A stretch of 64,000 nt of DNA from Labrys wisconsinensis. Lineage in GTDB: Bacteria > Pseudomonadota > Alphaproteobacteria > Rhizobiales > Labraceae. The stretch lies in assembly GCF_030814995.1 (NCBI RefSeq), contig NZ_JAUSVX010000012.1:62001-126000 (forward strand), read 5' to 3'. The translations under genes were made by a program, and so were the position numbers. Below, one piece after another: positions 1-64,000 of this stretch (positions are counted from its first letter, which is position 1; each line of letters opens with the position of its first letter). The notes beneath the pieces were generated by a model, which had not been told where the DNA came from, did no database searches, and saw only the letters and a program-made list of their open reading frames with translations.

Positions 1-328
1 TGCCGAGCATGATGACGACGAGGTCGAGCGGCAGGTGCGCGCCGACCACCGCCGGCAGGGCGGCGCTGCCGTCGAGCCCGGCGCCGGTCAGCTTCACCAG
101 CTGCGGGTCGGGATGGTCGGTGGTGCGCCCGGACAGGGCGTCGACGACGATCTCGTGGCCCGGCCCCAGCGCCGCCTCCATGACGAAGGGCCATTGCCGG
201 GCCTTGGGGAAGCGCTCGGACGGCAGGTCGTCGCTGCGCGGGATGTAGCCCCAGCTGTTGGAATCACCGAAGACCAGAATGCGCCGCGGCGCGGTTTCGG
301 GGGCGGGCGGTGTGGACGATGGGGCCAT
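1..328 (-). CDS. SGNH/GDSL-type hydrolase, N-terminal part (runs off window)
   Basis: This gene reads leftwards from an ATG at 328 and leaves the window after 109 codons with no stop. The N-terminus is a short Ala/Pro-rich stretch, then a beta strand ending in VFGDSNSWGY, the block I motif of SGNH/GDSL esterases, in which the Ser of GDS is the usual nucleophile. The later GRTTDHPDPQL segment fits the region after block I in rhizobial arylesterase-like SGNH proteins. There is no clear signal peptide. The C-terminal catalytic Asp-His block lies outside the window. It is divergent from the 5'-nucleotidase. The fold is fairly certain; the substrate is unknown. Confidence 0.75.
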   Translation of the reverse strand, partial: MAPSSTPPAPETAPRRILVFGDSNSWGYIPRSDDLPSERFPKARQWPFVMEAALGPGHEIVVDALSGRTTDHPDPQLVKLTGAGLDGSAALPAVVGAHLPLDLVVIMLG

Positions 329-455
329 GGCTGCGACGTTTCCTCCGGATCGTATCGAGCGCAGCAGACTTGCCCAGGCTCCGGGCGCGGCGCAACCTTC
401 ATCTGCCCGCCATCTCGCTGGCCGAGGATCGGCAGGCAGCGCAGAGGAGCCAGCC

Positions 456-1988
456 ATGTCGAAATTCTCACGCCGCCAGACGCTCGGCCTCGGCCTCGGC
501 GCCGGCTTCACCGTCACCATGCTGGCAGGCGGGCAGGATGCGGCCGAGGCCGCGCCCGTCGACGTCGCGTTCTCGCTGCTCCTGGTCAACGACATCTACA
601 AGATGGGCGACAGCAAGGGGCGCGGCGGCTTTCCCAAGCTCGCCGCCGTGGTGAAGGCCGAGCGGGCTCGCGGCGTGCCGATGCTGTTCTGCCACGCCGG
701 CGACTGCTTCTCCCCGTCGCTGATGTCGGGCTTCGACCAGGGCGACCACATCGTCCGCCTCACCAACATGATCAGGCCCGATGTCTTCGTGCCCGGCAAC
801 CACGAGTTCGACTTCGGCAAGGACGTGTTCCTCAAGCATATGGGCCATGCCGAGTTCCCCTTCTTCGCCGCCAACATGCGCCAGGCCGACGGCGCGCCGG
901 TCGCCGGCATGAAGCCGAGCATGATCGTCCAGCTCGGCCCGGTGAAGCTCGGCGTCGTCGGCCTGGCGCTGGCGACGACACCGGAGATGTCGCAGCCCGG
1001 CGACATCGTCTTCCTGCCCGAGCTGGAAACGCTGAAGAGCGAGGCGGCGGCGCTGCGCCAGGCTGGCGCCGACATGCTGGTCTGCGTCGCCCATACCGAC
1101 CGGGCCATGGACAATGCGATCGTGCGCTCGCGCCTGGTCGACGTGCTGCTCTCGGGCCACGACCACGATCTCGCCATCGGCTATGACGGCCGCACGGTGA
1201 TGGTGGAATCGAACGAGGAGGGCAATTTCGTCACGGCGATCGATTTTTCCGTCAGCTTCACCGGCGAGGGCCGGGACCGCAAGGTGGCCTGGCTGCCGAG
1301 CTTCCGCGTGCACGACAGCATGACCGTCGATCCCGACCCGGAGGTGCAGACGGTCGTCGACGGCCTGGAGGCCGAGCTCTCCAAGGAGCTCGACGTCGAG
1401 ATCGGCGCCACCGCCGTCGAGCTCGACAGCCGCACCGCCAGCGTGCGCTCGCAGGAGACGGCGATGGGCAACCTCGTCGCCGATGCGCTGCGCGCCGCCA
1501 CCAAGGCCGATTGCGCCATCACCAATGGCGGCGGCATCCGCGCCAACAAGCTCTATCCGGCCGGCGCGAAGCTGACCCGGCGCGACATCCTCACCGAGCT
1601 GCCCTTCGGCAACACCAGCGTGATGGTCGAGCTCAAGGGCGCCGACATCCGGGCGGCGCTGGAGAACGGCGTCTCGCAGCTGGAGGCCCATGGCGGGCGC
1701 TTCCCGCAGGTCTCGGGCATGACGGTCACGGTCGACGCCCAGGCGGCGCCGGGCGCGCGCATCCAGGCGGTGACCATCGATGGCGCGCCGCTCGATCCCG
1801 ACCGGATCTACAGCCTCGCCTCCAACAACTTCATGCTCGCCGGCGGCGACGGCTACACCGCGCTCGGCCGCGGCAAGGTGCTGATCGGCGCGACCGACGG
1901 CCGGCTGATGGCGGGCGAGGTGATGAACTTCGTGCGGGCGGAGGGAACGGTGCGCACCGGCGTCGAAGGCCGGATCGTGCTGCGCTGA
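456..1988 (+). CDS. exported bifunctional metallophosphatase/5'-nucleotidase
   Basis: 510 aa. The ATG at 456 is preceded by GAGGAG at 444-449. The N-terminus SRRQTLGLGLGAGF looks like a Tat (twin-arginine) signal, so the enzyme is probably periplasmic. The N-terminal calcineurin-like metallophosphatase domain (about residues 30-270) shows HAGDCFSPS, GNHEFDFG and GHDHD metal-ligand motifs. The C-terminal 5'-nucleotidase domain (about 310-500) shows NGGGIRANKLYP and FGNTSV. The family hydrolyses nucleotides or related phosphoesters in the periplasm. The first metal motif reads NDIY where many members have NDxH. A role in scavenging extracellular nucleotides would suit the nucleoside uptake and salvage genes further along, but the gene is not linked to them. 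Confidence 0.87.
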   Translation: MSKFSRRQTLGLGLGAGFTVTMLAGGQDAAEAAPVDVAFSLLLVNDIYKMGDSKGRGGFPKLAAVVKAERARGVPMLFCHAGDCFSPSLMSGFDQGDHIVRLTNMIRPDVFVPGNHEFDFGKDVFLKHMGHAEFPFFAANMRQADGAPVAGMKPSMIVQLGPVKLGVVGLALATTPEMSQPGDIVFLPELETLKSEAAALRQAGADMLVCVAHTDRAMDNAIVRSRLVDVLLSGHDHDLAIGYDGRTVMVESNEEGNFVTAIDFSVSFTGEGRDRKVAWLPSFRVHDSMTVDPDPEVQTVVDGLEAELSKELDVEIGATAVELDSRTASVRSQETAMGNLVADALRAATKADCAITNGGGIRANKLYPAGAKLTRRDILTELPFGNTSVMVELKGADIRAALENGVSQLEAHGGRFPQVSGMTVTVDAQAAPGARIQAVTIDGAPLDPDRIYSLASNNFMLAGGDGYTALGRGKVLIGATDGRLMAGEVMNFVRAEGTVRTGVEGRIVLR

Positions 1989-2088
1989 GCCGCCTGCCGC
2001 TCCGGAGCCCGTTGCGGTCTTTTGCCGCCCCGTGTCACGGGGCGCCGCGCCGCCTCGTCTTCCCTACGTCGAACTTCTCCGATCGCTC

Positions 2089-2110
2089 GGCGTCGGACAA
2101 GTCCGACGCC
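2089..2110. repeat. perfect inverted repeat, 10-bp arms
   Basis: Arms GGCGTCGGAC and GTCCGACGCC are separated by AA. It lies in the 258-bp gap between the 5'-nucleotidase and the MFS gene. There is no T-run after it, so it is not a standard intrinsic terminator. It could be an RNA hairpin at the nucleotidase 3' end or an operator for the MFS gene. Confidence 0.55.
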
Positions 2111-2246
2111 GAGGAAATCGACGATGGCCCCCTGCCCGGACAGCGCTGCGCCCGCGCACGCCAACAAATGTGATGTCCCCTGCCCGCCCGGCATGCTACC
2201 AAGAGGCGGCCCCCGCTCTTCCCGCCGGGCGATACGCATTCGCATC

Positions 2247-3740
2247 ATGACCGATCCGCATTCCGAGGCCCCGGTTCCGGCTGGCCTCAGCCATTCCGAA
2301 ATCCGCTCCATCATCGTCGGCATCATGGTGGCGATGTTCCTGGCCGCCCTCGACCAGACCATCGTCGCCACCGCCATGCCGACGATCGGCCGCGAGCTCA
2401 ACGACCTCGAGCACCTGCCCTGGGTGGTCACGGCCTATCTCCTCACCGCCACGGCGGTGACGCCGCTCTACGGCAAGCTCTCCGACATCGTCGGGCGGCG
2501 GACGACGCTGCTGGTCGCCATCGGCATCTTCGTCGCCGGCTCGATCGCCTGCGCCCTGGCGCCGACCATGCTGGTGCTGATCCTGGCGCGCGGCCTGCAG
2601 GGGCTGGGCGGCGGCGGGCTGATCTCCCTGGCGCAGACCATCATCGCCGACATCGTCTCGCCGAAGGAGCGGCCGCGCTACCAGGCCTATATTGCCGGCG
2701 TCTTCATCCTCTCCAGCGTCAGCGGGCCGGTGCTGGGCGGCTTCTTCGCCGAGCACCTGCACTGGTCGGTGATCTTCTGGATCAACCTGCCGCTCGGGCT
2801 GCTCGCCCTGTGGATGACCGGCTCCCTCCTCAGGAAGCTGCCGCGCCACGAGCGGCCGCACCGGCTCGACCTGCTCGGCGCCGGCGTCATGGCCGCGGCG
2901 ACGGTGGTGCTGATGCTGGCGCTCAACTGGGGCGGCGTGCGCTATGGCTGGTCCTCGGCGCCGATCCTCGGCCTGTTCGCCGCCTCGGCGCTGCTCTGGG
3001 CGCTGTTCGTGGCACGGCTGCGCACCGCGCCGGAGCCGCTGATCCCGGCCGAGGTCCTGGCCAACCGCGTGGTGGCCATGGGCACGCTCGCCGCCTGTTT
3101 CGGCATGGGCGTGTTCATCGGCCTCACCATCTACATGCCGATCTATCTGGAGACGGTCTATGAGCTGACGGCCAGCCAATCCGGCCTGGCGCTGCTGCCG
3201 CTGATGGTCGGCACCGTGACGGGGGCGACCATCTCCGGACGGGTCATGGCTCGCGTCGACCATTACAAGCGCCTGCCGCTGATCGGCCTCAGCATCGCCG
3301 TCGCGGCGCTGGCGATCCTGGCCATGGTGCCGCGCGGCCTGCCGCTGGCCGCCCTGGAGGTGGTGATGACCGCCACCAGCCTGGGTCTCGGCACGCTGCT
3401 GCCGGTCTCGACGGTGGCGATCCAGAACGCCGTGATGCCGCACCAGATGGGCACGGCCACCGGCACCATGAACTTCTTCCGCTCGCTCGGCGGCGCGCTG
3501 ATCGTCGCCGGCTTCGGCGCCATCGTGCTCGGCGGCCTGCCGGCAAGCGCCCAGGCCGGCCTCTCGATGGAGCGCCTCGCCGCCAGCTTCGCCGAGCACG
3601 GCCTCGACATCGCCTTCGTCTTCCGCTGGGTGTTCGCGGCCGCCGCCCTCGGCCTGACGCTGTCGCTCTGCGCCCTGGCGGCGATGGAGGAGCGGCCGCT
3701 CAAGGCCAGCGTGCACGAGGCCAGCGCCGCGGCGGAATAG
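2247..3740 (+). CDS. MFS drug efflux transporter, DHA2 (14-TM) type
   Basis: 497 aa inner-membrane protein with about 14 hydrophobic segments. Near residue 40 it carries LAALDQTIVATAMPTIGREL, the TM1 motif of DHA2 drug:H+ antiporters (EmrB/QacA type), and the loop 2-3 motif GKLSDIVGRR. The RGLQGLGGGGLISL segment matches the TM4/TM5 antiporter motif. The ATG at 2247 was chosen because it leaves a short cytosolic N-terminus (MTDPHSEAPV) before TM1; the longer open frame upstream is Arg/Pro/Ser-rich and not membrane-like. No periplasmic adaptor gene is adjacent, so it probably works alone. The substrate is unknown. Confidence 0.88.
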   Translation: MTDPHSEAPVPAGLSHSEIRSIIVGIMVAMFLAALDQTIVATAMPTIGRELNDLEHLPWVVTAYLLTATAVTPLYGKLSDIVGRRTTLLVAIGIFVAGSIACALAPTMLVLILARGLQGLGGGGLISLAQTIIADIVSPKERPRYQAYIAGVFILSSVSGPVLGGFFAEHLHWSVIFWINLPLGLLALWMTGSLLRKLPRHERPHRLDLLGAGVMAAATVVLMLALNWGGVRYGWSSAPILGLFAASALLWALFVARLRTAPEPLIPAEVLANRVVAMGTLAACFGMGVFIGLTIYMPIYLETVYELTASQSGLALLPLMVGTVTGATISGRVMARVDHYKRLPLIGLSIAVAALAILAMVPRGLPLAALEVVMTATSLGLGTLLPVSTVAIQNAVMPHQMGTATGTMNFFRSLGGALIVAGFGAIVLGGLPASAQAGLSMERLAASFAEHGLDIAFVFRWVFAAAALGLTLSLCALAAMEERPLKASVHEASAAAE

Positions 3741-3807
3741 CGGGCCTTCTCTTGGCCGGGGCGATGCGCTAAGGGGGCGTCCGCAGATAAGTGCGCTGCG
3801 CTTTCCG

Positions 3808-3840
3808 CCGTCATCGCCGGATCAAGTCCGGCCATGACGG
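3808..3840. repeat. REP-like intergenic palindrome
   Basis: Arms CCGTCAT/ATGACGG (3808-3814, 3834-3840) and GCCGGA/TCCGGC (3816-3821, 3827-3832) flank a 5-nt loop TCAAG, with one internal mismatch. Palindromes of this composition (CCGTCAT...CCGGATCAAGTCCGG) recur between genes in many Hyphomicrobiales genomes. Here it sits between the MFS gene and argB. No second copy of this exact element was noticed in the window. Confidence 0.7.
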
Positions 3841-3905
3841 ACCGCCCTACTTGTCCCCGGACGACGCCTTTGGTGTTTCCGCAACCCCGCCACGGACGAG
3901 CCGCC

Positions 3906-4811
3906 ATGACTTCTCCCGTCAGCCCTCCCTCCGTCAGCGCCCACGACAAGGCCGCGATCCTGTCCGAGGCCCTGCCCTACATGCAGCAGCACGACGACGC
4001 CATCGTCGTGGTCAAGTATGGCGGCCACGCCATGGGCAACGAGCAGGTGGCGCGCGACTTCGCCCGCGACATCGTGCTCCTGGAGCAGGCCGGCATCAAC
4101 CCGGTGGTCGTGCACGGCGGCGGGCCGCAGATCTCCGAGATGCTGAAGCGCCTCGGCATCAAGTCGGAGTTCGCGGCCGGGCACCGCATCACCGACGCGG
4201 CCAGCGTCGAGGTGGTCGAGATGGTCCTCGCCGGCTCGATCAACAAGCAGCTCGTCGGCTTCATCAACGCCCAGGGCGGCCGGGCGGTCGGGCTCAGCGG
4301 CAAGGACGGCAACATGGTCGTCGCCCGCAAGGCGACGCGGACGGTGGTCGACCCGGATTCCCATATCGAGCGGGTGATCGACCTCGGCTTCGTCGGCGAG
4401 CCCGACACCGTCGACACCACCGTGCTCGATCAGGTGCTCCGGTCCGACATCATCCCGGTGCTGGCGCCGGTCGCCGCCTCGGCCGAGGGCGGCACCTTCA
4501 ACGTCAACGCCGACACCTTCGCCGGCGCGGTGGCGGGCTCGCTCAAGGCCAAGCGCCTGCTGCTGCTCACCGACGTGCCCGGCGTGCTCGACAAGTCGGG
4601 CCAGCTGATCGAGGAGCTCGACGTCGAGCGCGTGCGCTCCCTGATCGCCGACGGCACCATCTCCGGCGGCATGATCCCCAAGGTGGAGACCTGCATCTAT
4701 GCCCTGGAGCAGGGCGTGGAAGCCGTGGTGATCATCGACGGCAAGGTGCCGCACGCCGTGCTGCTCGAGCTCCTGACCGACCACGGCGCCGGCACGCTGA
4801 TCCGGCGCTGA
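3906..4811 (+). CDS. argB: acetylglutamate kinase
   Basis: 301 aa. It phosphorylates N-acetyl-L-glutamate with ATP, the second step of arginine synthesis, in the cytosol. The frame starts [10 protein letters not shown] at 3906, and the amino acid kinase fold follows: [10 protein letters not shown] (phosphate-binding Lys-Gly-Gly), [22 protein letters not shown] (acetylglutamate binding), then [23 protein letters not shown] and GGMIPKVE. The extended N-terminus before the kinase core is seen in arginine-inhibited NAGKs. It is followed after a short membrane-protein gene by a HAD nucleotidase; argB next to such a HAD gene is common in Hyphomicrobiales. Length and motifs leave little doubt. Confidence 0.97.
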
Positions 4812-4848
4812 GAGGTTCGCTGCCCGGCGGGCGCATCCGGGCGCCTGC

Positions 4849-5232
4849 TCACGCCCGGCCGGGCGCGGTCGCCTTGAGCACGATCACGCCGAAGAGGGCG
4901 AAGCCGACGAGCATCGCCGCGCCGCCGACCGCGGCGAGCAGCTCGCCGATGTCGTAGCCGAGATTGATCAGGGCGATGCCCGGGATCATCACCGCCAGCG
5001 CCACCACGGCGGTGAAGAAGTGCAGGCGCGGCATGAGGCCGTCGGCGGCGATCGGGACGGCGCGGTAGAACAGGGCGTAGATCGCCATCGACACCCAGCC
5101 GAGGAGGTTGAGATGGGCGTGGGCCGGGGCCAGGGAGAAGTCCTGGCGCATGCCCATCATCATGCCCATCCCCATGCCGAGGAGGCCGGCGAGCACGGCG
5201 ATACGCAGGAAATAGTCCGAGATCCGGGTCAT
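4849..5232 (-). CDS. small membrane protein with a CcoN-like HAHLNLLGW motif
   Basis: 127 aa. The ATG at 5232 is preceded by AGAGAGGAA; a longer frame upstream (from 5280) lacks a comparable site. It has four predicted membrane segments: about 7-28 with a Met/Gly-rich GMGMGMMMGM run, 37-57, 66-86 and 93-118. The motif HAHLNLLGW between TM1 and TM2 matches part of the haem-ligand region of cbb3-type cytochrome oxidase subunit I and NnrS-like proteins, yet the protein is far too short to be an oxidase subunit. Such proteins are often labelled cytochrome-c-oxidase-like without functional proof. It is convergent with argB and divergent from the HAD gene. Function unknown; haem or metal binding is an inference. 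Confidence 0.7.
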   Translation of the reverse strand: MTRISDYFLRIAVLAGLLGMGMGMMMGMRQDFSLAPAHAHLNLLGWVSMAIYALFYRAVPIAADGLMPRLHFFTAVVALAVMIPGIALINLGYDIGELLAAVGGAAMLVGFALFGVIVLKATAPGRA

Positions 5233-5320
5233 GGGGTATTCCTCTCTTGCGGCTGGGTCCTGGACGTGGGCCGGGGTCACTGGACGCCTGCGCCTTTTCG
5301 GCGCAGCATCGCCAATTCGC

Positions 5321-5335
5321 TTAAATCCATCTTAA
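5321..5335. promoter_or_regulatory. perfect CtrA-type box TTAA-N7-TTAA
   Basis: TTAAATCCATCTTAA is an exact match to the full-length CtrA consensus of alphaproteobacteria. It lies in the divergent gap, 46 bp upstream of the HAD gene start and 89 bp upstream of the CcoN-like gene. A hairpin TGCGCC-TTTTC-GGCGCA (5289-5305) lies next to it. Binding is inferred from the match only. Confidence 0.5.
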
Positions 5336-5380
5336 GATGGGCCCTGCAACGATGCCCGACCCGGGAGCTCCTCGTCCACG

Positions 5381-6112
5381 ATGAACCAGCTGGTACAGCT
5401 TGGAAGTTTTTCTCAGATGTGCGGCTTCGCACATGTCGAGACCTGGGTGTTCGACCTCGACAACACGCTCTATCCGCACCACGCCAATCTGTGGGAGCAG
5501 GTCGACAACCGCATCACCACCTGGATCGCCGCCTATTTCGGCGTCGACGGCCTCACCGCCCGGGCCCTCCAGAAGCACTATTACAAGCAGCACGGCACGT
5601 CGCTGCGCGGGCTGATGATCGACGAGGGCATCGCACCCGACCAGTTCCTCGACTTCGCCCACGACATCGACCATTCGCCGCTGGCGCCGGACCCTTCGCT
5701 CGGCCTGGCGCTCGCCGCCCTGCCGGGGCGCAAGCTGATCTTCACCTCCGGCTCGCGCCGGCATGCGGAGGCGGTGACGCGCCGGCTCGGCTGCGAGGCG
5801 CAGTTCGAGGACGTGTTCGACATCGTCGCCGCCGACTTCGTGCCCAAGCCCGCGGCAGCCACCTACGAGCGCTTCCTGAAACGCCACGGCGTCGACCCGC
5901 GCAAGGCCGCGATGTTCGAGGACCTGTCGCGCAACCTGGAAGTGCCGCACGCCCTCGGCATGGAGACGGTGCTGGTGGTGCCGCGTGGCAGCCGGCAGGT
6001 GGAACGCGAGGACTGGGAGCTCTGCGGCCGCGGCGAGGCGCATGTCGACCACGTCACCGATGATCTGCCGGCTTTCCTGACAGATTTGCCGGCAAAGTTC
6101 CTCGGACGCTAG
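5381..6112 (+). CDS. HAD-superfamily pyrimidine 5'-nucleotidase
   Basis: 243 aa. The fold is HAD subfamily IA with motif I VFDLDNTLYPHH (nucleophile Asp and acid/base Asp), a helical cap (about residues 35-110), motif II IFTSGSRRH, motif III VPKPAAATYE (Lys) and motif IV MFEDLSRNLE. The FDLDNTLYP signature is typical of the Sdt1/Phm8-type pyrimidine nucleotidases that dephosphorylate UMP/CMP. The ATG at 5381 is used, but its ribosome site is weak and an ATG at 5417 is possible. The CtrA-type box 46 bp upstream may regulate it. It is often adjacent to argB in related bacteria. Confidence 0.85.
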   Translation: MNQLVQLGSFSQMCGFAHVETWVFDLDNTLYPHHANLWEQVDNRITTWIAAYFGVDGLTARALQKHYYKQHGTSLRGLMIDEGIAPDQFLDFAHDIDHSPLAPDPSLGLALAALPGRKLIFTSGSRRHAEAVTRRLGCEAQFEDVFDIVAADFVPKPAAATYERFLKRHGVDPRKAAMFEDLSRNLEVPHALGMETVLVVPRGSRQVEREDWELCGRGEAHVDHVTDDLPAFLTDLPAKFLGR

Positions 6113-6120
6113 CCGGCGCC

Positions 6121-7113
6121 ATGGCGGATGCCGCCATCATCGACGCTCTGCGGCGCATGGGCCTCGTCGGGCCCGACGAGGCGGTGCGGCTGACGCCGCT
6201 GACCGGCGGCGTCTCTTCCGACATCCATCTCGTCGAGGCCGCCGGGCGGCGCTTCTGCGTCAAGCGGGCGCTGGCGCGCCTCAAGGTCGCGGCGGTGTGG
6301 GAGGTGCCGCTGCAGCGCAACGCGGCGGAGGCGGACTGGCTGCGCCAGGTCGGAGCCTGGCTCCCCTCGGCGGCGCCCGAGGTGCTGGGCGAAGACGCCG
6401 GGCTCGGCTGCTTCGCCATGAGCTACCTGCCGCCGGCGGAGAACCCGGTCTGGAAGGCCGAGCTCCTCGCCGGGCGCATCGACACCGGCTTTGCCGGCCG
6501 GGTCGGCCAGGACCTGGCGGCGATCCACGCCCGCAGCGCCGCGGACCCGACGATGGCCGGCCGCTTCGCCCATGACGCAACCTTCGAGGCGATCCGGATC
6601 GAGCCCTATCTCCTTGCCACCGGCCGCGCCCATCCCGCCCTCGCCGGCCGCTTCGCGGCCCTGGCGGCGGCGACCCTCGCCTGCAGGCGCGCCCTGGTTC
6701 ATGGCGACGCCAGCCCGAAGAACATCCTGACGGGCGCGCAGGGCCCGGTCTTCCTCGACGCCGAGTGCGCCTGGTTCGGCGATCCCGCCTTCGACCTCGC
6801 CTTCTGCCTCAACCATCTCCTGCTCAAGGGCGCGCGCGGCGGCGCGGACCGGCGCGGTTATCTCGCCGCCTTCTCGGCCCTGGCCGAGGCCTATCGCGCC
6901 GGCATCGCCTGGGAGGAGCCCGCCGGGCTCGAGGCCCGGGCGGCGGCCCTGCTCCCCGCCCTCTTCCTCGCCCGCATCGACGGCAAGTCGCCGGTGGAAT
7001 ATCTGACGGCCGAGGCCGAACGCGACGCCGTGCGCCGCTGCGCCGTGCCGCTGGTCGCCGAACCGCCCGCCCGCCTCGCCGACATCGCCGTCCGCTGGAT
7101 CAGCACGCCATGA
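6121..7113 (+). CDS. APH/choline-kinase-like phosphotransferase, coupled to an enolase paralog
   Basis: 330 aa cytosolic kinase of the aminoglycoside/choline/homoserine kinase fold. The N-lobe has GGVSSDIHLVE (nucleotide loop) and FCVKRAL (ATP-binding Lys). The C-lobe has the catalytic loop LVHGDASPKNIL (Asp base and Asn) and the Mg-binding FLDAECAWFGDPAFDL. It begins 8 bp after the HAD gene and its stop overlaps the enolase-like start (ATGA), so the two are translationally coupled. This pairing suggests that the kinase makes a phosphorylated substrate for the enolase paralog, or the reverse; that is an inference. The substrate is not predictable from sequence. Confidence 0.85.
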   Translation: MADAAIIDALRRMGLVGPDEAVRLTPLTGGVSSDIHLVEAAGRRFCVKRALARLKVAAVWEVPLQRNAAEADWLRQVGAWLPSAAPEVLGEDAGLGCFAMSYLPPAENPVWKAELLAGRIDTGFAGRVGQDLAAIHARSAADPTMAGRFAHDATFEAIRIEPYLLATGRAHPALAGRFAALAAATLACRRALVHGDASPKNILTGAQGPVFLDAECAWFGDPAFDLAFCLNHLLLKGARGGADRRGYLAAFSALAEAYRAGIAWEEPAGLEARAAALLPALFLARIDGKSPVEYLTAEAERDAVRRCAVPLVAEPPARLADIAVRWISTP

Positions 7114-8402
7114 CCGAGCCCGCCATCCGATCCGTCCACGCCCGCCGCATCTGGGATTCACGCGGCCGGCCGACCGTCGAGGCCGAGGTGACGCTGAGCG
7201 ACGGCACGGTCGGCCGCGGCCTCGCGCCGGCCGGCGCCTCGCGCGGCAGCCGCGAGGCGGTGGACCGGCGCGACGGCGGCACGCGCTTCGGCGGCCTCGA
7301 CGTGCAGGGAGCCATCGCCAGTGTCCGCGACGAGATCGGCCCGGCGCTCGCCGGCCGCGATCCCTTCGACCAGGCCGGCATCGACGCGGCGCTGATCGCC
7401 CTGGACGGCACGCCGACCAAGGCTCGCCTCGGCGGCAATGCCACCGTGGCGGTCTCGCTCGCCGTGCTGCAGGCCGCCGCCGCCAGCCGCGGCCTGCCGC
7501 TCTGGCGGCACCTGGCGGGCGAGGATGCCGTGACCATCCCCCTGCCCGAGATCCAGATCTTCGGCGGCGGCGCCCATGCCGGCCGGCGCACCGACATCCA
7601 GGACTTCATGGTGATGGCCCCGCGGGCGCGAAGCTTCGCCGAGGCGCTTGAGGTCACGGCCGAGGTCTACCGCGCCGCCGGCGCCGTGATGGCCGGGCGC
7701 GGCCTGCTCCAGGGCGTCGCCGACGAGGGCGGCTGGTGGCCGGCCTTCACCTCCAACGAGGAGGCGCTGGACGCGCTCGTCGCCGCCATCGAGCGCGCCG
7801 GCTTCACGCCGGGCGAGGAGGCGGCGATCTCGCTCGACATCGCCGCCTCGGAGTTCGGCCGTGGCGGGCGCTACCGGCTCGGCCTGGAGGGCCGCGAGCT
7901 CGACCGCGACGGCATGGCCGAATACCTCATGGGCTGGTGCGCGCGCTATCCCATCCTGTCGATCGAGGACCCCTTCGCCGAGGACGACGCGGAAGGCCTC
8001 GCCCGCTTCACCGCCGCGGTCGGCGACCACATCCAGGTGATCGGCGACGACTTTCTCGTCACCAACGCCGCGCTTGTGGCCGCGGCCGCGCAGGCCGGCA
8101 CGGTCAATGCCGTGCTCGTCAAGGTCAACCAGGCCGGCACGGTGAGCGAGGCGCGGGCCGCCTGCGAGGCCGGCCGCCGCGCCGGGTTCGGCACCATCGT
8201 CTCGGCCCGCTCGGGCGAGACCGAGGACGTCGCCATCGCCCATCTGGCGGTGGGCTGGAGCGCCGGCCAGCTCAAGGTCGGCTCCTTCGCCCGCTCCGAG
8301 CGGATGGCGAAGTGGAACGAGGTGCTGCGCATCGAGGAGGCGCTGGGCGCACGCGCCCGCTTCGCCGGCCTGACGGCCTTGCCGTTCCGGCGCTCCCGAT
8401 AG
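7110..8402 (+). CDS. enolase-family paralog with altered active site
   Basis: 430 aa with full enolase architecture. Mg ligands appear in SLDIAASEF, LSIEDPFAEDD and VIGDDFLVTN; DEGGWWP holds the Glu211 equivalent; VLVKVNQAGTV holds the catalytic Lys345 equivalent; RSERMAKWNEVLRIEEALG holds the Lys396 equivalent (yeast numbering). Two positions differ from glycolytic enolases: the QEFM Glu168 is Asp (IQDFM), and the His373 of SHRSGETED is Ala (ARSGETED). The flexible-loop His is kept (GGGAHAG). The start overlaps the stop of the phosphotransferase gene. A housekeeping eno would normally sit near pyruvate dehydrogenase or kdsA genes, so this is probably a specialised lyase acting on another phospho-compound. 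Reaction unknown. Confidence 0.82.
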   Translation: MTEPAIRSVHARRIWDSRGRPTVEAEVTLSDGTVGRGLAPAGASRGSREAVDRRDGGTRFGGLDVQGAIASVRDEIGPALAGRDPFDQAGIDAALIALDGTPTKARLGGNATVAVSLAVLQAAAASRGLPLWRHLAGEDAVTIPLPEIQIFGGGAHAGRRTDIQDFMVMAPRARSFAEALEVTAEVYRAAGAVMAGRGLLQGVADEGGWWPAFTSNEEALDALVAAIERAGFTPGEEAAISLDIAASEFGRGGRYRLGLEGRELDRDGMAEYLMGWCARYPILSIEDPFAEDDAEGLARFTAAVGDHIQVIGDDFLVTNAALVAAAAQAGTVNAVLVKVNQAGTVSEARAACEAGRRAGFGTIVSARSGETEDVAIAHLAVGWSAGQLKVGSFARSERMAKWNEVLRIEEALGARARFAGLTALPFRRSR

Positions 8403-8408
8403 GCGGGG

Positions 8409-9197
8409 TCAGCCCTGCGGCGGCAGCTTGCGCGCCGTCTTCAGCTTCTGCCAGTTGTTGGTCTGGCTGACCATCTCGCGGATCGAGGCGATGTTCTGTG
8501 CCGCCTCCGCGGGGCTGAGGTCGCGGCTCGCCACGGTCTGGGCCTCGCCGAACTTGCCCTGCAGCGCCAGCACCAGCGCCAGGTTCTGGCGGGCGCGCAT
8601 GTCGGCGCGCGGATCGGCATTGGCCTGCCGCAGCACCTTCTCGGCGTTGGCGAGGTCGTTGGAGAGAGCGTAGGACAGGCCGAGGTTGGAGAGCACCGAG
8701 GGCTCGCCCGGCGCGATCTTGAGGGCGGTGTCGTAGTGATCGCGCGCTTCGCTGCTGCGGCCCATCTGGTCCAGCACCGCGCCCTGGGCCATCAGGATGC
8801 GCCAGTCCGGCTTGTCCGGCATATGGGCCCGCGACAGCACGTCGAGCGCCTGGTCGAACTGGCCGTTGGCCGCCAGCGCCCGGCCATATTCGCCGAGCAG
8901 GGCCTGGTTCTTCGGGTTGGCGATCGCCGCCCGCTGCACCACCGCCAGCGCCTGGGCGTTCTGGTCGGTCTCGCGCAGGGCGCGCGCATAGATCATCGCC
9001 GCCCGGGGATCGGACGGGTTCTTGTCATAGGCGGGCTGCCACTGCGCGGCGATGGCGCGCCAGCCCTCGGGGCTGGTGGCGGCCGGCGGGGCGGCCGGCG
9101 TGCTGATCGAGCCGGTGATCGGGTTGTCGTCGAAGGTCTTGCAGCCGCCGAGAGCGAGTCCCAGGGCGATGAAGACGGCGAAGCTGGAACGGCGCAT
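8409..9197 (-). CDS. tadD: TPR lipoprotein, TadD-like
   Basis: 262 aa. The ATG at 9197 follows a GAGGGGGG ribosome site. The N-terminus MRRSSFAVFIALGLALGGCK is a lipoprotein signal with lipobox LGGC. Residues about 55-220 form at least four tetratricopeptide-like repeats (AMIYARALRETDQNAQAL, LLGEYGRALAANGQFDQALD, YDTALKIAPGEPSVLSNLGL and others). This composition is that of TadD, the TPR lipoprotein that helps assemble or localise Flp pilus secretins in alphaproteobacteria. It is unlinked here (15 kb from the Tad locus), but CtrA-type half-sites lie upstream as they do for the pilus units. The family name is likely; the pilus role is inferred. Confidence 0.65.
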   Translation of the reverse strand: MRRSSFAVFIALGLALGGCKTFDDNPITGSISTPAAPPAATSPEGWRAIAAQWQPAYDKNPSDPRAAMIYARALRETDQNAQALAVVQRAAIANPKNQALLGEYGRALAANGQFDQALDVLSRAHMPDKPDWRILMAQGAVLDQMGRSSEARDHYDTALKIAPGEPSVLSNLGLSYALSNDLANAEKVLRQANADPRADMRARQNLALVLALQGKFGEAQTVASRDLSPAEAAQNIASIREMVSQTNNWQKLKTARKLPPQG

Positions 9198-9262
9198 GCG
9201 GCCCCCCTCGGCGGCGGCAAATCGGGCGCCACGGCGCCCCAAATCGGTCCTCCTGGTGATAA

Positions 9263-9287
9263 TTGGTTAACCTTACTGGATGGTTAA
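9263..9287 (-). promoter_or_regulatory. tandem CtrA-type half-sites upstream of tadD-like gene
   Basis: On the minus strand TTAACCAT (9280-9287) and TTAACCAA (9263-9270) are spaced 17 bp apart start to start, 66-90 bp upstream of the TPR lipoprotein ATG. TTAACCAT is the known short CtrA half-site consensus. Confidence 0.45.
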
Positions 9288-9401
9288 GAGGGGGGATGCA
9301 CGCGGCGACGGCGCACGGTCGAAACGCCGTGCTCGACGCCCGTCCCCTGCACCTCGTGGGAGGAGAGGAGCAACCGTCCCGCTCGAAACCGTCCCGCCGC
9401 C

Positions 9402-10271
9402 TCAATCCTCGTCGAGGCAGGCGCGGATGCCTTCGCGGTAGGTGGGATAGAGGAGGTCGCAGCCGAGCTCGCGGCGCAGGCGGCGGTTGGAGACGCGCTT
9501 GTTCTCGCCGTAGAAGGACCGGCCCATCGGCGAGAGGTCGGCGGCCTCGAAGTCGATCTCCGGCGGCGGCTCGCGGCCGAGGAGATGCGCGGCGTAGGCG
9601 ATCACGTCCTGGGGCGGCGCCGGCTCGTCGTCGGCGACGTTGATCAGCGGCCCGACCGCGGGCCGGCCGATCCCGGCGATGAGGGCGCCGGCGATGTCGT
9701 CGACATGGATGCGGTTGAACACCTGTCCCGGCTTGACGATGCGCCGCGCCGTGCCCTCGCGCAGGTTGCGCACCGCGTTCTGGCCGGGGCCGTAGATGCC
9801 GGCGAGGCGGAACACCTGCACCGCCCGGCCCGCGCGCGCGCCGAGATCGATCCAGGCCCGCTCGACCTCGGCCCGGCGCCGGTTGCGCTCGGCGGTGGGG
9901 CGGATCGGCGTGTCCTCGTCGATCCAGGCGCCATCGAAGCCGCCATAGACGCCGACGGTGGAGAGATAGCCGATCCAGGCCAGCGCCGGCGCCGCGGCGA
10001 TGTCGTCCGCCAGCGCCCGCAGCACGGGGTCGCCGGTCGCGTCCGGCGGGATCGAGACCAGGATATGGGTGGCCGCCGCCACCGCCCCGCGCAGCGCCGG
10101 GCCGGCCGACAGCCCGTCGAACGCCAGCGTCTCCACACCGAGCGCCGCGGCCCGCTCGGCCGCCGCCTCCGGCGTGCGGGCGGTGCCCGCGACGTGGCCG
10201 AACCCGGCTCCCGCCCGCAGGACGAAACGCGAGGCGGAATAGCCGAGCCCGAAGACGAGCAGGCGCCTCAC
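9402..10271 (-). CDS. NAD(P)-dependent epimerase/dehydratase-like (extended SDR, YeeZ type)
   Basis: 289 aa. Translation probably starts at a GTG at 10271 that overlaps the TGA of dnaJ (GTGA), giving [18 protein letters not shown]. The GLGYSA segment is a Rossmann NAD(P) site. [22 protein letters not shown] and [16 protein letters not shown] match the central and substrate regions of NAD-dependent epimerases/dehydratases of the YeeZ group. An active-site YxxxK is not in the usual place, so catalysis is uncertain. It is translationally coupled behind dnaJ. The substrate is unknown. Confidence 0.8.
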
Positions 10272-11416
10272 TGGCCGGACAGCCCGTCGAAGAAGTCCTT
10301 GACCTTGGCGAAGAAGCCGGCGCTCTCGGGCTGCGTCTCCTTCGACGACACCGCGTCGAACTCGGCGAGGAGGTCGCGCTGGCGCCGCGTCAGGTTCTTC
10401 GGCGTCTCGACGAAGACCTGGACATACATGTCGCCGACGTCGCGCGCGCGCAGCACCGGCATGCCCTTGCCCCTGAGGCGGACCTGGCGGCCGGTCTGGG
10501 TGCCCTCCGGGACCTGCACCTTGGCCTGGGCGCCGTCGATGGTCGGCACGGTGAACTCGCCGCCGAGCGCGGCCGTGACCATCGACACCGGCACGCGGCA
10601 GTGGAGGTCGGCCCCGTCTCGTTGAAAGAACGGATGGGGCTGGATCGACAGGAAGATGTAGAGGTCGCCCGGCGGCCCGCCGCGCGCGCCCGCCTCGCCC
10701 TCGTTGGACAGGCGGATGCGGGTGCCGTCCTCGACGCCGGCGGGGATGTTGACCGAGAGCGTGCGCTCGCGCGTGACGCGGCCGGCGCCGCCGCAGGCGG
10801 CGCAGGGATCGTCGATGACCTCGCCCCGGCCATGGCAGGTGGGGCAGGTGCGCTCGATGGAGAAGAAGCCCTGGGTGGCGCGCACCCGGCCGTGGCCGGC
10901 GCAGGTGCCGCACTGACGCGGCTTGGAACCCGGCTTGGCGCCGGAACCGGAGCAGGCCTCGCAGGTGACGGAGGTCGGGATCTTCACCGTCGCCGTCTTG
11001 CCCTTGAAAGCGTCCTCCAGCTCGATCTCCATGTTGTAGCGCAGGTCCGCCCCGCGCTCGCGACCGCCGCCTCCGCCCCGCGACCGCCCCCCGCCACGAC
11101 CGGTGAGGTCGTCGAAGATGTCGTTGAAGATGTCGGTGAAGGAGCCGAAGCCGCCGGCCTCGAAGCCGCCGCGCCCGCCCATGCCGCCATTCTCGAACGC
11201 GGCATGGCCGAAGCGGTCATAGGCGGCCCGCTTCTGGCCGTCCTTCAGCGCCTCATAGGCCTCGTTCACCTCCTTGAACCGGGCCTCGGCTTCCTTGTTG
11301 CCGGGATTGCGGTCGGGATGGTGCAGCATCGCCAGCTTGCGAAACGCGGCCTTGAGCTCGCCGTCGCTCGCCTCGCGACTGACGCCAAGGACTTCGTAAT
11401 AGTCGCGCTTGGCCAT
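10268..11416 (-). CDS. dnaJ: chaperone protein DnaJ
   Basis: 382 aa co-chaperone that stimulates DnaK ATPase and delivers unfolded clients. The J-domain (residues 1-70) contains the HPD motif in LHHPDRNPG, followed by a Gly/Phe-rich linker ([15 protein letters not shown]) and a Gly/Arg stretch. The zinc-binding domain (about 140-220) has four CxxCxGxG repeats: [24 protein letters not shown] and CAACGGAG. The C-terminal peptide-binding domain and dimerisation tail follow. The length fits type I DnaJ. It lies 284 bp downstream of dnaK on the same strand, with a hairpin between them. Confidence 0.98.
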
Positions 11417-11657
11417 GGATCAGACCGGACTGCTGAGGGCGCCCCTCTCCCACGCGGGAGAGTCGCCGGAACGGGGGACCGGACTCCAGGCCGGCGGCCT
11501 GCCGCGGCAAGAGCCTGATCCTGCTTGGATTTCACGATTCGGCGCCATCGTCAAAGCTGCAAACCCTTCAGGCCGCCTTCGTCCACGGGCAAAGACGGCA
11601 CCGCCCGCACCGGCCGGGCGAGAAATGCCCGTGCCGATGCCGGCAAGATATGCGAAA

Positions 11658-11681
11658 GCCCTCGCCGTTCCGGGCGAGGGC
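11658..11681 (-). terminator. hairpin after dnaK
   Basis: GCCCTCGCC (11658-11666) and GGCGAGGGC (11673-11681) form a 9-bp stem with a 6-nt loop, 20 bp beyond the dnaK stop. On the dnaK strand it is followed by TTTCGC, a weak U-tract. It may terminate part of the dnaK transcripts, reducing dnaJ relative to dnaK, or mark the end of a separate dnaK unit. Confidence 0.6.
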
Positions 11682-11700
11682 CCTGCACGCTGCGGACGGC

Positions 11701-13611
<1,911 letters not shown>

Positions 13612-13932
13612 TCGTCTTGTCCTTCCTTGTCAGCAGACCGGCGCGCCCCGAAGCAGCAGCGCCGAAGCCGGATCCCCACGGTAGGAACCGGCCGGTCCCT
13701 ATCGGAATGTCCCGCCTGTCCGACGGGGCTGGCGGGTATATAAGAGGCCGGTTTTGGGGCCGCAAGGCGCGATTGCGGCCCTGGAGACGAATGCGTGGCC
13801 CGGGTTCCGCCCCCCGCCGCCGCGGCCGCCCCGCGCCCGGTCCGGCAGGGGTTTGCGGCGCCCCGCGCCGGTGCTATCCGGGGCCGGCGAGACAGCCCGC
13901 GCCGGCGGCGCGGCCAACCCGTCGGACGGCCC
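13612..13932. other. intergenic region, dnaK/alkB divergent gap
   Basis: 321 bp between the divergent dnaK and AlkB-like genes. It contains the sigma-32-like promoter for dnaK (13738-13766) and an approximately 120-nt dnaK leader. The part nearest the AlkB-like gene is very GC-rich and shows no recognisable promoter or gene. Confidence 0.6.
13738..13766 (-). promoter_or_regulatory. sigma-32 (RpoH)-like promoter of dnaK
   Basis: On the minus strand there is CTTGCG at 13766-13761 (-35) and CTTATAT at 13744-13738 (-10), with a 16-bp spacer. Both match the alphaproteobacterial RpoH pattern (CTTG...CYTATNT). The distance to the dnaK start is about 125 bp. Heat-shock control of dnaK is expected. 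Confidence 0.55.
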
Positions 13933-14535
13933 ATGCAGCTCTATCCCTCCCGTTTCGACCGGACGCAGCAGGAGGATCTGGTGGCGGCGATCCGCGCGGC
14001 GGTGCGGGCCGCGCCGCTCTACGTGCCGCGCATGCCGCGGACCGGAAAGCCCTTCTCGGTCCGGATGACCAATTGCGGCCGGCTCGGCTGGGTCTCCGAC
14101 GAGGCCGGCTACCGCTACCAGGCCACCCATCCCGAAACCGGGGAGCCCTGGCCCGCCATTCCCCAGCCGCTCGAGGCGCTGTGGCGCGAGGTCGCCGGCT
14201 ATCCCCTGCCGCCCGAGGCCTGCCTGGTCAATGTCTATGCCGCCGATGCGCGCATGGGCCTGCACCAGGACCGCGACGAGGCGGATTTCTCCGCCCCGGT
14301 GGTCTCGGTCTCGCTCGGCGACACCTGCCTGTTCCGCCTCGGCGGCACCGAGCGCCGCGACCCGACCCGCTCCTTCCGCCTCGCCTCGGGCGACGTCCTG
14401 GTGCTCGGCGGCGACAGCCGCCTCGCCTTCCACGGCGTCGACCGGCTCTATCCCGGCACCTCGACGCTGCTGCGCGGCGGCGGGCGCATCAACCTGACGC
14501 TGCGCCGGGTGACGAAACCGCCCGCAGCGGCCTGA
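13933..14535 (+). CDS. alkB: AlkB-like Fe(II)/2-oxoglutarate dioxygenase (DNA repair)
   Basis: 200 aa. The family removes methyl groups from N1-methyladenine and N3-methylcytosine in DNA by oxidative demethylation. Visible motifs are NVYAADARMGLHQDRDE (Fe ligands H and D of HxD), the second Fe His in SRLAFHGVDR, and the 2-oxoglutarate-binding RINLTLRR (R-x5-R pattern). VSLGDTCLFRLGG is the conserved core strand. The ATG at 13933 begins MQLYPSRFD, the usual AlkB N-terminus; the frame upstream is Pro/Arg-rich. The last 47 bp overlap the convergent glycosyltransferase gene. Confidence 0.92.
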   Translation: MQLYPSRFDRTQQEDLVAAIRAAVRAAPLYVPRMPRTGKPFSVRMTNCGRLGWVSDEAGYRYQATHPETGEPWPAIPQPLEALWREVAGYPLPPEACLVNVYAADARMGLHQDRDEADFSAPVVSVSLGDTCLFRLGGTERRDPTRSFRLASGDVLVLGGDSRLAFHGVDRLYPGTSTLLRGGGRINLTLRRVTKPPAAA

Positions 14536-15706
14536 CGGCGGTCTCTGCCGGCGCCTCGCCCGCCAGCCGGCGCAGCAGGAAGACCAGCAGCGCCGGCAGC
14601 ACCAGCGCCGCGCCGGGGATGCCGGCGAGGCCGCCCATCAGGGTGAGCAGCGGCAGCAGGGTGACGAGGAGATAGACGATGCGCTCGCGTCCGGCTCCGC
14701 CGCCGACCGCCAGCACGGCCCAGACGGCGACCAGCAGGTCGTAGCTCATCAGATAGGGCGTGGCGACGAGGCCGGCGACCATCAGCGCCGCGTAGGAGAG
14801 CAGCGGGTCGCGCGGGCGCCGATAGGTCCAGGCCACGGCGCCGGCGGCGGCAAGGGCGGCCAGGACCTGCAGGCCGTAGGCGAGGCCCGAGGAGGCGCCG
14901 AGGAGGCGGGCGTTCATGTAGAGCGTCGGCATGAAGGCATAGCTGACATTGGTGGGCCGGCTCAGCACCAGCTCCTGCATCGGCGCGCCGACGGTGAGGT
15001 AGAGCCGCCAGAGATCGACGCCCCAGAGCAGGGCGGTGGCGCCGGCCAGGGCCAGGGTCGTCGCCGCAGCGGCGAAGACGACGCGCCAGCGCCCGGTGAG
15101 GACCAGCATCAGCGGAAAGAGCAGGCCGAGCTGCGGCTTGACGGTGAGCAGGCCGAGCAGCATGCCGGCCAGCAGCGGCCGCCGGTCGAGGTTGCGCCAG
15201 ATGCCGATCAGGAGCGCCAGGAGGAGGAAGGAGGCCTGCCCGGAGATCCAGCAGAACACGCCGGCCGGCGCCAGGACGAGGACCGGCCAGGCGAAGCGCC
15301 GGTCGGCGGTGACGGGCACCACGACGAGGAGGGCGAGGAGCGACAGCGCCGTCCACAGCGCCAGGGCCGGCAGGTAGGGCATGAGGCCGAAGGGCGCCAT
15401 CACCAGCATGAAATGCGGCGCATAGGACCATTGCTGCGCCGGATAGTCCCAGCCGGTCAGGGCGGCGAGGTGCTGGTTGTAGAGGCGGATGTCGTAGTAG
15501 CGCCCGGCCTCGCCGCTCCAGGCCTCCCGGCCATAGACCCAGGCATTGAGGAAGTCGCGTCCGAGGGCATAGCCGTTGACGTCACGCGGGAACGGCGCCT
15601 GCCACGCGACGGAGAGGAGATAGGCTGCCAGCAGCCCGGCCCCCAGGACGATGCCGGGGATGAAGATCAGGCGATGGAGGCGGGGCGTCGCTGCGGGCAC
15701 GTGCAT
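14489..15706 (-). CDS. GT87-like (DUF2029) polytopic membrane glycosyltransferase
   Basis: 405 aa, about ten membrane segments. After a short N-terminus (MHVPAATPRLHRLIF, TM1) comes a periplasmic loop with DVNGYALGRDFLNAWVYGR and PAQQWSYAPHFML, and then LLTVKPQLGLLFPLML, a signature of GT87 polyprenol-phosphate-mannose-dependent mannosyltransferase-like proteins. Members use polyprenyl-phosphate sugars as donors on the periplasmic side. The ATG at 15706 was chosen because TM1 follows directly; the longer frame is Arg/Pro-rich. It converges on and overlaps alkB by 47 bp. The acceptor is unknown. Confidence 0.8.
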   Translation of the reverse strand: MHVPAATPRLHRLIFIPGIVLGAGLLAAYLLSVAWQAPFPRDVNGYALGRDFLNAWVYGREAWSGEAGRYYDIRLYNQHLAALTGWDYPAQQWSYAPHFMLVMAPFGLMPYLPALALWTALSLLALLVVVPVTADRRFAWPVLVLAPAGVFCWISGQASFLLLALLIGIWRNLDRRPLLAGMLLGLLTVKPQLGLLFPLMLVLTGRWRVVFAAAATTLALAGATALLWGVDLWRLYLTVGAPMQELVLSRPTNVSYAFMPTLYMNARLLGASSGLAYGLQVLAALAAAGAVAWTYRRPRDPLLSYAALMVAGLVATPYLMSYDLLVAVWAVLAVGGGAGRERIVYLLVTLLPLLTLMGGLAGIPGAALVLPALLVFLLRRLAGEAPAETAVRPLRAVSSPGAASG

Positions 15707-15927
15707 CTCCGATGGGTCCGCCGCCGCCGCGCGGCGCCCGGTCCTGCGTCCGCCATCCTGCCATGGTGGGGTTAACGCCACACCTTCGGACCATCGCGGC
15801 GGCGCGCCGCGACGCCGGCCGCCGGACCCATGGACATCCCCGACCTGGCGTGCGTAATCTGGAGGTCTGGGGGGTCGGGTTGCGTCGCTCGGATGGGCCG
15901 CAGCCATATCGACCGGAGATTTCCGCC

Positions 15928-16317
15928 TTGAGCGACGGCCCCAGCGAGTTCGACCTCAGCGCCGCTTGGATCCGCCGGGCGCAGGGGGACCTCAAGGCCT
16001 TCCTGGAAGCGTTCGCAGTTCGGATGGAATCGGCGCTGCCCGACCATGTCGTCGTCGAACGCCGACGCGATGGCTTCTTCTCCTCCACGCGCCATGTCAC
16101 CGGCGTAACAGTCCGGACCGACGGGGATGTGTTCATCCTGGGCATGGCGGGCGCGCGCCTGGTCGCCCGGCGCCAGAAGCTGGTGCGCGGCGTGGCCGTG
16201 AAGACCGAGGTGCTCGGCATGCCGGAATGGCTGGTCGCGCTCGACCGCGAGGTCAAGCTGCTGGCCGAGCAGGCCGGCGCGGCGCAGAGCGCGCTGCACG
16301 GGCTCCTCATGTCCTGA
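15928..16317 (+). CDS. unknown 129-aa protein heading the YbjQ-PspA operon
   Basis: 129 aa from a TTG at 15928 with GGAGA 8 nt upstream; no ATG or GTG lies between the preceding in-frame stretch and the conserved-looking core. I do not recognise the family. The protein is soluble. It has an amphipathic helical N-third (AAWIRRAQGDLKAFLEAFAV), a beta-rich middle (GVTVRTDGDVFILGM) and a C-terminal helix (LDREVKLLAEQAGAAQSAL). The stop is 17 bp before the first YbjQ-type gene, so it is the first gene of a four-gene operon ending in pspA. A role linked to that membrane-stress module is an inference from position. Confidence 0.6.
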   Translation: MSDGPSEFDLSAAWIRRAQGDLKAFLEAFAVRMESALPDHVVVERRRDGFFSSTRHVTGVTVRTDGDVFILGMAGARLVARRQKLVRGVAVKTEVLGMPEWLVALDREVKLLAEQAGAAQSALHGLLMS

Positions 16318-16334
16318 CCGGGAGGAGCGGCGCC

Positions 16335-17276
16335 ATGTCCTGGCTGAGCTGGTTGACAGGGGGCCAGACCCCGGCGGAGGCCGAGCAGGCCCGCCTCGCC
16401 TCGGAGGCCGACGCGCGGCGCCTGGCGGAATGGGAGACGGCGCTGCAGCGCGGGCGGCTGCCGGGCTTCGTCGCCGAGCGCCTGCAGGCGGCGTCCGCGG
16501 GCCGGACGCCGTGGCTGACGACCATGACCGCGGCCGAGCTGATGCTGGCGCGCTCCCACGGCATCCGCCCCATTGCCACGGTCTCGGGAACCTGCTGGTT
16601 CCACTACGGCTATTCCTGGACCAAGGGCCATTCCGCCGGCTGGCACGCCGCGCTGTCGCGGCTGAAGCTCGAGGCGGCCGCCGCCGGCGCCAATGCGGTG
16701 GTCGACGTGAAGATGCGCCGCATCAACCTCGATATCGGCGAGAGCATGGACTTCACCGTGCTGGGCACCGCCGTGCGCTTCGACGGCCTGCCGCCGAGCC
16801 CGGACCCGGTCGTCGCCACCGTGCCGGCCCTCGAATTCGCGCGGCTGCTCGAGGCCGGGATCGTCCCCGTGGGCATCGGCATCGGCGCGCACTACGAATG
16901 GCTCTCCCGCGGCGGCAATCTCGACGGCGCCGGCAGCTTCTCCAACCGGCCGCTGACCGGTCTCGGCAATTTCTGGGAGCGGGTGCGGCGCATCGCCCAT
17001 GCCGAGCTGCGCCGGGACACCGCGGCCCAGGGCAACGGCGTGCTGGCCCACACCCATTTCGGCCAGCTCTTCAAGATCGAGAACGACGACGCGCCGGGCC
17101 GCTATCTCGGGCGCCACATCGTGGTCGGGACGATCGTCGATGCGCCCCGGCGCCTTCCCGTGCCGCACGGGATCGAGATGGTGCTCGACATGAACGAGGC
17201 GGCCTCGCCGCTGTCGACGGCGAGCCGCCATGGCCACACGGCCTATGACGGCGTCGACCAAGAGGGAGAGATATGA
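16335..17276 (+). CDS. tandem YbjQ-like (heavy-metal-binding-domain type) protein
   Basis: 313 aa with a GGAGGAG ribosome site. A charged coiled N-terminus (residues 1-55: TPAEAEQARLASEADARRLAEW) is followed by two YbjQ-like alpha/beta units. The first is about 60-150 (ELMLARSHGIRPIATVSGTC and AAAAGANAVVDVKMRR). The second is about 165-300 (ARLLEAGIVPVGIGIGAHYEW, HAELRRDTAAQGNGVL and GTIVDAP). YbjQ folds as a pentameric ring in family members; metal binding is suspected but unproven. It is a paralog of the next gene, whose start overlaps this stop by 4 bp (ATGA). Confidence 0.7.
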   Translation: MSWLSWLTGGQTPAEAEQARLASEADARRLAEWETALQRGRLPGFVAERLQAASAGRTPWLTTMTAAELMLARSHGIRPIATVSGTCWFHYGYSWTKGHSAGWHAALSRLKLEAAAAGANAVVDVKMRRINLDIGESMDFTVLGTAVRFDGLPPSPDPVVATVPALEFARLLEAGIVPVGIGIGAHYEWLSRGGNLDGAGSFSNRPLTGLGNFWERVRRIAHAELRRDTAAQGNGVLAHTHFGQLFKIENDDAPGRYLGRHIVVGTIVDAPRRLPVPHGIEMVLDMNEAASPLSTASRHGHTAYDGVDQEGEI

Positions 17277-18097
17277 GCAACACCGACCAGGATCTGCCGC
17301 AGCACGCGCTGGAGCGCCTCAAGGGGCTGCGCAGCCAGGGCCATCCCGGCGGCATCTTCACCTCCGACTTCTCGGTCAACGAGTTCCTGCTGGTGCGCAA
17401 GGCCGGCTTCGAGCCGGTCGGGCTGTGCATCGGCTCGTGCATCTACCATGTCGGCATCCAGTACGGCAGCTGGTCGAAGAACCAGGAGCTCGATGTCCTG
17501 TCCCAGGCGATGTACCATGCCCGCGAGCTGGCGATGACGCGCATGCGCGAGGAGGCCGCCGACATGGGCGCGGACGGCGTGGTCGGCGTCCAGCTGACGG
17601 TCAAGCGGCTGGCCTGGGACGCCAACGTGCTGGAGTTCGTCGCCATCGGCACCGGCGTGGTGCATGCCGAAGGCAGCCCGGCCTTCAAGGGCCCCAAGGG
17701 CCAGCCCTTCACCTCGGACCTCTCCGGCCAGGATTTCTGGACGCTGCTGCAGGCCGGCTACCGCCCGCTCGAGATGGTGATGGGCTCCTGCGTCTATCAC
17801 GTGGCGCATCGCGGCTTCATGAAGACGCTCGGCCAGGCCGGCCAGAACGTCGAGCTGACCAATTTCTCCCAGGCCATGTACGACGCCCGCGAGATCGCCA
17901 TGGAGCGCATGCAGAACGAGGCCACCGAGGCCCGGGCCGAAGGCGTGGTCGGCGTCGACCTGCACGAGGGCAACCATGTCTGGGAGCCGCACGTCATCGA
18001 GTTCTTCGCCGTGGGCACGGCCGTCGTGCCGATCTCGAGCGAGCCGAGCGCGTCGAAGATTCCCGATCCGCAGCTCGTCCTGTCCGTGAACAGCTGA
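17273..18097 (+). CDS. tandem YbjQ-like protein, second paralog
   Basis: 274 aa with two clear internal repeats: residues about 20-135 (FLLVRKAGFEPVGLCIGSCIYHVG, ARELAMTRMREEAADMGADGVVGV, EFVAIGTGVV) and about 150-265 (LLQAGYRPLEMVMGSCVYHVA, AREIAMERMQNEATEARAEGVVGVD, EFFAVGTAVV). Each repeat ends in the YbjQ-type VGTAV strand. There is no signal peptide or membrane segment. It is translationally coupled to the preceding paralog and lies 12 bp ahead of pspA. The shared operon implies action with PspA at the inner membrane; the biochemical role is not known. Confidence 0.75.
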   Translation: MSNTDQDLPQHALERLKGLRSQGHPGGIFTSDFSVNEFLLVRKAGFEPVGLCIGSCIYHVGIQYGSWSKNQELDVLSQAMYHARELAMTRMREEAADMGADGVVGVQLTVKRLAWDANVLEFVAIGTGVVHAEGSPAFKGPKGQPFTSDLSGQDFWTLLQAGYRPLEMVMGSCVYHVAHRGFMKTLGQAGQNVELTNFSQAMYDAREIAMERMQNEATEARAEGVVGVDLHEGNHVWEPHVIEFFAVGTAVVPISSEPSASKIPDPQLVLSVNS

Positions 18098-18109
18098 GGA
18101 GACCGAGCC

Positions 18110-18838
18110 ATGAGCATCCTTGAACGCATCGCCGACCTGTTCCAGGCCAAGACCCACAAGCTCCTGTCGCGACTCGAGGATCCCAACGAGACGCTGGACC
18201 TGTCCTACGAGCGGATGCTCACGGGGCTGCAGGAGACCAGGCGCCACCTCGCCGACGTGGTGACGGAGCGCACCTCGCTGGAGCGCCAGATCGCCGCCGG
18301 CCGGGCCGAGGCCGAGCGGGCCGAGAACGATGCGCGCCTGGCCATCCGCTCCGACCGCGAGGACCTCGCCCGCGCCGCCCTGGCGCACAAGCAGGCGGCC
18401 CTGGCCAAGCTCGACACGCTGGCCCAGGCCCGCAACGCCATCGCGGCGCAGGCCGACAAGCTCATCGAGTACCAGTCCAAGCTCGAAGCCAGGATCGAGC
18501 AGTTCCGCAACCAGAAAGAGGTGATGAAGAGCACCTATGCCGCGGCGCAGGCCCAGGTGCGGGTGACCGAATCGCTGACGGGCATCGGCTCCGACCTCGG
18601 CAATGTCGGCGGCGCCCTGCAGCGGGCCCAGGACAAGGTCGAGGGCATGCAGGCCCGGGCCGGGGCGATGGAGGGCATGCTCGAGGCCGGGATCCTGACC
18701 GACCCGCTCGACCCCAGGAGCGCCACCGACCACGAGCTCGACAAGCTGCGCGCAACCGGCGCCATCGACGCCGACATGGCGCGCCTGAAGGCCGAGCTCG
18801 GCGGCGAGACCGGGGGCAAGGCGCTGCCGGCGCCCTGA
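18110..18838 (+). CDS. pspA: PspA/IM30 family membrane-stress protein
   Basis: 242 aa. The N-terminal amphipathic helix MSILERIADLFQAKTHKLLS and EDPNETLDLSYERM match the PspA/Vipp1 N-terminus that binds stressed membrane; long coiled-coil helices follow to about residue 180. The ESCRT-III-like PspA family polymerises on the cytoplasmic face of the inner membrane and preserves the proton-motive force. The ribosome site is GAGGAG. There are no pspB, pspC or pspF genes nearby; instead it is the last gene of an operon with two YbjQ-type paralogs and an orphan. Confidence 0.9.
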   Translation: MSILERIADLFQAKTHKLLSRLEDPNETLDLSYERMLTGLQETRRHLADVVTERTSLERQIAAGRAEAERAENDARLAIRSDREDLARAALAHKQAALAKLDTLAQARNAIAAQADKLIEYQSKLEARIEQFRNQKEVMKSTYAAAQAQVRVTESLTGIGSDLGNVGGALQRAQDKVEGMQARAGAMEGMLEAGILTDPLDPRSATDHELDKLRATGAIDADMARLKAELGGETGGKALPAP

Positions 18839-19297
18839 AGCCGCGTCCCCTCCGTCCGGGCCGCGCGCGGGTCGCGGTTGCGTCCTTCGGCGCGGCGACG
18901 CCCCGTGTCACCCGACTGGTCCGTCCGGCGGGCAATCCTGCCCGGCCTTCGCATGGCTGCCGTCGCCATCCGCGGCCGCGGCGACGCGCCCCTGCCGGGA
19001 AAAACGGCGCCCTGCCCACAAGTTCACCCTGGAATGCCTCCAAAGCGCAATTGACTCGCCGCAGGTCTTTTGATCGATTGGTCAAAATCAACGAGGACTT
19101 GCAGAGATCCGGCATGCGCTCCGGGGGAGCGGCGAACGGTTCGGGCGCGTCGCGCCCGGGCCGGTCGAGGCGCATGCGGAAAAGCGTCGTCCGCGGAAGC
19201 GGGCCCTTCTCAAGGTCGCAGGCGACGTGTCATGCTCAATCCAGGCGCGACTGCGGAGCGCCTCGTCCAGACGAGAACAAGAACGGGAGTGTCCTTC
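18839..19297. other. intergenic region between pspA and the BMP gene
   Basis: 459 bp. Near the pspA end a short hairpin CGGGCA-ATCC-TGCCCG (18929-18944) could end the operon, but no T-run follows. At 19051-19085 a TTGACT element and a TTTGA...TCAAA dyad around 19069-19086 could be a promoter/operator for the nucleoside uptake operon. No gene was recognised. Confidence 0.4.
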
Positions 19298-20293
19298 ATG
19301 AAATCGATGCTGATGGGTCTGGCGCTCGCGCTGGCCGCCGCGACGTCGGCCATGGCTGCCGACAAGGGCCCGGCGGTGATCTACGACATGGGCGGCAAGT
19401 TCGACAAATCCTTCAACGAGGCGGCCTATAACGGCGCAGAGCGCTGGAAGAAGGAGAGCGGCAAGACCTATCGCGAGTTCGAGATCACCAACGCCTCGCA
19501 GCGCGAGCAGGCCCTGAGCCGCTTCGCCCGCGACGGCAACAACCCGATCGTCGTGCTCGGCTTCGCCTATGAGGACGCGGTCAAGGCGGTGGCGCCGAAA
19601 TTCCCCAAGACCAGCTTCGCGATCGTCGACATGGTGGTCGACCTGCCCAACGTCGCCTCCTACGTCTTCAAGGAGCAGGAGGGCTCCTATCTCGTCGGCC
19701 TGCTGGCGGCCAAGACCTCGAAGACCGGCACGGTCGGCTTCGTCGGCGGCATGGACATCCCGCTGATCCGCAAGTTCGCCTGCGGCTATGTCCAGGGCGC
19801 CAAGGCCGGCAATGCCGCGATCAAGGTCATCCAGAACATGACCGGCACCACGCCGGCCGCCTGGAACGACCCGGGCCGCGGCTCGGAGCTGGCCAAGGCG
19901 CAGATCGCCCAGGGCGCCGACATCGTCTACGCCGCCGCCGGCCAGACCGGGCTCGGCGTGCTGCAGGCGGCCGCCGACGGCGGCAAGCTCGGCATCGGCG
20001 TCGATTCCAACCAGAACCCGCTCTATCCCGGCAAGGTGCTGACCTCGATGGTGAAGCGGGTGGACGAGGCGACCTACCAGGCCTTCGACACCGGCACCAA
20101 GGGCACGTTCAAGCCCGGCATCCAGGACCTCGGCCTGAAGGAAGGCGGCGTCGACTACGCCATGGACGACAACAACAAGGCCCTGGTGACCGCCGAGGCC
20201 AAGGCGGCGGTGGAGGCGGCCAAGGCCGACATCATCGCCGGCAAGACCCAGGTGCACGACTACATGTCGGACAATGCCTGCCCGGTGAACTGA
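19298..20293 (+). CDS. BMP-family nucleoside-binding ABC protein
   Basis: 331 aa periplasmic binding protein. The signal peptide MKSMLMGLALALAAATSAMA is cut before ADKG; there is no lipobox. Basic membrane protein (PnrA/BmpA) family features include AVIYDMGGKFDKSFNEAAYNGAE (the family N-terminal ligand region), VVLGFAYEDAV and KTGTVGFVGGMDIPLIRKF. Family members bind purine and pyrimidine nucleosides. A GGGAG site lies 8 nt ahead of the ATG. It opens an operon with the ATPase, two permeases and cytidine deaminase, which supports nucleoside import. Confidence 0.92.
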   Translation: MKSMLMGLALALAAATSAMAADKGPAVIYDMGGKFDKSFNEAAYNGAERWKKESGKTYREFEITNASQREQALSRFARDGNNPIVVLGFAYEDAVKAVAPKFPKTSFAIVDMVVDLPNVASYVFKEQEGSYLVGLLAAKTSKTGTVGFVGGMDIPLIRKFACGYVQGAKAGNAAIKVIQNMTGTTPAAWNDPGRGSELAKAQIAQGADIVYAAAGQTGLGVLQAAADGGKLGIGVDSNQNPLYPGKVLTSMVKRVDEATYQAFDTGTKGTFKPGIQDLGLKEGGVDYAMDDNNKALVTAEAKAAVEAAKADIIAGKTQVHDYMSDNACPVN

Positions 20294-20438
20294 AGCCGTC
20301 GCCACGGAGACGGACCGACCGGGCGGCGCGGGGGAACGGTCGCCGGCGCAGCATGCGCCGGCAGCCGGCCATGCGCGACGGCCTCGGTCGTCCGCCCGCC
20401 TCGCCGCCCCATCGCCCGCCGATCCGGAGAGCTGAGCC

Positions 20439-21956
20439 ATGGCGAGCGCCATCGAACTGCGCAAGATCGACAAGAGCTTCGGCCCGGTGCACGCCAACAG
20501 GGCCATCGACCTCGCGGTCGAGCGGGGCACGATCCACGGCATCGTCGGCGAGAACGGCGCCGGCAAGTCGACGCTGATGTCGATCCTCTACGGCTTCTAC
20601 GAAGCCGATTCGGGCGAGATCTTCGTCGGCGGCGAGAAGAAGGCCATCCGCTCCTCGCAGGACGCCATCGCCGCCGGCATCGGCATGGTGCACCAGCACT
20701 TCATGCTGGTCGACCCGTTCACCGTGCTGGAGAACGTCATGCTCGGCGCCGAGGGCGGGGCGCTGCTCGCCCGCGGGCAGGCCAAGGCCCGGGCCGAGCT
20801 GACGCGCCTGGAGGCCGCCTACCACCTCGACGTCGATCCCGACGCTGTGGTCGGCGAGCTCGCCGTCGGCAGCCAGCAGCGGGTCGAGATCCTCAAGGCG
20901 CTCTACCGCGGCGCCGACATCCTGATCCTGGACGAGCCGACCGGCGTGCTGACGCCGGCGGAGGCCGACCAGCTCTTCGAGATCCTGAAAGTCCTGAAGG
21001 CGCAGGGCAAGACGGTGCTCCTGATCACCCACAAGCTGCGCGAGATCATGGCCGTCACGGACCGCGTCTCGGTCATGCGCCGCGGCGAGATGGTGGCGAC
21101 GCTGGAGACCGCCCGCACCAACCCCGCCGAGCTCGCCGAGCTGATGGTCGGGCGGCGCGTGCTGCTGCGGGTCGACAAGAAGCCGGCCCAGCCCGGGCGC
21201 ACGGTGCTCTCCGTGGAGACCCTCACCCTGCGCGACGAGAAGGGCGTGGCGCGGGTGGAGAATGTCAGCTTCACGGTGCGGGCCGGCGAGATCGTCGGCA
21301 TCGCCGGCGTCGCCGGCAACGGCCAGTCCGAGGTGCTGGAGGCGATCGCCGGCATCCGCCAGCCCTCCGAGGGCCGCATCCTGATTGACGGCCGCGACAT
21401 GGCCGCAGCCGACCCCGGCGCGCTGCGCAAGGCCGGGCTCGCCCATGTGCCGGAGGACCGGCTGCGCATGGGGCTGGTCAAGGCCTTCGCCGCCTATGAG
21501 AGCGCCATCCTCGGCTATCACGACGACCCGGCGCTGGGACGCGGCCCCTTCCTCGACCAGGGCCGGATGATCGCCGACCTCGCGGCCAAGATGCACAAAT
21601 ACGATGTCCGGCCCCAGGATCCACGGCTCAAGACCGCCAATTTCTCCGGTGGCAACGCCCAGAAGATCGTGCTGGCGCGCGAGATCGAGCGCGACCCCGA
21701 GCTCCTGATCGTCGGCCAGCCGACGCGCGGCGTCGACATCGGCGCCATCGAGTTCATCCACCGCCAGCTCCTGGCGATGCGCGACGCGGGCAAGGCGATC
21801 CTGCTGGTCTCGGTCGAGCTGGAGGAGGTGATGGCGCTCTCCGACCGCATCCTGGTGATGTGCGCCGGCCGCATCTCCGGCGAATGCCCGGCCGAGCGGG
21901 CCGACGAGCAGCGCCTCGGCCTCCTGATGGCCGGGGTGATGGAGCAGGCGGCATGA
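20439..21956 (+). CDS. nucleoside ABC transporter, ATP-binding subunit (two NBDs)
   Basis: 505 aa. Two fused ABC nucleotide-binding domains like sugar/nucleoside-type ATPases. NBD1 has Walker A GENGAGKSTLMS, signature VGSQQRVEIL and Walker B ILILDEPTGVL. NBD2 (from about residue 260) has a degenerate Walker A GVAGNGQSEVLEA, signature FSGGNAQKIVLA and LIVGQPTRGVD. This domain pattern is normal for NupA/YufO-type proteins. It starts 145 bp after the BMP gene and overlaps the first permease by 4 bp. Confidence 0.93.
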   Translation: MASAIELRKIDKSFGPVHANRAIDLAVERGTIHGIVGENGAGKSTLMSILYGFYEADSGEIFVGGEKKAIRSSQDAIAAGIGMVHQHFMLVDPFTVLENVMLGAEGGALLARGQAKARAELTRLEAAYHLDVDPDAVVGELAVGSQQRVEILKALYRGADILILDEPTGVLTPAEADQLFEILKVLKAQGKTVLLITHKLREIMAVTDRVSVMRRGEMVATLETARTNPAELAELMVGRRVLLRVDKKPAQPGRTVLSVETLTLRDEKGVARVENVSFTVRAGEIVGIAGVAGNGQSEVLEAIAGIRQPSEGRILIDGRDMAAADPGALRKAGLAHVPEDRLRMGLVKAFAAYESAILGYHDDPALGRGPFLDQGRMIADLAAKMHKYDVRPQDPRLKTANFSGGNAQKIVLAREIERDPELLIVGQPTRGVDIGAIEFIHRQLLAMRDAGKAILLVSVELEEVMALSDRILVMCAGRISGECPAERADEQRLGLLMAGVMEQAA

Positions 21957-23065
21957 CCGGCGCAAGCGAGCTGCCGCGCTGGGCCGACGTGATCCTGCTG
22001 CCGCTGATCAACGTCGCCGCCGCCTTCCTGGCCTCGGGCCTGGTGGTGCTGATCATCGGCGAGAACCCGCTGGAGGCGGTGTCGATCCTGATCCAGGGCG
22101 CCTTCGGCTATGCCGAGGGCATCGGCTTCACCCTGTTCTACGCCACCAACTTCATCTTCACGGGCCTGGCCGTGGCGGTGGCCTTCCATGCCGGCCTGTT
22201 CAACATCGGCGGCGACGGCCAGGCCTATGTCGCCGGCCTCGGCCTGGCGCTGGCGTGCCTGGCCATGCCCGGCATGCCCTTCCTGGTGGTGCTGCCGGTG
22301 GCGGTCCTGGCCTCGATGCTGTTCGGCGCGGCCTGGGCCTTCATCCCCGCCTATCTCCAGGCCAGGCGCGGCAGCCATGTCGTGATCACCACGATCATGT
22401 TCAACTTCATCGCCTCGGCGCTGATGGTCTACCTCCTGGTCGACGTGCTGAAGCCCGCCGGCAGCATGAACCCGGAATCGGCGCAGTTCCCGCCGAACAC
22501 CGTGCTGCCGATGATCCACGACCTGTGGAAGCCCTTCGGCTTCGACCTGGAGTTCACCCGGCTCAACATCTCCTTCGTGCTGGCGCTGGTCGCCGCAGTG
22601 GCTGTGTGGGCGCTGATCTGGAAGACGCGGCTCGGCTACGAGATCCGCACCGTCGGGCACAATCCGGTGGCGGCGGTCTATGCCGGCATCTCGCCGGCGC
22701 GCATCACCATCATCGCCATGCTCCTGTCGGGCGGCATCGCCGGGCTGATGTCGGTCAACGTGCTGATGGGCGACCAGCAGCGCCTGGTGCTCGACTATAC
22801 CGCCGGCGCCGGCTTCGTCGGCATCGCCGTGGCGCTGATGGGGCGCTCCCACCCCTTCGGCATCGTGCTGGCCTCGATCCTGTTCGGCGCGCTCTACCAG
22901 GGCGGGGCCGAGCTCGCCTTCGAGAAGCCGAACATCAACCGCGACATGATCGTGGTCATCCAGGGCATGGTGATCCTGTTCGCGGGGGCGCTGGAGCACA
23001 TGTTCAAGCCGCAGCTCGCCGCGCTCCTCGCCCGCCTGCGCCGCCCGCGGATCGCGAGGGCCTGA
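21953..23065 (+). CDS. nucleoside ABC transporter permease 1
   Basis: 370 aa, about ten membrane helices, BPD_transp_2 (LivHM/RbsC-like) fold. ATNFIFTGLAVAVAFHAGLFNIGGDGQAYVAG is the characteristic opening of NupB/YufP permeases. YEIRTVGHNPVAAVYAGIS is the cytosolic coupling-helix (EAA-like) segment. It overlaps the ATPase gene (ATGA) and is followed 1 bp later by the second permease. It forms a heterodimeric channel with that subunit. Confidence 0.92.
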   Translation: MTGASELPRWADVILLPLINVAAAFLASGLVVLIIGENPLEAVSILIQGAFGYAEGIGFTLFYATNFIFTGLAVAVAFHAGLFNIGGDGQAYVAGLGLALACLAMPGMPFLVVLPVAVLASMLFGAAWAFIPAYLQARRGSHVVITTIMFNFIASALMVYLLVDVLKPAGSMNPESAQFPPNTVLPMIHDLWKPFGFDLEFTRLNISFVLALVAAVAVWALIWKTRLGYEIRTVGHNPVAAVYAGISPARITIIAMLLSGGIAGLMSVNVLMGDQQRLVLDYTAGAGFVGIAVALMGRSHPFGIVLASILFGALYQGGAELAFEKPNINRDMIVVIQGMVILFAGALEHMFKPQLAALLARLRRPRIARA

Positions 23066-23066
23066 G

Positions 23067-24038
23067 ATGGAGTTCCTCGACCAGCTCCCGGTGATCCTCG
23101 CCTCGACCGTGCGGCTCTCGGCGCCGCTGATCTTCTGCTGCCTCGCCGGCCTCTATTCCGAGCGCTCGGGCGTGGTCGATATCGGCCTGGAAGGCAAAAT
23201 GCTCGCCGCGGCCTTCGCCGCCGGCGTGGTCGCCGCCACCTGGGGCTCGGCCTGGCTCGGCCTGGCCGCGGCCATCGTCGCGGCGATCGTGTTCTCGCTG
23301 ATCCACGGCGTCTCCGCCATCTCCTACCGCGGCAACCAGATCGTCTCGGGGGTGGCCATCAACATGCTGGCGCTGGGGCTGACCGCCCTGCTCGGCAATG
23401 TCTGGTACGGCCAGGGCGGGCGCACGCCGACGCTCTCCGGCGCCGCGCGCTTCGAGCCGATCACGCTGCCCTTCGCCGAGGCCCTGCGCCCGGTGCCGCT
23501 GGTCGGCCGCCTCTATGCGGAGGTGCTCTCGGGCCACAACATCCTGGTCTATGTCGCGGTGGCGTGCGTGCCGCTGACCGCCTGGGTGGTGTACCGGACG
23601 CGGTTCGGCCTGCGCCTGCGCGCCGTCGGCGAGAATCCGGCCGCCGCCGACACCGCCGGCATCTCGGTGGCCTGGCTACGCTACCGGGCGGTGCTGATCT
23701 GCGGCGTGCTCACGGGCCTGGCCGGCGCCTATCTCTCCATCGCCCAGTCCGCCGCCTTCGTGCCCAACATGACCGCCGGCAAGGGCTTCATGGCGCTGGC
23801 GGCGCTGATCTTCGCCAAATGGCGGCCCTGGCCCTCGCTCGGCGCCTGCCTCCTGTTCGGCTTCCTCGACGCCTTCGCCATCCAGATGCAGGGCAAGAGC
23901 CTGCCGCTGATCGGCGCGGTGCCGGTGCAGCTCATCCTCGCCCTGCCCTATATCCTCACCGTGGTGCTGCTCGCAGGGTTCATCGGCTCGGCGACGCCGC
24001 CGAGGGCCTCGGGCACCCCTTATGTGAAGGAGCGCTGA
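23067..24038 (+). CDS. nucleoside ABC transporter permease 2
   Basis: 323 aa, eight to ten membrane helices. VRLSAPLIFCCLAGLYSERSG and VVDIGLEGKMLAAAF are typical of the NupC/YufQ partner permease. LRLRAVGENPAAADTAGISV is the coupling-helix region. The stop overlaps the cytidine deaminase start by one base (TGATG), indicating tight coupling between uptake and deamination. Confidence 0.92.
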   Translation: MEFLDQLPVILASTVRLSAPLIFCCLAGLYSERSGVVDIGLEGKMLAAAFAAGVVAATWGSAWLGLAAAIVAAIVFSLIHGVSAISYRGNQIVSGVAINMLALGLTALLGNVWYGQGGRTPTLSGAARFEPITLPFAEALRPVPLVGRLYAEVLSGHNILVYVAVACVPLTAWVVYRTRFGLRLRAVGENPAAADTAGISVAWLRYRAVLICGVLTGLAGAYLSIAQSAAFVPNMTAGKGFMALAALIFAKWRPWPSLGACLLFGFLDAFAIQMQGKSLPLIGAVPVQLILALPYILTVVLLAGFIGSATPPRASGTPYVKER

Positions 24039-24457
24039 TGGGCGGTCTCAACGAGCTGTTCGAGGCCGCCAGGGCGGTGCGCGAGCGGGCCCACGCCCCC
24101 TATTCCCGCTTCAAGGTCGGGGCGGCGATCCGGGCGCGGTCCGGCCGCATCCATGCGGGCTGCAACGTGGAGAACGCCGCCTATCCCGTCGGCGCCTGCG
24201 CCGAGGGCGGCGCCATCTCGGCGATGGTGGCGGGCGGCGACGTCGCGATCGCCGAGATCCTGGTGCTGGGCTGGAACGATGCGAACCCGGATGCGCCCGG
24301 CCTGACCACGCCGTGCGGGGGCTGCCGCCAGCGCATCCGCGAGTTCGCCGCGCCCTCGACGCCGGTGCACGTCGCCGGGCCGGAGGGCATCCGCCGCAGC
24401 TTCACGCTGGAGGAGCTCCTGCCGGCGAGCTTCGGGCCGGAGAACCTCGAGGGCTGA
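24038..24457 (+). CDS. cdd: cytidine deaminase
   Basis: 139 aa. It converts cytidine and deoxycytidine to uridine and deoxyuridine. The zinc site is visible as CAEGGAI (Cys-Ala-Glu with the proton-shuttling Glu) and PCGGCRQ (two Cys ligands), and substrate binding as GCNVENAAYP. This is the small homotetrameric Cys3 type. It is the last gene of the nucleoside import operon; its stop is 8 bp from the stop of convergent tadC. Confidence 0.95.
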   Translation: MGGLNELFEAARAVRERAHAPYSRFKVGAAIRARSGRIHAGCNVENAAYPVGACAEGGAISAMVAGGDVAIAEILVLGWNDANPDAPGLTTPCGGCRQRIREFAAPSTPVHVAGPEGIRRSFTLEELLPASFGPENLEG

Positions 24458-24465
24458 GCGCGGGC

Positions 24466-25461
24466 CTATTTCAGGCCCATCACCGAGATCATGGCCGGGC
24501 CCATGATCACCACGAACAGCACCGGCAGGAAGAACACGATCATCGGCACGGTCAGCATCGGCGGCAGGGCGGCGGCCTTCTTCTCCGCCTCCATCATCCG
24601 CATGTCGCGATTCTCCTGGGCGAGGACGCGCAGGGTGTGGCCGAGCGGCGTGCCGTAGCGCTCCGACTGGACCAGCGCCGTCGTCACCGCCTTGACGCCG
24701 TCGAGGCCGGTGCGGGCGGCGAGGTTCTCGAAGGCCTGGCGACGGTCGGGCAGATAGGACAGCTCGGCCGTGGTGACGCCGAGCTCCTCGGCCAGCGGAA
24801 CGGACGCGGTGGCGACCTCGCCGCTGACCTTGCGGAAGGCATGCTCGATCGACATGCCGGATTCCACGCAGATCAGGAGAAGGTCGAGCGCGTCGGGCCA
24901 GGCCCGGCGGATCGAGAGCTGGCGCTTCTGCACCGAGTTCTTCAGGAACAGCTCCGGCGCCTTGACGCCGATATAGGCGACGCCGATGCAGATCGCGACC
25001 TTGAACAGCGGCGGGAAGGCGAGATTGACCAGGACGAAGAGATAGAGGAGCGAAAGGGCGAGCAGGGCCAGCGGGGTCACGGCCCGGAACACCAGGAAGG
25101 TCCACATCGCCGCGGGCGAGCGATAGCCCGCCATCGTCAGGCGGGCGCGCGCATCCTCGGTGCCGAGCCAGCGCGACAGGTTGAAGATGTCGACGACCCG
25201 CTTCATCGTCGCGTTCTGCGCCTGGCGCAGGGAGACGGCGTCGCCCTTGGCGGCGCGCTCGCGTTCGCGGGCCCGGATCTTCGAGCGCTCCAGCGCCACA
25301 TTGTTCATGCGGCGCAGCAACCCGTCGTTCTGCATGACCGGCATCGCCAGCGTGAGCACCGTCGCCGCCGCCGCAATGGCGATCAGGATGGTGGTCAGGA
25401 GGCGCGGGTCGTGGATCACCCGCAGGATGAGAAGGACGATGTCATGTGCGATCTCCACCAT
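24466..25461 (-). CDS. tadC: Tad pilus inner-membrane platform protein TadC
   Basis: 331 aa type II secretion F-domain protein. Two N-terminal hydrophobic segments (LTTILIAIAAAATVLTLAMP and a pair near 115-165) precede the cytosolic F domain (WPDALDLLLICVESGMSIEHAF, LGTPLGHTLRVLAQE-like) and a C-terminal hydrophobic pair (MLTVPMIVFFLPVLFVVIMG). With TadB it forms the platform that pilin is assembled on. It is the last gene of the minus-strand cpaB-tadC run, 10 bp after tadB. Confidence 0.92.
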   Translation of the reverse strand: MVEIAHDIVLLILRVIHDPRLLTTILIAIAAAATVLTLAMPVMQNDGLLRRMNNVALERSKIRARERERAAKGDAVSLRQAQNATMKRVVDIFNLSRWLGTEDARARLTMAGYRSPAAMWTFLVFRAVTPLALLALSLLYLFVLVNLAFPPLFKVAICIGVAYIGVKAPELFLKNSVQKRQLSIRRAWPDALDLLLICVESGMSIEHAFRKVSGEVATASVPLAEELGVTTAELSYLPDRRQAFENLAARTGLDGVKAVTTALVQSERYGTPLGHTLRVLAQENRDMRMMEAEKKAAALPPMLTVPMIVFFLPVLFVVIMGPAMISVMGLK

Positions 25462-25471
25462 GTCCCTCGCC

Positions 25472-26487
25472 TCAGAAATCGAAACTGATCATCTTGCGCA
25501 TCACGAAGATGCCGGATGCCATCCAGAGGGCACAGCACACCAGCATGATGTTGCCCGTGTCGGTCTGCCACAGCAGGGCGATGTAGGCCGGCGTCGTGAG
25601 GTAGACGAGCAGCATGACCACGAGGGGCAGCGCGCCGATGATGCTGGCCGAAGCCTTGGCCTCGGTCGACACCGCCTTGATCTTGGCCCGCATCTTCTTG
25701 CGCTCGCGCAGCACCTTGGAGAGGTTGCCGAGGGCCTCGGAAAGATTGCCGCCGGACTTCTGCTGGACGCCGATGACGATGCCGAAGAAATTCGCCTCCG
25801 CGCAGGGCATGCGCTCGTAGATGCGCTGCACCGCTTCGCCGACGGGGATGCCGAGCGTCTGGGTCTCGATCACGTAGCGGAACTCGCCCTTGACCGGCTC
25901 TGCCGTCTCGCCGGCGACGATGCGCAGGCAGTCGCCGAGCGGCAGCCCGGCCTTGACGCCGCGCACCACCACGTCGAGCGCATTGGGAAACTCTTCGGTG
26001 AAGGCCTTGAGGCGCTTGTTGCGGCGGCGCCGGAGATACCAGCGCGGCAGGCCGAGGCCGCCGACGAGGAAGGCGATGCCGGTCGTGATCAGGGAATGGG
26101 TGATGAAGAAGGTGGCCAGGGCCAGCAGCACCGCGCAGACGACGGAGACGATGGCGAAGGTCCGCTTCGTCCAGGTCAGGCCGGCCTGCTCGATCTGCAC
26201 CGACAGGGGCGGCGATTTGGCCCGCTTCTGCTTCTCGTCGAGCTCCTTCAGCGACTGCAGGACCTGGTCGCGCTTGGAGACCTCGACGACGCGGGCCGCG
26301 CGCTTGCTGCGCTCCGGCCCCTGGACGGCCTTCTGGCGCTTCTCCGCCCGGACCTGGCCGGAGAGCACGGGATAGAGGAAGACATAGCGACCGCCCCGAC
26401 CGCGACCGTCACCAAGAAGACGAAGGCGAGGCCCTGCAGGCTCACCCGCGGCAGCAGGCCCTCGATCGCCGGAAGGGAAAGATCCAT
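25472..26487 (-). pseudogene. tadB: TadB pilus platform protein, with an apparent 1-nt frameshift near the N-terminus
   Basis: The likely start is the ATG at 26487 (GGAG 8 nt upstream), giving MDLSLPAIEGLLPRVSLQG and a first membrane segment LAFVFLVTVAVG. At the GGGG run (plus-strand CCCC 26394-26397) the frame breaks. A -1 shift joins it to GRYVFLYPVLSGQVRAEKR and the rest of TadB, including the F domain (FPNALDVVVRGVKAGLPLGDCL) and C-terminal helices. Without the shift only a 298-aa form from a GTG at 26368 is possible, which lacks TM1. A five-G run would restore a normal 338-aa protein. A homopolymer sequencing error, a true mutation or slippage are all possible. Confidence 0.75.
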
Positions 26488-26512
26488 CGCGCTCACTCCA
26501 TCCTTCGGGGCG

Positions 26513-27949
26513 CTAGTGCGCCGCCTCGATCTCGGCGGCGTCGAGGGCGGCGGCCAGCCGCTTCTCCTCGCCGTAGTAGCGCGCCCGCTCCCAGAAGCGC
26601 GGACGGCCGATGCCGGTCGAGCGGTGACGGCCGATCAGCCGGCCATTGGGGTCCTCGCCGATGAGGTCGTAGACGAACAGGTCCTGGGTGGTGATCACGT
26701 CGCCCTCCATGCCCATCACCTCGGTGATGTGGGTGATGCGGCGCGAGCCGTCGCGCAGGCGCGCCGCCTGGATGATGACGTCGATCGAGGTGGTCATCAT
26801 CTCGCGGATGGTGCGCGAGGGCAGCGCGAATCCGCCCATGGTGATCATGGATTCGATGCGCGACAGGCATTCGCGCGGGCTGTTGGCGTGCAGCGTGCCC
26901 ATCGAGCCGTCATGGCCGGTGTTCATCGCCTGCAGCAGGTCGAAGGCCTCGGGGCCGCGGACCTCGCCGACGATGATCCGCTCGGGACGCATGCGCAGGC
27001 AGTTGCGGACGAGGTCGCGCATGGTGACGGCGCCGCTGCCCTCCAGGTTCGGCGGCCGGGTCTCCAGGCGCACGGTGTGCGGCTGCTGCAGCTGCAGCTC
27101 GGCGGCGTCCTCGCAGGTGATGACGCGCTCGTCGTTGTCGATATAGTTGGTCAGGCAGTTGAGCAGCGTGGTCTTGCCCGAGCCCGTGCCGCCGGAGATG
27201 ACCACGTTGCAGCGCACGCGGCCGATGATCTTCAGGATCTCGCCGCCCTCGGGCGAGATGGCGCCGAACTTGATCAGCTGATCGAGCGTCAGCTTCTCCT
27301 TCTTGAACTTGCGGATGGTGAGCGCCGGCCCGTCGATCGCCAGCGGCGGGGCGATGACGTTGACGCGCGAGCCGTCGGGCAGGCGGGCGTCGCAGATGGG
27401 CGAGGACTCGTCGACGCGGCGCCCGACCTGGCTGACGATGCGCTGGCAGATGTTCATCAGCTGCGCATTGTCGCGGAAGCGCACGTTGGTGAGCTGGATC
27501 TTGCCGCCGACCTCGATATAAGTCCGGCCGGCGCCGTTGACCATGATGTCGGCAATGTCGTCGCGCGAGAGCAGCGGCTCGAGCGGCCCGTATCCGAGGA
27601 CGTCGTTGCAGATGTCGTCGAGCAGCTCCTCCTGCTCGGCGATCGACATCACGATGTTCTTGATGCCGATGATCTCGTTGACGATGTCGCGGATCTCTTC
27701 GCGCGCGCTGTCGCCGTCGAGCTTGGCGAGCTGCGACAGATCGATCGCGTCGATCAGCGCGCCGAAGACCATGCTCTTGGTTTCGTAATATTTGTCGGAC
27801 TTGCGGGTCTCGACCGGTACGGCCTCCGATGGGCGGACGGGCGACGACGCAGCCTTCGCCGGCGAGGACGCAGGCGTCCGCGCCGCGGCATCCGGCGCCC
27901 CGAAACCCGGTGCCGGCACCGGACCGACATTGCCACGCTTACCAAACAT
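26513..27949 (-). CDS. cpaF: Tad pilus assembly ATPase CpaF/TadA
   Basis: 478 aa VirB11/PulE-type secretion ATPase that powers Flp pilus extension (and retraction in some Tad systems). A variable Ala/Pro-rich N-terminus (to about residue 55) precedes the all-alpha and N-terminal domains (VNGAGRTYIEVGGKI). The RecA domain has Walker A GGTGSGKTTLLN, Asp box VITCEDAAELQL, Walker B ERIIVGEVRG and the His box MGTLHANSPRE. Full length and intact. It lies 37 bp after cpaE and 25 bp before the tadB start. Confidence 0.95.
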   Translation of the reverse strand: MFGKRGNVGPVPAPGFGAPDAAARTPASSPAKAASSPVRPSEAVPVETRKSDKYYETKSMVFGALIDAIDLSQLAKLDGDSAREEIRDIVNEIIGIKNIVMSIAEQEELLDDICNDVLGYGPLEPLLSRDDIADIMVNGAGRTYIEVGGKIQLTNVRFRDNAQLMNICQRIVSQVGRRVDESSPICDARLPDGSRVNVIAPPLAIDGPALTIRKFKKEKLTLDQLIKFGAISPEGGEILKIIGRVRCNVVISGGTGSGKTTLLNCLTNYIDNDERVITCEDAAELQLQQPHTVRLETRPPNLEGSGAVTMRDLVRNCLRMRPERIIVGEVRGPEAFDLLQAMNTGHDGSMGTLHANSPRECLSRIESMITMGGFALPSRTIREMMTTSIDVIIQAARLRDGSRRITHITEVMGMEGDVITTQDLFVYDLIGEDPNGRLIGRHRSTGIGRPRFWERARYYGEEKRLAAALDAAEIEAAH

Positions 27950-27985
27950 CCCGCCTCACTCCGCCAATCCTGGTGTCAACCCGGT

Positions 27986-29239
27986 TCAGGCCTTCCTGCG
28001 CTGCAGCTTCGAGAAGATCGGGGCGAGCAGGCTGCGGCGAGCCCGGCGCGCCTCGGTGCGCCCGCTGACGTGCTGGGCGATGGACACGAACAATTCGGCC
28101 GGCTTCGAGCCGCCGCTGATCTCCGCGATCATCTGGCCGTTGTTCGAGGCCGTGCCGAACAGGGCCGGCTCGAAGGGGATGGCGGCGATCAGATCGGTCT
28201 CGAGGTTCTTGGCGAAGTCGGCCGCCTTGATCTCGGGACGCTTGGGCACGCCGACCATGTTGAGCACCAGCCTGGGCGGCGCGTCGTGCTGGCGCATCTG
28301 CTTCATCAGGTCGATCAGGTTCTTGGCGTTGCGCAGGCTGGCGAGATCGGGCGTGGCGACGATGACGATCTGGTCCGCGCTGGCGAGAACCCGTCGCGAC
28401 CAGGCCGACCAGACATGCGGAACGTCGAGGACCACGCTGGGCACGCTGGCGCGCAGGATGTCGAGGACCGCGTCGAAGCCGTCCTCGCCCACATCGTAGG
28501 GCCGCTCCAGCGTCGAGGGCGCCGCCAGCAGGCTGAGATGGTCGGTACACTTCGACAGGAGGCGGTCGACCAGCCCGGAATCGACCCGGTCGGGCGCGAA
28601 GACGATGTCGGCGATGCCCTGGGGCGGGTCCTGGTTGAAGTCGAGGCCCGCGGTGCCGAAGGGCAGGTCCATGTCGACGATGACCGCGTCCTGCCCGACG
28701 GTCTTGGCCACCGCCCAGGCAACGTTGTGGCAGACGGTCGAGGCGCCGACGCCGCCCTTGGCGCCGACGAAGGCGAGGGTCCGCCCGACGGGATCGGAGC
28801 CCGGGGTGTGGAAGAGGTCGGAGAGCGAGCGCACCAGGGCGAGAGGCCCGACCGGAGCGATGATATATTCGCTGATGCCGCGGCGCATCAGCTCGCGGTA
28901 GAGCAGCACGTCGTTGATGTGGCCGATGATGACCACCTTGGTGCCGGGATCGCAGAACTCGGCCAGGCGGTCGAGGCCGGCGATCAGCTCGTCCCGGGTC
29001 TGGGTGTTCTCGATCAGGATGACGTTGGGCGTCGGCGCCGCGCGATAGGCCTCCGCCGCGGCCGCGACGCCGCCCATCTGGATCTTGACATGCGCCTTGT
29101 CCATACGCCGGTCGGCGGCCGCGGTCTGCACGACCTGCGCGAGATCGGAGGTCTCGCAGAAGGCCTGGAGCGACACGCGCGGCAGCGGCACGATCTGCGC
29201 GTCGCCCGGAGCGTGGGAAGAATGGGTGCCGGTGCTCAT
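27986..29239 (-). CDS. cpaE: pilus localisation ATPase CpaE/TadZ
   Basis: 417 aa. The N-terminal half is an atypical receiver-like domain (VILIENTQTRDELIAGLDRL). The C-terminal half is a MinD/ParA-type ATPase with deviant Walker A GAKGGVGASTVCHN, Walker A' VIVDMDLPFGTAGLDF and SVVLDVPHVW. TadZ/CpaE places the pilus machine at the pole in Caulobacter and related organisms. It lies 10 bp after cpaD. Confidence 0.93.
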   Translation of the reverse strand: MSTGTHSSHAPGDAQIVPLPRVSLQAFCETSDLAQVVQTAAADRRMDKAHVKIQMGGVAAAAEAYRAAPTPNVILIENTQTRDELIAGLDRLAEFCDPGTKVVIIGHINDVLLYRELMRRGISEYIIAPVGPLALVRSLSDLFHTPGSDPVGRTLAFVGAKGGVGASTVCHNVAWAVAKTVGQDAVIVDMDLPFGTAGLDFNQDPPQGIADIVFAPDRVDSGLVDRLLSKCTDHLSLLAAPSTLERPYDVGEDGFDAVLDILRASVPSVVLDVPHVWSAWSRRVLASADQIVIVATPDLASLRNAKNLIDLMKQMRQHDAPPRLVLNMVGVPKRPEIKAADFAKNLETDLIAAIPFEPALFGTASNNGQMIAEISGGSKPAELFVSIAQHVSGRTEARRARRSLLAPIFSKLQRRKA

Positions 29240-29249
29240 CGTCTGGTCC

Positions 29250-29987
29250 TCACTGGCCCACGCCGGTATTGATCTTTTCCTTGCCCTCGTCGGGATAGAT
29301 CGTGGCAGTCGCCTGGCCCTGGCCGTACTTGCTCATGACCGTGACGCGCCTGACGGCGCTGCTCGGCCCTTCCGGACGGGCGCGAACGAGGTCGAGCGGG
29401 TCGGCCACTTGCTTGGCGAGGGTGTTCTGGGTGGCGCAGCCGAAGTTCTCCCAGGGCTGGGCGCGATTGTTCCAGCCGCTCAGCGTGCCGTTATACTCGG
29501 CGATATCGTCCGGCCATTGGCCGCAGGGGCCCTCCACCTGCGCCTGGAGGCGGGTGAAGGCGAGCTTCACCGGCGCGATCGCCTCGGGGTCGTCGGGCCG
29601 GTAGGAGCCGGTGCGGGCCGAGGTGACGCCGGCCGAGGCGAGCGCCTCGCGGATGCCCTGCCCGGCCCGGCGGGCGGTGGGGTCGGTGGTCGGGAAGCCG
29701 ATCAGCAGCGGCCCCTCGCCGCTGCGCCGGTACTCGGCCGCGAAGGCCCGGACGTCGGCCATCTGCCGGGCGCCGATATGGCCGCTGCCGCCGGCCAGGA
29801 AGATGTCGATCGAGCGGCTGCCATGGTTGAGCACGATGGGGTGGACCTGGGTGTAGGTCGGGTCCGGCGGGCCGACGACGCGGTTGGTCGGCGCGCAGGC
29901 GGCGAGCGTGAGGGCGAGCAGGCCGGCCGCGGCGCACGGTCCGGGGACGATCCGGGTCCTGCGGCGGGCGGAGGAAAGAACCGACAT
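29250..29987 (-). CDS. cpaD: pilus assembly lipoprotein CpaD
   Basis: 245 aa. Signal peptide with lipobox LTLAAC (Cys at about residue 31), so an outer-membrane lipoprotein. CpaD-family features are HPIVLNHGSRSIDIFLAGG, AEYRRSGEGPLLIGFPT, and the C-terminal NFGCATQNTLAKQVADPLDLVRAR. CpaD is needed for secretin stability in Tad systems. It follows the secretin gene by 24 bp. Confidence 0.92.
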   Translation of the reverse strand: MSVLSSARRRTRIVPGPCAAAGLLALTLAACAPTNRVVGPPDPTYTQVHPIVLNHGSRSIDIFLAGGSGHIGARQMADVRAFAAEYRRSGEGPLLIGFPTTDPTARRAGQGIREALASAGVTSARTGSYRPDDPEAIAPVKLAFTRLQAQVEGPCGQWPDDIAEYNGTLSGWNNRAQPWENFGCATQNTLAKQVADPLDLVRARPEGPSSAVRRVTVMSKYGQGQATATIYPDEGKEKINTGVGQ

Positions 29988-30011
29988 GGGGGATCTCCGG
30001 AGACGGACCGA

Positions 30012-31445
30012 TCAGTCCACAGTGAAGCCGTAGCGTCCGGCGAGCTTGCCGGTCGGGGCGGGCGCGCCGCGCACGCCGTAGATCTTGTTGAAGCGCCCGA
30101 GCAGGAAGGTCGAGGGATCCGAGGCGTCGGTGAAGCCGTCGCTCGGCAGGGCGATGTCCTTGCGGTCGACCGCCTTGGCGAGATAGGGCGTGACCATGAT
30201 CATCAGCTCGGTGTTGTCGCGCTGGTAGTCACGCGAGCGGAAGAGCTGGCCGAGGATCGGGATGTTCATCAGCCCCGGCGTGCCGTTGACCACCTGCTTG
30301 GTGTTCTGCTGGATCATGCCGGCCATGACAAGCGAGGCGCCGGAGGCGAGCTCGACCGTGGTGTCGGCGCGACGCACGGTGAAGGCAGGGATCACGGCGC
30401 CGTCGGTGGTGGTGAAGGTGTTCTTGTTGTCGATGTCGGAGACTTCGGTGCCGACCTTCAGGCTGATGCGGCCCTCGTTCAGCACCACCGGCGTGAAGGT
30501 GAGCCCGACGCCGAACTGCTTGTAGGTGTAGCCGGTCTGGCAGATCGGCACGCCGCCCGCGGTCGCCGGCGTGCAGCTCGAGCTGGTCAGGATGGGGAAC
30601 TCGCCGCCGGCCAGGAACTTGGCGGATTCGCCGGAGATGGCGGTCAGCGTCGGCTCGGCCAGGGTGCGCAGCACGTTGGCGCGCTCGAAGGCCCGAATCG
30701 TCGCATTGAAGTTGGAATTGCCGATCGAGGCCGTGTTGCTGGCGATCGGCCCGGCGAGGCCGAAGGGATTGGAGGTCGAGAAGGTGAAGGTTCCGCTGTT
30801 GTTGCCGCCGGCGAGGTCGATGCCGAGCTGCTTGAGGATCTGGCGCTGCACCTCGGCCACCGTCACCTTCAGCATGACCTGCTCGCGGGCGCGGATCGAG
30901 ATGGAGTTGGCGACGGCGCCGTCCTTGCCGAGGAACTGGGAGGCGATGGCCACCGCCCGCGACGCATCGTCGGCGGAATTGACGTAGCCGCTGAGCAGCA
31001 CGCCCTCGTTGAGCTGGCGCACCACGATCTCGCTGCCGGGCACCGCCTCCTGGATCGCCCGGGCGATCGGGCTGATGTCGCGCTGGACGTTGATGTCGAG
31101 CGCGCTCATCTGGTTGCCGGCCAGGTCCATGAACACCAGGGTGGTCTGGCCGACGCCCGCGGCGGTGACGAAGACCTTGCGGGCCGAGCGCACCACCGCG
31201 TTGGCGACCTGCGGGTTGGCGACGAACACTTCCTTGGCATCGCGCGGCAGGTCGACGATGATCGACTTGCCGAGGCCGATGTCGACGCGGCGCGTGGTCT
31301 CGCCTTCGCCGGCGCCGATGCGCAGATTGGTCTGGGCCGCCGCCGGCGCGGCGGCGAGGCCGCCGGCCAGGAGCGCCGCCGCCAAGATCAGGACCAGGCG
31401 CATCGCCCGCCCTTGGCGTCCGCGGTTGTGTCCTTGGGACAACAT
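30012..31445 (-). CDS. cpaC: Tad pilus secretin CpaC/RcpA
   Basis: 477 aa outer-membrane secretin. The ATG at 31445 is preceded by AGGAG; an ATG at 31472 lacks a site. Signal peptide around RLVLILAAALLAGGLAAAPAAAQ. The N-terminal pilus/secretin domain includes VDLPRDAKEVFVANPQVANA and a BON-like segment (LNEGVLLSGYVNSADDASRA); the C-terminal secretin domain includes EPTLTAISGESAKFLAGGEFPI and VPGLMNIPILGQLFRSRDYQR-like elements (GLMNIPILGQLFRS). It forms the channel for the pilus. Confidence 0.94.
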   Translation of the reverse strand: MLSQGHNRGRQGRAMRLVLILAAALLAGGLAAAPAAAQTNLRIGAGEGETTRRVDIGLGKSIIVDLPRDAKEVFVANPQVANAVVRSARKVFVTAAGVGQTTLVFMDLAGNQMSALDINVQRDISPIARAIQEAVPGSEIVVRQLNEGVLLSGYVNSADDASRAVAIASQFLGKDGAVANSISIRAREQVMLKVTVAEVQRQILKQLGIDLAGGNNSGTFTFSTSNPFGLAGPIASNTASIGNSNFNATIRAFERANVLRTLAEPTLTAISGESAKFLAGGEFPILTSSSCTPATAGGVPICQTGYTYKQFGVGLTFTPVVLNEGRISLKVGTEVSDIDNKNTFTTTDGAVIPAFTVRRADTTVELASGASLVMAGMIQQNTKQVVNGTPGLMNIPILGQLFRSRDYQRDNTELMIMVTPYLAKAVDRKDIALPSDGFTDASDPSTFLLGRFNKIYGVRGAPAPTGKLAGRYGFTVD

Positions 31446-31475
31446 GGCTTTCTTCTCCTGATCGGCGAACATCGG

Positions 31476-32282
31476 TCAGCGGGGCGCAGCGTTGGTGATG
31501 CCGTAGCGCACGACGGTGCCAGCCCCCATGACGCCCTGGCCGGTCTCGGGCGTGGCGGCGCCTTCGAGCCCGGTCGGGTTGGCGTCGGCGAGCGGGCGGA
31601 GCGAGAGGGAGATCGACCCCATCTCCTTGCCCAGGGCGAGCACCTCGGTCTGCGGCGGCGTGAGCTCGAGCGTCGCCGTCGAGCCGGCGATGACCTTCTG
31701 GCCGTCCTGCTCCTCGAAGTTCTGGTCGATGGCGAGAACGCGGACGTTGCGCAGGATGATCTCGCTGGTCCAGGCGTCGACGCCGGTCTGCTTGGTGGTC
31801 TCGGGATCGCGCCGCGTCAGGATCACGTCGACGCGGTCGTTGGGCAGGATGAAGCCGCCCACGGCGGTGTCGACCGCGATCTTGGTGGCGACGGCCCGCA
31901 TGCCCGCGGGCAGGATGGCGGAGAGGAAGCCGGCGCTGTTGGCCTTGACCAGCTTCTGGGCGCGCAGCGGCTCGCCGGCGACGAAAGGCGTGCGGACGAT
32001 GGCGCCCTTCCAGGTCTCCATGGCGGCAGGGTCGTTCTTGTCGGTGATGTAGGTCGGGCCGATCGAGGCCTCCGGCCAGTCCTGCCAGCGCATGTCGCGC
32101 GGGCCAAGGGCGGTGCCGACATTGATGTCGCTGGCCGCGACCAGGACCTTGGTGGCGGCCACCGGCGCGGGCGGGGCCACGGCCAGCGGCACGGGCGCCG
32201 GGTTGGAGGCGAGATAGACGTAGCCAGCCCCACCGGCCGCGGCGAGCGCAATCAGCAAGACGGCGACTTGCGCGGTTTTCAT
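31476..32282 (-). CDS. cpaB: Flp pilus assembly protein CpaB/RcpC
   Basis: 268 aa. It has an N-terminal membrane anchor (VAVLLIALAAAGGAGYVYLA), then an SAF-like domain (VLVAASDINVGTALGPRDM and WPEASIGPTYITD) and the RcpC region with LPAGMRAVATKIAVDTAVGG and NDRVDVILTRRDPET. Family members are periplasmic and modulate pilin display or secretin function. It is the first gene of the cpaB-C-D-E-F-tadB-tadC unit, and a CtrA-type half-site lies 71 bp upstream. Confidence 0.93.
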   Translation of the reverse strand: MKTAQVAVLLIALAAAGGAGYVYLASNPAPVPLAVAPPAPVAATKVLVAASDINVGTALGPRDMRWQDWPEASIGPTYITDKNDPAAMETWKGAIVRTPFVAGEPLRAQKLVKANSAGFLSAILPAGMRAVATKIAVDTAVGGFILPNDRVDVILTRRDPETTKQTGVDAWTSEIILRNVRVLAIDQNFEEQDGQKVIAGSTATLELTPPQTEVLALGKEMGSISLSLRPLADANPTGLEGAATPETGQGVMGAGTVVRYGITNAAPR

Positions 32283-32352
32283 CAGCTTGAACCCTATCGG
32301 CCGCGGCGGACTTGCCGCTGATGGGCCGATTGGATCAGCGAAAGGTCAATTC

Positions 32353-32360
32353 ATGGTTAA
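32353..32360 (-). promoter_or_regulatory. CtrA-type half-site upstream of cpaB
   Basis: TTAACCAT on the minus strand, 71 bp upstream of the cpaB start and in the 107-bp gap to cpaA. It is the same octamer as upstream of the flp genes and the tadD-like gene. Confidence 0.4.
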
Positions 32361-32389
32361 CGAGATGTATCTAGGTGTTCTTTTCCGGC

Positions 32390-32893
32390 TCAGGCCCCCA
32401 ACGCCTGCATCCAGCCGGTTTCCGGGTAGATGATGAGCGCCGCGATTGCGAGGGCGATGCCGTAGGGGACGCCGGTCTTGGTGTCGTGCAGTCGCGCGAT
32501 CCAGGCATGCCGCGCCGCGAATCGCGGCAGCGGCAGCGCGCGCATCTGCAGCAGACCCAGCGTGAGCAAGCCGCCCAGCGCCGATCCGATCAGAAGATAC
32601 ATCAGGACATGGTCGAAGCCGAACCACAGGGCCGTGGCTGCCGCCATCTTGGCGTCGCCGCCGCCGATCCAGCCGAAGGCGAAGCAGGCGAAGGCCGCCA
32701 CCAGCACCAGGGCGCCGGCGGCCAGGTGCCAGCCGATCTCGGCCGGTGCCATGCCGGTGACGAGGGCCACCCCGAAGAAGGCCAGGGCGAGGCCGACGGT
32801 GACGCGGTTCGGGATGGTCATGCGCAGGAGGTCGGACACGGCGGCGTAGACCACCAGAGCCGGAAAGACGAGAAGGATCAGAAGCTGGCTCAT
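32390..32893 (-). CDS. cpaA: prepilin peptidase CpaA/TadV (A24 family)
   Basis: 167 aa inner-membrane aspartic protease that processes Flp prepilins after Gly. The two active-site Asp regions are AVSDLLRMTIPN (first Asp) and the GxGD motif in GWIGGGDAKMAAA. Five to six membrane helices. The ATG at 32893 begins MSQLLILLVFPALVVYA (TM1); the open frame upstream is not membrane-like. It lies 277 bp downstream of the second flp gene. Confidence 0.93.
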   Translation of the reverse strand: MSQLLILLVFPALVVYAAVSDLLRMTIPNRVTVGLALAFFGVALVTGMAPAEIGWHLAAGALVLVAAFACFAFGWIGGGDAKMAAATALWFGFDHVLMYLLIGSALGGLLTLGLLQMRALPLPRFAARHAWIARLHDTKTGVPYGIALAIAALIIYPETGWMQALGA

Positions 32894-33139
32894 GACATGC
32901 CCTGAAGCGTTTTGCGACTTGACGGACTCGCCGGGACTCGCAAAGGCGCGTCGAAACAAGGAGTGGGAGCAAAGCGGCGTTTCCGCCCGACCACGCTTTG
33001 CTGCAGAAGAGGCGGATCGCCGGGGCGGCACTATCGCGCCGGATGCTTTCGACGGGGTAAACGCCGCCGGCAAACGCGCAAGGCGCCGACGGTCGCGGCG
33101 CCTTGCGAGAGAGGACGGAGGTCCGTGGCCGGCCGGGCC

Positions 33140-33160
33140 GCGGGAGGCCAGGCCTCCCGC
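33140..33160 (-). terminator. perfect hairpin 11 bp after the cpaA-proximal flp gene
   Basis: GCGGGAGGCC and GGCCTCCCGC arms around a single A. There is no U-run. The matching hairpin after the other flp copy lies at the same distance from its stop. It may end most flp transcripts or protect the abundant pilin mRNA from 3' decay. Confidence 0.55.
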
Positions 33161-33170
33161 AGGCCGCAGG

Positions 33171-33335
33171 TCAGTTCAGGTTGGCAGCGATGTTGCTGAA
33201 CTTGTTGGTCAGGTTGGTGCCGACCAGCGTCATGGCGCCGATGGCGACCACGGCGATCAGGGCCGCGATCAGGCCGTACTCGATGGCGGTGGCGCCGTTC
33301 TCGTCCTTCACGAAACGTGCAAGCAGGGTGGTCAT
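33171..33335 (-). CDS. flp: Flp/Fap-type major pilin, copy nearer cpaA
   Basis: 54 aa. Frame MTTLLARFVKDENGATAIEYG, then hydrophobic LIAALIAVVAIGAM and tail TLVGTNLTNKFSNIAANLN. The Flp signature is the prepilin cleavage context NGATAIEYGLIA (cleaved after Gly by CpaA, leaving A-T-A-I-E-Y with the required Glu5 and Tyr6). It forms the pilus fibre. It differs from its tandem neighbour at only a few residues (T2, L5, N13, terminal N). Confidence 0.93.
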   Translation of the reverse strand: MTTLLARFVKDENGATAIEYGLIAALIAVVAIGAMTLVGTNLTNKFSNIAANLN

Positions 33336-33421
33336 GGGCAGAGGCTCCAGGGGAATCCGACGGTTCGAAGATGCCGCGCCGCCGGAGCCTCGCGACGGCG
33401 AGGCTTCGGCGGCCGGGCCGG

Positions 33422-33440
33422 CGGGAGGCGCCGCCTCCCG
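33422..33440 (-). terminator. perfect hairpin 11 bp after the upstream flp gene
   Basis: CGGGAGGCG and CGCCTCCCG arms around one C. Same position and near-identical sequence to the hairpin at 33140-33160, so it was duplicated with the gene. Confidence 0.55.
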
Positions 33441-33450
33441 GACGGTTGGC

Positions 33451-33615
33451 TTACTTGAGGTTGGCGGCGATGTTGCTGAACTTGTTGGTCAGGTTGGTGC
33501 CGACCAGCGTCATGGCGCCGATGGCGACGACGGCGATGAGGGCCGCGATCAGGCCGTACTCGATGGCAGTGGCGCCGCTCTCGTCCTTCACGAAACGAGC
33601 GAAGAGGGTGTTCAT
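33451..33615 (-). CDS. flp: Flp/Fap-type major pilin, promoter-proximal copy
   Basis: 54 aa. Frame MNTLFARFVKDESGATAIEYG, then LIAALIAVVAIGAM and tail TLVGTNLTNKFSNIAANLK. The cleavage motif SGATAIEYG is intact. A GGAG site lies ahead of the ATG. It is the first flp gene after the AT-rich promoter region; CtrA-type half-sites lie 102-158 bp upstream. Codon choices are nearly the same as in the second copy, so the pair arose by recent tandem duplication or is kept alike by gene conversion. Confidence 0.93.
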   Translation of the reverse strand: MNTLFARFVKDESGATAIEYGLIAALIAVVAIGAMTLVGTNLTNKFSNIAANLK

Positions 33616-34333
33616 GGGGGGGCTCCAGTTGTTGTTCGACAGTTTGGTGTTCTCCCGACCGCTCGTACTGCCGATCAGTGGAACTGGCGATGACCATACG
33701 CACCAAGCGTTGCAGCAAGGTTAATCCGGGCGCCGACAATTCTAAGAGATGCCAAAATATACGAGATGGTTAAGATTGTGTTCTACGATTTATCCAAGCA
33801 GATATGAGTTATACATGCACATGGTCCGATATTTTGTTTGCTTAATAAATGATGACTTCAAACAATAGGAAAGGTCCTGATTTCGATCTCCGCCGCATCC
33901 ACGAAAGGTGTCGCGGCCGTTGACCGGGTGCGTCGGCAAGCAGAAGGCCCCCGGCGCGCCGGTGGAGCCGCTTCCCGCACCGCGATCGAGGCGCCGACGC
34001 TTTGGAGCATGCCTTGCAGCCGGCCGTGCGCCGCACACAGGACGGTGAAACGCGTTCCCTGCGTCCGGGCGGCTCCTGCTATCGAACGCGCATGCCCGCG
34101 CTTGCGCTGGAGTGGTCCCTGAGCCGAGAGGTCTTCAGGGTCTCTCTCCGGCGGCATCTTCCGGGGAGCGTTTCGCAGAATGTGCGCGCCCGTCCTGCGG
34201 GGGTGCGCAGAAATCCGCCTCGGAGGCGCTGTTTCACGACGCCGCGTAACCGATTCTCAAAACTTCGTCCGCAGAGTGCGCGCCGTTCGCGACGGGTCCC
34301 GGGCGGGACGGGCGAGCAGGAGCGGATATCACG
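33616..34333. other. 718-bp gap with an AT-rich island between flp and tadE
   Basis: Bases about 33720-33890 are far richer in A+T than anything else in the window and contain the CtrA-type half-sites; this looks like the promoter region of flp. The rest (33900-34330) is GC-rich. Short open frames here have no family features or ribosome sites, so I call no gene. Confidence 0.5.
33717..33773 (-). promoter_or_regulatory. CtrA-type half-sites in the flp promoter region
   Basis: On the minus strand TTAACCAT (33766-33773) and TTAACCTT (33717-33724) lie upstream of the first flp gene. In Caulobacter and Sinorhizobium pilA is CtrA-dependent, so these sites are plausible activator sites. Confidence 0.45.
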
Positions 34334-34891
34334 GTGACCAGCGAACGCCTGCGCGGAGCGGCCCTGCCCAAGCGCTTCCGGCGCGACCAGTCGGGCGCGA
34401 CGGCAGTCGAGTTCGGCTTCGTCGCCATGCCCTTCTTCGCGCTGATCTTCGCCATCGTCGAGATCTCGCTGACCTTCTTCACCAACCAGGTGCTCGAGAC
34501 GGCGGTGCAGGACGCGGCCCGCCAGATCATGACCGGCCAGTCGCGCTCGAACAATTCGTCCACCGCAGCCAACAATACGCAGATGGCGAACTTCAAGTCG
34601 CTGATCTGCGCCAAGATCAACAGCGCCTTCATCGATTGCACCAAGCTGCAGGTCGACGTGGAGACCTATACGACCTTCGCCGCCGCCAACACCGGCGAGC
34701 CGATCGCCGGCGGCAAGATCGCCTGGACCCCCGGCTACCAGACCGGCAATCCCGGCGACATCGTCGTGGTGCGGGCCATCTATCCCATGCCGACCTACAC
34801 CAATTTCTACGGCGTGGGCCTTGCCAATCTCAGCGACGGCACCCGGCTCCTGATGGCGACCGCGGTGTTCCGTACGGAGCCGTTCAAATGA
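34334..34891 (+). CDS. tadE: TadE-like pseudopilin
   Basis: 185 aa from a GTG at 34334 with AGGAG 11 nt upstream. The N-terminus has the TadE-family motif FRRDQSGATAVEFGFVAMPFFALIFAIVEI, in which the prepilin site precedes a single hydrophobic helix with Glu at position 5 after the cleavage point. The C-terminal domain has two Cys (ICAKINSAFIDC) that may form a disulfide, and ends in TAVFRTEPFK. It is a minor pilin needed for Tad pilus formation. The stop overlaps the next start (ATGA). It is on the strand opposite to the rest of the locus. Confidence 0.88.
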   Translation: MTSERLRGAALPKRFRRDQSGATAVEFGFVAMPFFALIFAIVEISLTFFTNQVLETAVQDAARQIMTGQSRSNNSSTAANNTQMANFKSLICAKINSAFIDCTKLQVDVETYTTFAAANTGEPIAGGKIAWTPGYQTGNPGDIVVVRAIYPMPTYTNFYGVGLANLSDGTRLLMATAVFRTEPFK

Positions 34892-35640
34892 GCGCCGCGC
34901 CGCCCGAACCCACGGCCGAGGCGCCCGGAGCCGCCCGGCGCCGCCATGGCCTGCCAAGCAGCATCTTCGAGCTCCGCCGACGGAGCGGGCTCGAAAATTC
35001 CGCAGAACATCAAAGTTCCGGCGGAGCTTCGCGGGTCGGAACCGCGCTCCGATCCACGAAACGCTGCCTGGGCCGTTTCGGCACCGGCGAGGGCGGCGTC
35101 GCCCTGGTCGAGTTCGCCATGGTGCTGCCGCTCCTGGTGCTGCTCTATGTCGGCGGCATCGCCGTGACCCAGGGCATCATGACCGACCGCAAGGTCATCC
35201 TGCTGGCACGCTCGCTCGGCGACATCGTGGCGCGCGGCACCACCATCACCGCCAGCGAGAGCACCGACGTGTTCAACGCCGCCAGCGCGGTGCTGGCCCC
35301 CTACAGCGCCGCGACGACCATCCTGCGCATGCGCGTCTCGAGCGTGCGCATCAACAACAAGGGCACGTCCTGCGTGGTGTGGTCGCTGTCGCCCAACAGC
35401 GGCTTTGCCCGCAGTCCCAAGGACAATGTCGACAGCACGGTGCCCGCGGACCTGCGCGCCAGCACCAGCTCGTTCCTGATCCTCTCGGAAGTGCAGTACG
35501 ACTACACCCCGATCATCGGCGCCAGCCTGACCGGCGCGATCACCATGCACGAGACGCTGTTCCTCAAGCCGCGCCAGAGCGCCGAGGTGACGTCCTACAA
35601 CCAGCCGACGGCCTCGACCACCGTCTGCCCGGATACCTGA
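34888..35640 (+). CDS. TadE/TadG-like pseudopilin with an unusual N-terminal extension
   Basis: 250 aa. The TadE motif EGGVALVEFAMVLPLLVLLYVGG starts only near residue 68. The 60-odd residues before it are Arg/Ser-rich (RRRHGLPSSIFELRRRSGLE onwards) and look inserted; a 9-bp inverted repeat lies inside this part of the gene. The domain after the helix resembles TadE-like proteins (MTDRKVILLARSLGDIVARG; AITMHETLFLKPRQ). It is coupled to the preceding tadE by ATGA overlap and is probably a second minor pilin. The prepilin processing site would be deep inside unless an internal start is used. Confidence 0.75.
   Translation: MSAAPPEPTAEAPGAARRRHGLPSSIFELRRRSGLENSAEHQSSGGASRVGTALRSTKRCLGRFGTGEGGVALVEFAMVLPLLVLLYVGGIAVTQGIMTDRKVILLARSLGDIVARGTTITASESTDVFNAASAVLAPYSAATTILRMRVSSVRINNKGTSCVVWSLSPNSGFARSPKDNVDSTVPADLRASTSSFLILSEVQYDYTPIIGASLTGAITMHETLFLKPRQSAEVTSYNQPTASTTVCPDT
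34971..35027. repeat. inverted repeat inside the TadE/G extension
   Basis: GCTCCGCCG (34971-34979) and CGGCGGAGC (35019-35027) are separated by 39 bp that include an unusually A-rich GAAAATTCCGCAGAACATCAAAG-type stretch. It encodes the odd N-terminal extension and could be an in-frame palindromic element. Confidence 0.4.
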
Positions 35641-35663
35641 ACCCCGCCCGACGGGGATCGCGG

Positions 35664-36881
35664 TCAGAGGAAGGCCCGACCCGCCGCGGGCGGGGGGATG
35701 CGCAGATGCGCCGCCACCGTCGCGGCGATGTCGGCGAAGCCGTCGCGCCGGCCGATCGGCCCCGGCGCGATCCCGGGCCCGGCCACCAGCACCGGAACGT
35801 GCTCGCGTGTATGGTCCGTCCCCGTCCAGGTCGGGTCGCAGCCATGGTCGGCGGTGATCACCAGGAGGTCGCCCGGCCGCAGCCGGCCGGTGAGCTCGGG
35901 CAGGCGCCGGTCGAAGGCCTCCAGCGCCGCCGCATAGCCCGGCACGTCGCGGCGATGGCCGTAGAGCATGTCGAAGTCGACATAGTTGGCGAAGAGGAAG
36001 CCGCCCTCCGGCAGCCGGTCCATGGCGGCGAGGGTCTTGTCGACCAGCGCCATGTTGCCGGCGCCCTTCAGGATCTCGCCGGTGCCGCGATGGGCGAAGA
36101 TGTCGCCGATCTTGCCGACGGTGATCACCGGCCGCCCTTCCCGCGCCAGGATGTCGAGGATGGTGTCGGCCGGCGGCGGCACGGCATAGTCGCGCCGGTT
36201 GGCGGTGCGCTCGAAGCCGGACGCCGCGTCGCCGAGGAAGGGACGGGCGATCACCCGGCCGATATCGAGGGCATCGACATGGCGGCGGACGATGACGCAG
36301 AGGGCCAGCAGCCGATCGAGCCCGAAGGCCTCCTCGTGCGCGGCGATCTGCAGCACGCTGTCGGTTGAGGTGTAGAAGATCGGCTTGCCGGTGGCGATGC
36401 TCTCGGCCCCGAGCTCGGCGATGATCTCGGTGCCCGAGGCATGCTTCTGGCCGAGCACCCCGGGCAGTCCGGCCTCGGCGGCGACGGCGGCGATCAGGCT
36501 CGGGGGAAAGCAGGGGACGGTGCTGGGGAAATAGCCCCAGTCGAACGGCACGGGGAAGCCGGCGATCTCCCAATGGCCGGACGGCGTGTCCTTGCCCTTG
36601 GAGCGCTCGACGGCATAGCCCCAGCGGCCCGGCCCGGCGGCGCCGGCGAGCCCCGGCGGCAGCCGCCCGGTCGAGGCCTCGGCCGCCCGGCCGAGGCCGA
36701 GGGCGACGAGATGGGGCAGGGCGAGCGGCCCGGCGCGCAGGCCCGCCCGGTCGGCCCGGCCGGCGGCGCAGGCCTCCGCGATATGGCCGAGCGTGTCGGC
36801 GCCGGCATCGCCATAGGCGTCGGCATCGGCGGCGGCGCCGATGCCGACGGAATCCATCACCAGGACGAAGGCGCGCGTCAT
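35664..36881 (-). CDS. deoB: phosphopentomutase
   Basis: 405 aa. It interconverts (deoxy)ribose 1-phosphate and 5-phosphate, taking the product of the nucleoside phosphorylases into central metabolism. Alkaline-phosphatase-superfamily metal sites are visible: [17 protein letters not shown] at the N-terminus, [15 protein letters not shown], and [11 protein letters not shown] with [11 protein letters not shown] near the C-terminus. The ATG at 36881 has GAGG 6 nt upstream; a GTG at 36893 overlapping the deoA stop is an alternative. It is the last gene of punA-deoA-deoB. Confidence 0.95.
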
Positions 36882-36889
36882 GGGCGACC

Positions 36890-38209
36890 TCACGCTTCGA
36901 TGCGCTGCAGGACGGGCGGCAGCGCCTCCGCCTCGCCGATGCTGCAGGCGGCCTGCAGGGCGGCGGTCGCCGCATCGGCGGCAGCTTCGCTGCGGGCATG
37001 GACGAGGGCGAGCGGGCGCTGCGCATCGACGGTGTCGCCCAGGGCCGCGAGCTCGGTGAAGCCGACGGCGTGATCGACCGGGTCTTGCGGCCGGGTGCGG
37101 CCGCCGCCGAGGGCGACGACGGCGAGGCCGACGGCCCGCGTGTCGATGGCGCCGATGCGGCCGCCTGCCGGCGCCGGCACCGGCCGCACCACCGGTGCGG
37201 CCTGGAGATGGCTGTCGGGGCGATCGAGGAGGTCGGCCGGGCCGCCCAGCGCCGCGACCATGCGGGCGAAGCGCTCGGCGGCCGCCCCGGACTCGTAGGC
37301 GCCCAGCATCGCCGTGCGGCCGTCCTCCGGGGTTCTCGCCAGCTTGCCGAGCACCAGCATCTCGGCGCCGAGCGCCAGCGTCACCTCGAGGAGGCGCGGG
37401 TCGCGCCGGGCACCGGTCAGGAAATCGATGGCGTTGCGCACCTCCACCGCATTGCCGGCGGCGCTGGCCAACGGCTGGTCCATGGCGGTGATCAGCGCCG
37501 TCGTGGGCAGGCCGGCGCCGGTGGCGACGCCGGCGATCGAGGCGGCGAGCTCGCGCGAGCCCTCCAGCGTCGGCATGAAGGCGCCGGAGCCGGTCTTGAC
37601 GTCCATGACCAGGGCCTGCAGCCCCGCCGCCAGCTTCTTCGACAGGATCGAGGCGGTGATCAGCGGCACGGATTCGACCGTCGCCGTGACGTCGCGGACG
37701 GCGTAGACGGTCTTGTCCGCCGGCGCGAGGTCGGCGGTCTGGCCGATGATGGCGGCCCCGGCCTCGCGCACGACGCGGCGGAACAGGTCGCTGTCCGGCT
37801 GCGTGGCATAGCCGGGGATCGAATCGAGCTTGTCGAGCGTGCCGCCGGTATGGCCGAGGCCTCGGCCGGAGATCATCGGCACGAAGCCGCCGCAGGCCGC
37901 CACCGCCGGAGCGAGCATCAGGCTGACATTGTCGCCGACGCCGCCGGTGGAATGCTTGTCGAGCACCGGGCCGGGCAGGCCGAGGCCGCTCCAGTCCAGC
38001 ACCGTGCCCGAATGGGTCATGGCTCGGGTGAAGGCGACGCGCTCGGCCATGCTCATGCCGCGGAAGAACACGGCCATGGCGAAGGCTGCCACCTGCGCAT
38101 GGGTCACGGCGCCGGAGACGAGGCCGGCGACGAAGGCGCCGATCTCCTCCTCGCTCAGCGCCTCGCCGTCGCGCTTGCGGCGGATGATCTCCTGCGGCAG
38201 CACGCTCAT
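36890..38209 (-). CDS. deoA: thymidine phosphorylase
   Basis: 439 aa. It splits thymidine and deoxyuridine with phosphate to base and deoxyribose 1-phosphate. The family signature region is [20 protein letters not shown]. Also visible are [18 protein letters not shown] (phosphate/thymidine site) and [22 protein letters not shown]. Length is normal. The start overlaps the punA stop (ATGA). It would use uridine-type products of the upstream cytidine deaminase operon, although that operon is 12 kb away on the other strand. Confidence 0.96.
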
Positions 38210-39054
38210 GGCGCGAGCTCCGCCAGGAAGCCGCGGATCAGCGCCTGCATCTTCGCCACGCCCTTGAGTGCCACGGCCTTGGTCTGGGCGTGCGAGATGA
38301 CTTCGCGCTCGTCCATGCCGGCGCCGTAATTGGTGGCCATGGCGACGGCCGCGACCCTGAGGCCGAGGCGGCGGGCCAGGATCACCTCCGGCACGGTCGA
38401 CATGCCGACGAGGTCGGCGCCCATGATCCGCGCGGCGCGGATCTCGGCCGGGGTCTCGAAGCTCGGCCCGGAATACCAGGCATAGACGCCCTCCGGCAGG
38501 TCGAAGCCCGCCGCCCGCGCCGCCCGTGCCAGCTGCGCCCTGAGCCCGGGATCATAGGCATCGACCATGTTGACGAAGCGCGCATCCGAGGGATCGCCGA
38601 TCAGCGGGTTGAGCCCGGTCCAGTTGATGTGGTCGGCGAGGGCGACGAGGCTGGCGGGCGCGATCTCCGGCTTGAGCGAGCCGCAGGAATTGGTCAGCAG
38701 CACCGTCGAGGCGCCGAGCAGGGCCAGCGTCTCCAGCGGCACGCGCATGGCGGCGGCATCGCCCTGCTCATAGTAATGGGCGCGGCCCTGGAACAGCGCG
38801 ACGCGCCGGCCGGCGAGGCGCCCGACGACGAGGCGGCCGGCATGGCCGGTGACGCCGCTCGCCGGGAAATGCGGGATCGCGGCATAGGCCGTCGCCACGG
38901 CATCCTCGACTTCCTCGACCAGGGCGCCGAGGCCGGTGCCGAGGACGAGGCCGATCTCGACGGGCTCGACGCCCGCCGCGGCGCGGACGGCCTCGGCCGC
39001 CAGGCGCGAGGCCTGCGCCGAACGGGGATGCAGCAGCTCCGGTAAAAAACCCAT
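38206..39054 (-). CDS. punA: purine-nucleoside phosphorylase
   Basis: 282 aa trimeric-type PNP (PunA/XapA family). Motifs include [17 protein letters not shown] (phosphate loop), [16 protein letters not shown] (His and Tyr of the active site), [15 protein letters not shown], and [30 protein letters not shown], which contains the purine-binding Glu and Met. Start [12 protein letters not shown] at 39054 with AGAGGC upstream. First gene of the punA-deoA-deoB salvage operon. deoC is not in the window. Confidence 0.94.
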
Positions 39055-39347
39055 GGCGCCTCTCGGTCCGGCCGCGGCCGGGCGACGGGACCGGCCGGAG
39101 CGGCCCCGCGACCATAGTGGCGCGGCGGCGCGTGTCAAAGCGCCGCCTGCCGGCCGCCGGAGCGGGACAGGACAACCTTCTCCATGGCGCCGGCCGCCCG
39201 GCTTTTCACAGCCGCCCGGCCGCTGCCCGATCTTCGGCCTTGCCTGCTTCCGGCCCAGCGTCCCATATGTTAAGGGAAGCGCGCCTTCGCAGCCAGCGAA
39301 TGAGCTTGCGGCGGGAATATGACAGGCGGATAAAGGACTTTGACGCA

Positions 39348-39857
39348 ATGGCGGATCGCCGCTCCAGTTACGATTTTGAAGCCCTCCTGGCCTGTGGGCG
39401 CGGCGAACTCTTCGGACCCGGCAATGCGCAGCTGCCGCTTCCGCCCATGCTGATGTTCGACGAGATCACCGAGATCGCCGAGGACGGCGGCGAGAACGGC
39501 AAGGGCCATGTGCGCGCGAGCCTCGCGGTGAAGCCGGACCTGTGGTTCTTCGCCTGCCACTTCAAGGGCGACCCCGTGATGCCCGGCTGCCTCGGCCTCG
39601 ATGCCCTGTGGCAGCTCACCGGCTTCTTCCTCGGCTGGCTCGGCCTGCCCGGCCGCGGCCGGGCGCTCGGCGTCGGCGAGGTGAAGTTTTCCGATCAGGT
39701 CCTGCCCAGCGTCAGCCGGGTCGAGTACGGGGTCGATTTCAAGCGCGTGTTCAAGTCGAAGCTCGTGCTCGGCATCGCCGACGGCTGGCTGAAGGCCGAC
39801 GGACGCCCCATCTACGAGGCCCGGGACATGCGGGTCGGCCTGTTCCAGGCCGCCTGA
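39348..39857 (+). CDS. fabA: 3-hydroxydecanoyl-[acyl-carrier-protein] dehydratase/isomerase
   Basis: 169 aa. It makes the cis-3-decenoyl-ACP branch point of unsaturated fatty acid synthesis. The hotdog fold carries the catalytic His in [20 protein letters not shown], where Asp is the partner residue. [12 protein letters not shown] and [20 protein letters not shown] are typical. The ATG at 39348 gives the usual length. It is followed by fabB and fabI in the same direction, the classical alphaproteobacterial order. Confidence 0.97.
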
Positions 39858-39863
39858 TCCCGG

Positions 39864-39885
39864 GGTCCCGCCCCGGCGCGGGACC
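39864..39885. terminator. hairpin between fabA and fabB
   Basis: GGTCCCGC (39864-39871) and GCGGGACC (39878-39885) form an 8-bp stem with a 6-nt loop, 6 bp after the fabA stop. No U-run. It may attenuate or stabilise the fab transcript. Confidence 0.5.
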
Positions 39886-39891
39886 GATGTT

Positions 39892-39924
39892 CGAGATTTG
39901 AGACTTGCGAGATTTTGAGACTTG
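39892..39924. repeat. short direct repeat before fabB
   Basis: CGAGATTTGAGACTTG (39892-39907) is followed at once by CGAGATTTTGAGACTTG (39908-39924). It lies immediately upstream of the fabB ribosome site and is A/T-rich relative to its surroundings. Confidence 0.6.
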
Positions 39925-39936
39925 GAAGGGGCCCTC

Positions 39937-41163
39937 ATGAGACGTGTGGTCGTCACCGGCATGGGCATCGTGTCCTCGATCGGCAACTCGACGCAGGAGG
40001 TTCTGGCCAGCCTGCGCGAGGCGAAATCGGGCATCGTCCGGGCAGAGGACTATGTCGCCCACGGCTTCCGCTGCCAGGTGCACGGCGCACCGACGCTCGA
40101 TCCCACCGGCATCCTCGACCGCCGGGCGATGCGCTTCCACGGCGGCGGCAGCGCCTGGAACCATGTCGCCATGGACCAGGCGATCCGCGACGCCGGCCTG
40201 GAGGATGGCGACGTCTCCAACGAGCGCACCGGCATCATCATGGGCTCGGGCGGTCCCTCGACCAAGGTGATCGTCGAGGCGGCCGACAAGACCCGCGAAT
40301 CCGGCTCGACCAAGAAGATCGGGCCCTTCGCGGTGCCGAAGGCGATGTCGTCCACCGCCTCGGCCACCCTCGCCACCTGGTTCAAGATCAAGGGCGTCAA
40401 CTATTCCATCTCCTCGGCCTGCGCGACGTCCAACCATTGCATCGGCAACGCCTACGAGATGATCCAGTACGGCAAGCAGGACGTGATGTTCGCCGGCGGC
40501 TGCGAGGAGCTCGACTGGACGCTCTCGTGCCTGTTCGACGCCATGGGCGCCATGTCCTCCAAGTTCAACGACCGCCCCTCCACCGCCTCGCGCGCCTATG
40601 ACCGCAATCGCGACGGCTTCGTCATCGCCGGCGGCGCCGGCGTGCTGGTGCTGGAGGAGTACGAGCGGGCCAAGGCGCGCGGCGCGCGCATCTATGGCGA
40701 GATCGCCGGCTACGGCCTGTCGTCGGACGGCTACGACATGGTGGCCCCCTCGGGCGAGGGCGCCGTGCGCTGCATGCGCCAGGCGCTGCAGGGCGTGAAG
40801 GCCAAGGTCGACTATATCAACCCGCACGCGACCTCGACGCCGGTGGGCGACCTCAAGGAGATCGAGGCGATCCGCGAGGTCTTCGGTTCCGGCGACGCCT
40901 GCCCGCCGATCTCGGCGACCAAGTCGCTGACCGGCCACTCCCTCGGCGCCACCGGCGTGCAGGAGGCGATCTATTCGCTTTTGATGATGAACAACGGCTT
41001 CGTCTGCGAGAGCGCCCATATCGAGGAGCTGGATCCCGCCTTCGAGGACATGCCGATCGTGCGCAGCCGCATCGACGATGCCAAGCTCGGCTGTGTCCTG
41101 TCCAATTCCTTCGGCTTCGGCGGCACCAACGCCACGCTGGTGATGAAGCACGTCGACGCCTGA
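39937..41163 (+). CDS. fabB: 3-oxoacyl-[acyl-carrier-protein] synthase I
   Basis: 408 aa KAS I. The active-site Cys lies in [15 protein letters not shown]. The two His of the Cys-His-His triad are in [12 protein letters not shown] and [12 protein letters not shown]. The frame starts [16 protein letters not shown] at 39937. With FabA it elongates cis-3-decenoyl-ACP. Length is standard. Confidence 0.97.
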
Positions 41164-41188
41164 CAAGACCAAGAAAGTCGAGGACACC

Positions 41189-42031
41189 ATGCAAGGCCTG
41201 ATGCACGGCAAGCGCGGCTTGATCATGGGCGTCGCCAACGACCATTCGATCGCCTGGGGCATCGCCAAGATGCTGGCGAGCCATGGCGCGACGCTCGCCT
41301 TCACCTACCAGGGCGAGGCCCTGCGCAAGCGCGTGCAGCCGCTGGCCGAGAGCCTCGGCTCCTCGCTGCTGTTCCCCTGCGACGTGGAGGACATCGCCTC
41401 GGTCGATGCGCTGTTCGCGGGCCTCTCCGAAAGCTGGGGCTCGCTCGACTTCCTCGTGCACGCCATCGCCTATTCCGACAAGAACGAGCTCAAGGGCCGC
41501 TATGCCGACACCACGCGCGACAACTTCTCGCGCACCATGGTGATCTCCTGCTTCTCCTTCACCGAGATCGCCAGGCGGGCGGCGGCGCTGATGCCGCGGG
41601 GCGGCTCGATCGTGACGCTGACCTATGGCGGCTCGACCCGCGTCATGCCGAACTACAACGTCATGGGCGTGGCCAAGGCGGCGCTGGAAGCGTCGGTGCG
41701 CTATCTCGCCTCGGATTTCGGGCCGCAGGGCGTCCGGGTCAACACCATCTCGGCCGGCCCGATCCGCACCCTCGCCGGTGCCGGCATCGCTGACGCGCGG
41801 CTGATGTTCAACTATCAGCGCCGGCATGCGCCGCTGCGCCGGACGGTGACCATCGAGGAGGTCGGCGGGGCGGCGGTCTACCTCCTGTCCGATCTCGCCT
41901 CGGGCGTGACCGGCGACATCCACTTCGTCGATTCCGGCTACAACATCATCTCCATGCCGCATCCCGAGGCGCTGAAGGTGCAGGACGCGGCCGAGGAGCG
42001 GGCCGAGCAGGCGCAGGCCGCGGCGGAGTAG
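41189..42031 (+). CDS. fabI: enoyl-[acyl-carrier-protein] reductase (NADH)
   Basis: 280 aa SDR-type FabI. The Rossmann segment GLIMGVANDHSIAWGIAK carries the FabI-specific SxAWG pattern. The loop after strand 3, FPCDVEDIASVD, is typical. The active-site region has HAIAYSDKNELKGRYADT and a Tyr-x6-Lys pair in YNVMGVAKAALE. The C-terminal tail is Ala/Glu-rich. It lies 25 bp after fabB and completes the elongation cycle. Confidence 0.96.
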   Translation: MQGLMHGKRGLIMGVANDHSIAWGIAKMLASHGATLAFTYQGEALRKRVQPLAESLGSSLLFPCDVEDIASVDALFAGLSESWGSLDFLVHAIAYSDKNELKGRYADTTRDNFSRTMVISCFSFTEIARRAAALMPRGGSIVTLTYGGSTRVMPNYNVMGVAKAALEASVRYLASDFGPQGVRVNTISAGPIRTLAGAGIADARLMFNYQRRHAPLRRTVTIEEVGGAAVYLLSDLASGVTGDIHFVDSGYNIISMPHPEALKVQDAAEERAEQAQAAAE

Positions 42032-42349
42032 CGCCCGCGGGCGGGCGCGACAGGTCCCGGATGGGTTCTGCGACAGATGGCGTCCGCCTGATTTGCCGGC
42101 TACGAATGCTGCGCCATCGCCACTCGACGCCTTCGCGCTGCCGGGGGCGCTGGCCTGTCCGTTCCACCCGGTCGGATGAGGCTTCAGGACGCCGCCTTCC
42201 CCGCCGTGGCCTCGCGGCGGCCGGCATACGGAACTTCCCTCCCGTCAGCCGCGTTGGTGGCGCATGCGCAATGCCCCGGACCATCCTTCCCCGCCGCCAT
42301 CGCCCTGCCCGGCCTCAACGGAGGCCGACCGCGCCTCGGCGAGGCGCCC
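42032..42349. other. gap between fabI and the ROK-like gene
   Basis: 318 bp, GC-rich. The ROK-like open frame extends into it, but the peptide encoded there is Pro/Arg-rich without family features. No promoter, hairpin with a U-run or RNA gene was recognised. Confidence 0.4.
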
Positions 42350-43417
42350 GTGACCAAGGCCAGATCCCGCCAGACCGATCAGCTCGTCATCCATGGGGCG
42401 CTGGACCTGCCCTCGGTCAAGATCGACAGCTACAATCTGGAGCTGCGCGACAAGGATGGCTTCATCGGCGACCGCGCCACCAAGGGCGCCTTCGCCGAGA
42501 AGCTGGACGAGTTGCGCAAGCGCCTGCGCAAGGTCGGCAGCGATCCGCTCGGCCGGCTCTCCACCAAGGAGCTCGGCAAGAAGGAGCTCGACACGCTGCT
42601 GACCAAGGGAGACGCCGATGCGGCGGCGGCCGTGCACGGGGCGATCGAAGCCTTCGCGCAGGACCTGGCCGAGGTGATCCGGCGCTTCCTGCGCACCGAC
42701 GGCTGGAAGGGCACCGAGCGCATCGTCGCGGGCGGCGGCTTCCGCGAGAGCCGGATCGGCGAGCTGGCGATCGCCCGGGCCGGCACGCTGCTCAAGACCG
42801 AAGGCATCGCCATCGACCTCGTGCCCATTCGCCACCACCCCGACGAGGCCGGGCTGATCGGCGCCTTGCACCTGATGCCGGTATGGATGCTCACCGGCCA
42901 CGATGCCATGCTGGCGGTCGACATCGGCGGCAGCAACATCCGCGCCGGCCTCGTGGCGATGAACCTCGGCAAGGCGCCGGACCTGTCCAAGGCCGCGGTC
43001 GTGAAGTCCGAGCTCTGGCGGCATGCCGAGGAGGAGCCGAGCCGCACCGCCGCGGTGGAGCGGCTGGTGGCGATGCTGCAACGGCTGATCGCGACGGCTG
43101 GCGAGCAGAAGCTCGTCCTCGCCCCGCTGATCGGCATCGGCTGCCCCGGCCGGATCGAGGCGGACGGCTCGATCTCGCGCGGTGGCCAGAACCTGCCCGG
43201 CGGCAATTGGGAGAGTGGTCCCTTCAACCTGCCCAAGGCCCTGGTGACGGCGATCCCGGCCATCGCCGAGCAGCAGACCATGGTGGTGATGCACAACGAC
43301 GCCGTGGTGCAGGGGCTGTCCGAGGTCCCCGTGATGCAGGACGTGAAGCGCTGGGCGGCGGTGACGATCGGCACCGGCCTCGGCAATGCCAGCTACGGCA
43401 ACAAGAGCCCCTCCTGA
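42350..43417 (+). CDS. ROK-family sugar kinase-like protein
   Basis: 355 aa from a GTG at 42350 (GAGG 5 nt upstream). An unusual N-terminal region of about 170 residues, helical and charged (KLDELRKRLRKVGSDPL; AVHGAIEAFAQDLAEVIRR), includes ERIVAGGGFRESRIGELA. The ROK core follows: phosphate-1 MLAVDIGGSNIRAGLVA, IGIGCPGRIEADG, catalytic Asp in VVMHNDAVVQGLSE, and adenosine motif VTIGTGLGNASYGN. The CxCGxxGC zinc motif of classical ROK kinases is absent. The substrate is unknown. It lies 35 bp upstream of a HAD phosphatase, so they may handle a common sugar phosphate. Confidence 0.8.
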   Translation: MTKARSRQTDQLVIHGALDLPSVKIDSYNLELRDKDGFIGDRATKGAFAEKLDELRKRLRKVGSDPLGRLSTKELGKKELDTLLTKGDADAAAAVHGAIEAFAQDLAEVIRRFLRTDGWKGTERIVAGGGFRESRIGELAIARAGTLLKTEGIAIDLVPIRHHPDEAGLIGALHLMPVWMLTGHDAMLAVDIGGSNIRAGLVAMNLGKAPDLSKAAVVKSELWRHAEEEPSRTAAVERLVAMLQRLIATAGEQKLVLAPLIGIGCPGRIEADGSISRGGQNLPGGNWESGPFNLPKALVTAIPAIAEQQTMVVMHNDAVVQGLSEVPVMQDVKRWAAVTIGTGLGNASYGNKSPS

Positions 43418-43452
43418 CCACCGCTCCCTGACCCGATCCCGGAGGTCAAGCC

Positions 43453-44169
43453 ATGCCTGTCCGCGCCCTTGCCACCGACTATGACGGCACCATCGCCGAT
43501 GACGGCGTGCTCGAGCCGGAGACCGTCGCCGCGCTCGAGCGATTCCGGGCCTCGGGGCGGCACCTCATCCTGGTGACGGGACGCGAGCTTGCCGAGCTGC
43601 AGCAGGTCTGCCCCCGGCTCGACCTGTTCGAGCTGGTGGTCGCCGAGAACGGCGCGCTGCTCTACGATCCGAGAAGCAAGGAGGAAGTCCCCCTCGCCGA
43701 GCCGCCCTCGGCCGAGCTGGTCGAGCGGCTGAAGGCGGCCAAGGCCCCGGGGCTCTCGGTCGGGCGCAGCATCATCGCCACCTGGGAGCCGTTCGAGACG
43801 GTGGTGCTGGAGGCGATCCGCGAGCTCGGGCTGGAGCTGCAGATCATCTTCAACAAGGGCGCCGTCATGGTGCTGCCCGCGACGGTGAACAAGGCGACGG
43901 GCCTCGCCGCGGCGCTGGAGCGGCTGCACCTGGCGGCCGCGGCGGTGGTCGGCGTGGGCGACGCCGAGAACGACCACGCCTTCGTCAAGACCTGCGGCTT
44001 CGGCGTGGCGGTCGCCAACGCCATTCCCGCGCTCAAGGCGGAGGTCGATATCGTGACGTCAGGCGCGCGCGGGGCCGGCGTCGCCGAGCTGATCGACCGG
44101 ATCCTCGCGACCGACCTGGAGGAGGTGGTGGTGCCCCGCCGCGTCCGTCGGACCGCGACGCCGGCGTGA
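43453..44169 (+). CDS. HAD-IIB (Cof-type) phosphatase
   Basis: 238 aa. Motif I LATDYDGTIADDG (nucleophile and acid Asp), motif II LILVTGRELAEL, a C2-type cap in the middle (residues about 85-150), motif III Lys in TVNKATGLAAALE and motif IV VVGVGDAENDHAFV. This arrangement is that of HAD-IIB enzymes such as sucrose-phosphate or mannosyl-phosphoglycerate phosphatases. It follows the ROK-like gene by 35 bp. The substrate is probably a sugar phosphate but not determinable. Confidence 0.85.
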   Translation: MPVRALATDYDGTIADDGVLEPETVAALERFRASGRHLILVTGRELAELQQVCPRLDLFELVVAENGALLYDPRSKEEVPLAEPPSAELVERLKAAKAPGLSVGRSIIATWEPFETVVLEAIRELGLELQIIFNKGAVMVLPATVNKATGLAAALERLHLAAAAVVGVGDAENDHAFVKTCGFGVAVANAIPALKAEVDIVTSGARGAGVAELIDRILATDLEEVVVPRRVRRTATPA

Positions 44170-44249
44170 GCTGCCGCGAAAAGGCCCGGCCGTCGCCGGC
44201 CGGACCCCTGCGCAGATTCTCCCGAACCTGCTGACACCTGGGAATCGAA

Positions 44250-44284
44250 GCAGCTCCTCGCGGCCTGGGGCCACGAGGAGCTGC
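44250..44284. terminator. bidirectional hairpin between convergent genes
   Basis: GCAGCTCCTCG (44250-44260) and CGAGGAGCTGC (44274-44284) form a perfect 11-bp stem with a 13-nt loop, 80 bp after the HAD-IIB stop and 6 bp after the permease stop. The position suits a shared terminator although a U-run is lacking. Confidence 0.6.
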
Positions 44285-44290
44285 CTCGGA

Positions 44291-46009
44291 TCACGGTGCG
44301 GGAGGCAGCACGAAGAACCAGTTGGCGATCAGCACCACCGCCAGGCCTGCCACCAGCGTCAGGTAGGGCAGGATGCCCGCCTTCCGCACCTGCAGGTCGG
44401 ACGGCTTCATGCCGAGGTCGTCGAGCATGTGCTCGGGGAACTTGCCGCCGTCCTGGACATAGTGCCGGAAGCAGAACACCGGGATGATCAGGGCCGCGAA
44501 GATCAGCCCGGCCCACAGGGCGATCGGGTTCCAGGTCTTGGCGCCGGCGCCCATGAAGACCGCGTTGACATAGGCGAAGATCGCGCCGATGCCGAGGATC
44601 CAGGTCGGCGCCTTCCACGGCCGCGCGATATGGCCGTTGTCGATGCGGTGGATCCAGCCGGCATTGAGGTTGAGGAAGTTGAAGATGATGTAGCCGCAGT
44701 TCGACACGGCCAGGATGAAGAAGAAGCTGGTCGCATCCGTGCTGGCGATGGCCAGGACGATGAGGTTGCAGACGAGGTCGGTCCACATCGCCCGGGTCGG
44801 CGCCCCGTGCGAATTGACGTGGCTGAGATATTTCGGCAGCCAGCCGTCGACCGAGCCCTGGTAGAGCGTGCGCGAGGAGCCGGCCATGGCCGTCATGATC
44901 GACAGGATCAGGGCCAGGATCATCAGCATCACCATGATGTTGGTGATGAAGCCGGAGCCGCCGACCATCTTGCCCATGGCGTCGGCGACGCCGGAGCCGT
45001 CGCCGATCGAGGGCTCGAGCATGCCGGTGAGGCCGAGCACGCCCTGGAAGGTGAAGGGCACGAGGATGTACAGCAGCAGGCAGAGCAGGCCGGAATAGAA
45101 GATCGCCTTGAAGGTGTCGGTGCCGGGATCCTTGAACTCGGAGGTGTAGCAGACCGCGGTCTCGAAGCCGTAGGTCGACCAGGCGGCGATGAACATGCCG
45201 CCGAGCACCAGCGTCCAGCCGGCGATGTTCCAGCTGCCCGGCGCCGGAGCGCCGGCGGCGGCGAGCGGCACCAGCGGCGAATAGTTGGCCCAGTGGATCT
45301 GCCCGGTGAGGATCGGCACCACGCCGACGATCAGCATCGGGATGATGACGAGCAGGCCGATATATTTCTGGACGTTGGCGGTGCCGAGGATGCCGCGATG
45401 CTGGATGGCGAAGGTGATCAGCATCAGCACGGCGCCGATGAAGAAGACGGCGTTGAAGGAGAAGCCGACCGGGCCGAGCGAATGGCTGAACAGCGTCCAG
45501 CTGCGCAGGGCCGGGGTCGCCGCGGCGGTGACCGCCGCGATCGCGTCGGCCGCGCTGGTGCCGGCATGGGCGGCGATATAGGCCACGACCTCCGGCGAGG
45601 TCTCGGTGAAGCTCGGGATCGGCGCCACCGCGTTCAGCATGTAGGCGGCGGCGATGGAGCAGCCGAGCGACAGCACCGGCGACCAGGCGAACCAGTTGCA
45701 CCAGACCGACAGCGGCGCGATGAACTTGGAATAGCGCAGCCAGGCGGTGGCGCCGTAGACGGAGGCGCCGCCCGACTTGTTCGGGAACAGGCCGGCGATC
45801 TCGGCATAGGTGAAGGACTGGATGAAGCCCATGATCATGGACACGGTCCAGATCAGGAAGGCGAGCGTCCCGGTCGTGCTGGCGATGCCGCCGATCGAGA
45901 ACAGGACCAGGGCGGGCACGCCGCTGGCGACCCAGAAGGCGCCGCGCCAGTCGATATGGCGCAGAAGCTGGCGGTCCGCCGGCTCGGCGGTGATGGTGGT
46001 GACCGTCAT
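44291..46009 (-). CDS. APC-superfamily amino acid/amine permease
   Basis: 572 aa, about 12-14 membrane helices. The frame starts MTVTTITAEPADRQ at 46009 with GGGG 6 nt upstream. TM1 contains LVLFSIGGIASTTGTLAFLI, and the loop after TM2 has AGLFPNKSGGASVYGATAWL, the consensus stretch of APC transporters. A large loop (about 150-195) with SFTETSPEVVAYIAAHAGTS is unusual. It is transcribed away from the methylated-amine block across a 474-bp gap, so it may import that pathway's substrate (an amino acid or amine). The exact substrate is unknown. Confidence 0.85.
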   Translation of the reverse strand: MTVTTITAEPADRQLLRHIDWRGAFWVASGVPALVLFSIGGIASTTGTLAFLIWTVSMIMGFIQSFTYAEIAGLFPNKSGGASVYGATAWLRYSKFIAPLSVWCNWFAWSPVLSLGCSIAAAYMLNAVAPIPSFTETSPEVVAYIAAHAGTSAADAIAAVTAAATPALRSWTLFSHSLGPVGFSFNAVFFIGAVLMLITFAIQHRGILGTANVQKYIGLLVIIPMLIVGVVPILTGQIHWANYSPLVPLAAAGAPAPGSWNIAGWTLVLGGMFIAAWSTYGFETAVCYTSEFKDPGTDTFKAIFYSGLLCLLLYILVPFTFQGVLGLTGMLEPSIGDGSGVADAMGKMVGGSGFITNIMVMLMILALILSIMTAMAGSSRTLYQGSVDGWLPKYLSHVNSHGAPTRAMWTDLVCNLIVLAIASTDATSFFFILAVSNCGYIIFNFLNLNAGWIHRIDNGHIARPWKAPTWILGIGAIFAYVNAVFMGAGAKTWNPIALWAGLIFAALIIPVFCFRHYVQDGGKFPEHMLDDLGMKPSDLQVRKAGILPYLTLVAGLAVVLIANWFFVLPPAP

Positions 46010-46483
46010 CGATATCCCCATTTTATCGTTCTTGACTGGTGGCTTCTCGGCGCTGCACCCGGTCCCGGCCCCCGCCCGGTCGCGCTCTCTTTCTTGGTCG
46101 ACGGCAGCCTGCCGGGCGAACAAGGCATCCGCCTTGCATCGCCGCGACCGGTCCTGGCCGCGGCGTGCGCCGCAGCGAAGATCGATTCACCCACCGTCCC
46201 AGCTTTTTCCTGTGAGTGAAGAGTGCCATAGCTGTCCAGCCCGTCAATTGCTTTGTTCGATAAACACCGCCACAAATTTGATCGGAGCCCGCCCAAAGTT
46301 TAGGCAGCAAAGCGTTGCACTCGCCCTGATTGCGAAGCGCGCCGAGCACCGCCGATCCGGCGAGCCCGGCACCTCCGGAAATTTCCTGCTGGACAAACTT
46401 GTTTCTTCACTGGAAACTCCGATCCACGCACGGACAAAGCTCCGCCAGGAAGAAACACCACCTCCATCGAAGGGAACTGGCCG
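46010..46483. other. divergent regulatory gap, permease/flavoprotein
   Basis: 474 bp, with the central third (46200-46460) relatively A/T-rich. It must hold the promoters of both the permease and the catabolic operon. I found no clear sigma-54 -24/-12 element, no strong -35/-10 pair and no long dyad. No gene recognised. Confidence 0.4.
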
Positions 46484-47893
46484 ATGTCGGCAACGAAACT
46501 ATGGGGCGGCGAATCGTTCTCGGGCCTCGGCTACGAGTGGGATCCGCAATGGGTCCTGACCGAGCGCCAGAAGGCGCTGCAGGCCAAGCTGATCGAGCTG
46601 TGCCAGAGCGACCTGCGCGTCAACGCCATCGAGAGCGACAAGAACCGCGTCTATCCCCGCAAGAACTTCCAGGTGCTGGCCAAGCACGGCTTCCTCGGCC
46701 TGATCGTGCCGAAGGAGCTCGGCGGCATGGGCGAGAACCACACCGCCGCCGCCATGGTGGTGGAGACCATCGCCCGCTATGGCTGCGCCTCCACGGCCAT
46801 GTGCTACACCATGCACACCGGCGCCGTGGCGGCAGCGCTGCTGCGCCACCACGACAACGAGGCCCTGAAGGACATCCTGCGCCGGATCGACAAGGACTGC
46901 CTGATCGGCACCCTGTCCTATTCCGACCCGGAGACGGGCTCGCATTTCTGGTACCCGATCTCCTCGGGCGCGGAGGAGACCAAGGACGGCTGGCACGTCA
47001 AGAAGAAGGCGTCCTGGACCACGTCGGGGGGCTTTGCCGACTGGTACATCGTGCAGACGACGAGCCCGAACTTCAACGGCAACTATGCCGACCTCTCCTG
47101 CTTCCTGATCCTCGGCGATGAAGCCAGCTACGACCCGGCCAACTGGAACGGCCTCGGCCTGCGCGGCAACCAGTCGGGGCCGTTGGAGATCGACCGGGTG
47201 GTGCCGCGCGAGCGCCTGGTCGGCCCGGTGGGCGACGGCGCCCGCTCCAACGACGAGGTGGTCGACCCCTTCTTCCTGCTCTGCTCCTCGGCCTGCTGGA
47301 GCGGCATCGCGCTCGGCATGATCGACATCGCCAAGGCGCACACCACCAAGAAGACCCACAAGGACGTCGGCATGCGCGTCGCCGACTATCCCACCATCCA
47401 GGACTATGTCGGCGAGGCGATCATCGACACCAACGTGGTGCGCTCGATGGACTTCATGATCGCCAAGGCCCTCGACGACGCCACCAAAGGCTGCGACTGG
47501 TCGCTGCACAAGGACGACGTCACCGTGCTGCCGCGCTCGGCGCTGCTGCACTGGCTCTGGCAGCTCAAGTTCGCCGCCGCCAAGAACGTCGCCCATGTCT
47601 CGGACAAGATGCTGCACGCCTGCGGCGGCACCGGCTACAAGCCGGAGCTGCAGATCGAGCGCTATCTGCGCGACGGCAAGGCCGGCTGGGTGATGGGCCC
47701 GACCAACGAGGTGCTGCGCCAGTTCGTCGGCAAGGCCTCGCTGCTCGGCTTCGAATCGCTCGACTACTGGAACACCTCGATCAACGAGCGCGTCATCAAC
47801 AACGAGATCAAGAAGATGGACGCCGACGCCAAGCGGGCCCTGGCCGAGCGCCTGCTGGCCGAAACCGCGGCGCCGGCCCGACGGATCGCTTGA
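46484..47893 (+). CDS. acyl-CoA-dehydrogenase-fold flavoprotein, possible monooxygenase
   Basis: 469 aa. N-terminal helical domain with KHGFLGLIVPKELGGMG, middle beta domain (IGTLSYSDPETGSHFWYP; HVKKKASWTTSGGFADWYIV) and C-terminal helical domain with LHACGGTGYKPELQIERYLRD. The position of the usual catalytic Glu (YEGTSE in many acyl-CoA dehydrogenases) reads MGPTNE, so that Glu is Gly. A flavin reductase gene follows after 90 bp. Such a pair suits a group-D two-component flavin monooxygenase, but some true dehydrogenases keep their Glu elsewhere. It heads the amine block; its substrate is unknown. Confidence 0.75.
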   Translation: MSATKLWGGESFSGLGYEWDPQWVLTERQKALQAKLIELCQSDLRVNAIESDKNRVYPRKNFQVLAKHGFLGLIVPKELGGMGENHTAAAMVVETIARYGCASTAMCYTMHTGAVAAALLRHHDNEALKDILRRIDKDCLIGTLSYSDPETGSHFWYPISSGAEETKDGWHVKKKASWTTSGGFADWYIVQTTSPNFNGNYADLSCFLILGDEASYDPANWNGLGLRGNQSGPLEIDRVVPRERLVGPVGDGARSNDEVVDPFFLLCSSACWSGIALGMIDIAKAHTTKKTHKDVGMRVADYPTIQDYVGEAIIDTNVVRSMDFMIAKALDDATKGCDWSLHKDDVTVLPRSALLHWLWQLKFAAAKNVAHVSDKMLHACGGTGYKPELQIERYLRDGKAGWVMGPTNEVLRQFVGKASLLGFESLDYWNTSINERVINNEIKKMDADAKRALAERLLAETAAPARRIA

Positions 47894-47983
47894 CCCGTCC
47901 GTCCGACGGATGGTCCAACAGTGCGTAATGGCGCCGGGGCGGCGAGCACCGCCCCGGGCTTTCCAGCAATCGGAGGGTTGGCC

Positions 47984-48526
47984 ATGACCCATCTCGCCTC
48001 GGCAAGCGCCATGACCCAAGGTTCCGTCCCGACGCACGAGACCGTCGATCCCACGCTGTTTCGCGGCGCGCTCGGGCTGTTCGCCACGGGCGTGACCATC
48101 GTCACCGCCGCCCATCCGACCAACGGCCTGATCGGCATCACCGCCAATTCCTTCAACTCGGTGTCGCTCGACCCGCCGCTGGTGCTGTTCTCGGTGGCCA
48201 ACACCGCCCGCAGCCTCGCCGCCTTCCTGGAGGCGCCAGGCTTCGTGGTGAACGTGCTGCGCCAGGACCAGAAGATCCTCTCGGGCCGCTTCGCCCGGCA
48301 GGGCGAGGACAAATGGGCCGGCGTGCCCTACACGCCCGGCCGCCTCGGTGCGCCGATCCTGCCCGACACCATGGCGGCCTTCGACTGCGTGCACTATGCC
48401 CAATACGAGGGCGGCGACCACCTGATCATCGTGGGCCGGGTGGTCGGCATGGAGCACAATGTCGAGGGCGACCCTCTGCTGTTCTACCGCGGGCGCTACC
48501 GTGCCCTCGGCGACGAGATCGCCTGA
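47984..48526 (+). CDS. flavin reductase-like FMN-binding protein
   Basis: 180 aa from an ATG at 47984 with GGAGG upstream. Flavin_Reduct family: FRGALGLFATGVTIVTAAH, IGITANSFNSVSLDPPLVLFSV (the flavin-binding signature) and GDHLIIVGRVVGMEHN. These small proteins reduce FMN/FAD with NAD(P)H and supply reduced flavin to a partner monooxygenase. It is probably the partner of the preceding acyl-CoA-dehydrogenase-fold protein. The GcvT fusion follows 22 bp later. Confidence 0.88.
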   Translation: MTHLASASAMTQGSVPTHETVDPTLFRGALGLFATGVTIVTAAHPTNGLIGITANSFNSVSLDPPLVLFSVANTARSLAAFLEAPGFVVNVLRQDQKILSGRFARQGEDKWAGVPYTPGRLGAPILPDTMAAFDCVHYAQYEGGDHLIIVGRVVGMEHNVEGDPLLFYRGRYRALGDEIA

Positions 48527-48548
48527 CGCTCAATCTGGGGAGACCGCG

Positions 48549-50858
48549 ATGACCCCGCCGCCCGCCGCCGGCCTGAAGGCCCCCTCCCCCGACGACGTCG
48601 TGCGCGTGCGCGGCGGCGCGGCCGAGGTCTTCGCCCTGGCCAAGGGCGACCGCCTGCGGGCGATCGACGTCGAAGGCGGCCAGGACGCGCTGTTCTACGC
48701 CTTCGCCGCCGAGGGGCGCGACGGGACGGCGCTGCTCGGCCTTCCCGCCGGCCCGGCCGGCGCGCTGCCGGACCTGCTGGCCGCCAACGAGAACGCCGCG
48801 GCGGTGCGCCATCGCCTCGCCGGCCACGATCTCGCCAAGGCCTCGGGCGTGGCGCTCTCCGGGCCGCAATCGGCGCCGGGCGAGGCGCTGTCGCTGGTGG
48901 CGCCCGACGCCATGACCTGCCTGCTGGTGGTGCCGGCCGCGCCCTCCACCGCCGAGGCGGTGGCGCCGGCCACGGACTATCGCATCGAGATCGCCCGCGC
49001 GGACAGCGCCGCGCGCTCCGGCGGCGAGCCGGCGCCGCCGCTGGCCGAGCCGCTGCTCGACATCCGCATCGCGGCCGCGACGGCGCAGACCTACCGGGTC
49101 AAGGCCGGGCAATATATCCAGATCCTGGACATTGACGGGCGCCAATGCTCGGACTTCCTGGCCTTCGACGCGGCGCTCATGGAGCAGGGCGTCGAATGCG
49201 GCCTCGATTCCACCGCCACCCGCACGCTGATGGGCCGGGCCTATCCCGGGCCGGGGCTGTTCTCGAAGTTCTTCGACCAGCAGATGCGGCCGATGCTGGA
49301 GGTGGTGCAGGACACCTGCGGGCGCCACGACACGTTCGCGCTCGCCTGCACGACGAAATACTATGACGACATGGGCTATCCCGGGCACGATTCCTGCTCG
49401 GAGAACTTCAACAAGGTGCTGGGGCCGCTCGGGCTCGCCACGCGGCCGGGCTGGCCGGCGATCAACTTCTTCTTCAACACGGTGGTCAACCATGACGGCA
49501 CCATCGGCACCGACGAGCCGTGGTCGCGGCCCGGCGACTATGTGCTGATGCGGGCGCTGACCGACCTCGTCTGCGCCTCCTCCTCCTGCGCCGACGACAT
49601 CGACCCTGCCAATGGCTGGAACCCGACCGACATCCAGGTCCGCGTCTATGGCGCGGAGCACGCGTTTCCCAAGGCGATCGCGACGCGCATGACCCCCGAT
49701 TCACCTCCCGTCTTCACCAAGGAGACGGCGTTCCACGCCCGCATCGCGCCCTTGTCGCGGCGCCTGGTCGACTATCGCGGCTACTGGCTGGCCAACTCCT
49801 TCCTCGCCGACGGCGCGGTGGCCGAATACTGGGCCTGCCGCGAGAAGGTGGCGGTGATCGACCTCAGCGCCCTGCGCAAGTTCGAGGTGCTGGGCCCCGA
49901 TGCCGAGGCGCTGCTCGACCACGCGGTGACGCGCGACATCACCAAGCTCGCCGTCGGCCAGGTGGTGTATACCGCGCTGTGCTATCCCCATGGCGGCATG
50001 CTCGACGACGGCACGGTGTTCCGCCTCGGTCCCCAGCAGTTCCGGCTGGTCTGCGGCGACCCCTATGTCGGCGTGCACCTGCGCGAGCTCGCCAAGGCCA
50101 GGGGCCTCAACGCCTGGGTGCGCTCCTCCACCGACCAGCTGCACAACATCTCGGTGCAGGGGCCGAAGAGCCGCGAGCTCCTGTCGCGGATCATCGTCAC
50201 GCCGCCGACGCAGCCGAGCGTCCAGGAGCTCGGCTGGTTCCGCCTGACCATCGGCCGGCTCGGCCATGCCAAGGGCCCGCCGGTGGTGGTGTCGCGCACC
50301 GGCTATACCGGCGAGCTCGGCTACGAGGTCTGGTGCCATCCGCGCGACGGCGTCGCCCTGTGGGATCAGGTGTTCGAGGCGGGCAAGCCGCTCGGCGTCG
50401 CGCCGATGGGGCTCGAAGCCCTCGACATGCTCAGGATCGAGGCCGGCCTGATCTTCGCCAATTACGAATTCTCCGACGAGACCGACCCGTTCGAAGCCGG
50501 CATCGGCTTTGCCGTGCCGATCGTCTCGAAGAAGGGCGACTTCGTCGGCCGCGAGGCGCTCTTGAAGCGCAAGGCCGAGCCGCAGAGGAAGCTGGTCGGC
50601 CTCGTGATCGAGGGCCGCGAGAGCGCCCATCACGGCGATCCCGTCTTCGCCGGCCGGGCGCGGGTGGGCGTGGTGACCTCGGGCATGCGCTCGCCGATCC
50701 TCGATCAGACCATCGCCCTGGCGCGCGTCGACGTCGGCTCGTCGGCGGTCGGCACGCAGATCGAGATCGGCAAGCTCGACGGGCACCAGAAGCGGCTGAA
50801 GGCGACGGTGGTGCGGCTCTCGCATTACGACCCGGACAAGAGCCGGGTGCGGGCGTGA
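48549..50858 (+). CDS. DUF1989-GcvT fusion, folate-dependent aminomethyltransferase (DmmD-like)
   Basis: 769 aa. The N-terminal part (to about 390) is DUF1989-like, with a divergent first copy (to about 150) and a clear one with AGQYIQILDIDGRQCSDFLAF, the urea-carboxylase-associated pattern, and CASSSCADDIDPANGW. The C-terminal 370 residues are a GcvT aminomethyltransferase: LHNISVQGPKSRELL, VVVSRTGYTGELGYEVW (tetrahydrofolate-site signature), APMGLEALDMLRIEAG and a C-terminal barrel. In methylamine degraders a GcvT-type protein accompanies dimethylamine monooxygenase and moves the released formaldehyde-level C1 unit to tetrahydrofolate. That function is inferred. Confidence 0.85.
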   Translation: MTPPPAAGLKAPSPDDVVRVRGGAAEVFALAKGDRLRAIDVEGGQDALFYAFAAEGRDGTALLGLPAGPAGALPDLLAANENAAAVRHRLAGHDLAKASGVALSGPQSAPGEALSLVAPDAMTCLLVVPAAPSTAEAVAPATDYRIEIARADSAARSGGEPAPPLAEPLLDIRIAAATAQTYRVKAGQYIQILDIDGRQCSDFLAFDAALMEQGVECGLDSTATRTLMGRAYPGPGLFSKFFDQQMRPMLEVVQDTCGRHDTFALACTTKYYDDMGYPGHDSCSENFNKVLGPLGLATRPGWPAINFFFNTVVNHDGTIGTDEPWSRPGDYVLMRALTDLVCASSSCADDIDPANGWNPTDIQVRVYGAEHAFPKAIATRMTPDSPPVFTKETAFHARIAPLSRRLVDYRGYWLANSFLADGAVAEYWACREKVAVIDLSALRKFEVLGPDAEALLDHAVTRDITKLAVGQVVYTALCYPHGGMLDDGTVFRLGPQQFRLVCGDPYVGVHLRELAKARGLNAWVRSSTDQLHNISVQGPKSRELLSRIIVTPPTQPSVQELGWFRLTIGRLGHAKGPPVVVSRTGYTGELGYEVWCHPRDGVALWDQVFEAGKPLGVAPMGLEALDMLRIEAGLIFANYEFSDETDPFEAGIGFAVPIVSKKGDFVGREALLKRKAEPQRKLVGLVIEGRESAHHGDPVFAGRARVGVVTSGMRSPILDQTIALARVDVGSSAVGTQIEIGKLDGHQKRLKATVVRLSHYDPDKSRVRA

Positions 50859-50975
50859 GCCGCGGCGCGGCGGCCTGACCGGGCCGGCATTTCATCGGCC
50901 ACGGCCGCTGCGGGCGTGGCGCAGGCATGGACGAACGAGGCCCCGAACGGGGTCCGAGGCACGAGGGGAAGACGG

Positions 50976-52115
50976 ATGAGCGTGATGTCATGGCGGCGGT
51001 CGCCGCTGGCCGAGCGGCACAGGGCCCTGGGTTCCAGCCTCGAAGACTGGAACGGCATGGAGACCGCCTGGACCTATACGGCGAGCAGCCTGCCGGACGA
51101 GCACGAGGCGATCCGCACCAAGGCGGCGCTGATGGACGTCTCGGGCCTGCGCAAGGCGCATCTCGTCGGCCCGCATTCGCACCAGGTGCTGCAGCGCCTG
51201 ACCACCCGCGACGTGCGCAAGATCTATCCCGGCAAGTCGGTCTATGCCTGCGTGCTCAACGAGGCCGGCAAGTTCACCGACGACTGCATCCTCTACCGCA
51301 CCGGCCCCAATTCCTGGATGACGGTCTACGGCTCGGGCACGGGCCTGGAGGACATGGGCCGGGAGAGCATCGGCAAGAACGTCGCGGTGCTGTTCGACGA
51401 CGACCTGCAGGACCTGTCGCTGCAGGGCCCGCTCGCCGTGAGCTATCTGGAAAAGCACGTGCCCGGCATCCGGGACCTCAAATATTTCCACCACATGCAG
51501 ACGACGCTGTTCGGCAAGCCGGTGATGATCTCGCGCACCGGCTATACCGGCGAGCGCGGCTACGAGATCTTCTGCAAGGCCGAGGACGCGGTCGGCATCT
51601 GGGACAGGATCCTGGAGGAAGGCAAGGCGATGGGCATCGTGCCCGCCTCCTTCACCGCGCTCGACTGGCTCAGGGTGGAGAGCTATCTCCTGTTCTACCC
51701 CTACGACAATTCGCAGATGTATCCCTTCGAGACGGAGGGACCGGGCGACACGCTGTGGGAGCTCGGCCTCGACTTCACGGTCTCGCCGGGCAAGACCGGC
51801 TTCCGCGGCGCGGAGGAGCATTACCGCCTCAAGGGCAAGGAGCGCTTCAGGATCTTCGGCGTGCTCGCCGACACCGACCAGGTGCTGGACGCCGGCGACG
51901 CGCTCTGGGCCGATGGCAAGCGGGTGGGCACCGTCACCTGCGGCATGGTCTCGCGCGCCACCAAGCGCTCCATGGCGATCGCCCGCATGGAGGTGGACGC
52001 GGCGAAGATGGGCACCAAGCTGGAGGTGCGCGGCAAGGGCGTGACCTGCCCGGCCATCGCCCACCCGATCACTTTCGACGACCCGGAGAAGAAGAAGCGC
52101 ACCGCCGTCGGCTGA
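50976..52115 (+). CDS. second GcvT-like folate-dependent protein
   Basis: 379 aa from an ATG at 50976 (GAGGGGAAG upstream). GcvT fold: DVSGLRKAHLVGPHSHQVLQRLTTRDV, LQDLSLQGPLAVSYLEK, MISRTGYTGERGYEIFCK (folate signature) and SFTALDWLRVESY. It shares its domain with the C-terminal half of the preceding protein but is a distinct paralog. It may take C1 groups from a methylated amine such as sarcosine or dimethylglycine, or form a complex with the fusion protein. It is in line with the monooxygenase genes. Confidence 0.85.
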   Translation: MSVMSWRRSPLAERHRALGSSLEDWNGMETAWTYTASSLPDEHEAIRTKAALMDVSGLRKAHLVGPHSHQVLQRLTTRDVRKIYPGKSVYACVLNEAGKFTDDCILYRTGPNSWMTVYGSGTGLEDMGRESIGKNVAVLFDDDLQDLSLQGPLAVSYLEKHVPGIRDLKYFHHMQTTLFGKPVMISRTGYTGERGYEIFCKAEDAVGIWDRILEEGKAMGIVPASFTALDWLRVESYLLFYPYDNSQMYPFETEGPGDTLWELGLDFTVSPGKTGFRGAEEHYRLKGKERFRIFGVLADTDQVLDAGDALWADGKRVGTVTCGMVSRATKRSMAIARMEVDAAKMGTKLEVRGKGVTCPAIAHPITFDDPEKKKRTAVG

Positions 52116-52214
52116 GGCGCCGATCCATCGACGACTGGCGGGCCCTGGCCCGCCATTTGCCTGATCGCCCGGGACAGGGCGGCAGGCCGCCATTCAGGAG
52201 ACTATGAAACTTCC

Positions 52215-52820
52215 ATGCTCGTTCAAGGCATCAAGAGCCGGCCGGTCTACGGCACGCTCAAGGCCCGCCCGGCCGGGCCGCTGCACCTGTTCGTCGCCGA
52301 CGGCGAGGGCGCCCAGGCCATCCTCGACATGGCCGCCGGCGCGCCGGCCGGCTTCTTCGGCAAGGCGCATATCGTCTATATCCCCGGCGGCGCGGCGCCG
52401 AAGGCCTATGGCGACAAGCTCGCGGCGCTGAAGCCGGACCAGTTCTACCAGGGCCCCTCGATCGCCGCGGCGCTGCCGCGCCTCGCCCAGACCCTGGCCA
52501 CCGCCCGCATGGGCACGCAGGTCTACCTCGCCGGCACGGAGGGCCTGATCGGCCAGGCGATGAAGGTGGCGCTGGAGGCCGGCATCGACCACACCTCGAT
52601 GCAGACCGAGCATCGCGGCTCGGAGGCGCGGCGGGTGCAGTGCGTGCACTGCAAGGGCATCACCGAGGATGTCCGCACCCAGCCGGTGGTCTGCGCGCAT
52701 TGCGGCCTGACGCTCCTGGTGCGCGACCATTATTCGCGCCGCATCGCCGCCTTCCAGGGCGTGCGCATCGACGCGGAGGAGCCGGGGGTGATCCCGCCGA
52801 CCGAGGAGCTCTTCCCGTGA
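52215..52820 (+). CDS. dmmA: dimethylamine monooxygenase subunit, DmmA-like
   Basis: 201 aa. The N-terminal alpha/beta domain (LHLFVADGEGAQAILDMA; KAHIVYIPGG; QVYLAGTEGLIGQAMKVAL) looks like a degenerate reductase domain. The C-terminal zinc-ribbon has CVHC and CAHC pairs 16-17 residues apart (residues about 143-165) and an HYSRRIAAFQGVRI tail. This composition matches the DmmA family found in dimethylamine degraders. Its start lies 99 bp after the GcvT gene; its stop overlaps the reductase GTG (GTGA). Confidence 0.75.
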   Translation: MLVQGIKSRPVYGTLKARPAGPLHLFVADGEGAQAILDMAAGAPAGFFGKAHIVYIPGGAAPKAYGDKLAALKPDQFYQGPSIAAALPRLAQTLATARMGTQVYLAGTEGLIGQAMKVALEAGIDHTSMQTEHRGSEARRVQCVHCKGITEDVRTQPVVCAHCGLTLLVRDHYSRRIAAFQGVRIDAEEPGVIPPTEELFP

Positions 52821-53782
52821 CCGACAAGACGCCGAAGATCGACGTGCGCGTCAGCGAGATCGTCGAGGTCACGCCGCTGATCAAGCGCTTCCGCTTCGAG
52901 CCGCTGGGCGCCGCCGTGCTGCCGACCTTCTCGGGCGGGGCGCATGTGGTGGTGGAGATGCCGGATGGGGCGGTGCTGCGCCGCAACCCCTATTCGCTGA
53001 TGAGCTCCCCGCAGGAGACCGCGAGCTACACGATCAGCGTGCGGCGCGACGATGCCGGGCGCGGTGGCTCGCTGTTCCTGCACAACGCCGTGCGCGAGGG
53101 GACGCAGCTTCGGATCAGCCACCCCGTCAACCTGTTCCCGCTCGACCAGCGCGGCCGCAAGCACCTGCTTTTCGCCGGCGGCATCGGCATCACGCCGTTC
53201 CTGGCGATGATGGCGCAGCTGACGCAGGAGGGCCGCGCCTTCGAGCTGCACTATGCCGTGCGCTCCGACGTGCACGGCGCCTATCTCCAGCAGCTCGCGT
53301 CGACCTACGGCCAGCGCGTCCACGTCTATCGCGACGACCAGGGCGAGGCGATCGGGCTGAACCGCCTGCTTTCGACCCAGCCTCTCGGCACCCATCTCTA
53401 TGTCTGCGGCCCCGGCGGCATGATCGACTGGGTGCTGTCGACGGCGCGCGGGCTCGGCTGGCCGGAGCAGGCGATCCATTCCGAGCAGTTCCTGGCGCCG
53501 GCTTCCGGCAGGCCCTATGCGGTGACGCTGGCCCAGTCGGGCCGGACCGCCGAGGTCGGCCCGCACCAGAGCATGCTCGAGGCGATCGAGGCTGCCGGGG
53601 TCGACGCGCCCTACATGTGCCGCGGCGGCGCCTGCGGCCAGTGCGAGACCCGCGTGCTCGCCTGCGACGGCACGCTGCTCCACAACGACCATTATCTCTC
53701 GGCCGAGGAGAAGGCGTCGGGCGCCAAGGTGATGCCCTGCGTCTCGCGCTTCGAAGGCCGGAGCCTGGTGCTGGACCTGTAA
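52817..53782 (+). CDS. dmmB: oxidoreductase with flavin, NAD and [2Fe-2S] domains, DmmB-like
   Basis: 321 aa from a GTG at 52817. VanB/phthalate-dioxygenase-reductase architecture: flavin-binding barrel with RRNPYSLMSS, NAD domain with LLFAGGIGITPFLAMMAQL and LYVCGPGGMIDWVL, and a C-terminal plant-type ferredoxin with CRGGACGQCETRV and a distal Cys. It passes electrons from NAD(P)H to the haem oxygenase subunit. Overlap with dmmA and 58 bp to the DUF3445 gene indicate one operon. Confidence 0.85.
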   Translation: MTDKTPKIDVRVSEIVEVTPLIKRFRFEPLGAAVLPTFSGGAHVVVEMPDGAVLRRNPYSLMSSPQETASYTISVRRDDAGRGGSLFLHNAVREGTQLRISHPVNLFPLDQRGRKHLLFAGGIGITPFLAMMAQLTQEGRAFELHYAVRSDVHGAYLQQLASTYGQRVHVYRDDQGEAIGLNRLLSTQPLGTHLYVCGPGGMIDWVLSTARGLGWPEQAIHSEQFLAPASGRPYAVTLAQSGRTAEVGPHQSMLEAIEAAGVDAPYMCRGGACGQCETRVLACDGTLLHNDHYLSAEEKASGAKVMPCVSRFEGRSLVLDL

Positions 53783-53840
53783 CCCCGCTGCGGCCATCGC
53801 GGCCGGCAGGCCGCGGCCCCATGCGATCGAGAGGACCGAG

Positions 53841-54881
53841 ATGGGCATCGAATTTCGCCAGGAAAGCTTCCGCGACGACTTCACCTTCCGCAACAGCCCG
53901 GCGGGGATCCGGCGGTTTCCGTTCCCGTTCGACAAGGACAACTACATGTATGCCGTGAACATCGAGCCTCATGTGCTGGGGCCGAAGGGATCGGTCTACG
54001 AGAACCTGATCGACGTCGACGAGCACTATGTCTCGGAGATGCAGGACCGGGCGCTGGTGCTGAAGGAGGACCCGCTGCGCTGCCAGTCGCTGCCGCACAT
54101 GACGCTGGCGGGCTGGGACCTCCTGGAGCTCCTGATGGAGCAGCAGGCGCTCGGCTATCCCGAGCATTTCGAGCTGCATCGCGACGGCGACCGCTGGCGC
54201 TGGATCAACCGGCCGCTCGGCATCGACGACAGCTTCACCTTCGGCGACGTCTCGACCCTGCCCTACGGCCCGATGGAGTACATCACCCGCCAGTCCCAGG
54301 GCGATTTCTGCCTGCTCGACCAGCGCGACGGCAATCTGTGGATGGATGCCGGCATCGTCACCACCCAGGCCGACTGGTCGCTCGACTTCGACATCGGCAT
54401 GAACTTCATGGAATGGCACGGCCCGGTGCCGCTGGCGCACCAGATCGGCGTGTTCGAACGGGCGCTGAAATTCATGCTGAACCTGCGCCAGGGCTCGCCG
54501 GTGCGCCGCTTCAACTGGACGATGACCATCAATCCGCGGCTCGACACCAGCCCGGAGAACTACGACAAGTGGGGCACCGACCGCATGTCGGTGACGCCGG
54601 AGAATGTCGGCGACAAGGTGCATCTGCGGGTGGAGCTGCAGAGCTTCTTCCGCCTGCCGCGCTCCAACGCGATCGTCTTCCCGATCCGCTGCTACCTCAT
54701 CAAGCTGGAAGAGCTGGTGACGATCCCGAAATGGGGGCGGCGCATGCACCGCGTGCTGCGCGACCTGCCGCCCGAGCTGATCGACTACAAGGGCCTGACC
54801 CGCTGGCGGCCGATCGCGCTCGACTACCTCTCCAAGTTCGACGACGGGGCGGAGACCTCGCCGGGCATCTGGCCGGATTGA
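53841..54881 (+). CDS. dmmC: haem-dependent oxidative N-demethylase (DUF3445), DmmC-like
   Basis: 346 aa. The frame MGIEFRQESFRDDFTFRNSP leads into a DUF3445 domain; recognisable parts are RCQSLPHMTLAGWDLLELLME, ITRQSQGDFCLLDQRDG and PVRRFNWTMTINPRLDTSP. The family is the haem-containing catalytic subunit of dimethylamine monooxygenase, which oxidises a secondary amine to a primary amine plus formaldehyde. The context (reductase and DmmA-like genes just upstream, GcvT genes beyond) supports the same role. Whether the substrate is dimethylamine or a related N-methyl compound cannot be told. Confidence 0.82.
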   Translation: MGIEFRQESFRDDFTFRNSPAGIRRFPFPFDKDNYMYAVNIEPHVLGPKGSVYENLIDVDEHYVSEMQDRALVLKEDPLRCQSLPHMTLAGWDLLELLMEQQALGYPEHFELHRDGDRWRWINRPLGIDDSFTFGDVSTLPYGPMEYITRQSQGDFCLLDQRDGNLWMDAGIVTTQADWSLDFDIGMNFMEWHGPVPLAHQIGVFERALKFMLNLRQGSPVRRFNWTMTINPRLDTSPENYDKWGTDRMSVTPENVGDKVHLRVELQSFFRLPRSNAIVFPIRCYLIKLEELVTIPKWGRRMHRVLRDLPPELIDYKGLTRWRPIALDYLSKFDDGAETSPGIWPD

Positions 54882-54901
54882 AGGACGGGGAGAGGCGCGG
54901 C

Positions 54902-55117
54902 ATGGATGAGGCTGGCGCGCCTCCGCTTCGCTGCCCGTGCTGCGCGTCGGCATCGCTCAGCGAGGAGGGCGCCTACGAGATCTGCCCGGCCTGCGGCTGG
55001 GAAGACGACCCGGTGCAGCGCGCCGATCCGGATTATGCGGGAGGAGCGAACGCGCCGAGCCTGAACCAGGCCAGGCAGGCTTGGCTGGCGGCGCGATCGC
55101 GCGATGGTTCATCCTGA
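54902..55117 (+). CDS. CPCC-family zinc-ribbon small protein
   Basis: 71 aa. LRCPCCASASLSEEGAYEIC followed by PACGWEDDPVQ is the CPCC-family signature: two Cys pairs about 18 residues apart, likely binding Zn, and a conserved Trp-Glu-Asp-Asp. NAPSLNQARQAWL near the end is also typical. The ATG is 21 bp after the DUF3445 stop. Family function is unknown; CPCC proteins often occur in toxin-immunity or accessory regions, but no toxin partner is seen. Confidence 0.75.
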   Translation: MDEAGAPPLRCPCCASASLSEEGAYEICPACGWEDDPVQRADPDYAGGANAPSLNQARQAWLAARSRDGSS

Positions 55118-55208
55118 CGACGGCTCCTGCCGCCCCGGTGATGACGCCTGGCGGCCAGCGTCGCGGACCAAACGCCCCTCCGGTTGAGCTGCCCTTGCGT
55201 GACATGTA

Positions 55209-55255
55209 GCCTCCCGAGGAGGCCCCGGGCGCGCCCGAGGCACTTCCGGGAGGGC
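55209..55255 (+). promoter_or_regulatory. hairpin that could mask the ribosome site of the secreted-protein gene
   Basis: CCTCCCG (55210-55216) can pair with CGGGAGG (55247-55253), which contains the GGGAGG ribosome site of the gene starting at 55261. The loop holds a second palindrome CGGGCG/CGCCCG (55226-55237). Confidence 0.4.
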
Positions 55256-55260
55256 TCCGT

Positions 55261-55803
55261 GTGGGTGAAACGATGACGGCCGCAGTTCGGTCCCTCCCGT
55301 TGCTCGCGGCGCTGGTGGCGCTGGCGACGGGCACGGCGTCGGCGGCGCGGGGTGCTGCCGACGCGACGCAGAGGTCGCTGATCTGCACGAGCACGGCCGG
55401 GATGCCGACGACCTTCGCCGTGGTCGTCCAGCCGGGCGCCGTGACCCGCATCATCGTGCGAGGCAAACCGGACCGAAGCTATCGTGTCATCAATCCCGAT
55501 GCCGCTGTCCTCGAGGGAAGAGACGAGAGCCAGCGCTCGAAAGGCGCGCGCGGCGAAATCGCCGTCGACAGGGCGAACGGCCGGGTGACGATCACCAACT
55601 ATGCCGCCTGGGAGGATGTCGAGCTCGCGGCCATGCGCTGTCGCAACGACATCAGCCGCGACCGGTGCGTGGAGAGGACCATGGCCCGCGGCGGCAATCC
55701 ATTCGTCTGCTTCGTCGAGGAGCACTGCCCGCGATGGCTGGCGGGGCGGAGCAACCTGCTCTCCGTGTTCGACTACGACTGCGTGCCCGCGGCGAGGCCC
55801 TGA
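55261..55803 (+). CDS. secreted Cys-containing protein of unknown function
   Basis: 180 aa from a GTG at 55261 (ATG at 55273 is an alternative). Signal peptide AVRSLPLLAALVALATGTASA. The mature part is a small beta-rich domain (FAVVVQPGAVTRIIVRGKPD; GEIAVDRANGRVTITNY) followed by a Cys-rich tail with five Cys (residues about 125-176: RCRND, RCVER, VCFVEEHC, YDCVPA) that may form disulfides in the periplasm. I do not recognise the family. The gene stands alone between the CPCC gene and the phage remnant. Confidence 0.65.
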   Translation: MGETMTAAVRSLPLLAALVALATGTASAARGAADATQRSLICTSTAGMPTTFAVVVQPGAVTRIIVRGKPDRSYRVINPDAAVLEGRDESQRSKGARGEIAVDRANGRVTITNYAAWEDVELAAMRCRNDISRDRCVERTMARGGNPFVCFVEEHCPRWLAGRSNLLSVFDYDCVPAARP

Positions 55804-55895
55804 GGAGATTTCAACGGAAGCCGAACCAACGGTCTCGGCTTTGACCACTTCCGCGCTGGAGCGTCTTGCCCCCGCGTTGACAGCAGCCGAGGGCG

Positions 55896-57560
55896 TTGGC
55901 AATTTTAGACTGTGGCGACTTCGATGACCCGGCGGGAGCGGTGGCCACTTTTCCGGCCGTCCAAGCCGCAGCACGAACCGTCGACCCAGCCAAGCCCGCA
56001 ACCCTGCTGCCGCTCGCACTGGCCCGGATGGCGGCGCAGGCCCGGCTCGGTGTTCCGCCGCTTCGGCAATCGCCGATCTCCCGCGACGAGACGACGGCAT
56101 TCGTCAGGTTGATCGCGGACGCACGACCGGAACAGCGGCAGAGGGCAGTCGATAACGTCAAGGCGACTCTTGAAGCCGGCTATGGTCCCGTCGCCCCTCT
56201 TGCGCTGGATATGGTCCTCCACGCGGCCAAGCTCGATCCGGCCGTGCTTTCCGGCTTGAACGAAGCACCGCGTGCGTCCGAGCCGGACAATCCAGCGATA
56301 CGGCAGCCCGTCGAACCACGCGCCGACGCCGCACCCCAGCAGAGCGCGCGGGAGGTCCAGCCTGAGCGGCAAGAATCCGGCACCTTCGAGAGCAGTCTCC
56401 CCACTCCGCCCGCTCAGGCGAACGCGATACCGTCGGAAACGACAAAGCTACGCAGGTTCATGCCGGGACCTACGTCTCCGGTCCCGTTCCCGGAAGACCC
56501 GAACCAGGCCTTTCTCGATCGCGCAAGGCTTGTCGACTATGCCGGAGCGGCGCCGGCCGAGCAGCCGCCGTCCTACTGGGACAAGTTCGCGCAGACGCCG
56601 ACGGGGCGCTTCCTACGGGACGCTTTTGAGGCGCTGAAGCTGCCTGGCGACGTCTATGCCGGCCGGATCGATCCTTGGTCGGAGGAGGGGCGAAAGCGGA
56701 CGACGGATCTTGCGGGGCTCGTCGCCGGCGGCGCCCCGGTAGCCGGCATGCCGCGATTGGCGGCTCGGGAAGCCGCGGCAAACGTGGAGGCGGAGCTGGC
56801 GAGCCGGAACGCGAGACTGTACAATCCACCGGTCAAGGACGTACGTCCCTTCAAGGAAGATTACCGCGGCGGAGCACAGGCCGATGAAACCGGAAGACTC
56901 CTCCACGACATCGACGGACGCCCCCTCGGAGCCCGTTTCGTCGTGGGTCGCAAAGAAGTTGGCGGAGGCGACGCCGCTCTACCGGAAGAAGCACTGGACG
57001 CCATTGCAGAGGCAACAACGGGCAGAGCTGTTGCGTTGGTACCGAAATCCGCCCTCGGACGTAACGTCGGCAGTGTCAAGGTCAATCGGTACAGTCGACA
57101 ACCGTTGAGTGCGGCCGTCTGGAACCAATTGACGGCGGCACAATTGCCTCGGGTTGCCGCCCACGAAATCGGTCACGTCATCGACCAGGCCGCCGGCGAA
57201 ATTCCGACCGAAGGATTGTCGCGCGAGCTGGCGCAGGTCTACAACACCCTCAACACTGGACAAGAGCGCACCCGCTCGCTGACCGGACCGCAGCATCAGG
57301 GCTACATTGGCGATGATGTTCCGCGTGAGCTGATGGCCGAAGCCATCCGCGCCTACATGGTCGATCCGAACTATCTGAAAGCCGTCGCGCCAAAAACCGC
57401 GGCGCGCATCCGGGACTATGTCAACGCCAACCCGAGACTGGCGGCGACGATCCAGTTCAATGCCGGCTCACCTTTCGGCCTGTTGACCCTCGATACCGGC
57501 GACCAGGCGGACGGCAGCCCGCTGCTCGACGTCCTCGAACGTCAGCAACGGAGTCCGTGA
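55896..57560 (+). pseudogene. phage structural/polyvalent protein remnant with zincin motif
   Basis: Open frame of 554 codons with no good start: an in-frame TGA lies at 55878 and the first possible start is a TTG at 55896. Residues 1-125 resemble the helical interior of long phage virion proteins (FVRLIADARPEQRQRAVDNV). A Pro/Glu-rich linker follows. The C-terminal domain has the metallopeptidase motif HEIGHVIDQAAGE near residue 428 and a downstream Glu in PRELMAEAIRAYMVDPNYLK, typical of zincin-like domains in large phage proteins. No capsid, tail or integrase genes are nearby. Base composition is milder than its neighbours. It is likely a 5'-truncated prophage relic. Confidence 0.7.
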
Positions 57561-57685
57561 ACGATCGGATCGCGCCCGCCGCCCCCTGTCGAAGCTCTTT
57601 CGAAGGGCCCGGCGGCTGAAATCTGGGCTCGTGGCGGCTGGCAGCCTGTCGACACACCGCCTCAGTCACCCGCCTTTCGCCCACC

Positions 57686-58312
57686 TCACGCCGGCGGCAT
57701 GAACGGCTGCACGATTTCCCGGAACGGCTCCAGCGCCTCGCAGCGCTCGGCATGCGCGGCCAGGGCCGGCCAGCGCGCGGCCTCGAACAGGCTGGGATGG
57801 GCCTCGGCGGTGAAGCGCAGCGCGCAGGCGACGGCGATATCGGCATGGCCGATCGCCGCGCCGAACCAGAACGGCGTGGCGTGGGCGGCCCGGTCGGCCT
57901 CCAGCGCGCCGAGCACGTCGCCGATCTGCGCCCGGCAGCGGTCGATCCAGACCTGCGAACTGTCGGCATGCAGCACCCGCTCGTAAACCAGCGCCACCGC
58001 CTTGTCGCCGAGGCCGGTGGCCAGGGCGCAGAGCTTCAGCGCCCGCCGGCGCTCCGGGCCGGCGGCAGCGATCAGGGCATGCCCCTCGCCCGCCAGCTCG
58101 TCGAGATGGTCGAGGATGACGGCGCTCTCGATCAGCACCTCGCCGTCGTCGAGCACCAGGGTCGGCACCCGCCGCAGCGGATTGTAGGGCGCGATCTGCG
58201 CGGCGTCGCCGAAGGTCGACCAGGGCCGATGCTCGAAGGCGAGGCCATAGAGGCGCAGCGCGATGGCGACGCGGCGCACGAAGGGCGAATCATATTGGCC
58301 GATCAGGATCAT
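57686..58312 (-). CDS. glutathione S-transferase family protein
   Basis: 208 aa. N-terminal thioredoxin-like domain: MILIGQYDSPFVRRVAIALR (Ser at the usual catalytic position), PLRRVPTLVLDDGEVLIESAVI (cis-Pro and the glutathione-binding Glu-Ser). All-helical C-terminal domain with FWFGAAIGHADIAVACALRF. The ATG at 58312 has GGAGC upstream. Glutathione-dependent detoxification or dehalogenation is possible; the substrate is unknown. Confidence 0.88.
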   Translation of the reverse strand: MILIGQYDSPFVRRVAIALRLYGLAFEHRPWSTFGDAAQIAPYNPLRRVPTLVLDDGEVLIESAVILDHLDELAGEGHALIAAAGPERRRALKLCALATGLGDKAVALVYERVLHADSSQVWIDRCRAQIGDVLGALEADRAAHATPFWFGAAIGHADIAVACALRFTAEAHPSLFEAARWPALAAHAERCEALEPFREIVQPFMPPA

Positions 58313-58571
58313 GGCGAGCTCCCATGCAGCGTCGGGGCCACGACGGCGCGGCGGGCCGGACGATGCCATCCCAATACCGCAATCGCCCCTGTCATCAAGG
58401 CGATGCCCGTTCCGCGTCGGGACGGTGCGGGGAGAGCCGAGGCGGGCTCCGCGGTCGTCGCAGCGATTGTCCGCGATCGCATGTATCTCAATCGAATCAC
58501 CACAGCACACAGGCAAGTCGCTGAGGCCATCGACGCGAATCCTTTCAGTAATCATCACCTTTGACGATCAT

Positions 58572-58589
58572 CTGTTTCTTCGGAAACAG
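58572..58589. repeat. TTCG-tetraloop hairpin
   Basis: CTGTTTC and GAAACAG arms close a TTCG loop, an exceptionally stable RNA fold. It lies 161 bp upstream of the first peptide gene. Confidence 0.6.
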
Positions 58590-58629
58590 GAGCCCTTCAG
58601 AGGCATGATGTAGTGTATACTTGCGATTG

Positions 58630-58653
58630 GCACAACCATTGCGGTGGTTGTGC
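58630..58653. promoter_or_regulatory. 24-bp inverted repeat upstream of the peptide genes
   Basis: Arms GCACAACCA and TGGTTGTGC around TTGCGG, directly after the TATACT element and 97 bp before the first peptide start. Either an operator or a leader hairpin. Confidence 0.5.
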
Positions 58654-58749
58654 GCATTCTATTCCATCAACCATGCATGGTACGGCGTCCCTGTCTTCGG
58701 AAGGTGCCCCTCGATACGGCCGTGAACATCAAACCATGGGAGACTGGTT

Positions 58750-58980
58750 ATGCAGAAGTCGCGGAAGCAGAAAGATCCTGCAGAGGTCAAAGACGAGCAT
58801 GCATTGACCGAGACTGCTCTCGACGGCGTGAGCGGGGGTCAACAGGTCTACAAGAACGAGTTTCCCGGCGGCGTGAATCAGATGACCGGCCTGCGGCCGT
58901 TCGAGCCGTCCTTCGGCCCCAAGGGATCGATCTCGCAGGGCGAGGTCAACGAGAACCAGACAGACGACAATCTTCCGTGA
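58750..58980 (+). CDS. small peptide with double-glycine-type leader (RiPP/bacteriocin-like)
   Basis: 76 aa. GGGAG lies 7 nt before the ATG. The N-terminal third is charged and ends in ALTETALDGVSGGQQ; the pattern L-x3-x-L-x-x-V-S-G-G is that of double-glycine leaders cut by C39 peptidases, and of Nif11-type precursors. The remaining 45 residues (QQVYKNEFPGGVNQMTGLRP and a Gly/Asn/Ser-rich tail) have no Cys. There is no signal peptide or membrane segment. No C39 transporter or modification enzyme is adjacent, so maturation, if any, must use genes elsewhere. The precursor interpretation is an inference. Confidence 0.6.
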   Translation: MQKSRKQKDPAEVKDEHALTETALDGVSGGQQVYKNEFPGGVNQMTGLRPFEPSFGPKGSISQGEVNENQTDDNLP

Positions 58981-59075
58981 GCGGCCGGACGATCGGTCGG
59001 GCGCGATGGCGCGCGCCGATCCGATGGCCCCGCACGGCGCCTCGCCGATGAGACCGAAACCTGGAGACGACAGCA

Positions 59076-59246
59076 ATGAACGAGGACGCGAACGAAATCC
59101 GCCCGCTCGGGCCGGAGGAGATCGACGAGGTCGCGGGCGCTGATAAGCCGACCATGGTCACGCAGATCCAGTTCGGCAACCAGACCCTGAGCATCTGGGC
59201 CCAGTCCGACGTCCACGGCCTGGTCTGGATCGGACCGGCCGACTGA
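59076..59246 (+). CDS. 56-aa leader-like peptide, paralog A
   Basis: 56 aa, GGAG about 10 nt upstream. Leader-like N-terminus RPLGPEEIDEVAGADKP, again an acidic E-E-I-x-x-V-x-G-A pattern close to double-glycine leaders. The presumed core is MVTQIQFGNQTLSIWAQ and then a VHGLVWIGPAD end, beta-prone with two Trp. It is closely related to the next peptide in length, core and upstream DNA. Lies 95 bp after the 76-aa peptide gene. Function unknown. Confidence 0.6.
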   Translation: MNEDANEIRPLGPEEIDEVAGADKPTMVTQIQFGNQTLSIWAQSDVHGLVWIGPAD

Positions 59247-59303
59247 ACGCTAGCTGACGGCGCCCCCGCGGCGCCATGCACGCCCCCCGACATGGAGACG
59301 ACG

Positions 59304-59474
59304 ATGACGACACCCGACGACGAGGACATCTGCCCCCTGACGGCCGAGGAGATCGAGGCGACCTCCGGCGCGGAGACACCGATGGTGACGTTCATGCAGT
59401 TCGGCGACGTGACGCTGGGCATCACCGCCACCTCGACGTCGCATGGCCTGGCCTGGAAGGGCCCGGTCGACTGA
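59304..59474 (+). CDS. 56-aa leader-like peptide, paralog B
   Basis: 56 aa. The ATG at 59304 is preferred over 59292 because it places GGAG 6 nt upstream and gives the same length and layout as paralog A. The leader-like part CPLTAEEIEATSGAETP ends in SGA. The core MVTFMQFGDVTLGITAT and the end SHGLAWKGPVD align with paralog A at about half of positions (MVT, QFG, TL, HGL, W, GP, D). A single Cys lies in the leader, none in the core. Function unknown; it may be a secreted or modified peptide. Confidence 0.6.
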   Translation: MTTPDDEDICPLTAEEIEATSGAETPMVTFMQFGDVTLGITATSTSHGLAWKGPVD

Positions 59475-59603
59475 TCATCCCCACGGCTCATCGTCGGAGC
59501 GGGCGGCCGGACCGGCCCGCCCCTTCGAGCCGCAGGGCGCAGCACGCTCGGCGCCGCCGAACCCCGCACGCTCCCACGGGAATGCGAATGACGATCCCTC
59601 CAT

Positions 59604-59633
59604 TTGACTGACCGACAGTCATCAATGTATGAG
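59604..59633 (+). promoter_or_regulatory. promoter with overlapping TetR-type operator
   Basis: TTGACT (59604-59609) and TATGAG (59628-59633) are 18 bp apart. The dyad TGACTG-ACCGA-CAGTCA (59605-59621) covers the -35 box. The two genes downstream are a DinB protein and a TetR regulator, so autoregulation is likely. Confidence 0.6.
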
Positions 59634-59689
59634 AAGCGGAGCGGGCGAACCCTTTTCGCGTGCCGCGGAATCCGCATCGGGAGATCGAC

Positions 59690-60190
59690 ATGGGCGCGCA
59701 GGCTCTGCTGAACAGTCTCGTCCGCTACAAGGCCAGCGCCAACGGGGACCTGCTCGACGCGCTGGCAGGCCTCGACGGAGCGCCGGCCGCCGAGTATGGC
59801 GCGGCCCTTCGGGTCCTTCATCACGCCCATATCGTCGACCGCATCTTCCTCGCCCATCTCCAGCGCACCGGACACGCCTACGACAAGAGCTGGTCCGCCG
59901 AGACGCCGCCCCTCGATCGCCTGGCCGCGGACATCCGGGAGACGGACCGCTGGTATGTCGACCATGTCGCGCGGCTGCGTCCGGACGAACTCGACGAGGT
60001 GATCGACTTCAGCTTCACCGACGGGGCGCGGGGCCGCATGTCCCGCGAGGAGATGGTGGCGCACGTGGTCACCCATGCCGGCTACCATCGCGGCGAGGTC
60101 GGGCGTCTCCTGCCTGAGATCGGGGAGAGGGCATCGCGGGACGTGTTCGCGGGCTACCTGCACCGGTCCGACCCCGCGCGCCGCGCCTAG
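59690..60190 (+). CDS. DinB-family protein
   Basis: 166 aa four-helix-bundle protein. ATG at 59690 with GGGAG upstream. Three His in DinB-like positions: LRVLHHAHIVDRIFLAHL (helix 2), and HVVTHAGYHRGEVGRLLPEIG (helix 4), which form a metal site in the family. DinB-like proteins include thiol-dependent S-transferases and maleylpyruvate isomerase relatives; the reaction is not predictable. It is followed by its probable TetR regulator after 8 bp and preceded by a TetR-type operator. Confidence 0.88.
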   Translation: MGAQALLNSLVRYKASANGDLLDALAGLDGAPAAEYGAALRVLHHAHIVDRIFLAHLQRTGHAYDKSWSAETPPLDRLAADIRETDRWYVDHVARLRPDELDEVIDFSFTDGARGRMSREEMVAHVVTHAGYHRGEVGRLLPEIGERASRDVFAGYLHRSDPARRA

Positions 60191-60198
60191 AGGCTGCC

Positions 60199-60807
60199 AT
60201 GCCGATCGCCCTCCGACCGCGGACCAAGCCCCCGGCCGAGCGCCGCGACGAGCTGATGAACGCGGCCGAACGGCTGTTCCTGGCCCGGGGCTTCGAGGGG
60301 ACCACGGTCGAGGAGATCACCACCGGCGCCGAGGTCGCCAAGGGGACCTTCTATCTCCACTTCGCCACCAAGGGCGACGTCCTCGAAGCCCTGCGCGAGC
60401 GCTTCGTGCAGGGCCTGCTCGACGCCGTGACCGCAGCGGTCGCCGGACAGCCGCGGGACGACTGGCGCGGCAGGCTCGCGGCCTGGGCGCGGGCCTGCGC
60501 CATCGGCTATCTCGACGCGGCGAGCCTGCATCACCTCGTCTTCGTCGCCGTGCCCCCGCCGAGCCGGGAGGGCATGGCGCGCAACGTCCTGGTCGACCAT
60601 CTCGACGACCTCATCGCCGCCGGGGCCCATGGCGGGGCCTGGACGATCGAGGAGTCCGGCTTCACGGCGGTGTTCCTGTTCAACGCCCTGCACGGCGTGG
60701 TCAACCAGGCCGCCGCCGGGGAGCCCACAGGGGATCGCGGCAGCCTGTTGCGGGCGCTCGAGGCGCATGTCTTCCGTGCAGTCGGATTGCGTCCCGAGGC
60801 CGGGTGA
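60199..60807 (+). CDS. TetR/AcrR-family regulator
   Basis: 202 aa. N-terminal HTH: ELMNAAERLFLARGFEGTTVEEITTGAEVAKGTFYLHFATKGDVLEAL, the standard TetR pattern with recognition helix KGTFYLHF. The C-terminal ligand domain is Ala-rich and helical. Co-transcribed with the DinB gene 8 bp upstream. It probably represses that operon through the dyad at 59605-59621. The inducer is unknown. Confidence 0.93.
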   Translation: MPIALRPRTKPPAERRDELMNAAERLFLARGFEGTTVEEITTGAEVAKGTFYLHFATKGDVLEALRERFVQGLLDAVTAAVAGQPRDDWRGRLAAWARACAIGYLDAASLHHLVFVAVPPPSREGMARNVLVDHLDDLIAAGAHGGAWTIEESGFTAVFLFNALHGVVNQAAAGEPTGDRGSLLRALEAHVFRAVGLRPEAG

Positions 60808-60843
60808 TCCTGAGGCCGGCCATCGCCGATATCGGAGCCCGCT

Positions 60844-61764
60844 TCATCGCACCGGCGGCAGGCCGGGATCGATGCCGGTCTTGGCGACCGAGACGTCCCA
60901 GAGCCGTTCCGCGAACTGCGGATTGCGGGCTCGTGCGGTGCGGGAGGCTTCGCCGGAGGCGCCCCTGATCCCTCGGAAGCCGATCGGCCCGTAATAGCCG
61001 CCCGGCGTCACCGTCCCGGCCGCCGCCTGCAGGGCGGGCCAGGCGCCCATCGCGGCGCTGTTGAAGAACAGCCTGGCCACGGGCAGCAACATCTGCAGCG
61101 CGCCCATATGGCGCCCCAGGTCGGTCGCGGCAACGCCGGGGTGGCAGCCCACGGCCGTGACCGGCGAGCCCGAGGCGCGCAGGCGCCGGTCCAGCTCGAA
61201 GAAGAACAGGGCATTGGCGAGCTTGCTGGCGGCATAGCGCGGGAAGCGGTCGTAGCCCTTGTCGGCATCGAGATCGTCCCAGTCGATCTCAGCGCGGCGA
61301 TGGGCGATGCTCGAGGTTACGACGACCCTGGCGCCCCTGGTCTCGGCAAGCTTCGGCAGGAGCAGGGCGCTGAGCGCGAAGCAACCGAGGTGATTGACGC
61401 CGAACTGGAGCTCGAAGCCCTGCTTCGTGCGCGTCAGGGGCGGGGTCATCACGCCGGCATTGTTGACGAGGGCATCGATCCGCGGCTCCCCGGCCGCCTG
61501 TTCGGCCGCAGCCCGGACGCTCGCAAGGTCGGCCTGGTCGAGCGGCAGGAAGGCCAGATTCGCCCCGGGGCTCCCCTGTCTGATCCGCGCCATCGCGGCC
61601 TCGGCCTTCGCCCGGTCGCGGCAGGCGAGCAGCACCCGGGCGCCCCGCGCCGCGAGCACGCGGGACGCCTCGAAGCCGATGCCGGTATTGGCGCCCGTGA
61701 CGATGAAGCACTTGCCCGACTGGTCGGGAACGTCGGCCTCGGTGAATCCATTGCGCGTCGTCAT
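60844..61764 (-). CDS. short-chain dehydrogenase (retinol-dehydrogenase-like SDR)
   Basis: 306 aa. ATG at 61764 with GAGGGGAAG upstream. Classical SDR: cofactor motif VTGANTGIGFEASRVL, VNNAGVMTPPL, catalytic Ser in VVVTSSIAH and Tyr-x3-Lys in YAASKLANALFF. The Arg after strand 2 (ACRDRAKAEAA) suggests NADPH. This subgroup resembles retinol dehydrogenase/WW-domain oxidoreductase-like proteins; the true substrate is unknown. A TetR-type operator lies 13 bp upstream, matching the site of the regulator encoded just upstream. Confidence 0.88.
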   Translation of the reverse strand: MTTRNGFTEADVPDQSGKCFIVTGANTGIGFEASRVLAARGARVLLACRDRAKAEAAMARIRQGSPGANLAFLPLDQADLASVRAAAEQAAGEPRIDALVNNAGVMTPPLTRTKQGFELQFGVNHLGCFALSALLLPKLAETRGARVVVTSSIAHRRAEIDWDDLDADKGYDRFPRYAASKLANALFFFELDRRLRASGSPVTAVGCHPGVAATDLGRHMGALQMLLPVARLFFNSAAMGAWPALQAAAGTVTPGGYYGPIGFRGIRGASGEASRTARARNPQFAERLWDVSVAKTGIDPGLPPVR

Positions 61765-61776
61765 TCGCTTCCCCTC

Positions 61777-61798
61777 ATTGAGTGAGTCCGCACTCATT
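61777..61798 (-). promoter_or_regulatory. TetR operator in front of the SDR gene
   Basis: The 22-bp site is flanked by ATTGAGT and CACTCATT. It matches the minus-strand reading of the operator upstream of the tetR gene (62395-62418) at 18 of 22 positions. Confidence 0.65.
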
Positions 61799-61814
61799 TT
61801 TCGATCGAGCACGA

Positions 61815-62384
61815 TCAGGCTGCGGTGCCCTTCCAGAACAGGTCGAAGCCGGCCTGCGTGATGCGCTCCCGCTCCCCGGGATTCACCGCGATGGCGTCCA
61901 TGGCGATCTCCGCCAATCCGAGCAGCATCGTGTCGATGTAGAACGGCATGCGCGCCGGGTCGCTGCGCCCGGCGAGGCTGCGCTCGACCCTTGCGCGAGT
62001 CTCGCGAAACTGGATGTCGAAGCGCCGCAGGCTGTCGGGCCTGATGCGCCCCGAGACCTTGAGCTGGCGCAGCGTCTTGCGCCATGTCGGGTTCGCCACG
62101 CCCCAGTCGATCAACCGCTCCCAGATGTGCCGGACACATTCACGCGGGTCGCTCGTCGTGGGATGCGAGGCGGTCATGACCTCGGCGAGACCGCTCTCGA
62201 TTTCGAGGAAGAGCTGGTTCAAGAGATCGTCCTTGGTCGGGAAATAGGTGAAGAGCGTCCCTTCAGCGACGCCGGCTGCCTTGGCGATCTTCGCCGTGGA
62301 CGCGCCGATGCCGAGCGTCGCCACCAAATCGGCGGCGGCCGTCAGGATCGCATCACGCTTTTCTTCGCTGAGGGGGCGGGCCAT
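61815..62384 (-). CDS. TetR-family regulator of the adjacent SDR
   Basis: 189 aa. The ATG at 62384 gives MARPLSEEKRDAILTAAADL; a longer frame from 62414 would run through the operator and is not used. HTH: IGASTAKIAKAAGVAEGTLFTYFPTKDDLLNQL. The helical C-terminal domain is of standard length. It lies 50 bp upstream of the SDR gene on the same strand; a palindromic operator overlaps its own promoter region, so it is probably autoregulatory. Confidence 0.93.
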   Translation of the reverse strand: MARPLSEEKRDAILTAAADLVATLGIGASTAKIAKAAGVAEGTLFTYFPTKDDLLNQLFLEIESGLAEVMTASHPTTSDPRECVRHIWERLIDWGVANPTWRKTLRQLKVSGRIRPDSLRRFDIQFRETRARVERSLAGRSDPARMPFYIDTMLLGLAEIAMDAIAVNPGERERITQAGFDLFWKGTAA

Positions 62385-62394
62385 GGCTTCAAGA

Positions 62395-62418
62395 ATGAGT
62401 GAGTAGTTACTCAATCAT
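62395..62418 (-). promoter_or_regulatory. palindromic TetR operator upstream of the tetR gene
   Basis: TGAGTA-GT-TACTCA (62400-62413) flanked by ATGA and TCAT one base further out, a near-perfect 24-bp dyad 11 bp before the tetR ATG. Confidence 0.7.
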
Positions 62419-62566
62419 GTAGAGGAGCCTGTATCCCGAATCAAGAGGGGCCTCTGCGAAGCATGCGACGAGCCGAGGAGCCGGCGCGGAGAGCCCGATG
62501 CGCACATCTTCCTCGCCTCCGCCCGCTCCGATATCGTCGCTGGCGTGGCGGCTAGGCGGAGGGCGC

Positions 62567-63394
62567 ATGGACCGGAGTGACCAGGGCGGCGATCGCGCCG
62601 CCACGTGCGGCTGGTTCGTCCTGCAGGGCATCGATCCGGCCATGGGCAGCCCCGCCCTGGAGGCGCGCTTCCGCGTCGACGATGTCGCCGTCTTGCGCGC
62701 CGCCTTGGGCGATCTCGCCGACGGGCGGGATCCCGATCTGGAGTGGGTCTACCCGCTCGAACGGGCGCATCTGGACGCCATCGAGCAACGCTTCGGCGCC
62801 TCGATCGGCGACGGCGCGTACGAGGTCATGCTTCTGCCCTGGCACTTTACCCGCGAGGCGCCCTATCTGAACCATGGAGGCTTCGAGCTGCCGCTCATGC
62901 TCGAAGGCCGCAAGCCTTTCGCAAAATTCTCGAATGTCTACCCGGATGAATGGTTCGACGACGTCATCGGTCGATTCGATCCGTTCGTGCAGGAGGGGCG
63001 GTTCGTCCGCCGCATCGTGACCCGACCGTTCGACGAGCCGGCGCGATGGCACGACGGCGGCATCGTGGACGGCTTTCGCGAAGTCTACTTCGCCTTGCCG
63101 GGCGAGGAATGGCGGATCGACGCGTACCTGCTCCTGGTCGAAGTCGGGCTCAAGGCCGGATGGAACGACGCGCTGGAACGCTACGAAGGCTCCCTGCTCG
63201 GCTACGAGGATTGGCAGACCGACTGGTGGCTCGAAGCGCTGCGGTCGCGGCGGCGCCCCCAGCCGGCTCACGACGACGATCACACGCGGAGACAGGGCCG
63301 CTCGCTGGTTGCCGCGATGCAGAGCTCGCCATATCCCGATCTCCGGATCGAGCCGACACGCTCACGCCTGCCGGTGCGCGACATCGACCTGTGA
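62567..63394 (+). CDS. unknown 275-aa cytosolic protein
   Basis: 275 aa. ATG at 62567 with GGAGG upstream. I do not recognise a named family. Features: GWFVLQGIDPAMGSPALEAR near the start, aromatic/acidic segments such as EVMLLPWHFTREAPYLNHGG and PYLNHGGFELPLMLEGRKPF, VYPDEWFDDVIGRF, and a C-terminal Trp-rich GYEDWQTDWWLEAL followed by a polar Arg/His tail. No signal peptide or membrane helix. The protein has many Trp and acidic residues, like uncharacterised immunity or SMI1-like proteins, but that is only an impression. It is preceded by the divergent tetR gene. Confidence 0.65.
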   Translation: MDRSDQGGDRAATCGWFVLQGIDPAMGSPALEARFRVDDVAVLRAALGDLADGRDPDLEWVYPLERAHLDAIEQRFGASIGDGAYEVMLLPWHFTREAPYLNHGGFELPLMLEGRKPFAKFSNVYPDEWFDDVIGRFDPFVQEGRFVRRIVTRPFDEPARWHDGGIVDGFREVYFALPGEEWRIDAYLLLVEVGLKAGWNDALERYEGSLLGYEDWQTDWWLEALRSRRRPQPAHDDDHTRRQGRSLVAAMQSSPYPDLRIEPTRSRLPVRDIDL

Positions 63395-63444
63395 GCGGAC
63401 GGGGTCTGGAGTAGAGCGGTCGCGATCGGAACGGCACCCTCCCC

Positions 63445-63918
63445 CTACCGTCTGATCGCGATCCCCCGCCCCGCCGCCTCCGGCACCGGCAGGCCGGCGT
63501 GCTGCCTGGCGAGATCCTCCAGGATCGCGGCGCTCGTCTCCAGCCAGGGCGCGGAGCGGGGCTGCTCGCCCGACTGGTCGATCGACATCAGGAGCTGCTC
63601 GGAGGTAGCGGCGAGGATGTCGCGGGCGGTGTCGTGCATTTCCAGGAACAGCCGCGCCCGCTTGGCGTCGACCTCCAGGAGCTGCGCCGTGACCGCCAGC
63701 GGCGCGCCGAGCTTGACCTCGCGCAGGAAGCGGACATGCGTCTCCAGCGTGTAGATCGTGCGCCGGGTCGAGGCGCGGGTGTCGGCATCCAGCCCGACAT
63801 GCTCCAGGAACTCGTCCACCGCCTTGGCGAAGATCACGGCGTAATAGCCATCGTAGAGATGGCCGTTATAGTCGATCCACTCGGGCCGGACGGTCTCGCG
63901 CAGGAGATGCATGGACAT
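63445..63918 (-). CDS. hotdog-fold acyl-CoA thioesterase
   Basis: 157 aa. 4HBT-like: VRPEWIDYNGHLYDGYYAVIF holds the active-site Asp-Tyr-Asn-Gly-His. TLETHVRFLREVKLGAPLAV is the next conserved strand. The motif WIDYNGH and the ATSEQLLMSIDQ segment are typical of thioesterases next to carnitine or betaine catabolic genes. It starts 3 bp or less after the upstream minus-strand gene, so they form an operon that continues past the window edge. The acyl substrate is unknown. Confidence 0.85.
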   Translation of the reverse strand: MSMHLLRETVRPEWIDYNGHLYDGYYAVIFAKAVDEFLEHVGLDADTRASTRRTIYTLETHVRFLREVKLGAPLAVTAQLLEVDAKRARLFLEMHDTARDILAATSEQLLMSIDQSGEQPRSAPWLETSAAILEDLARQHAGLPVPEAAGRGIAIRR

Positions 63919-63920
63919 GC

Positions 63921-64000
63921 TCAGATCCGCCCCTGCAGGCCCTCGGCCTCGGGCCAGTACTTCTGCACCAGGGCGAGCAGCTCGATCAGGAAATCGTCGC
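63921..64000 (-). CDS. C-terminal end of an upstream gene (truncated by window)
   Basis: The last 25 codons of a minus-strand gene ending LQGRI, with ELLALVQKYWPEAEG before it. Too short to assign. Its stop lies 2 bp before the thioesterase start (ATG at 63918), so the two are operonic. Confidence 0.55.
   Translation of the reverse strand, partial: DDFLIELLALVQKYWPEAEGLQGRI

Follow-up and report, generated by a model that had tools for sequence, protein, structure and literature searches.

Exported small peptides with a double-glycine leader are the closest described counterparts of the genes considered here. Leaders that end in GG, GA or GS and carry L(-12)-x3-E(-8)-L(-7) are the reported rule for C39 substrates (PMC6363468), and a leader consensus with a terminal G(G/A) is given in PMC3140520, citing Dirix 2004. 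The NHLP export system is described in PMC2887384, and small GG-motif proteins together with a C39 exporter are linked to biofilm formation in PMC4997328. We analysed a real trio of small genes, pep1, pep2 and pep3, whose products are probably secreted by an exporter that would act in trans.

The trio lies on the forward strand of the window, by which we mean the whole 64-kb stretch analysed (C12:62001-126000, in a genome of 8.9 Mb and 55 contigs). The earlier note had described three consecutive small frames on one strand, and they were recovered on re-reading. pep1 (58750..58980) encodes a 76-aa precursor and is recognised from its frame, its codon score and a homolog in Bradyrhizobium erythrophlei; pep2 (59076..59246) encodes a 56-aa precursor, recognised from frame, codon score and homologs; and pep3 (59304..59474), also with a 56-aa precursor, rests on the codon model, its paralogy to pep2 and a GGAG box. 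The ribosome sites proposed earlier hold, a GGAGAC box preceding all three starts at the correct spacing, with the start of pep3 moved from 59292 to 59304. Position 59292 is likewise open, and ATG 59304 is probably the start because the GGAG box (TGGAGACGACG-ATG) fits there and none stands before 59292; the codon model picks the same position. This codon-usage model, trained on the long frames of the 64-kb window, gives positive coding log-odds to all three genes (pep1 +10.4, pep2 +20.8 and pep3 +19.1), and GC3 amounts to 0.77, 0.91 and 0.93, pep3 being scored from 59292 in both cases. pep2 and pep3 share 53% identity over 53 residues, and their pN/pS of 0.83 indicates weak constraint.

The neighbours of the trio encode GST, DinB and TetR proteins. 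The downstream DinB gene has relatives (59-64% identical) in three of the four other genomes of the genus, and no other of the 11 window proteins tested adjoins these relatives in the 3.5 kb inspected. Upstream of the cluster, a 554-aa frame (55896-57560 of the window) resembles a metallopeptidase family only weakly (PF04298, at E 0.018 and below cut-off).

The leaders carry the motifs that had been read from the sequence: that of pep1 (58750..58839) ends in LDGVSGG, that of pep2 (59076..59141) in EIDEVAGA, and that of pep3 (59304..59372), delimited by its frame and by leader comparison, in EIEATSGA. They are 22-30 aa long, and those of pep2 and pep3 end in GA, not GG. All three have the hydrophobic -12, -7 and -4 positions and GG, GA or GS at -2/-1, pep1 and pep3 with one deviation each. 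The pep1 leader keeps L-12, L-7, V-4 and GG and fails the loose and strict leader patterns because of Ala at -8, being caught only by a looser one; the pep3 leader deviates in having Thr at -4. The strict published consensus L-x3-E-[IL]-x2-[IV]-x-G-[GA] is matched only once when the 64 kb are read in all six frames, and that match is in pep2. When the loose pattern is applied to frames of 35-140 aa, two of the 312 window frames match (pep2 and pep3), and in 30 third-order Markov sequences of window length, with an average of 594 such frames, the mean is 0.13 matches and four sequences had one. The leader pattern thus exceeds chance. The earlier note had allowed for double-glycine or Nif11-type leaders, of which only the former stands: no Nif11 leader match (TIGR03798) was obtained for pep1-3 at E <= 1 in the profile search, and the 68 positions of this profile compare with 22-30 aa in the trio. 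Membership of the NHLP-leader family (TIGR03793, long and nitrile-hydratase-like) is rejected as well, no profile match being found for pep1-3.

The pep1 core (58840..58977) has 46 aa and a conserved end, FGPxxSISQGEVNxxQTDxNLP, seen in the homolog alignment and in pN/pS, which against the B. erythrophlei homolog is 0.29 over the last 24 codons, denoting constraint, and 0.55 over the whole alignment. The pep2 core (59142..59243; 34 aa, from structure prediction and alignment) has three predicted strands, and the pep3 core (59373..59471; 33 aa) was delimited from alignments. Cys is absent from all three cores, and Ser/Thr are present. The pep2 model shows a helix at 13-20, just ahead of the cut site, and then the three strands (mean pLDDT 66.9, low), a fold that no solved structure matches at E <= 0.001. 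For pep1 no stable structure is predicted (pTM 0.11, uninformative), and comparison of the peptides with solved structures and folds returned nothing convincing. No named family in Pfam, NCBIfam, PADLOC or PHROGs matches the cores above cut-off or at a convincing E; pep1 as a VP1 pheromone (E 0.004) or a CTB family member (E 0.22) was rejected, both lying far below cut-off, and no RNA family reached its gathering score. In the titles and abstract starts retrieved, which cover the literature in part, we found no description of the core motifs or of orphan GG peptides of the group, and neither core motif is present among the literature matches listed. We regard the cores as two new families of a known kind of exported-type peptide.

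No full-length NHLP or C39 exporter was found near the trio in C12:62001-166000 (the window and fetched stretches), in keeping with the earlier observation, and the split system then supposed has its likely counterpart on another contig. The genome-wide check for C39 ABC transporters that had been suggested gave two strong hits, scoring 120.6 and 120.1 bits, and one of the two belongs to a full NHLP system. On its profile scores (TIGR03796, 948.6 bits against a cut-off of 853.3; TIGR03797, 795.9 against 709.4; TIGR03794, 306.7 against 156.2), contig C9 carries a complete NHLP-type export system, with C39 peptidase/ABC, second ABC and HlyD proteins in one locus, as well as a TIGR03896-like protein below cut-off. 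If translation begins ahead of the called ATG, in a part where the frame is still open, its C39 domain shows Gln-Cys-His-Asp, which we take to comprise the catalytic Cys and the usual Gln before it. Three further small GG-leader peptides are encoded next to the exporter, adjoined by a protein with methyltransferase and PF10119 domains, and one of the three peptides has a leader that shares 50% identity with that of pep1. Beyond the four alignment rows, further GG peptides in the genome were sought with only matches of E >= 0.07 in frames of at least 238 aa. The NHLP HlyD protein exceeds its cut-off in one of five genus genomes, this one only.

Two observations concern other peptides of this kind. 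The core of one C9 GG peptide (L011:2324-2503; GKVQMQDLSFVKKVDVASP), behind a double-glycine leader, resembles a segment of the type VI secretion protein Hcp (PF05638, E 3.8e-4, below cut-off; PDB 1y12, E 0.039). Another member of the genus has a microcin-like GG-leader frame, rich in Gly/Ala (L025:8228-8512), just upstream of HlyD and C39 ABC genes.

A search with the C9 exporter protein confirmed at least 560 loci, of which the best 80 were taken. The small frames of these 80 loci include a single clear relative of pep1 (L047:16635-16826; phmmer E 2.4e-8), in B. erythrophlei GAS478, which shares the conserved core end. It is located 1.6 kb downstream of the second NHLP-type ABC gene, after two other GG-peptide frames, and the exporter proteins of this locus are 53, 37 and 40% identical to their C9 counterparts. 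Apart from the own genome, no pep1 relative was detected among 60 relatives. The pep1 alignment gave matches at E <= 1 in 78 of 397 genomes of the order, none convincing, the best besides the own genome (E 0.003) lying in a 1571-aa frame. Another match (genome G755, E 0.011) was rejected as a GG peptide with another core; the GG peptides of that genome are almost identical to GG peptides in a Bradyrhizobium sp., which suggests that the order searched is the Hyphomicrobiales, to which Bradyrhizobium belongs. Among 26 NHLP-bearing genomes, reached from 27 proteobacterial loci chosen by title among the best 80, the only strong match to the pep1 alignment was B. erythrophlei, itself an alignment row. 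No homolog was confirmed in viral contigs and plasmids, where the single plasmid match (E 0.6) falls inside an annotated oxidoreductase gene.

For pep2/3, a first scan of the genome contigs returned 43 pattern matches and confirmed none, the patterns being strict; a later search found homologs. Besides the own genome, none was seen in 60 relatives or in 385 genomes of the class, but with the same alignment E fell below 1e-3 in three of the 26 genomes that bear NHLP loci, which were B. erythrophlei (2.0e-8), a MAG of the Hyphomicrobiales (1.3e-5) and one Bradyrhizobium sp. (1.4e-4), with four more, at E between 0.014 and 0.094, excluded from the count. The three counted homologs have the canonical GG, in contrast to GA in pep2/3. 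In B. erythrophlei one contig carries both the pep2/3 and the pep1 homolog, about 4.1 Mb apart. In the family to which B. erythrophlei belongs, an alignment of five sequences gave matches at E <= 0.01 in 11 genomes out of 391. Three of these had E below 1e-27, namely B. erythrophlei, which is an alignment row, and a further two; a fourth had 1.4e-5, and the remaining seven ranged from 8.6e-4 to 8.7e-3. A number of the weaker matches are clearly peptides of the GG type whose cores look strand-like; they frequently come as tandem pairs, and one ends in GA as in pep2/3. The weaker matches are only candidate core homologs, because the leader contributes part of the score. Homologs with a conserved leader/core layout therefore exist in relatives, and the proposal of the earlier note does not fall for want of them.

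We fetched 18 stretches of 12-20 kb around pep1 and pep2/3 matches, not every family match being included. GG-peptide frames were recognised in 14 of the 18 (all except L176, L177, L199 and L200), a share that is biased because the stretches were chosen as matches, and a full-length NHLP or C39 exporter in none; in L174, L177 and L202 the exporter matches cover only generic ATPase stretches of about 200-250 residues. Homologs commonly sit apart from an exporter, and the split arrangement is seen repeatedly in the group, beyond this one genome. A search strategy built around exporters would overlook such peptides, since these 14 loci have GG-peptide frames and no such exporter within 12-20 kb. 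Two genomes, one a Bradyrhizobium sp., carry nearly identical orphan GG-peptide trios (L205:9798-11482 and L206:8449-10173), with no exporter within the fetched 20 kb.

The region upstream of pep1 contains, on the forward strand at 58628..58642 and 122 nt ahead of the start, a perfect 10/10 match to TGGCAC-N5-TTGC, which we take to be the sigma-54-type promoter consensus. The window has one such site against 0.17 expected (one or more turned up in 15 of 100 shuffles), and it is the only distinct 10/10 site in 35 scanned sources, one of which (L012) repeats part of the window. It is overlapped by a terminator-like stem, a ten-pair inverted repeat (58630-58653) that could equally be an operator; this pattern was found once against 0.6 expected. 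The palindrome TGTTTC-N4-GAAACA (58573..58588), 40 nt upstream of the sigma-54-type site, occurs once in the window and in 0 of 100 shuffles and is hypothetically an activator site. Its looser form, TGT-N10-ACA, occurs 4 times against 2.85 expected, no more often than chance would give, and we do not claim NifA control because of this and because TIGR01817 is above cut-off in none of five genus genomes. pep1 may be under sigma-54 control, which would not be general, because other GG-peptide starts show background-level sites: among 41 such starts from 17 sources the 10/10 site stands at pep1 alone, and for the remaining 40 an 8/10 site falls into the range of 20-400 nt in five cases, against 4.1 expected from background. 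A shared sigma-54 regulon is thereby rejected. The C9 peptides are without a sigma-54-type site, and the upstream DNA of the window, C9, C26 and L047 has in common only short chance-level matches.

We consider it likely that the trio encodes short-leader, double-glycine-type C39 substrates that are cut and exported in trans, with cores that are probably unmodified. The exporter would be encoded elsewhere, most likely as the C9 NHLP system, whose C39 peptidase domain would bind the leader helix through L-12, I/L-7 and V/T-4 and cut the precursors after GG or GA; the ABC/HlyD channel would then release cores of 46 (pep1), 34 (pep2) and 33 (pep3) residues. The pep1 core is predicted to be disordered, and the related pep2/3 cores are predicted to be strand-rich. 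Their putative role is most likely that of bacteriocin-like or signalling peptides released to neighbours. Pointing to export in trans are the above-chance leaders, the reported C39 leader rule, the full C9 NHLP system with its three GG peptides and, given the upstream start, Gln-Cys-His-Asp in the C39 domain, the 50% leader identity, the NHLP-adjacent pep1 homolog, and the pep2/3 homologs, all with canonical GG, which occur in 3 of the 26 genomes reached through NHLP loci, whereas among 385 genomes of the class only the own one matched. What speaks against it is the missing cis exporter, an NHLP HlyD in 1 of 5 genus genomes, the pep2/pep3 pN/pS of 0.83, Ala -8 in pep1, Thr -4 in pep3, GA in pep2/3, a single pep1 homolog (among the best 80 loci), and C9 peptides that lack the sigma-54 site.

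The same kind of precursor might instead leave through the second C39 ABC/HlyD pair, on contig C26 (L010:8065-11468), which we hold to be unlikely. The C39, ABC membrane and ATPase domains of this exporter are above Pfam cut-offs, and the lack of any recognised GG-type peptide frame beside it (20 kb, L010) counts in its favour, but its C39 domain lacks the Gln that usually precedes the catalytic Cys, it stays below all NCBIfam equivalog cut-offs shown and is not NHLP, and the pep1 homolog sits near NHLP-type genes. That the trio encodes RiPP precursors, altered before export by an enzyme encoded elsewhere, is quite unlikely. NHLP exporters do often serve modified peptides (PMC2887384), and a methyltransferase-domain protein stands beside the C9 peptides; yet the cores are Cys-free, no modifying enzyme lies near the window genes, and none was recognised around the orphan homologs, whose neighbouring genes were listed, a minority of them with profile annotation. 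For a RiPP of the lanthipeptide or TOMM type, the cores offer Ser/Thr and no Cys. Of the modified or secreted precursors suggested at first, the leader-bearing precursors stand, and the idea of an implied modifying enzyme is not supported, the cores being Cys-free and nothing showing modification. Decaying or non-functional genes left by a lost operon would suit the very narrow distribution, the pN/pS of 0.83 and the missing cis exporter, but coding scores with ribosome sites, homologs elsewhere that retain leader and core, the constrained pep1 end and the frequency of orphan placement among homologs make decay very improbable.

If export in trans is correct, a set of secreted peptides of the group could be uncovered by deleting a single exporter. 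As a tentative and rather doubtful extension, NHLP-bearing Hyphomicrobiales might run a repertoire of short-leader peptides, scattered genome-wide, via one or a few trans exporters, the peptides often being encoded in tandem twos or threes and having cores of about 30-45 residues, many strand-rich; the trio would be a sigma-54-controlled node of it. Different cues would then load different peptides onto a shared exporter.

Compared with class II bacteriocins and microcins that use C39 (PCAT) exporters, the trio has the same short leader, L-12/I,L-7/V-4 positions, GG/GA cut site and small cores, but neither an adjacent exporter nor a recognised immunity gene, nor an above-cut-off match to a named family; the same-operon exporter of class II bacteriocin operons is not found in C12:62001-166000. 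The NHLP/NHLM export system (TIGR03794/03796/03797) is present in trans and the pep1 homolog lies near NHLP-type genes, whereas the short leaders of the trio differ from the long nitrile-hydratase-like leader that gives NHLP its name. EbfG1-4 of Synechococcus elongatus likewise form a cluster of small proteins with a GG motif and depend on a C39 exporter, PteB (PMC4997328); a biofilm role is shown there, and the likeness to the trio is one of description. Prochlorosins (PMC10783134) differ in their Nif11-type leaders and LanM-type-modified cores from the short leaders and Cys-free cores of the trio, and resemble it in that their precursor genes lie dispersed around the genome, singly or in tandem.
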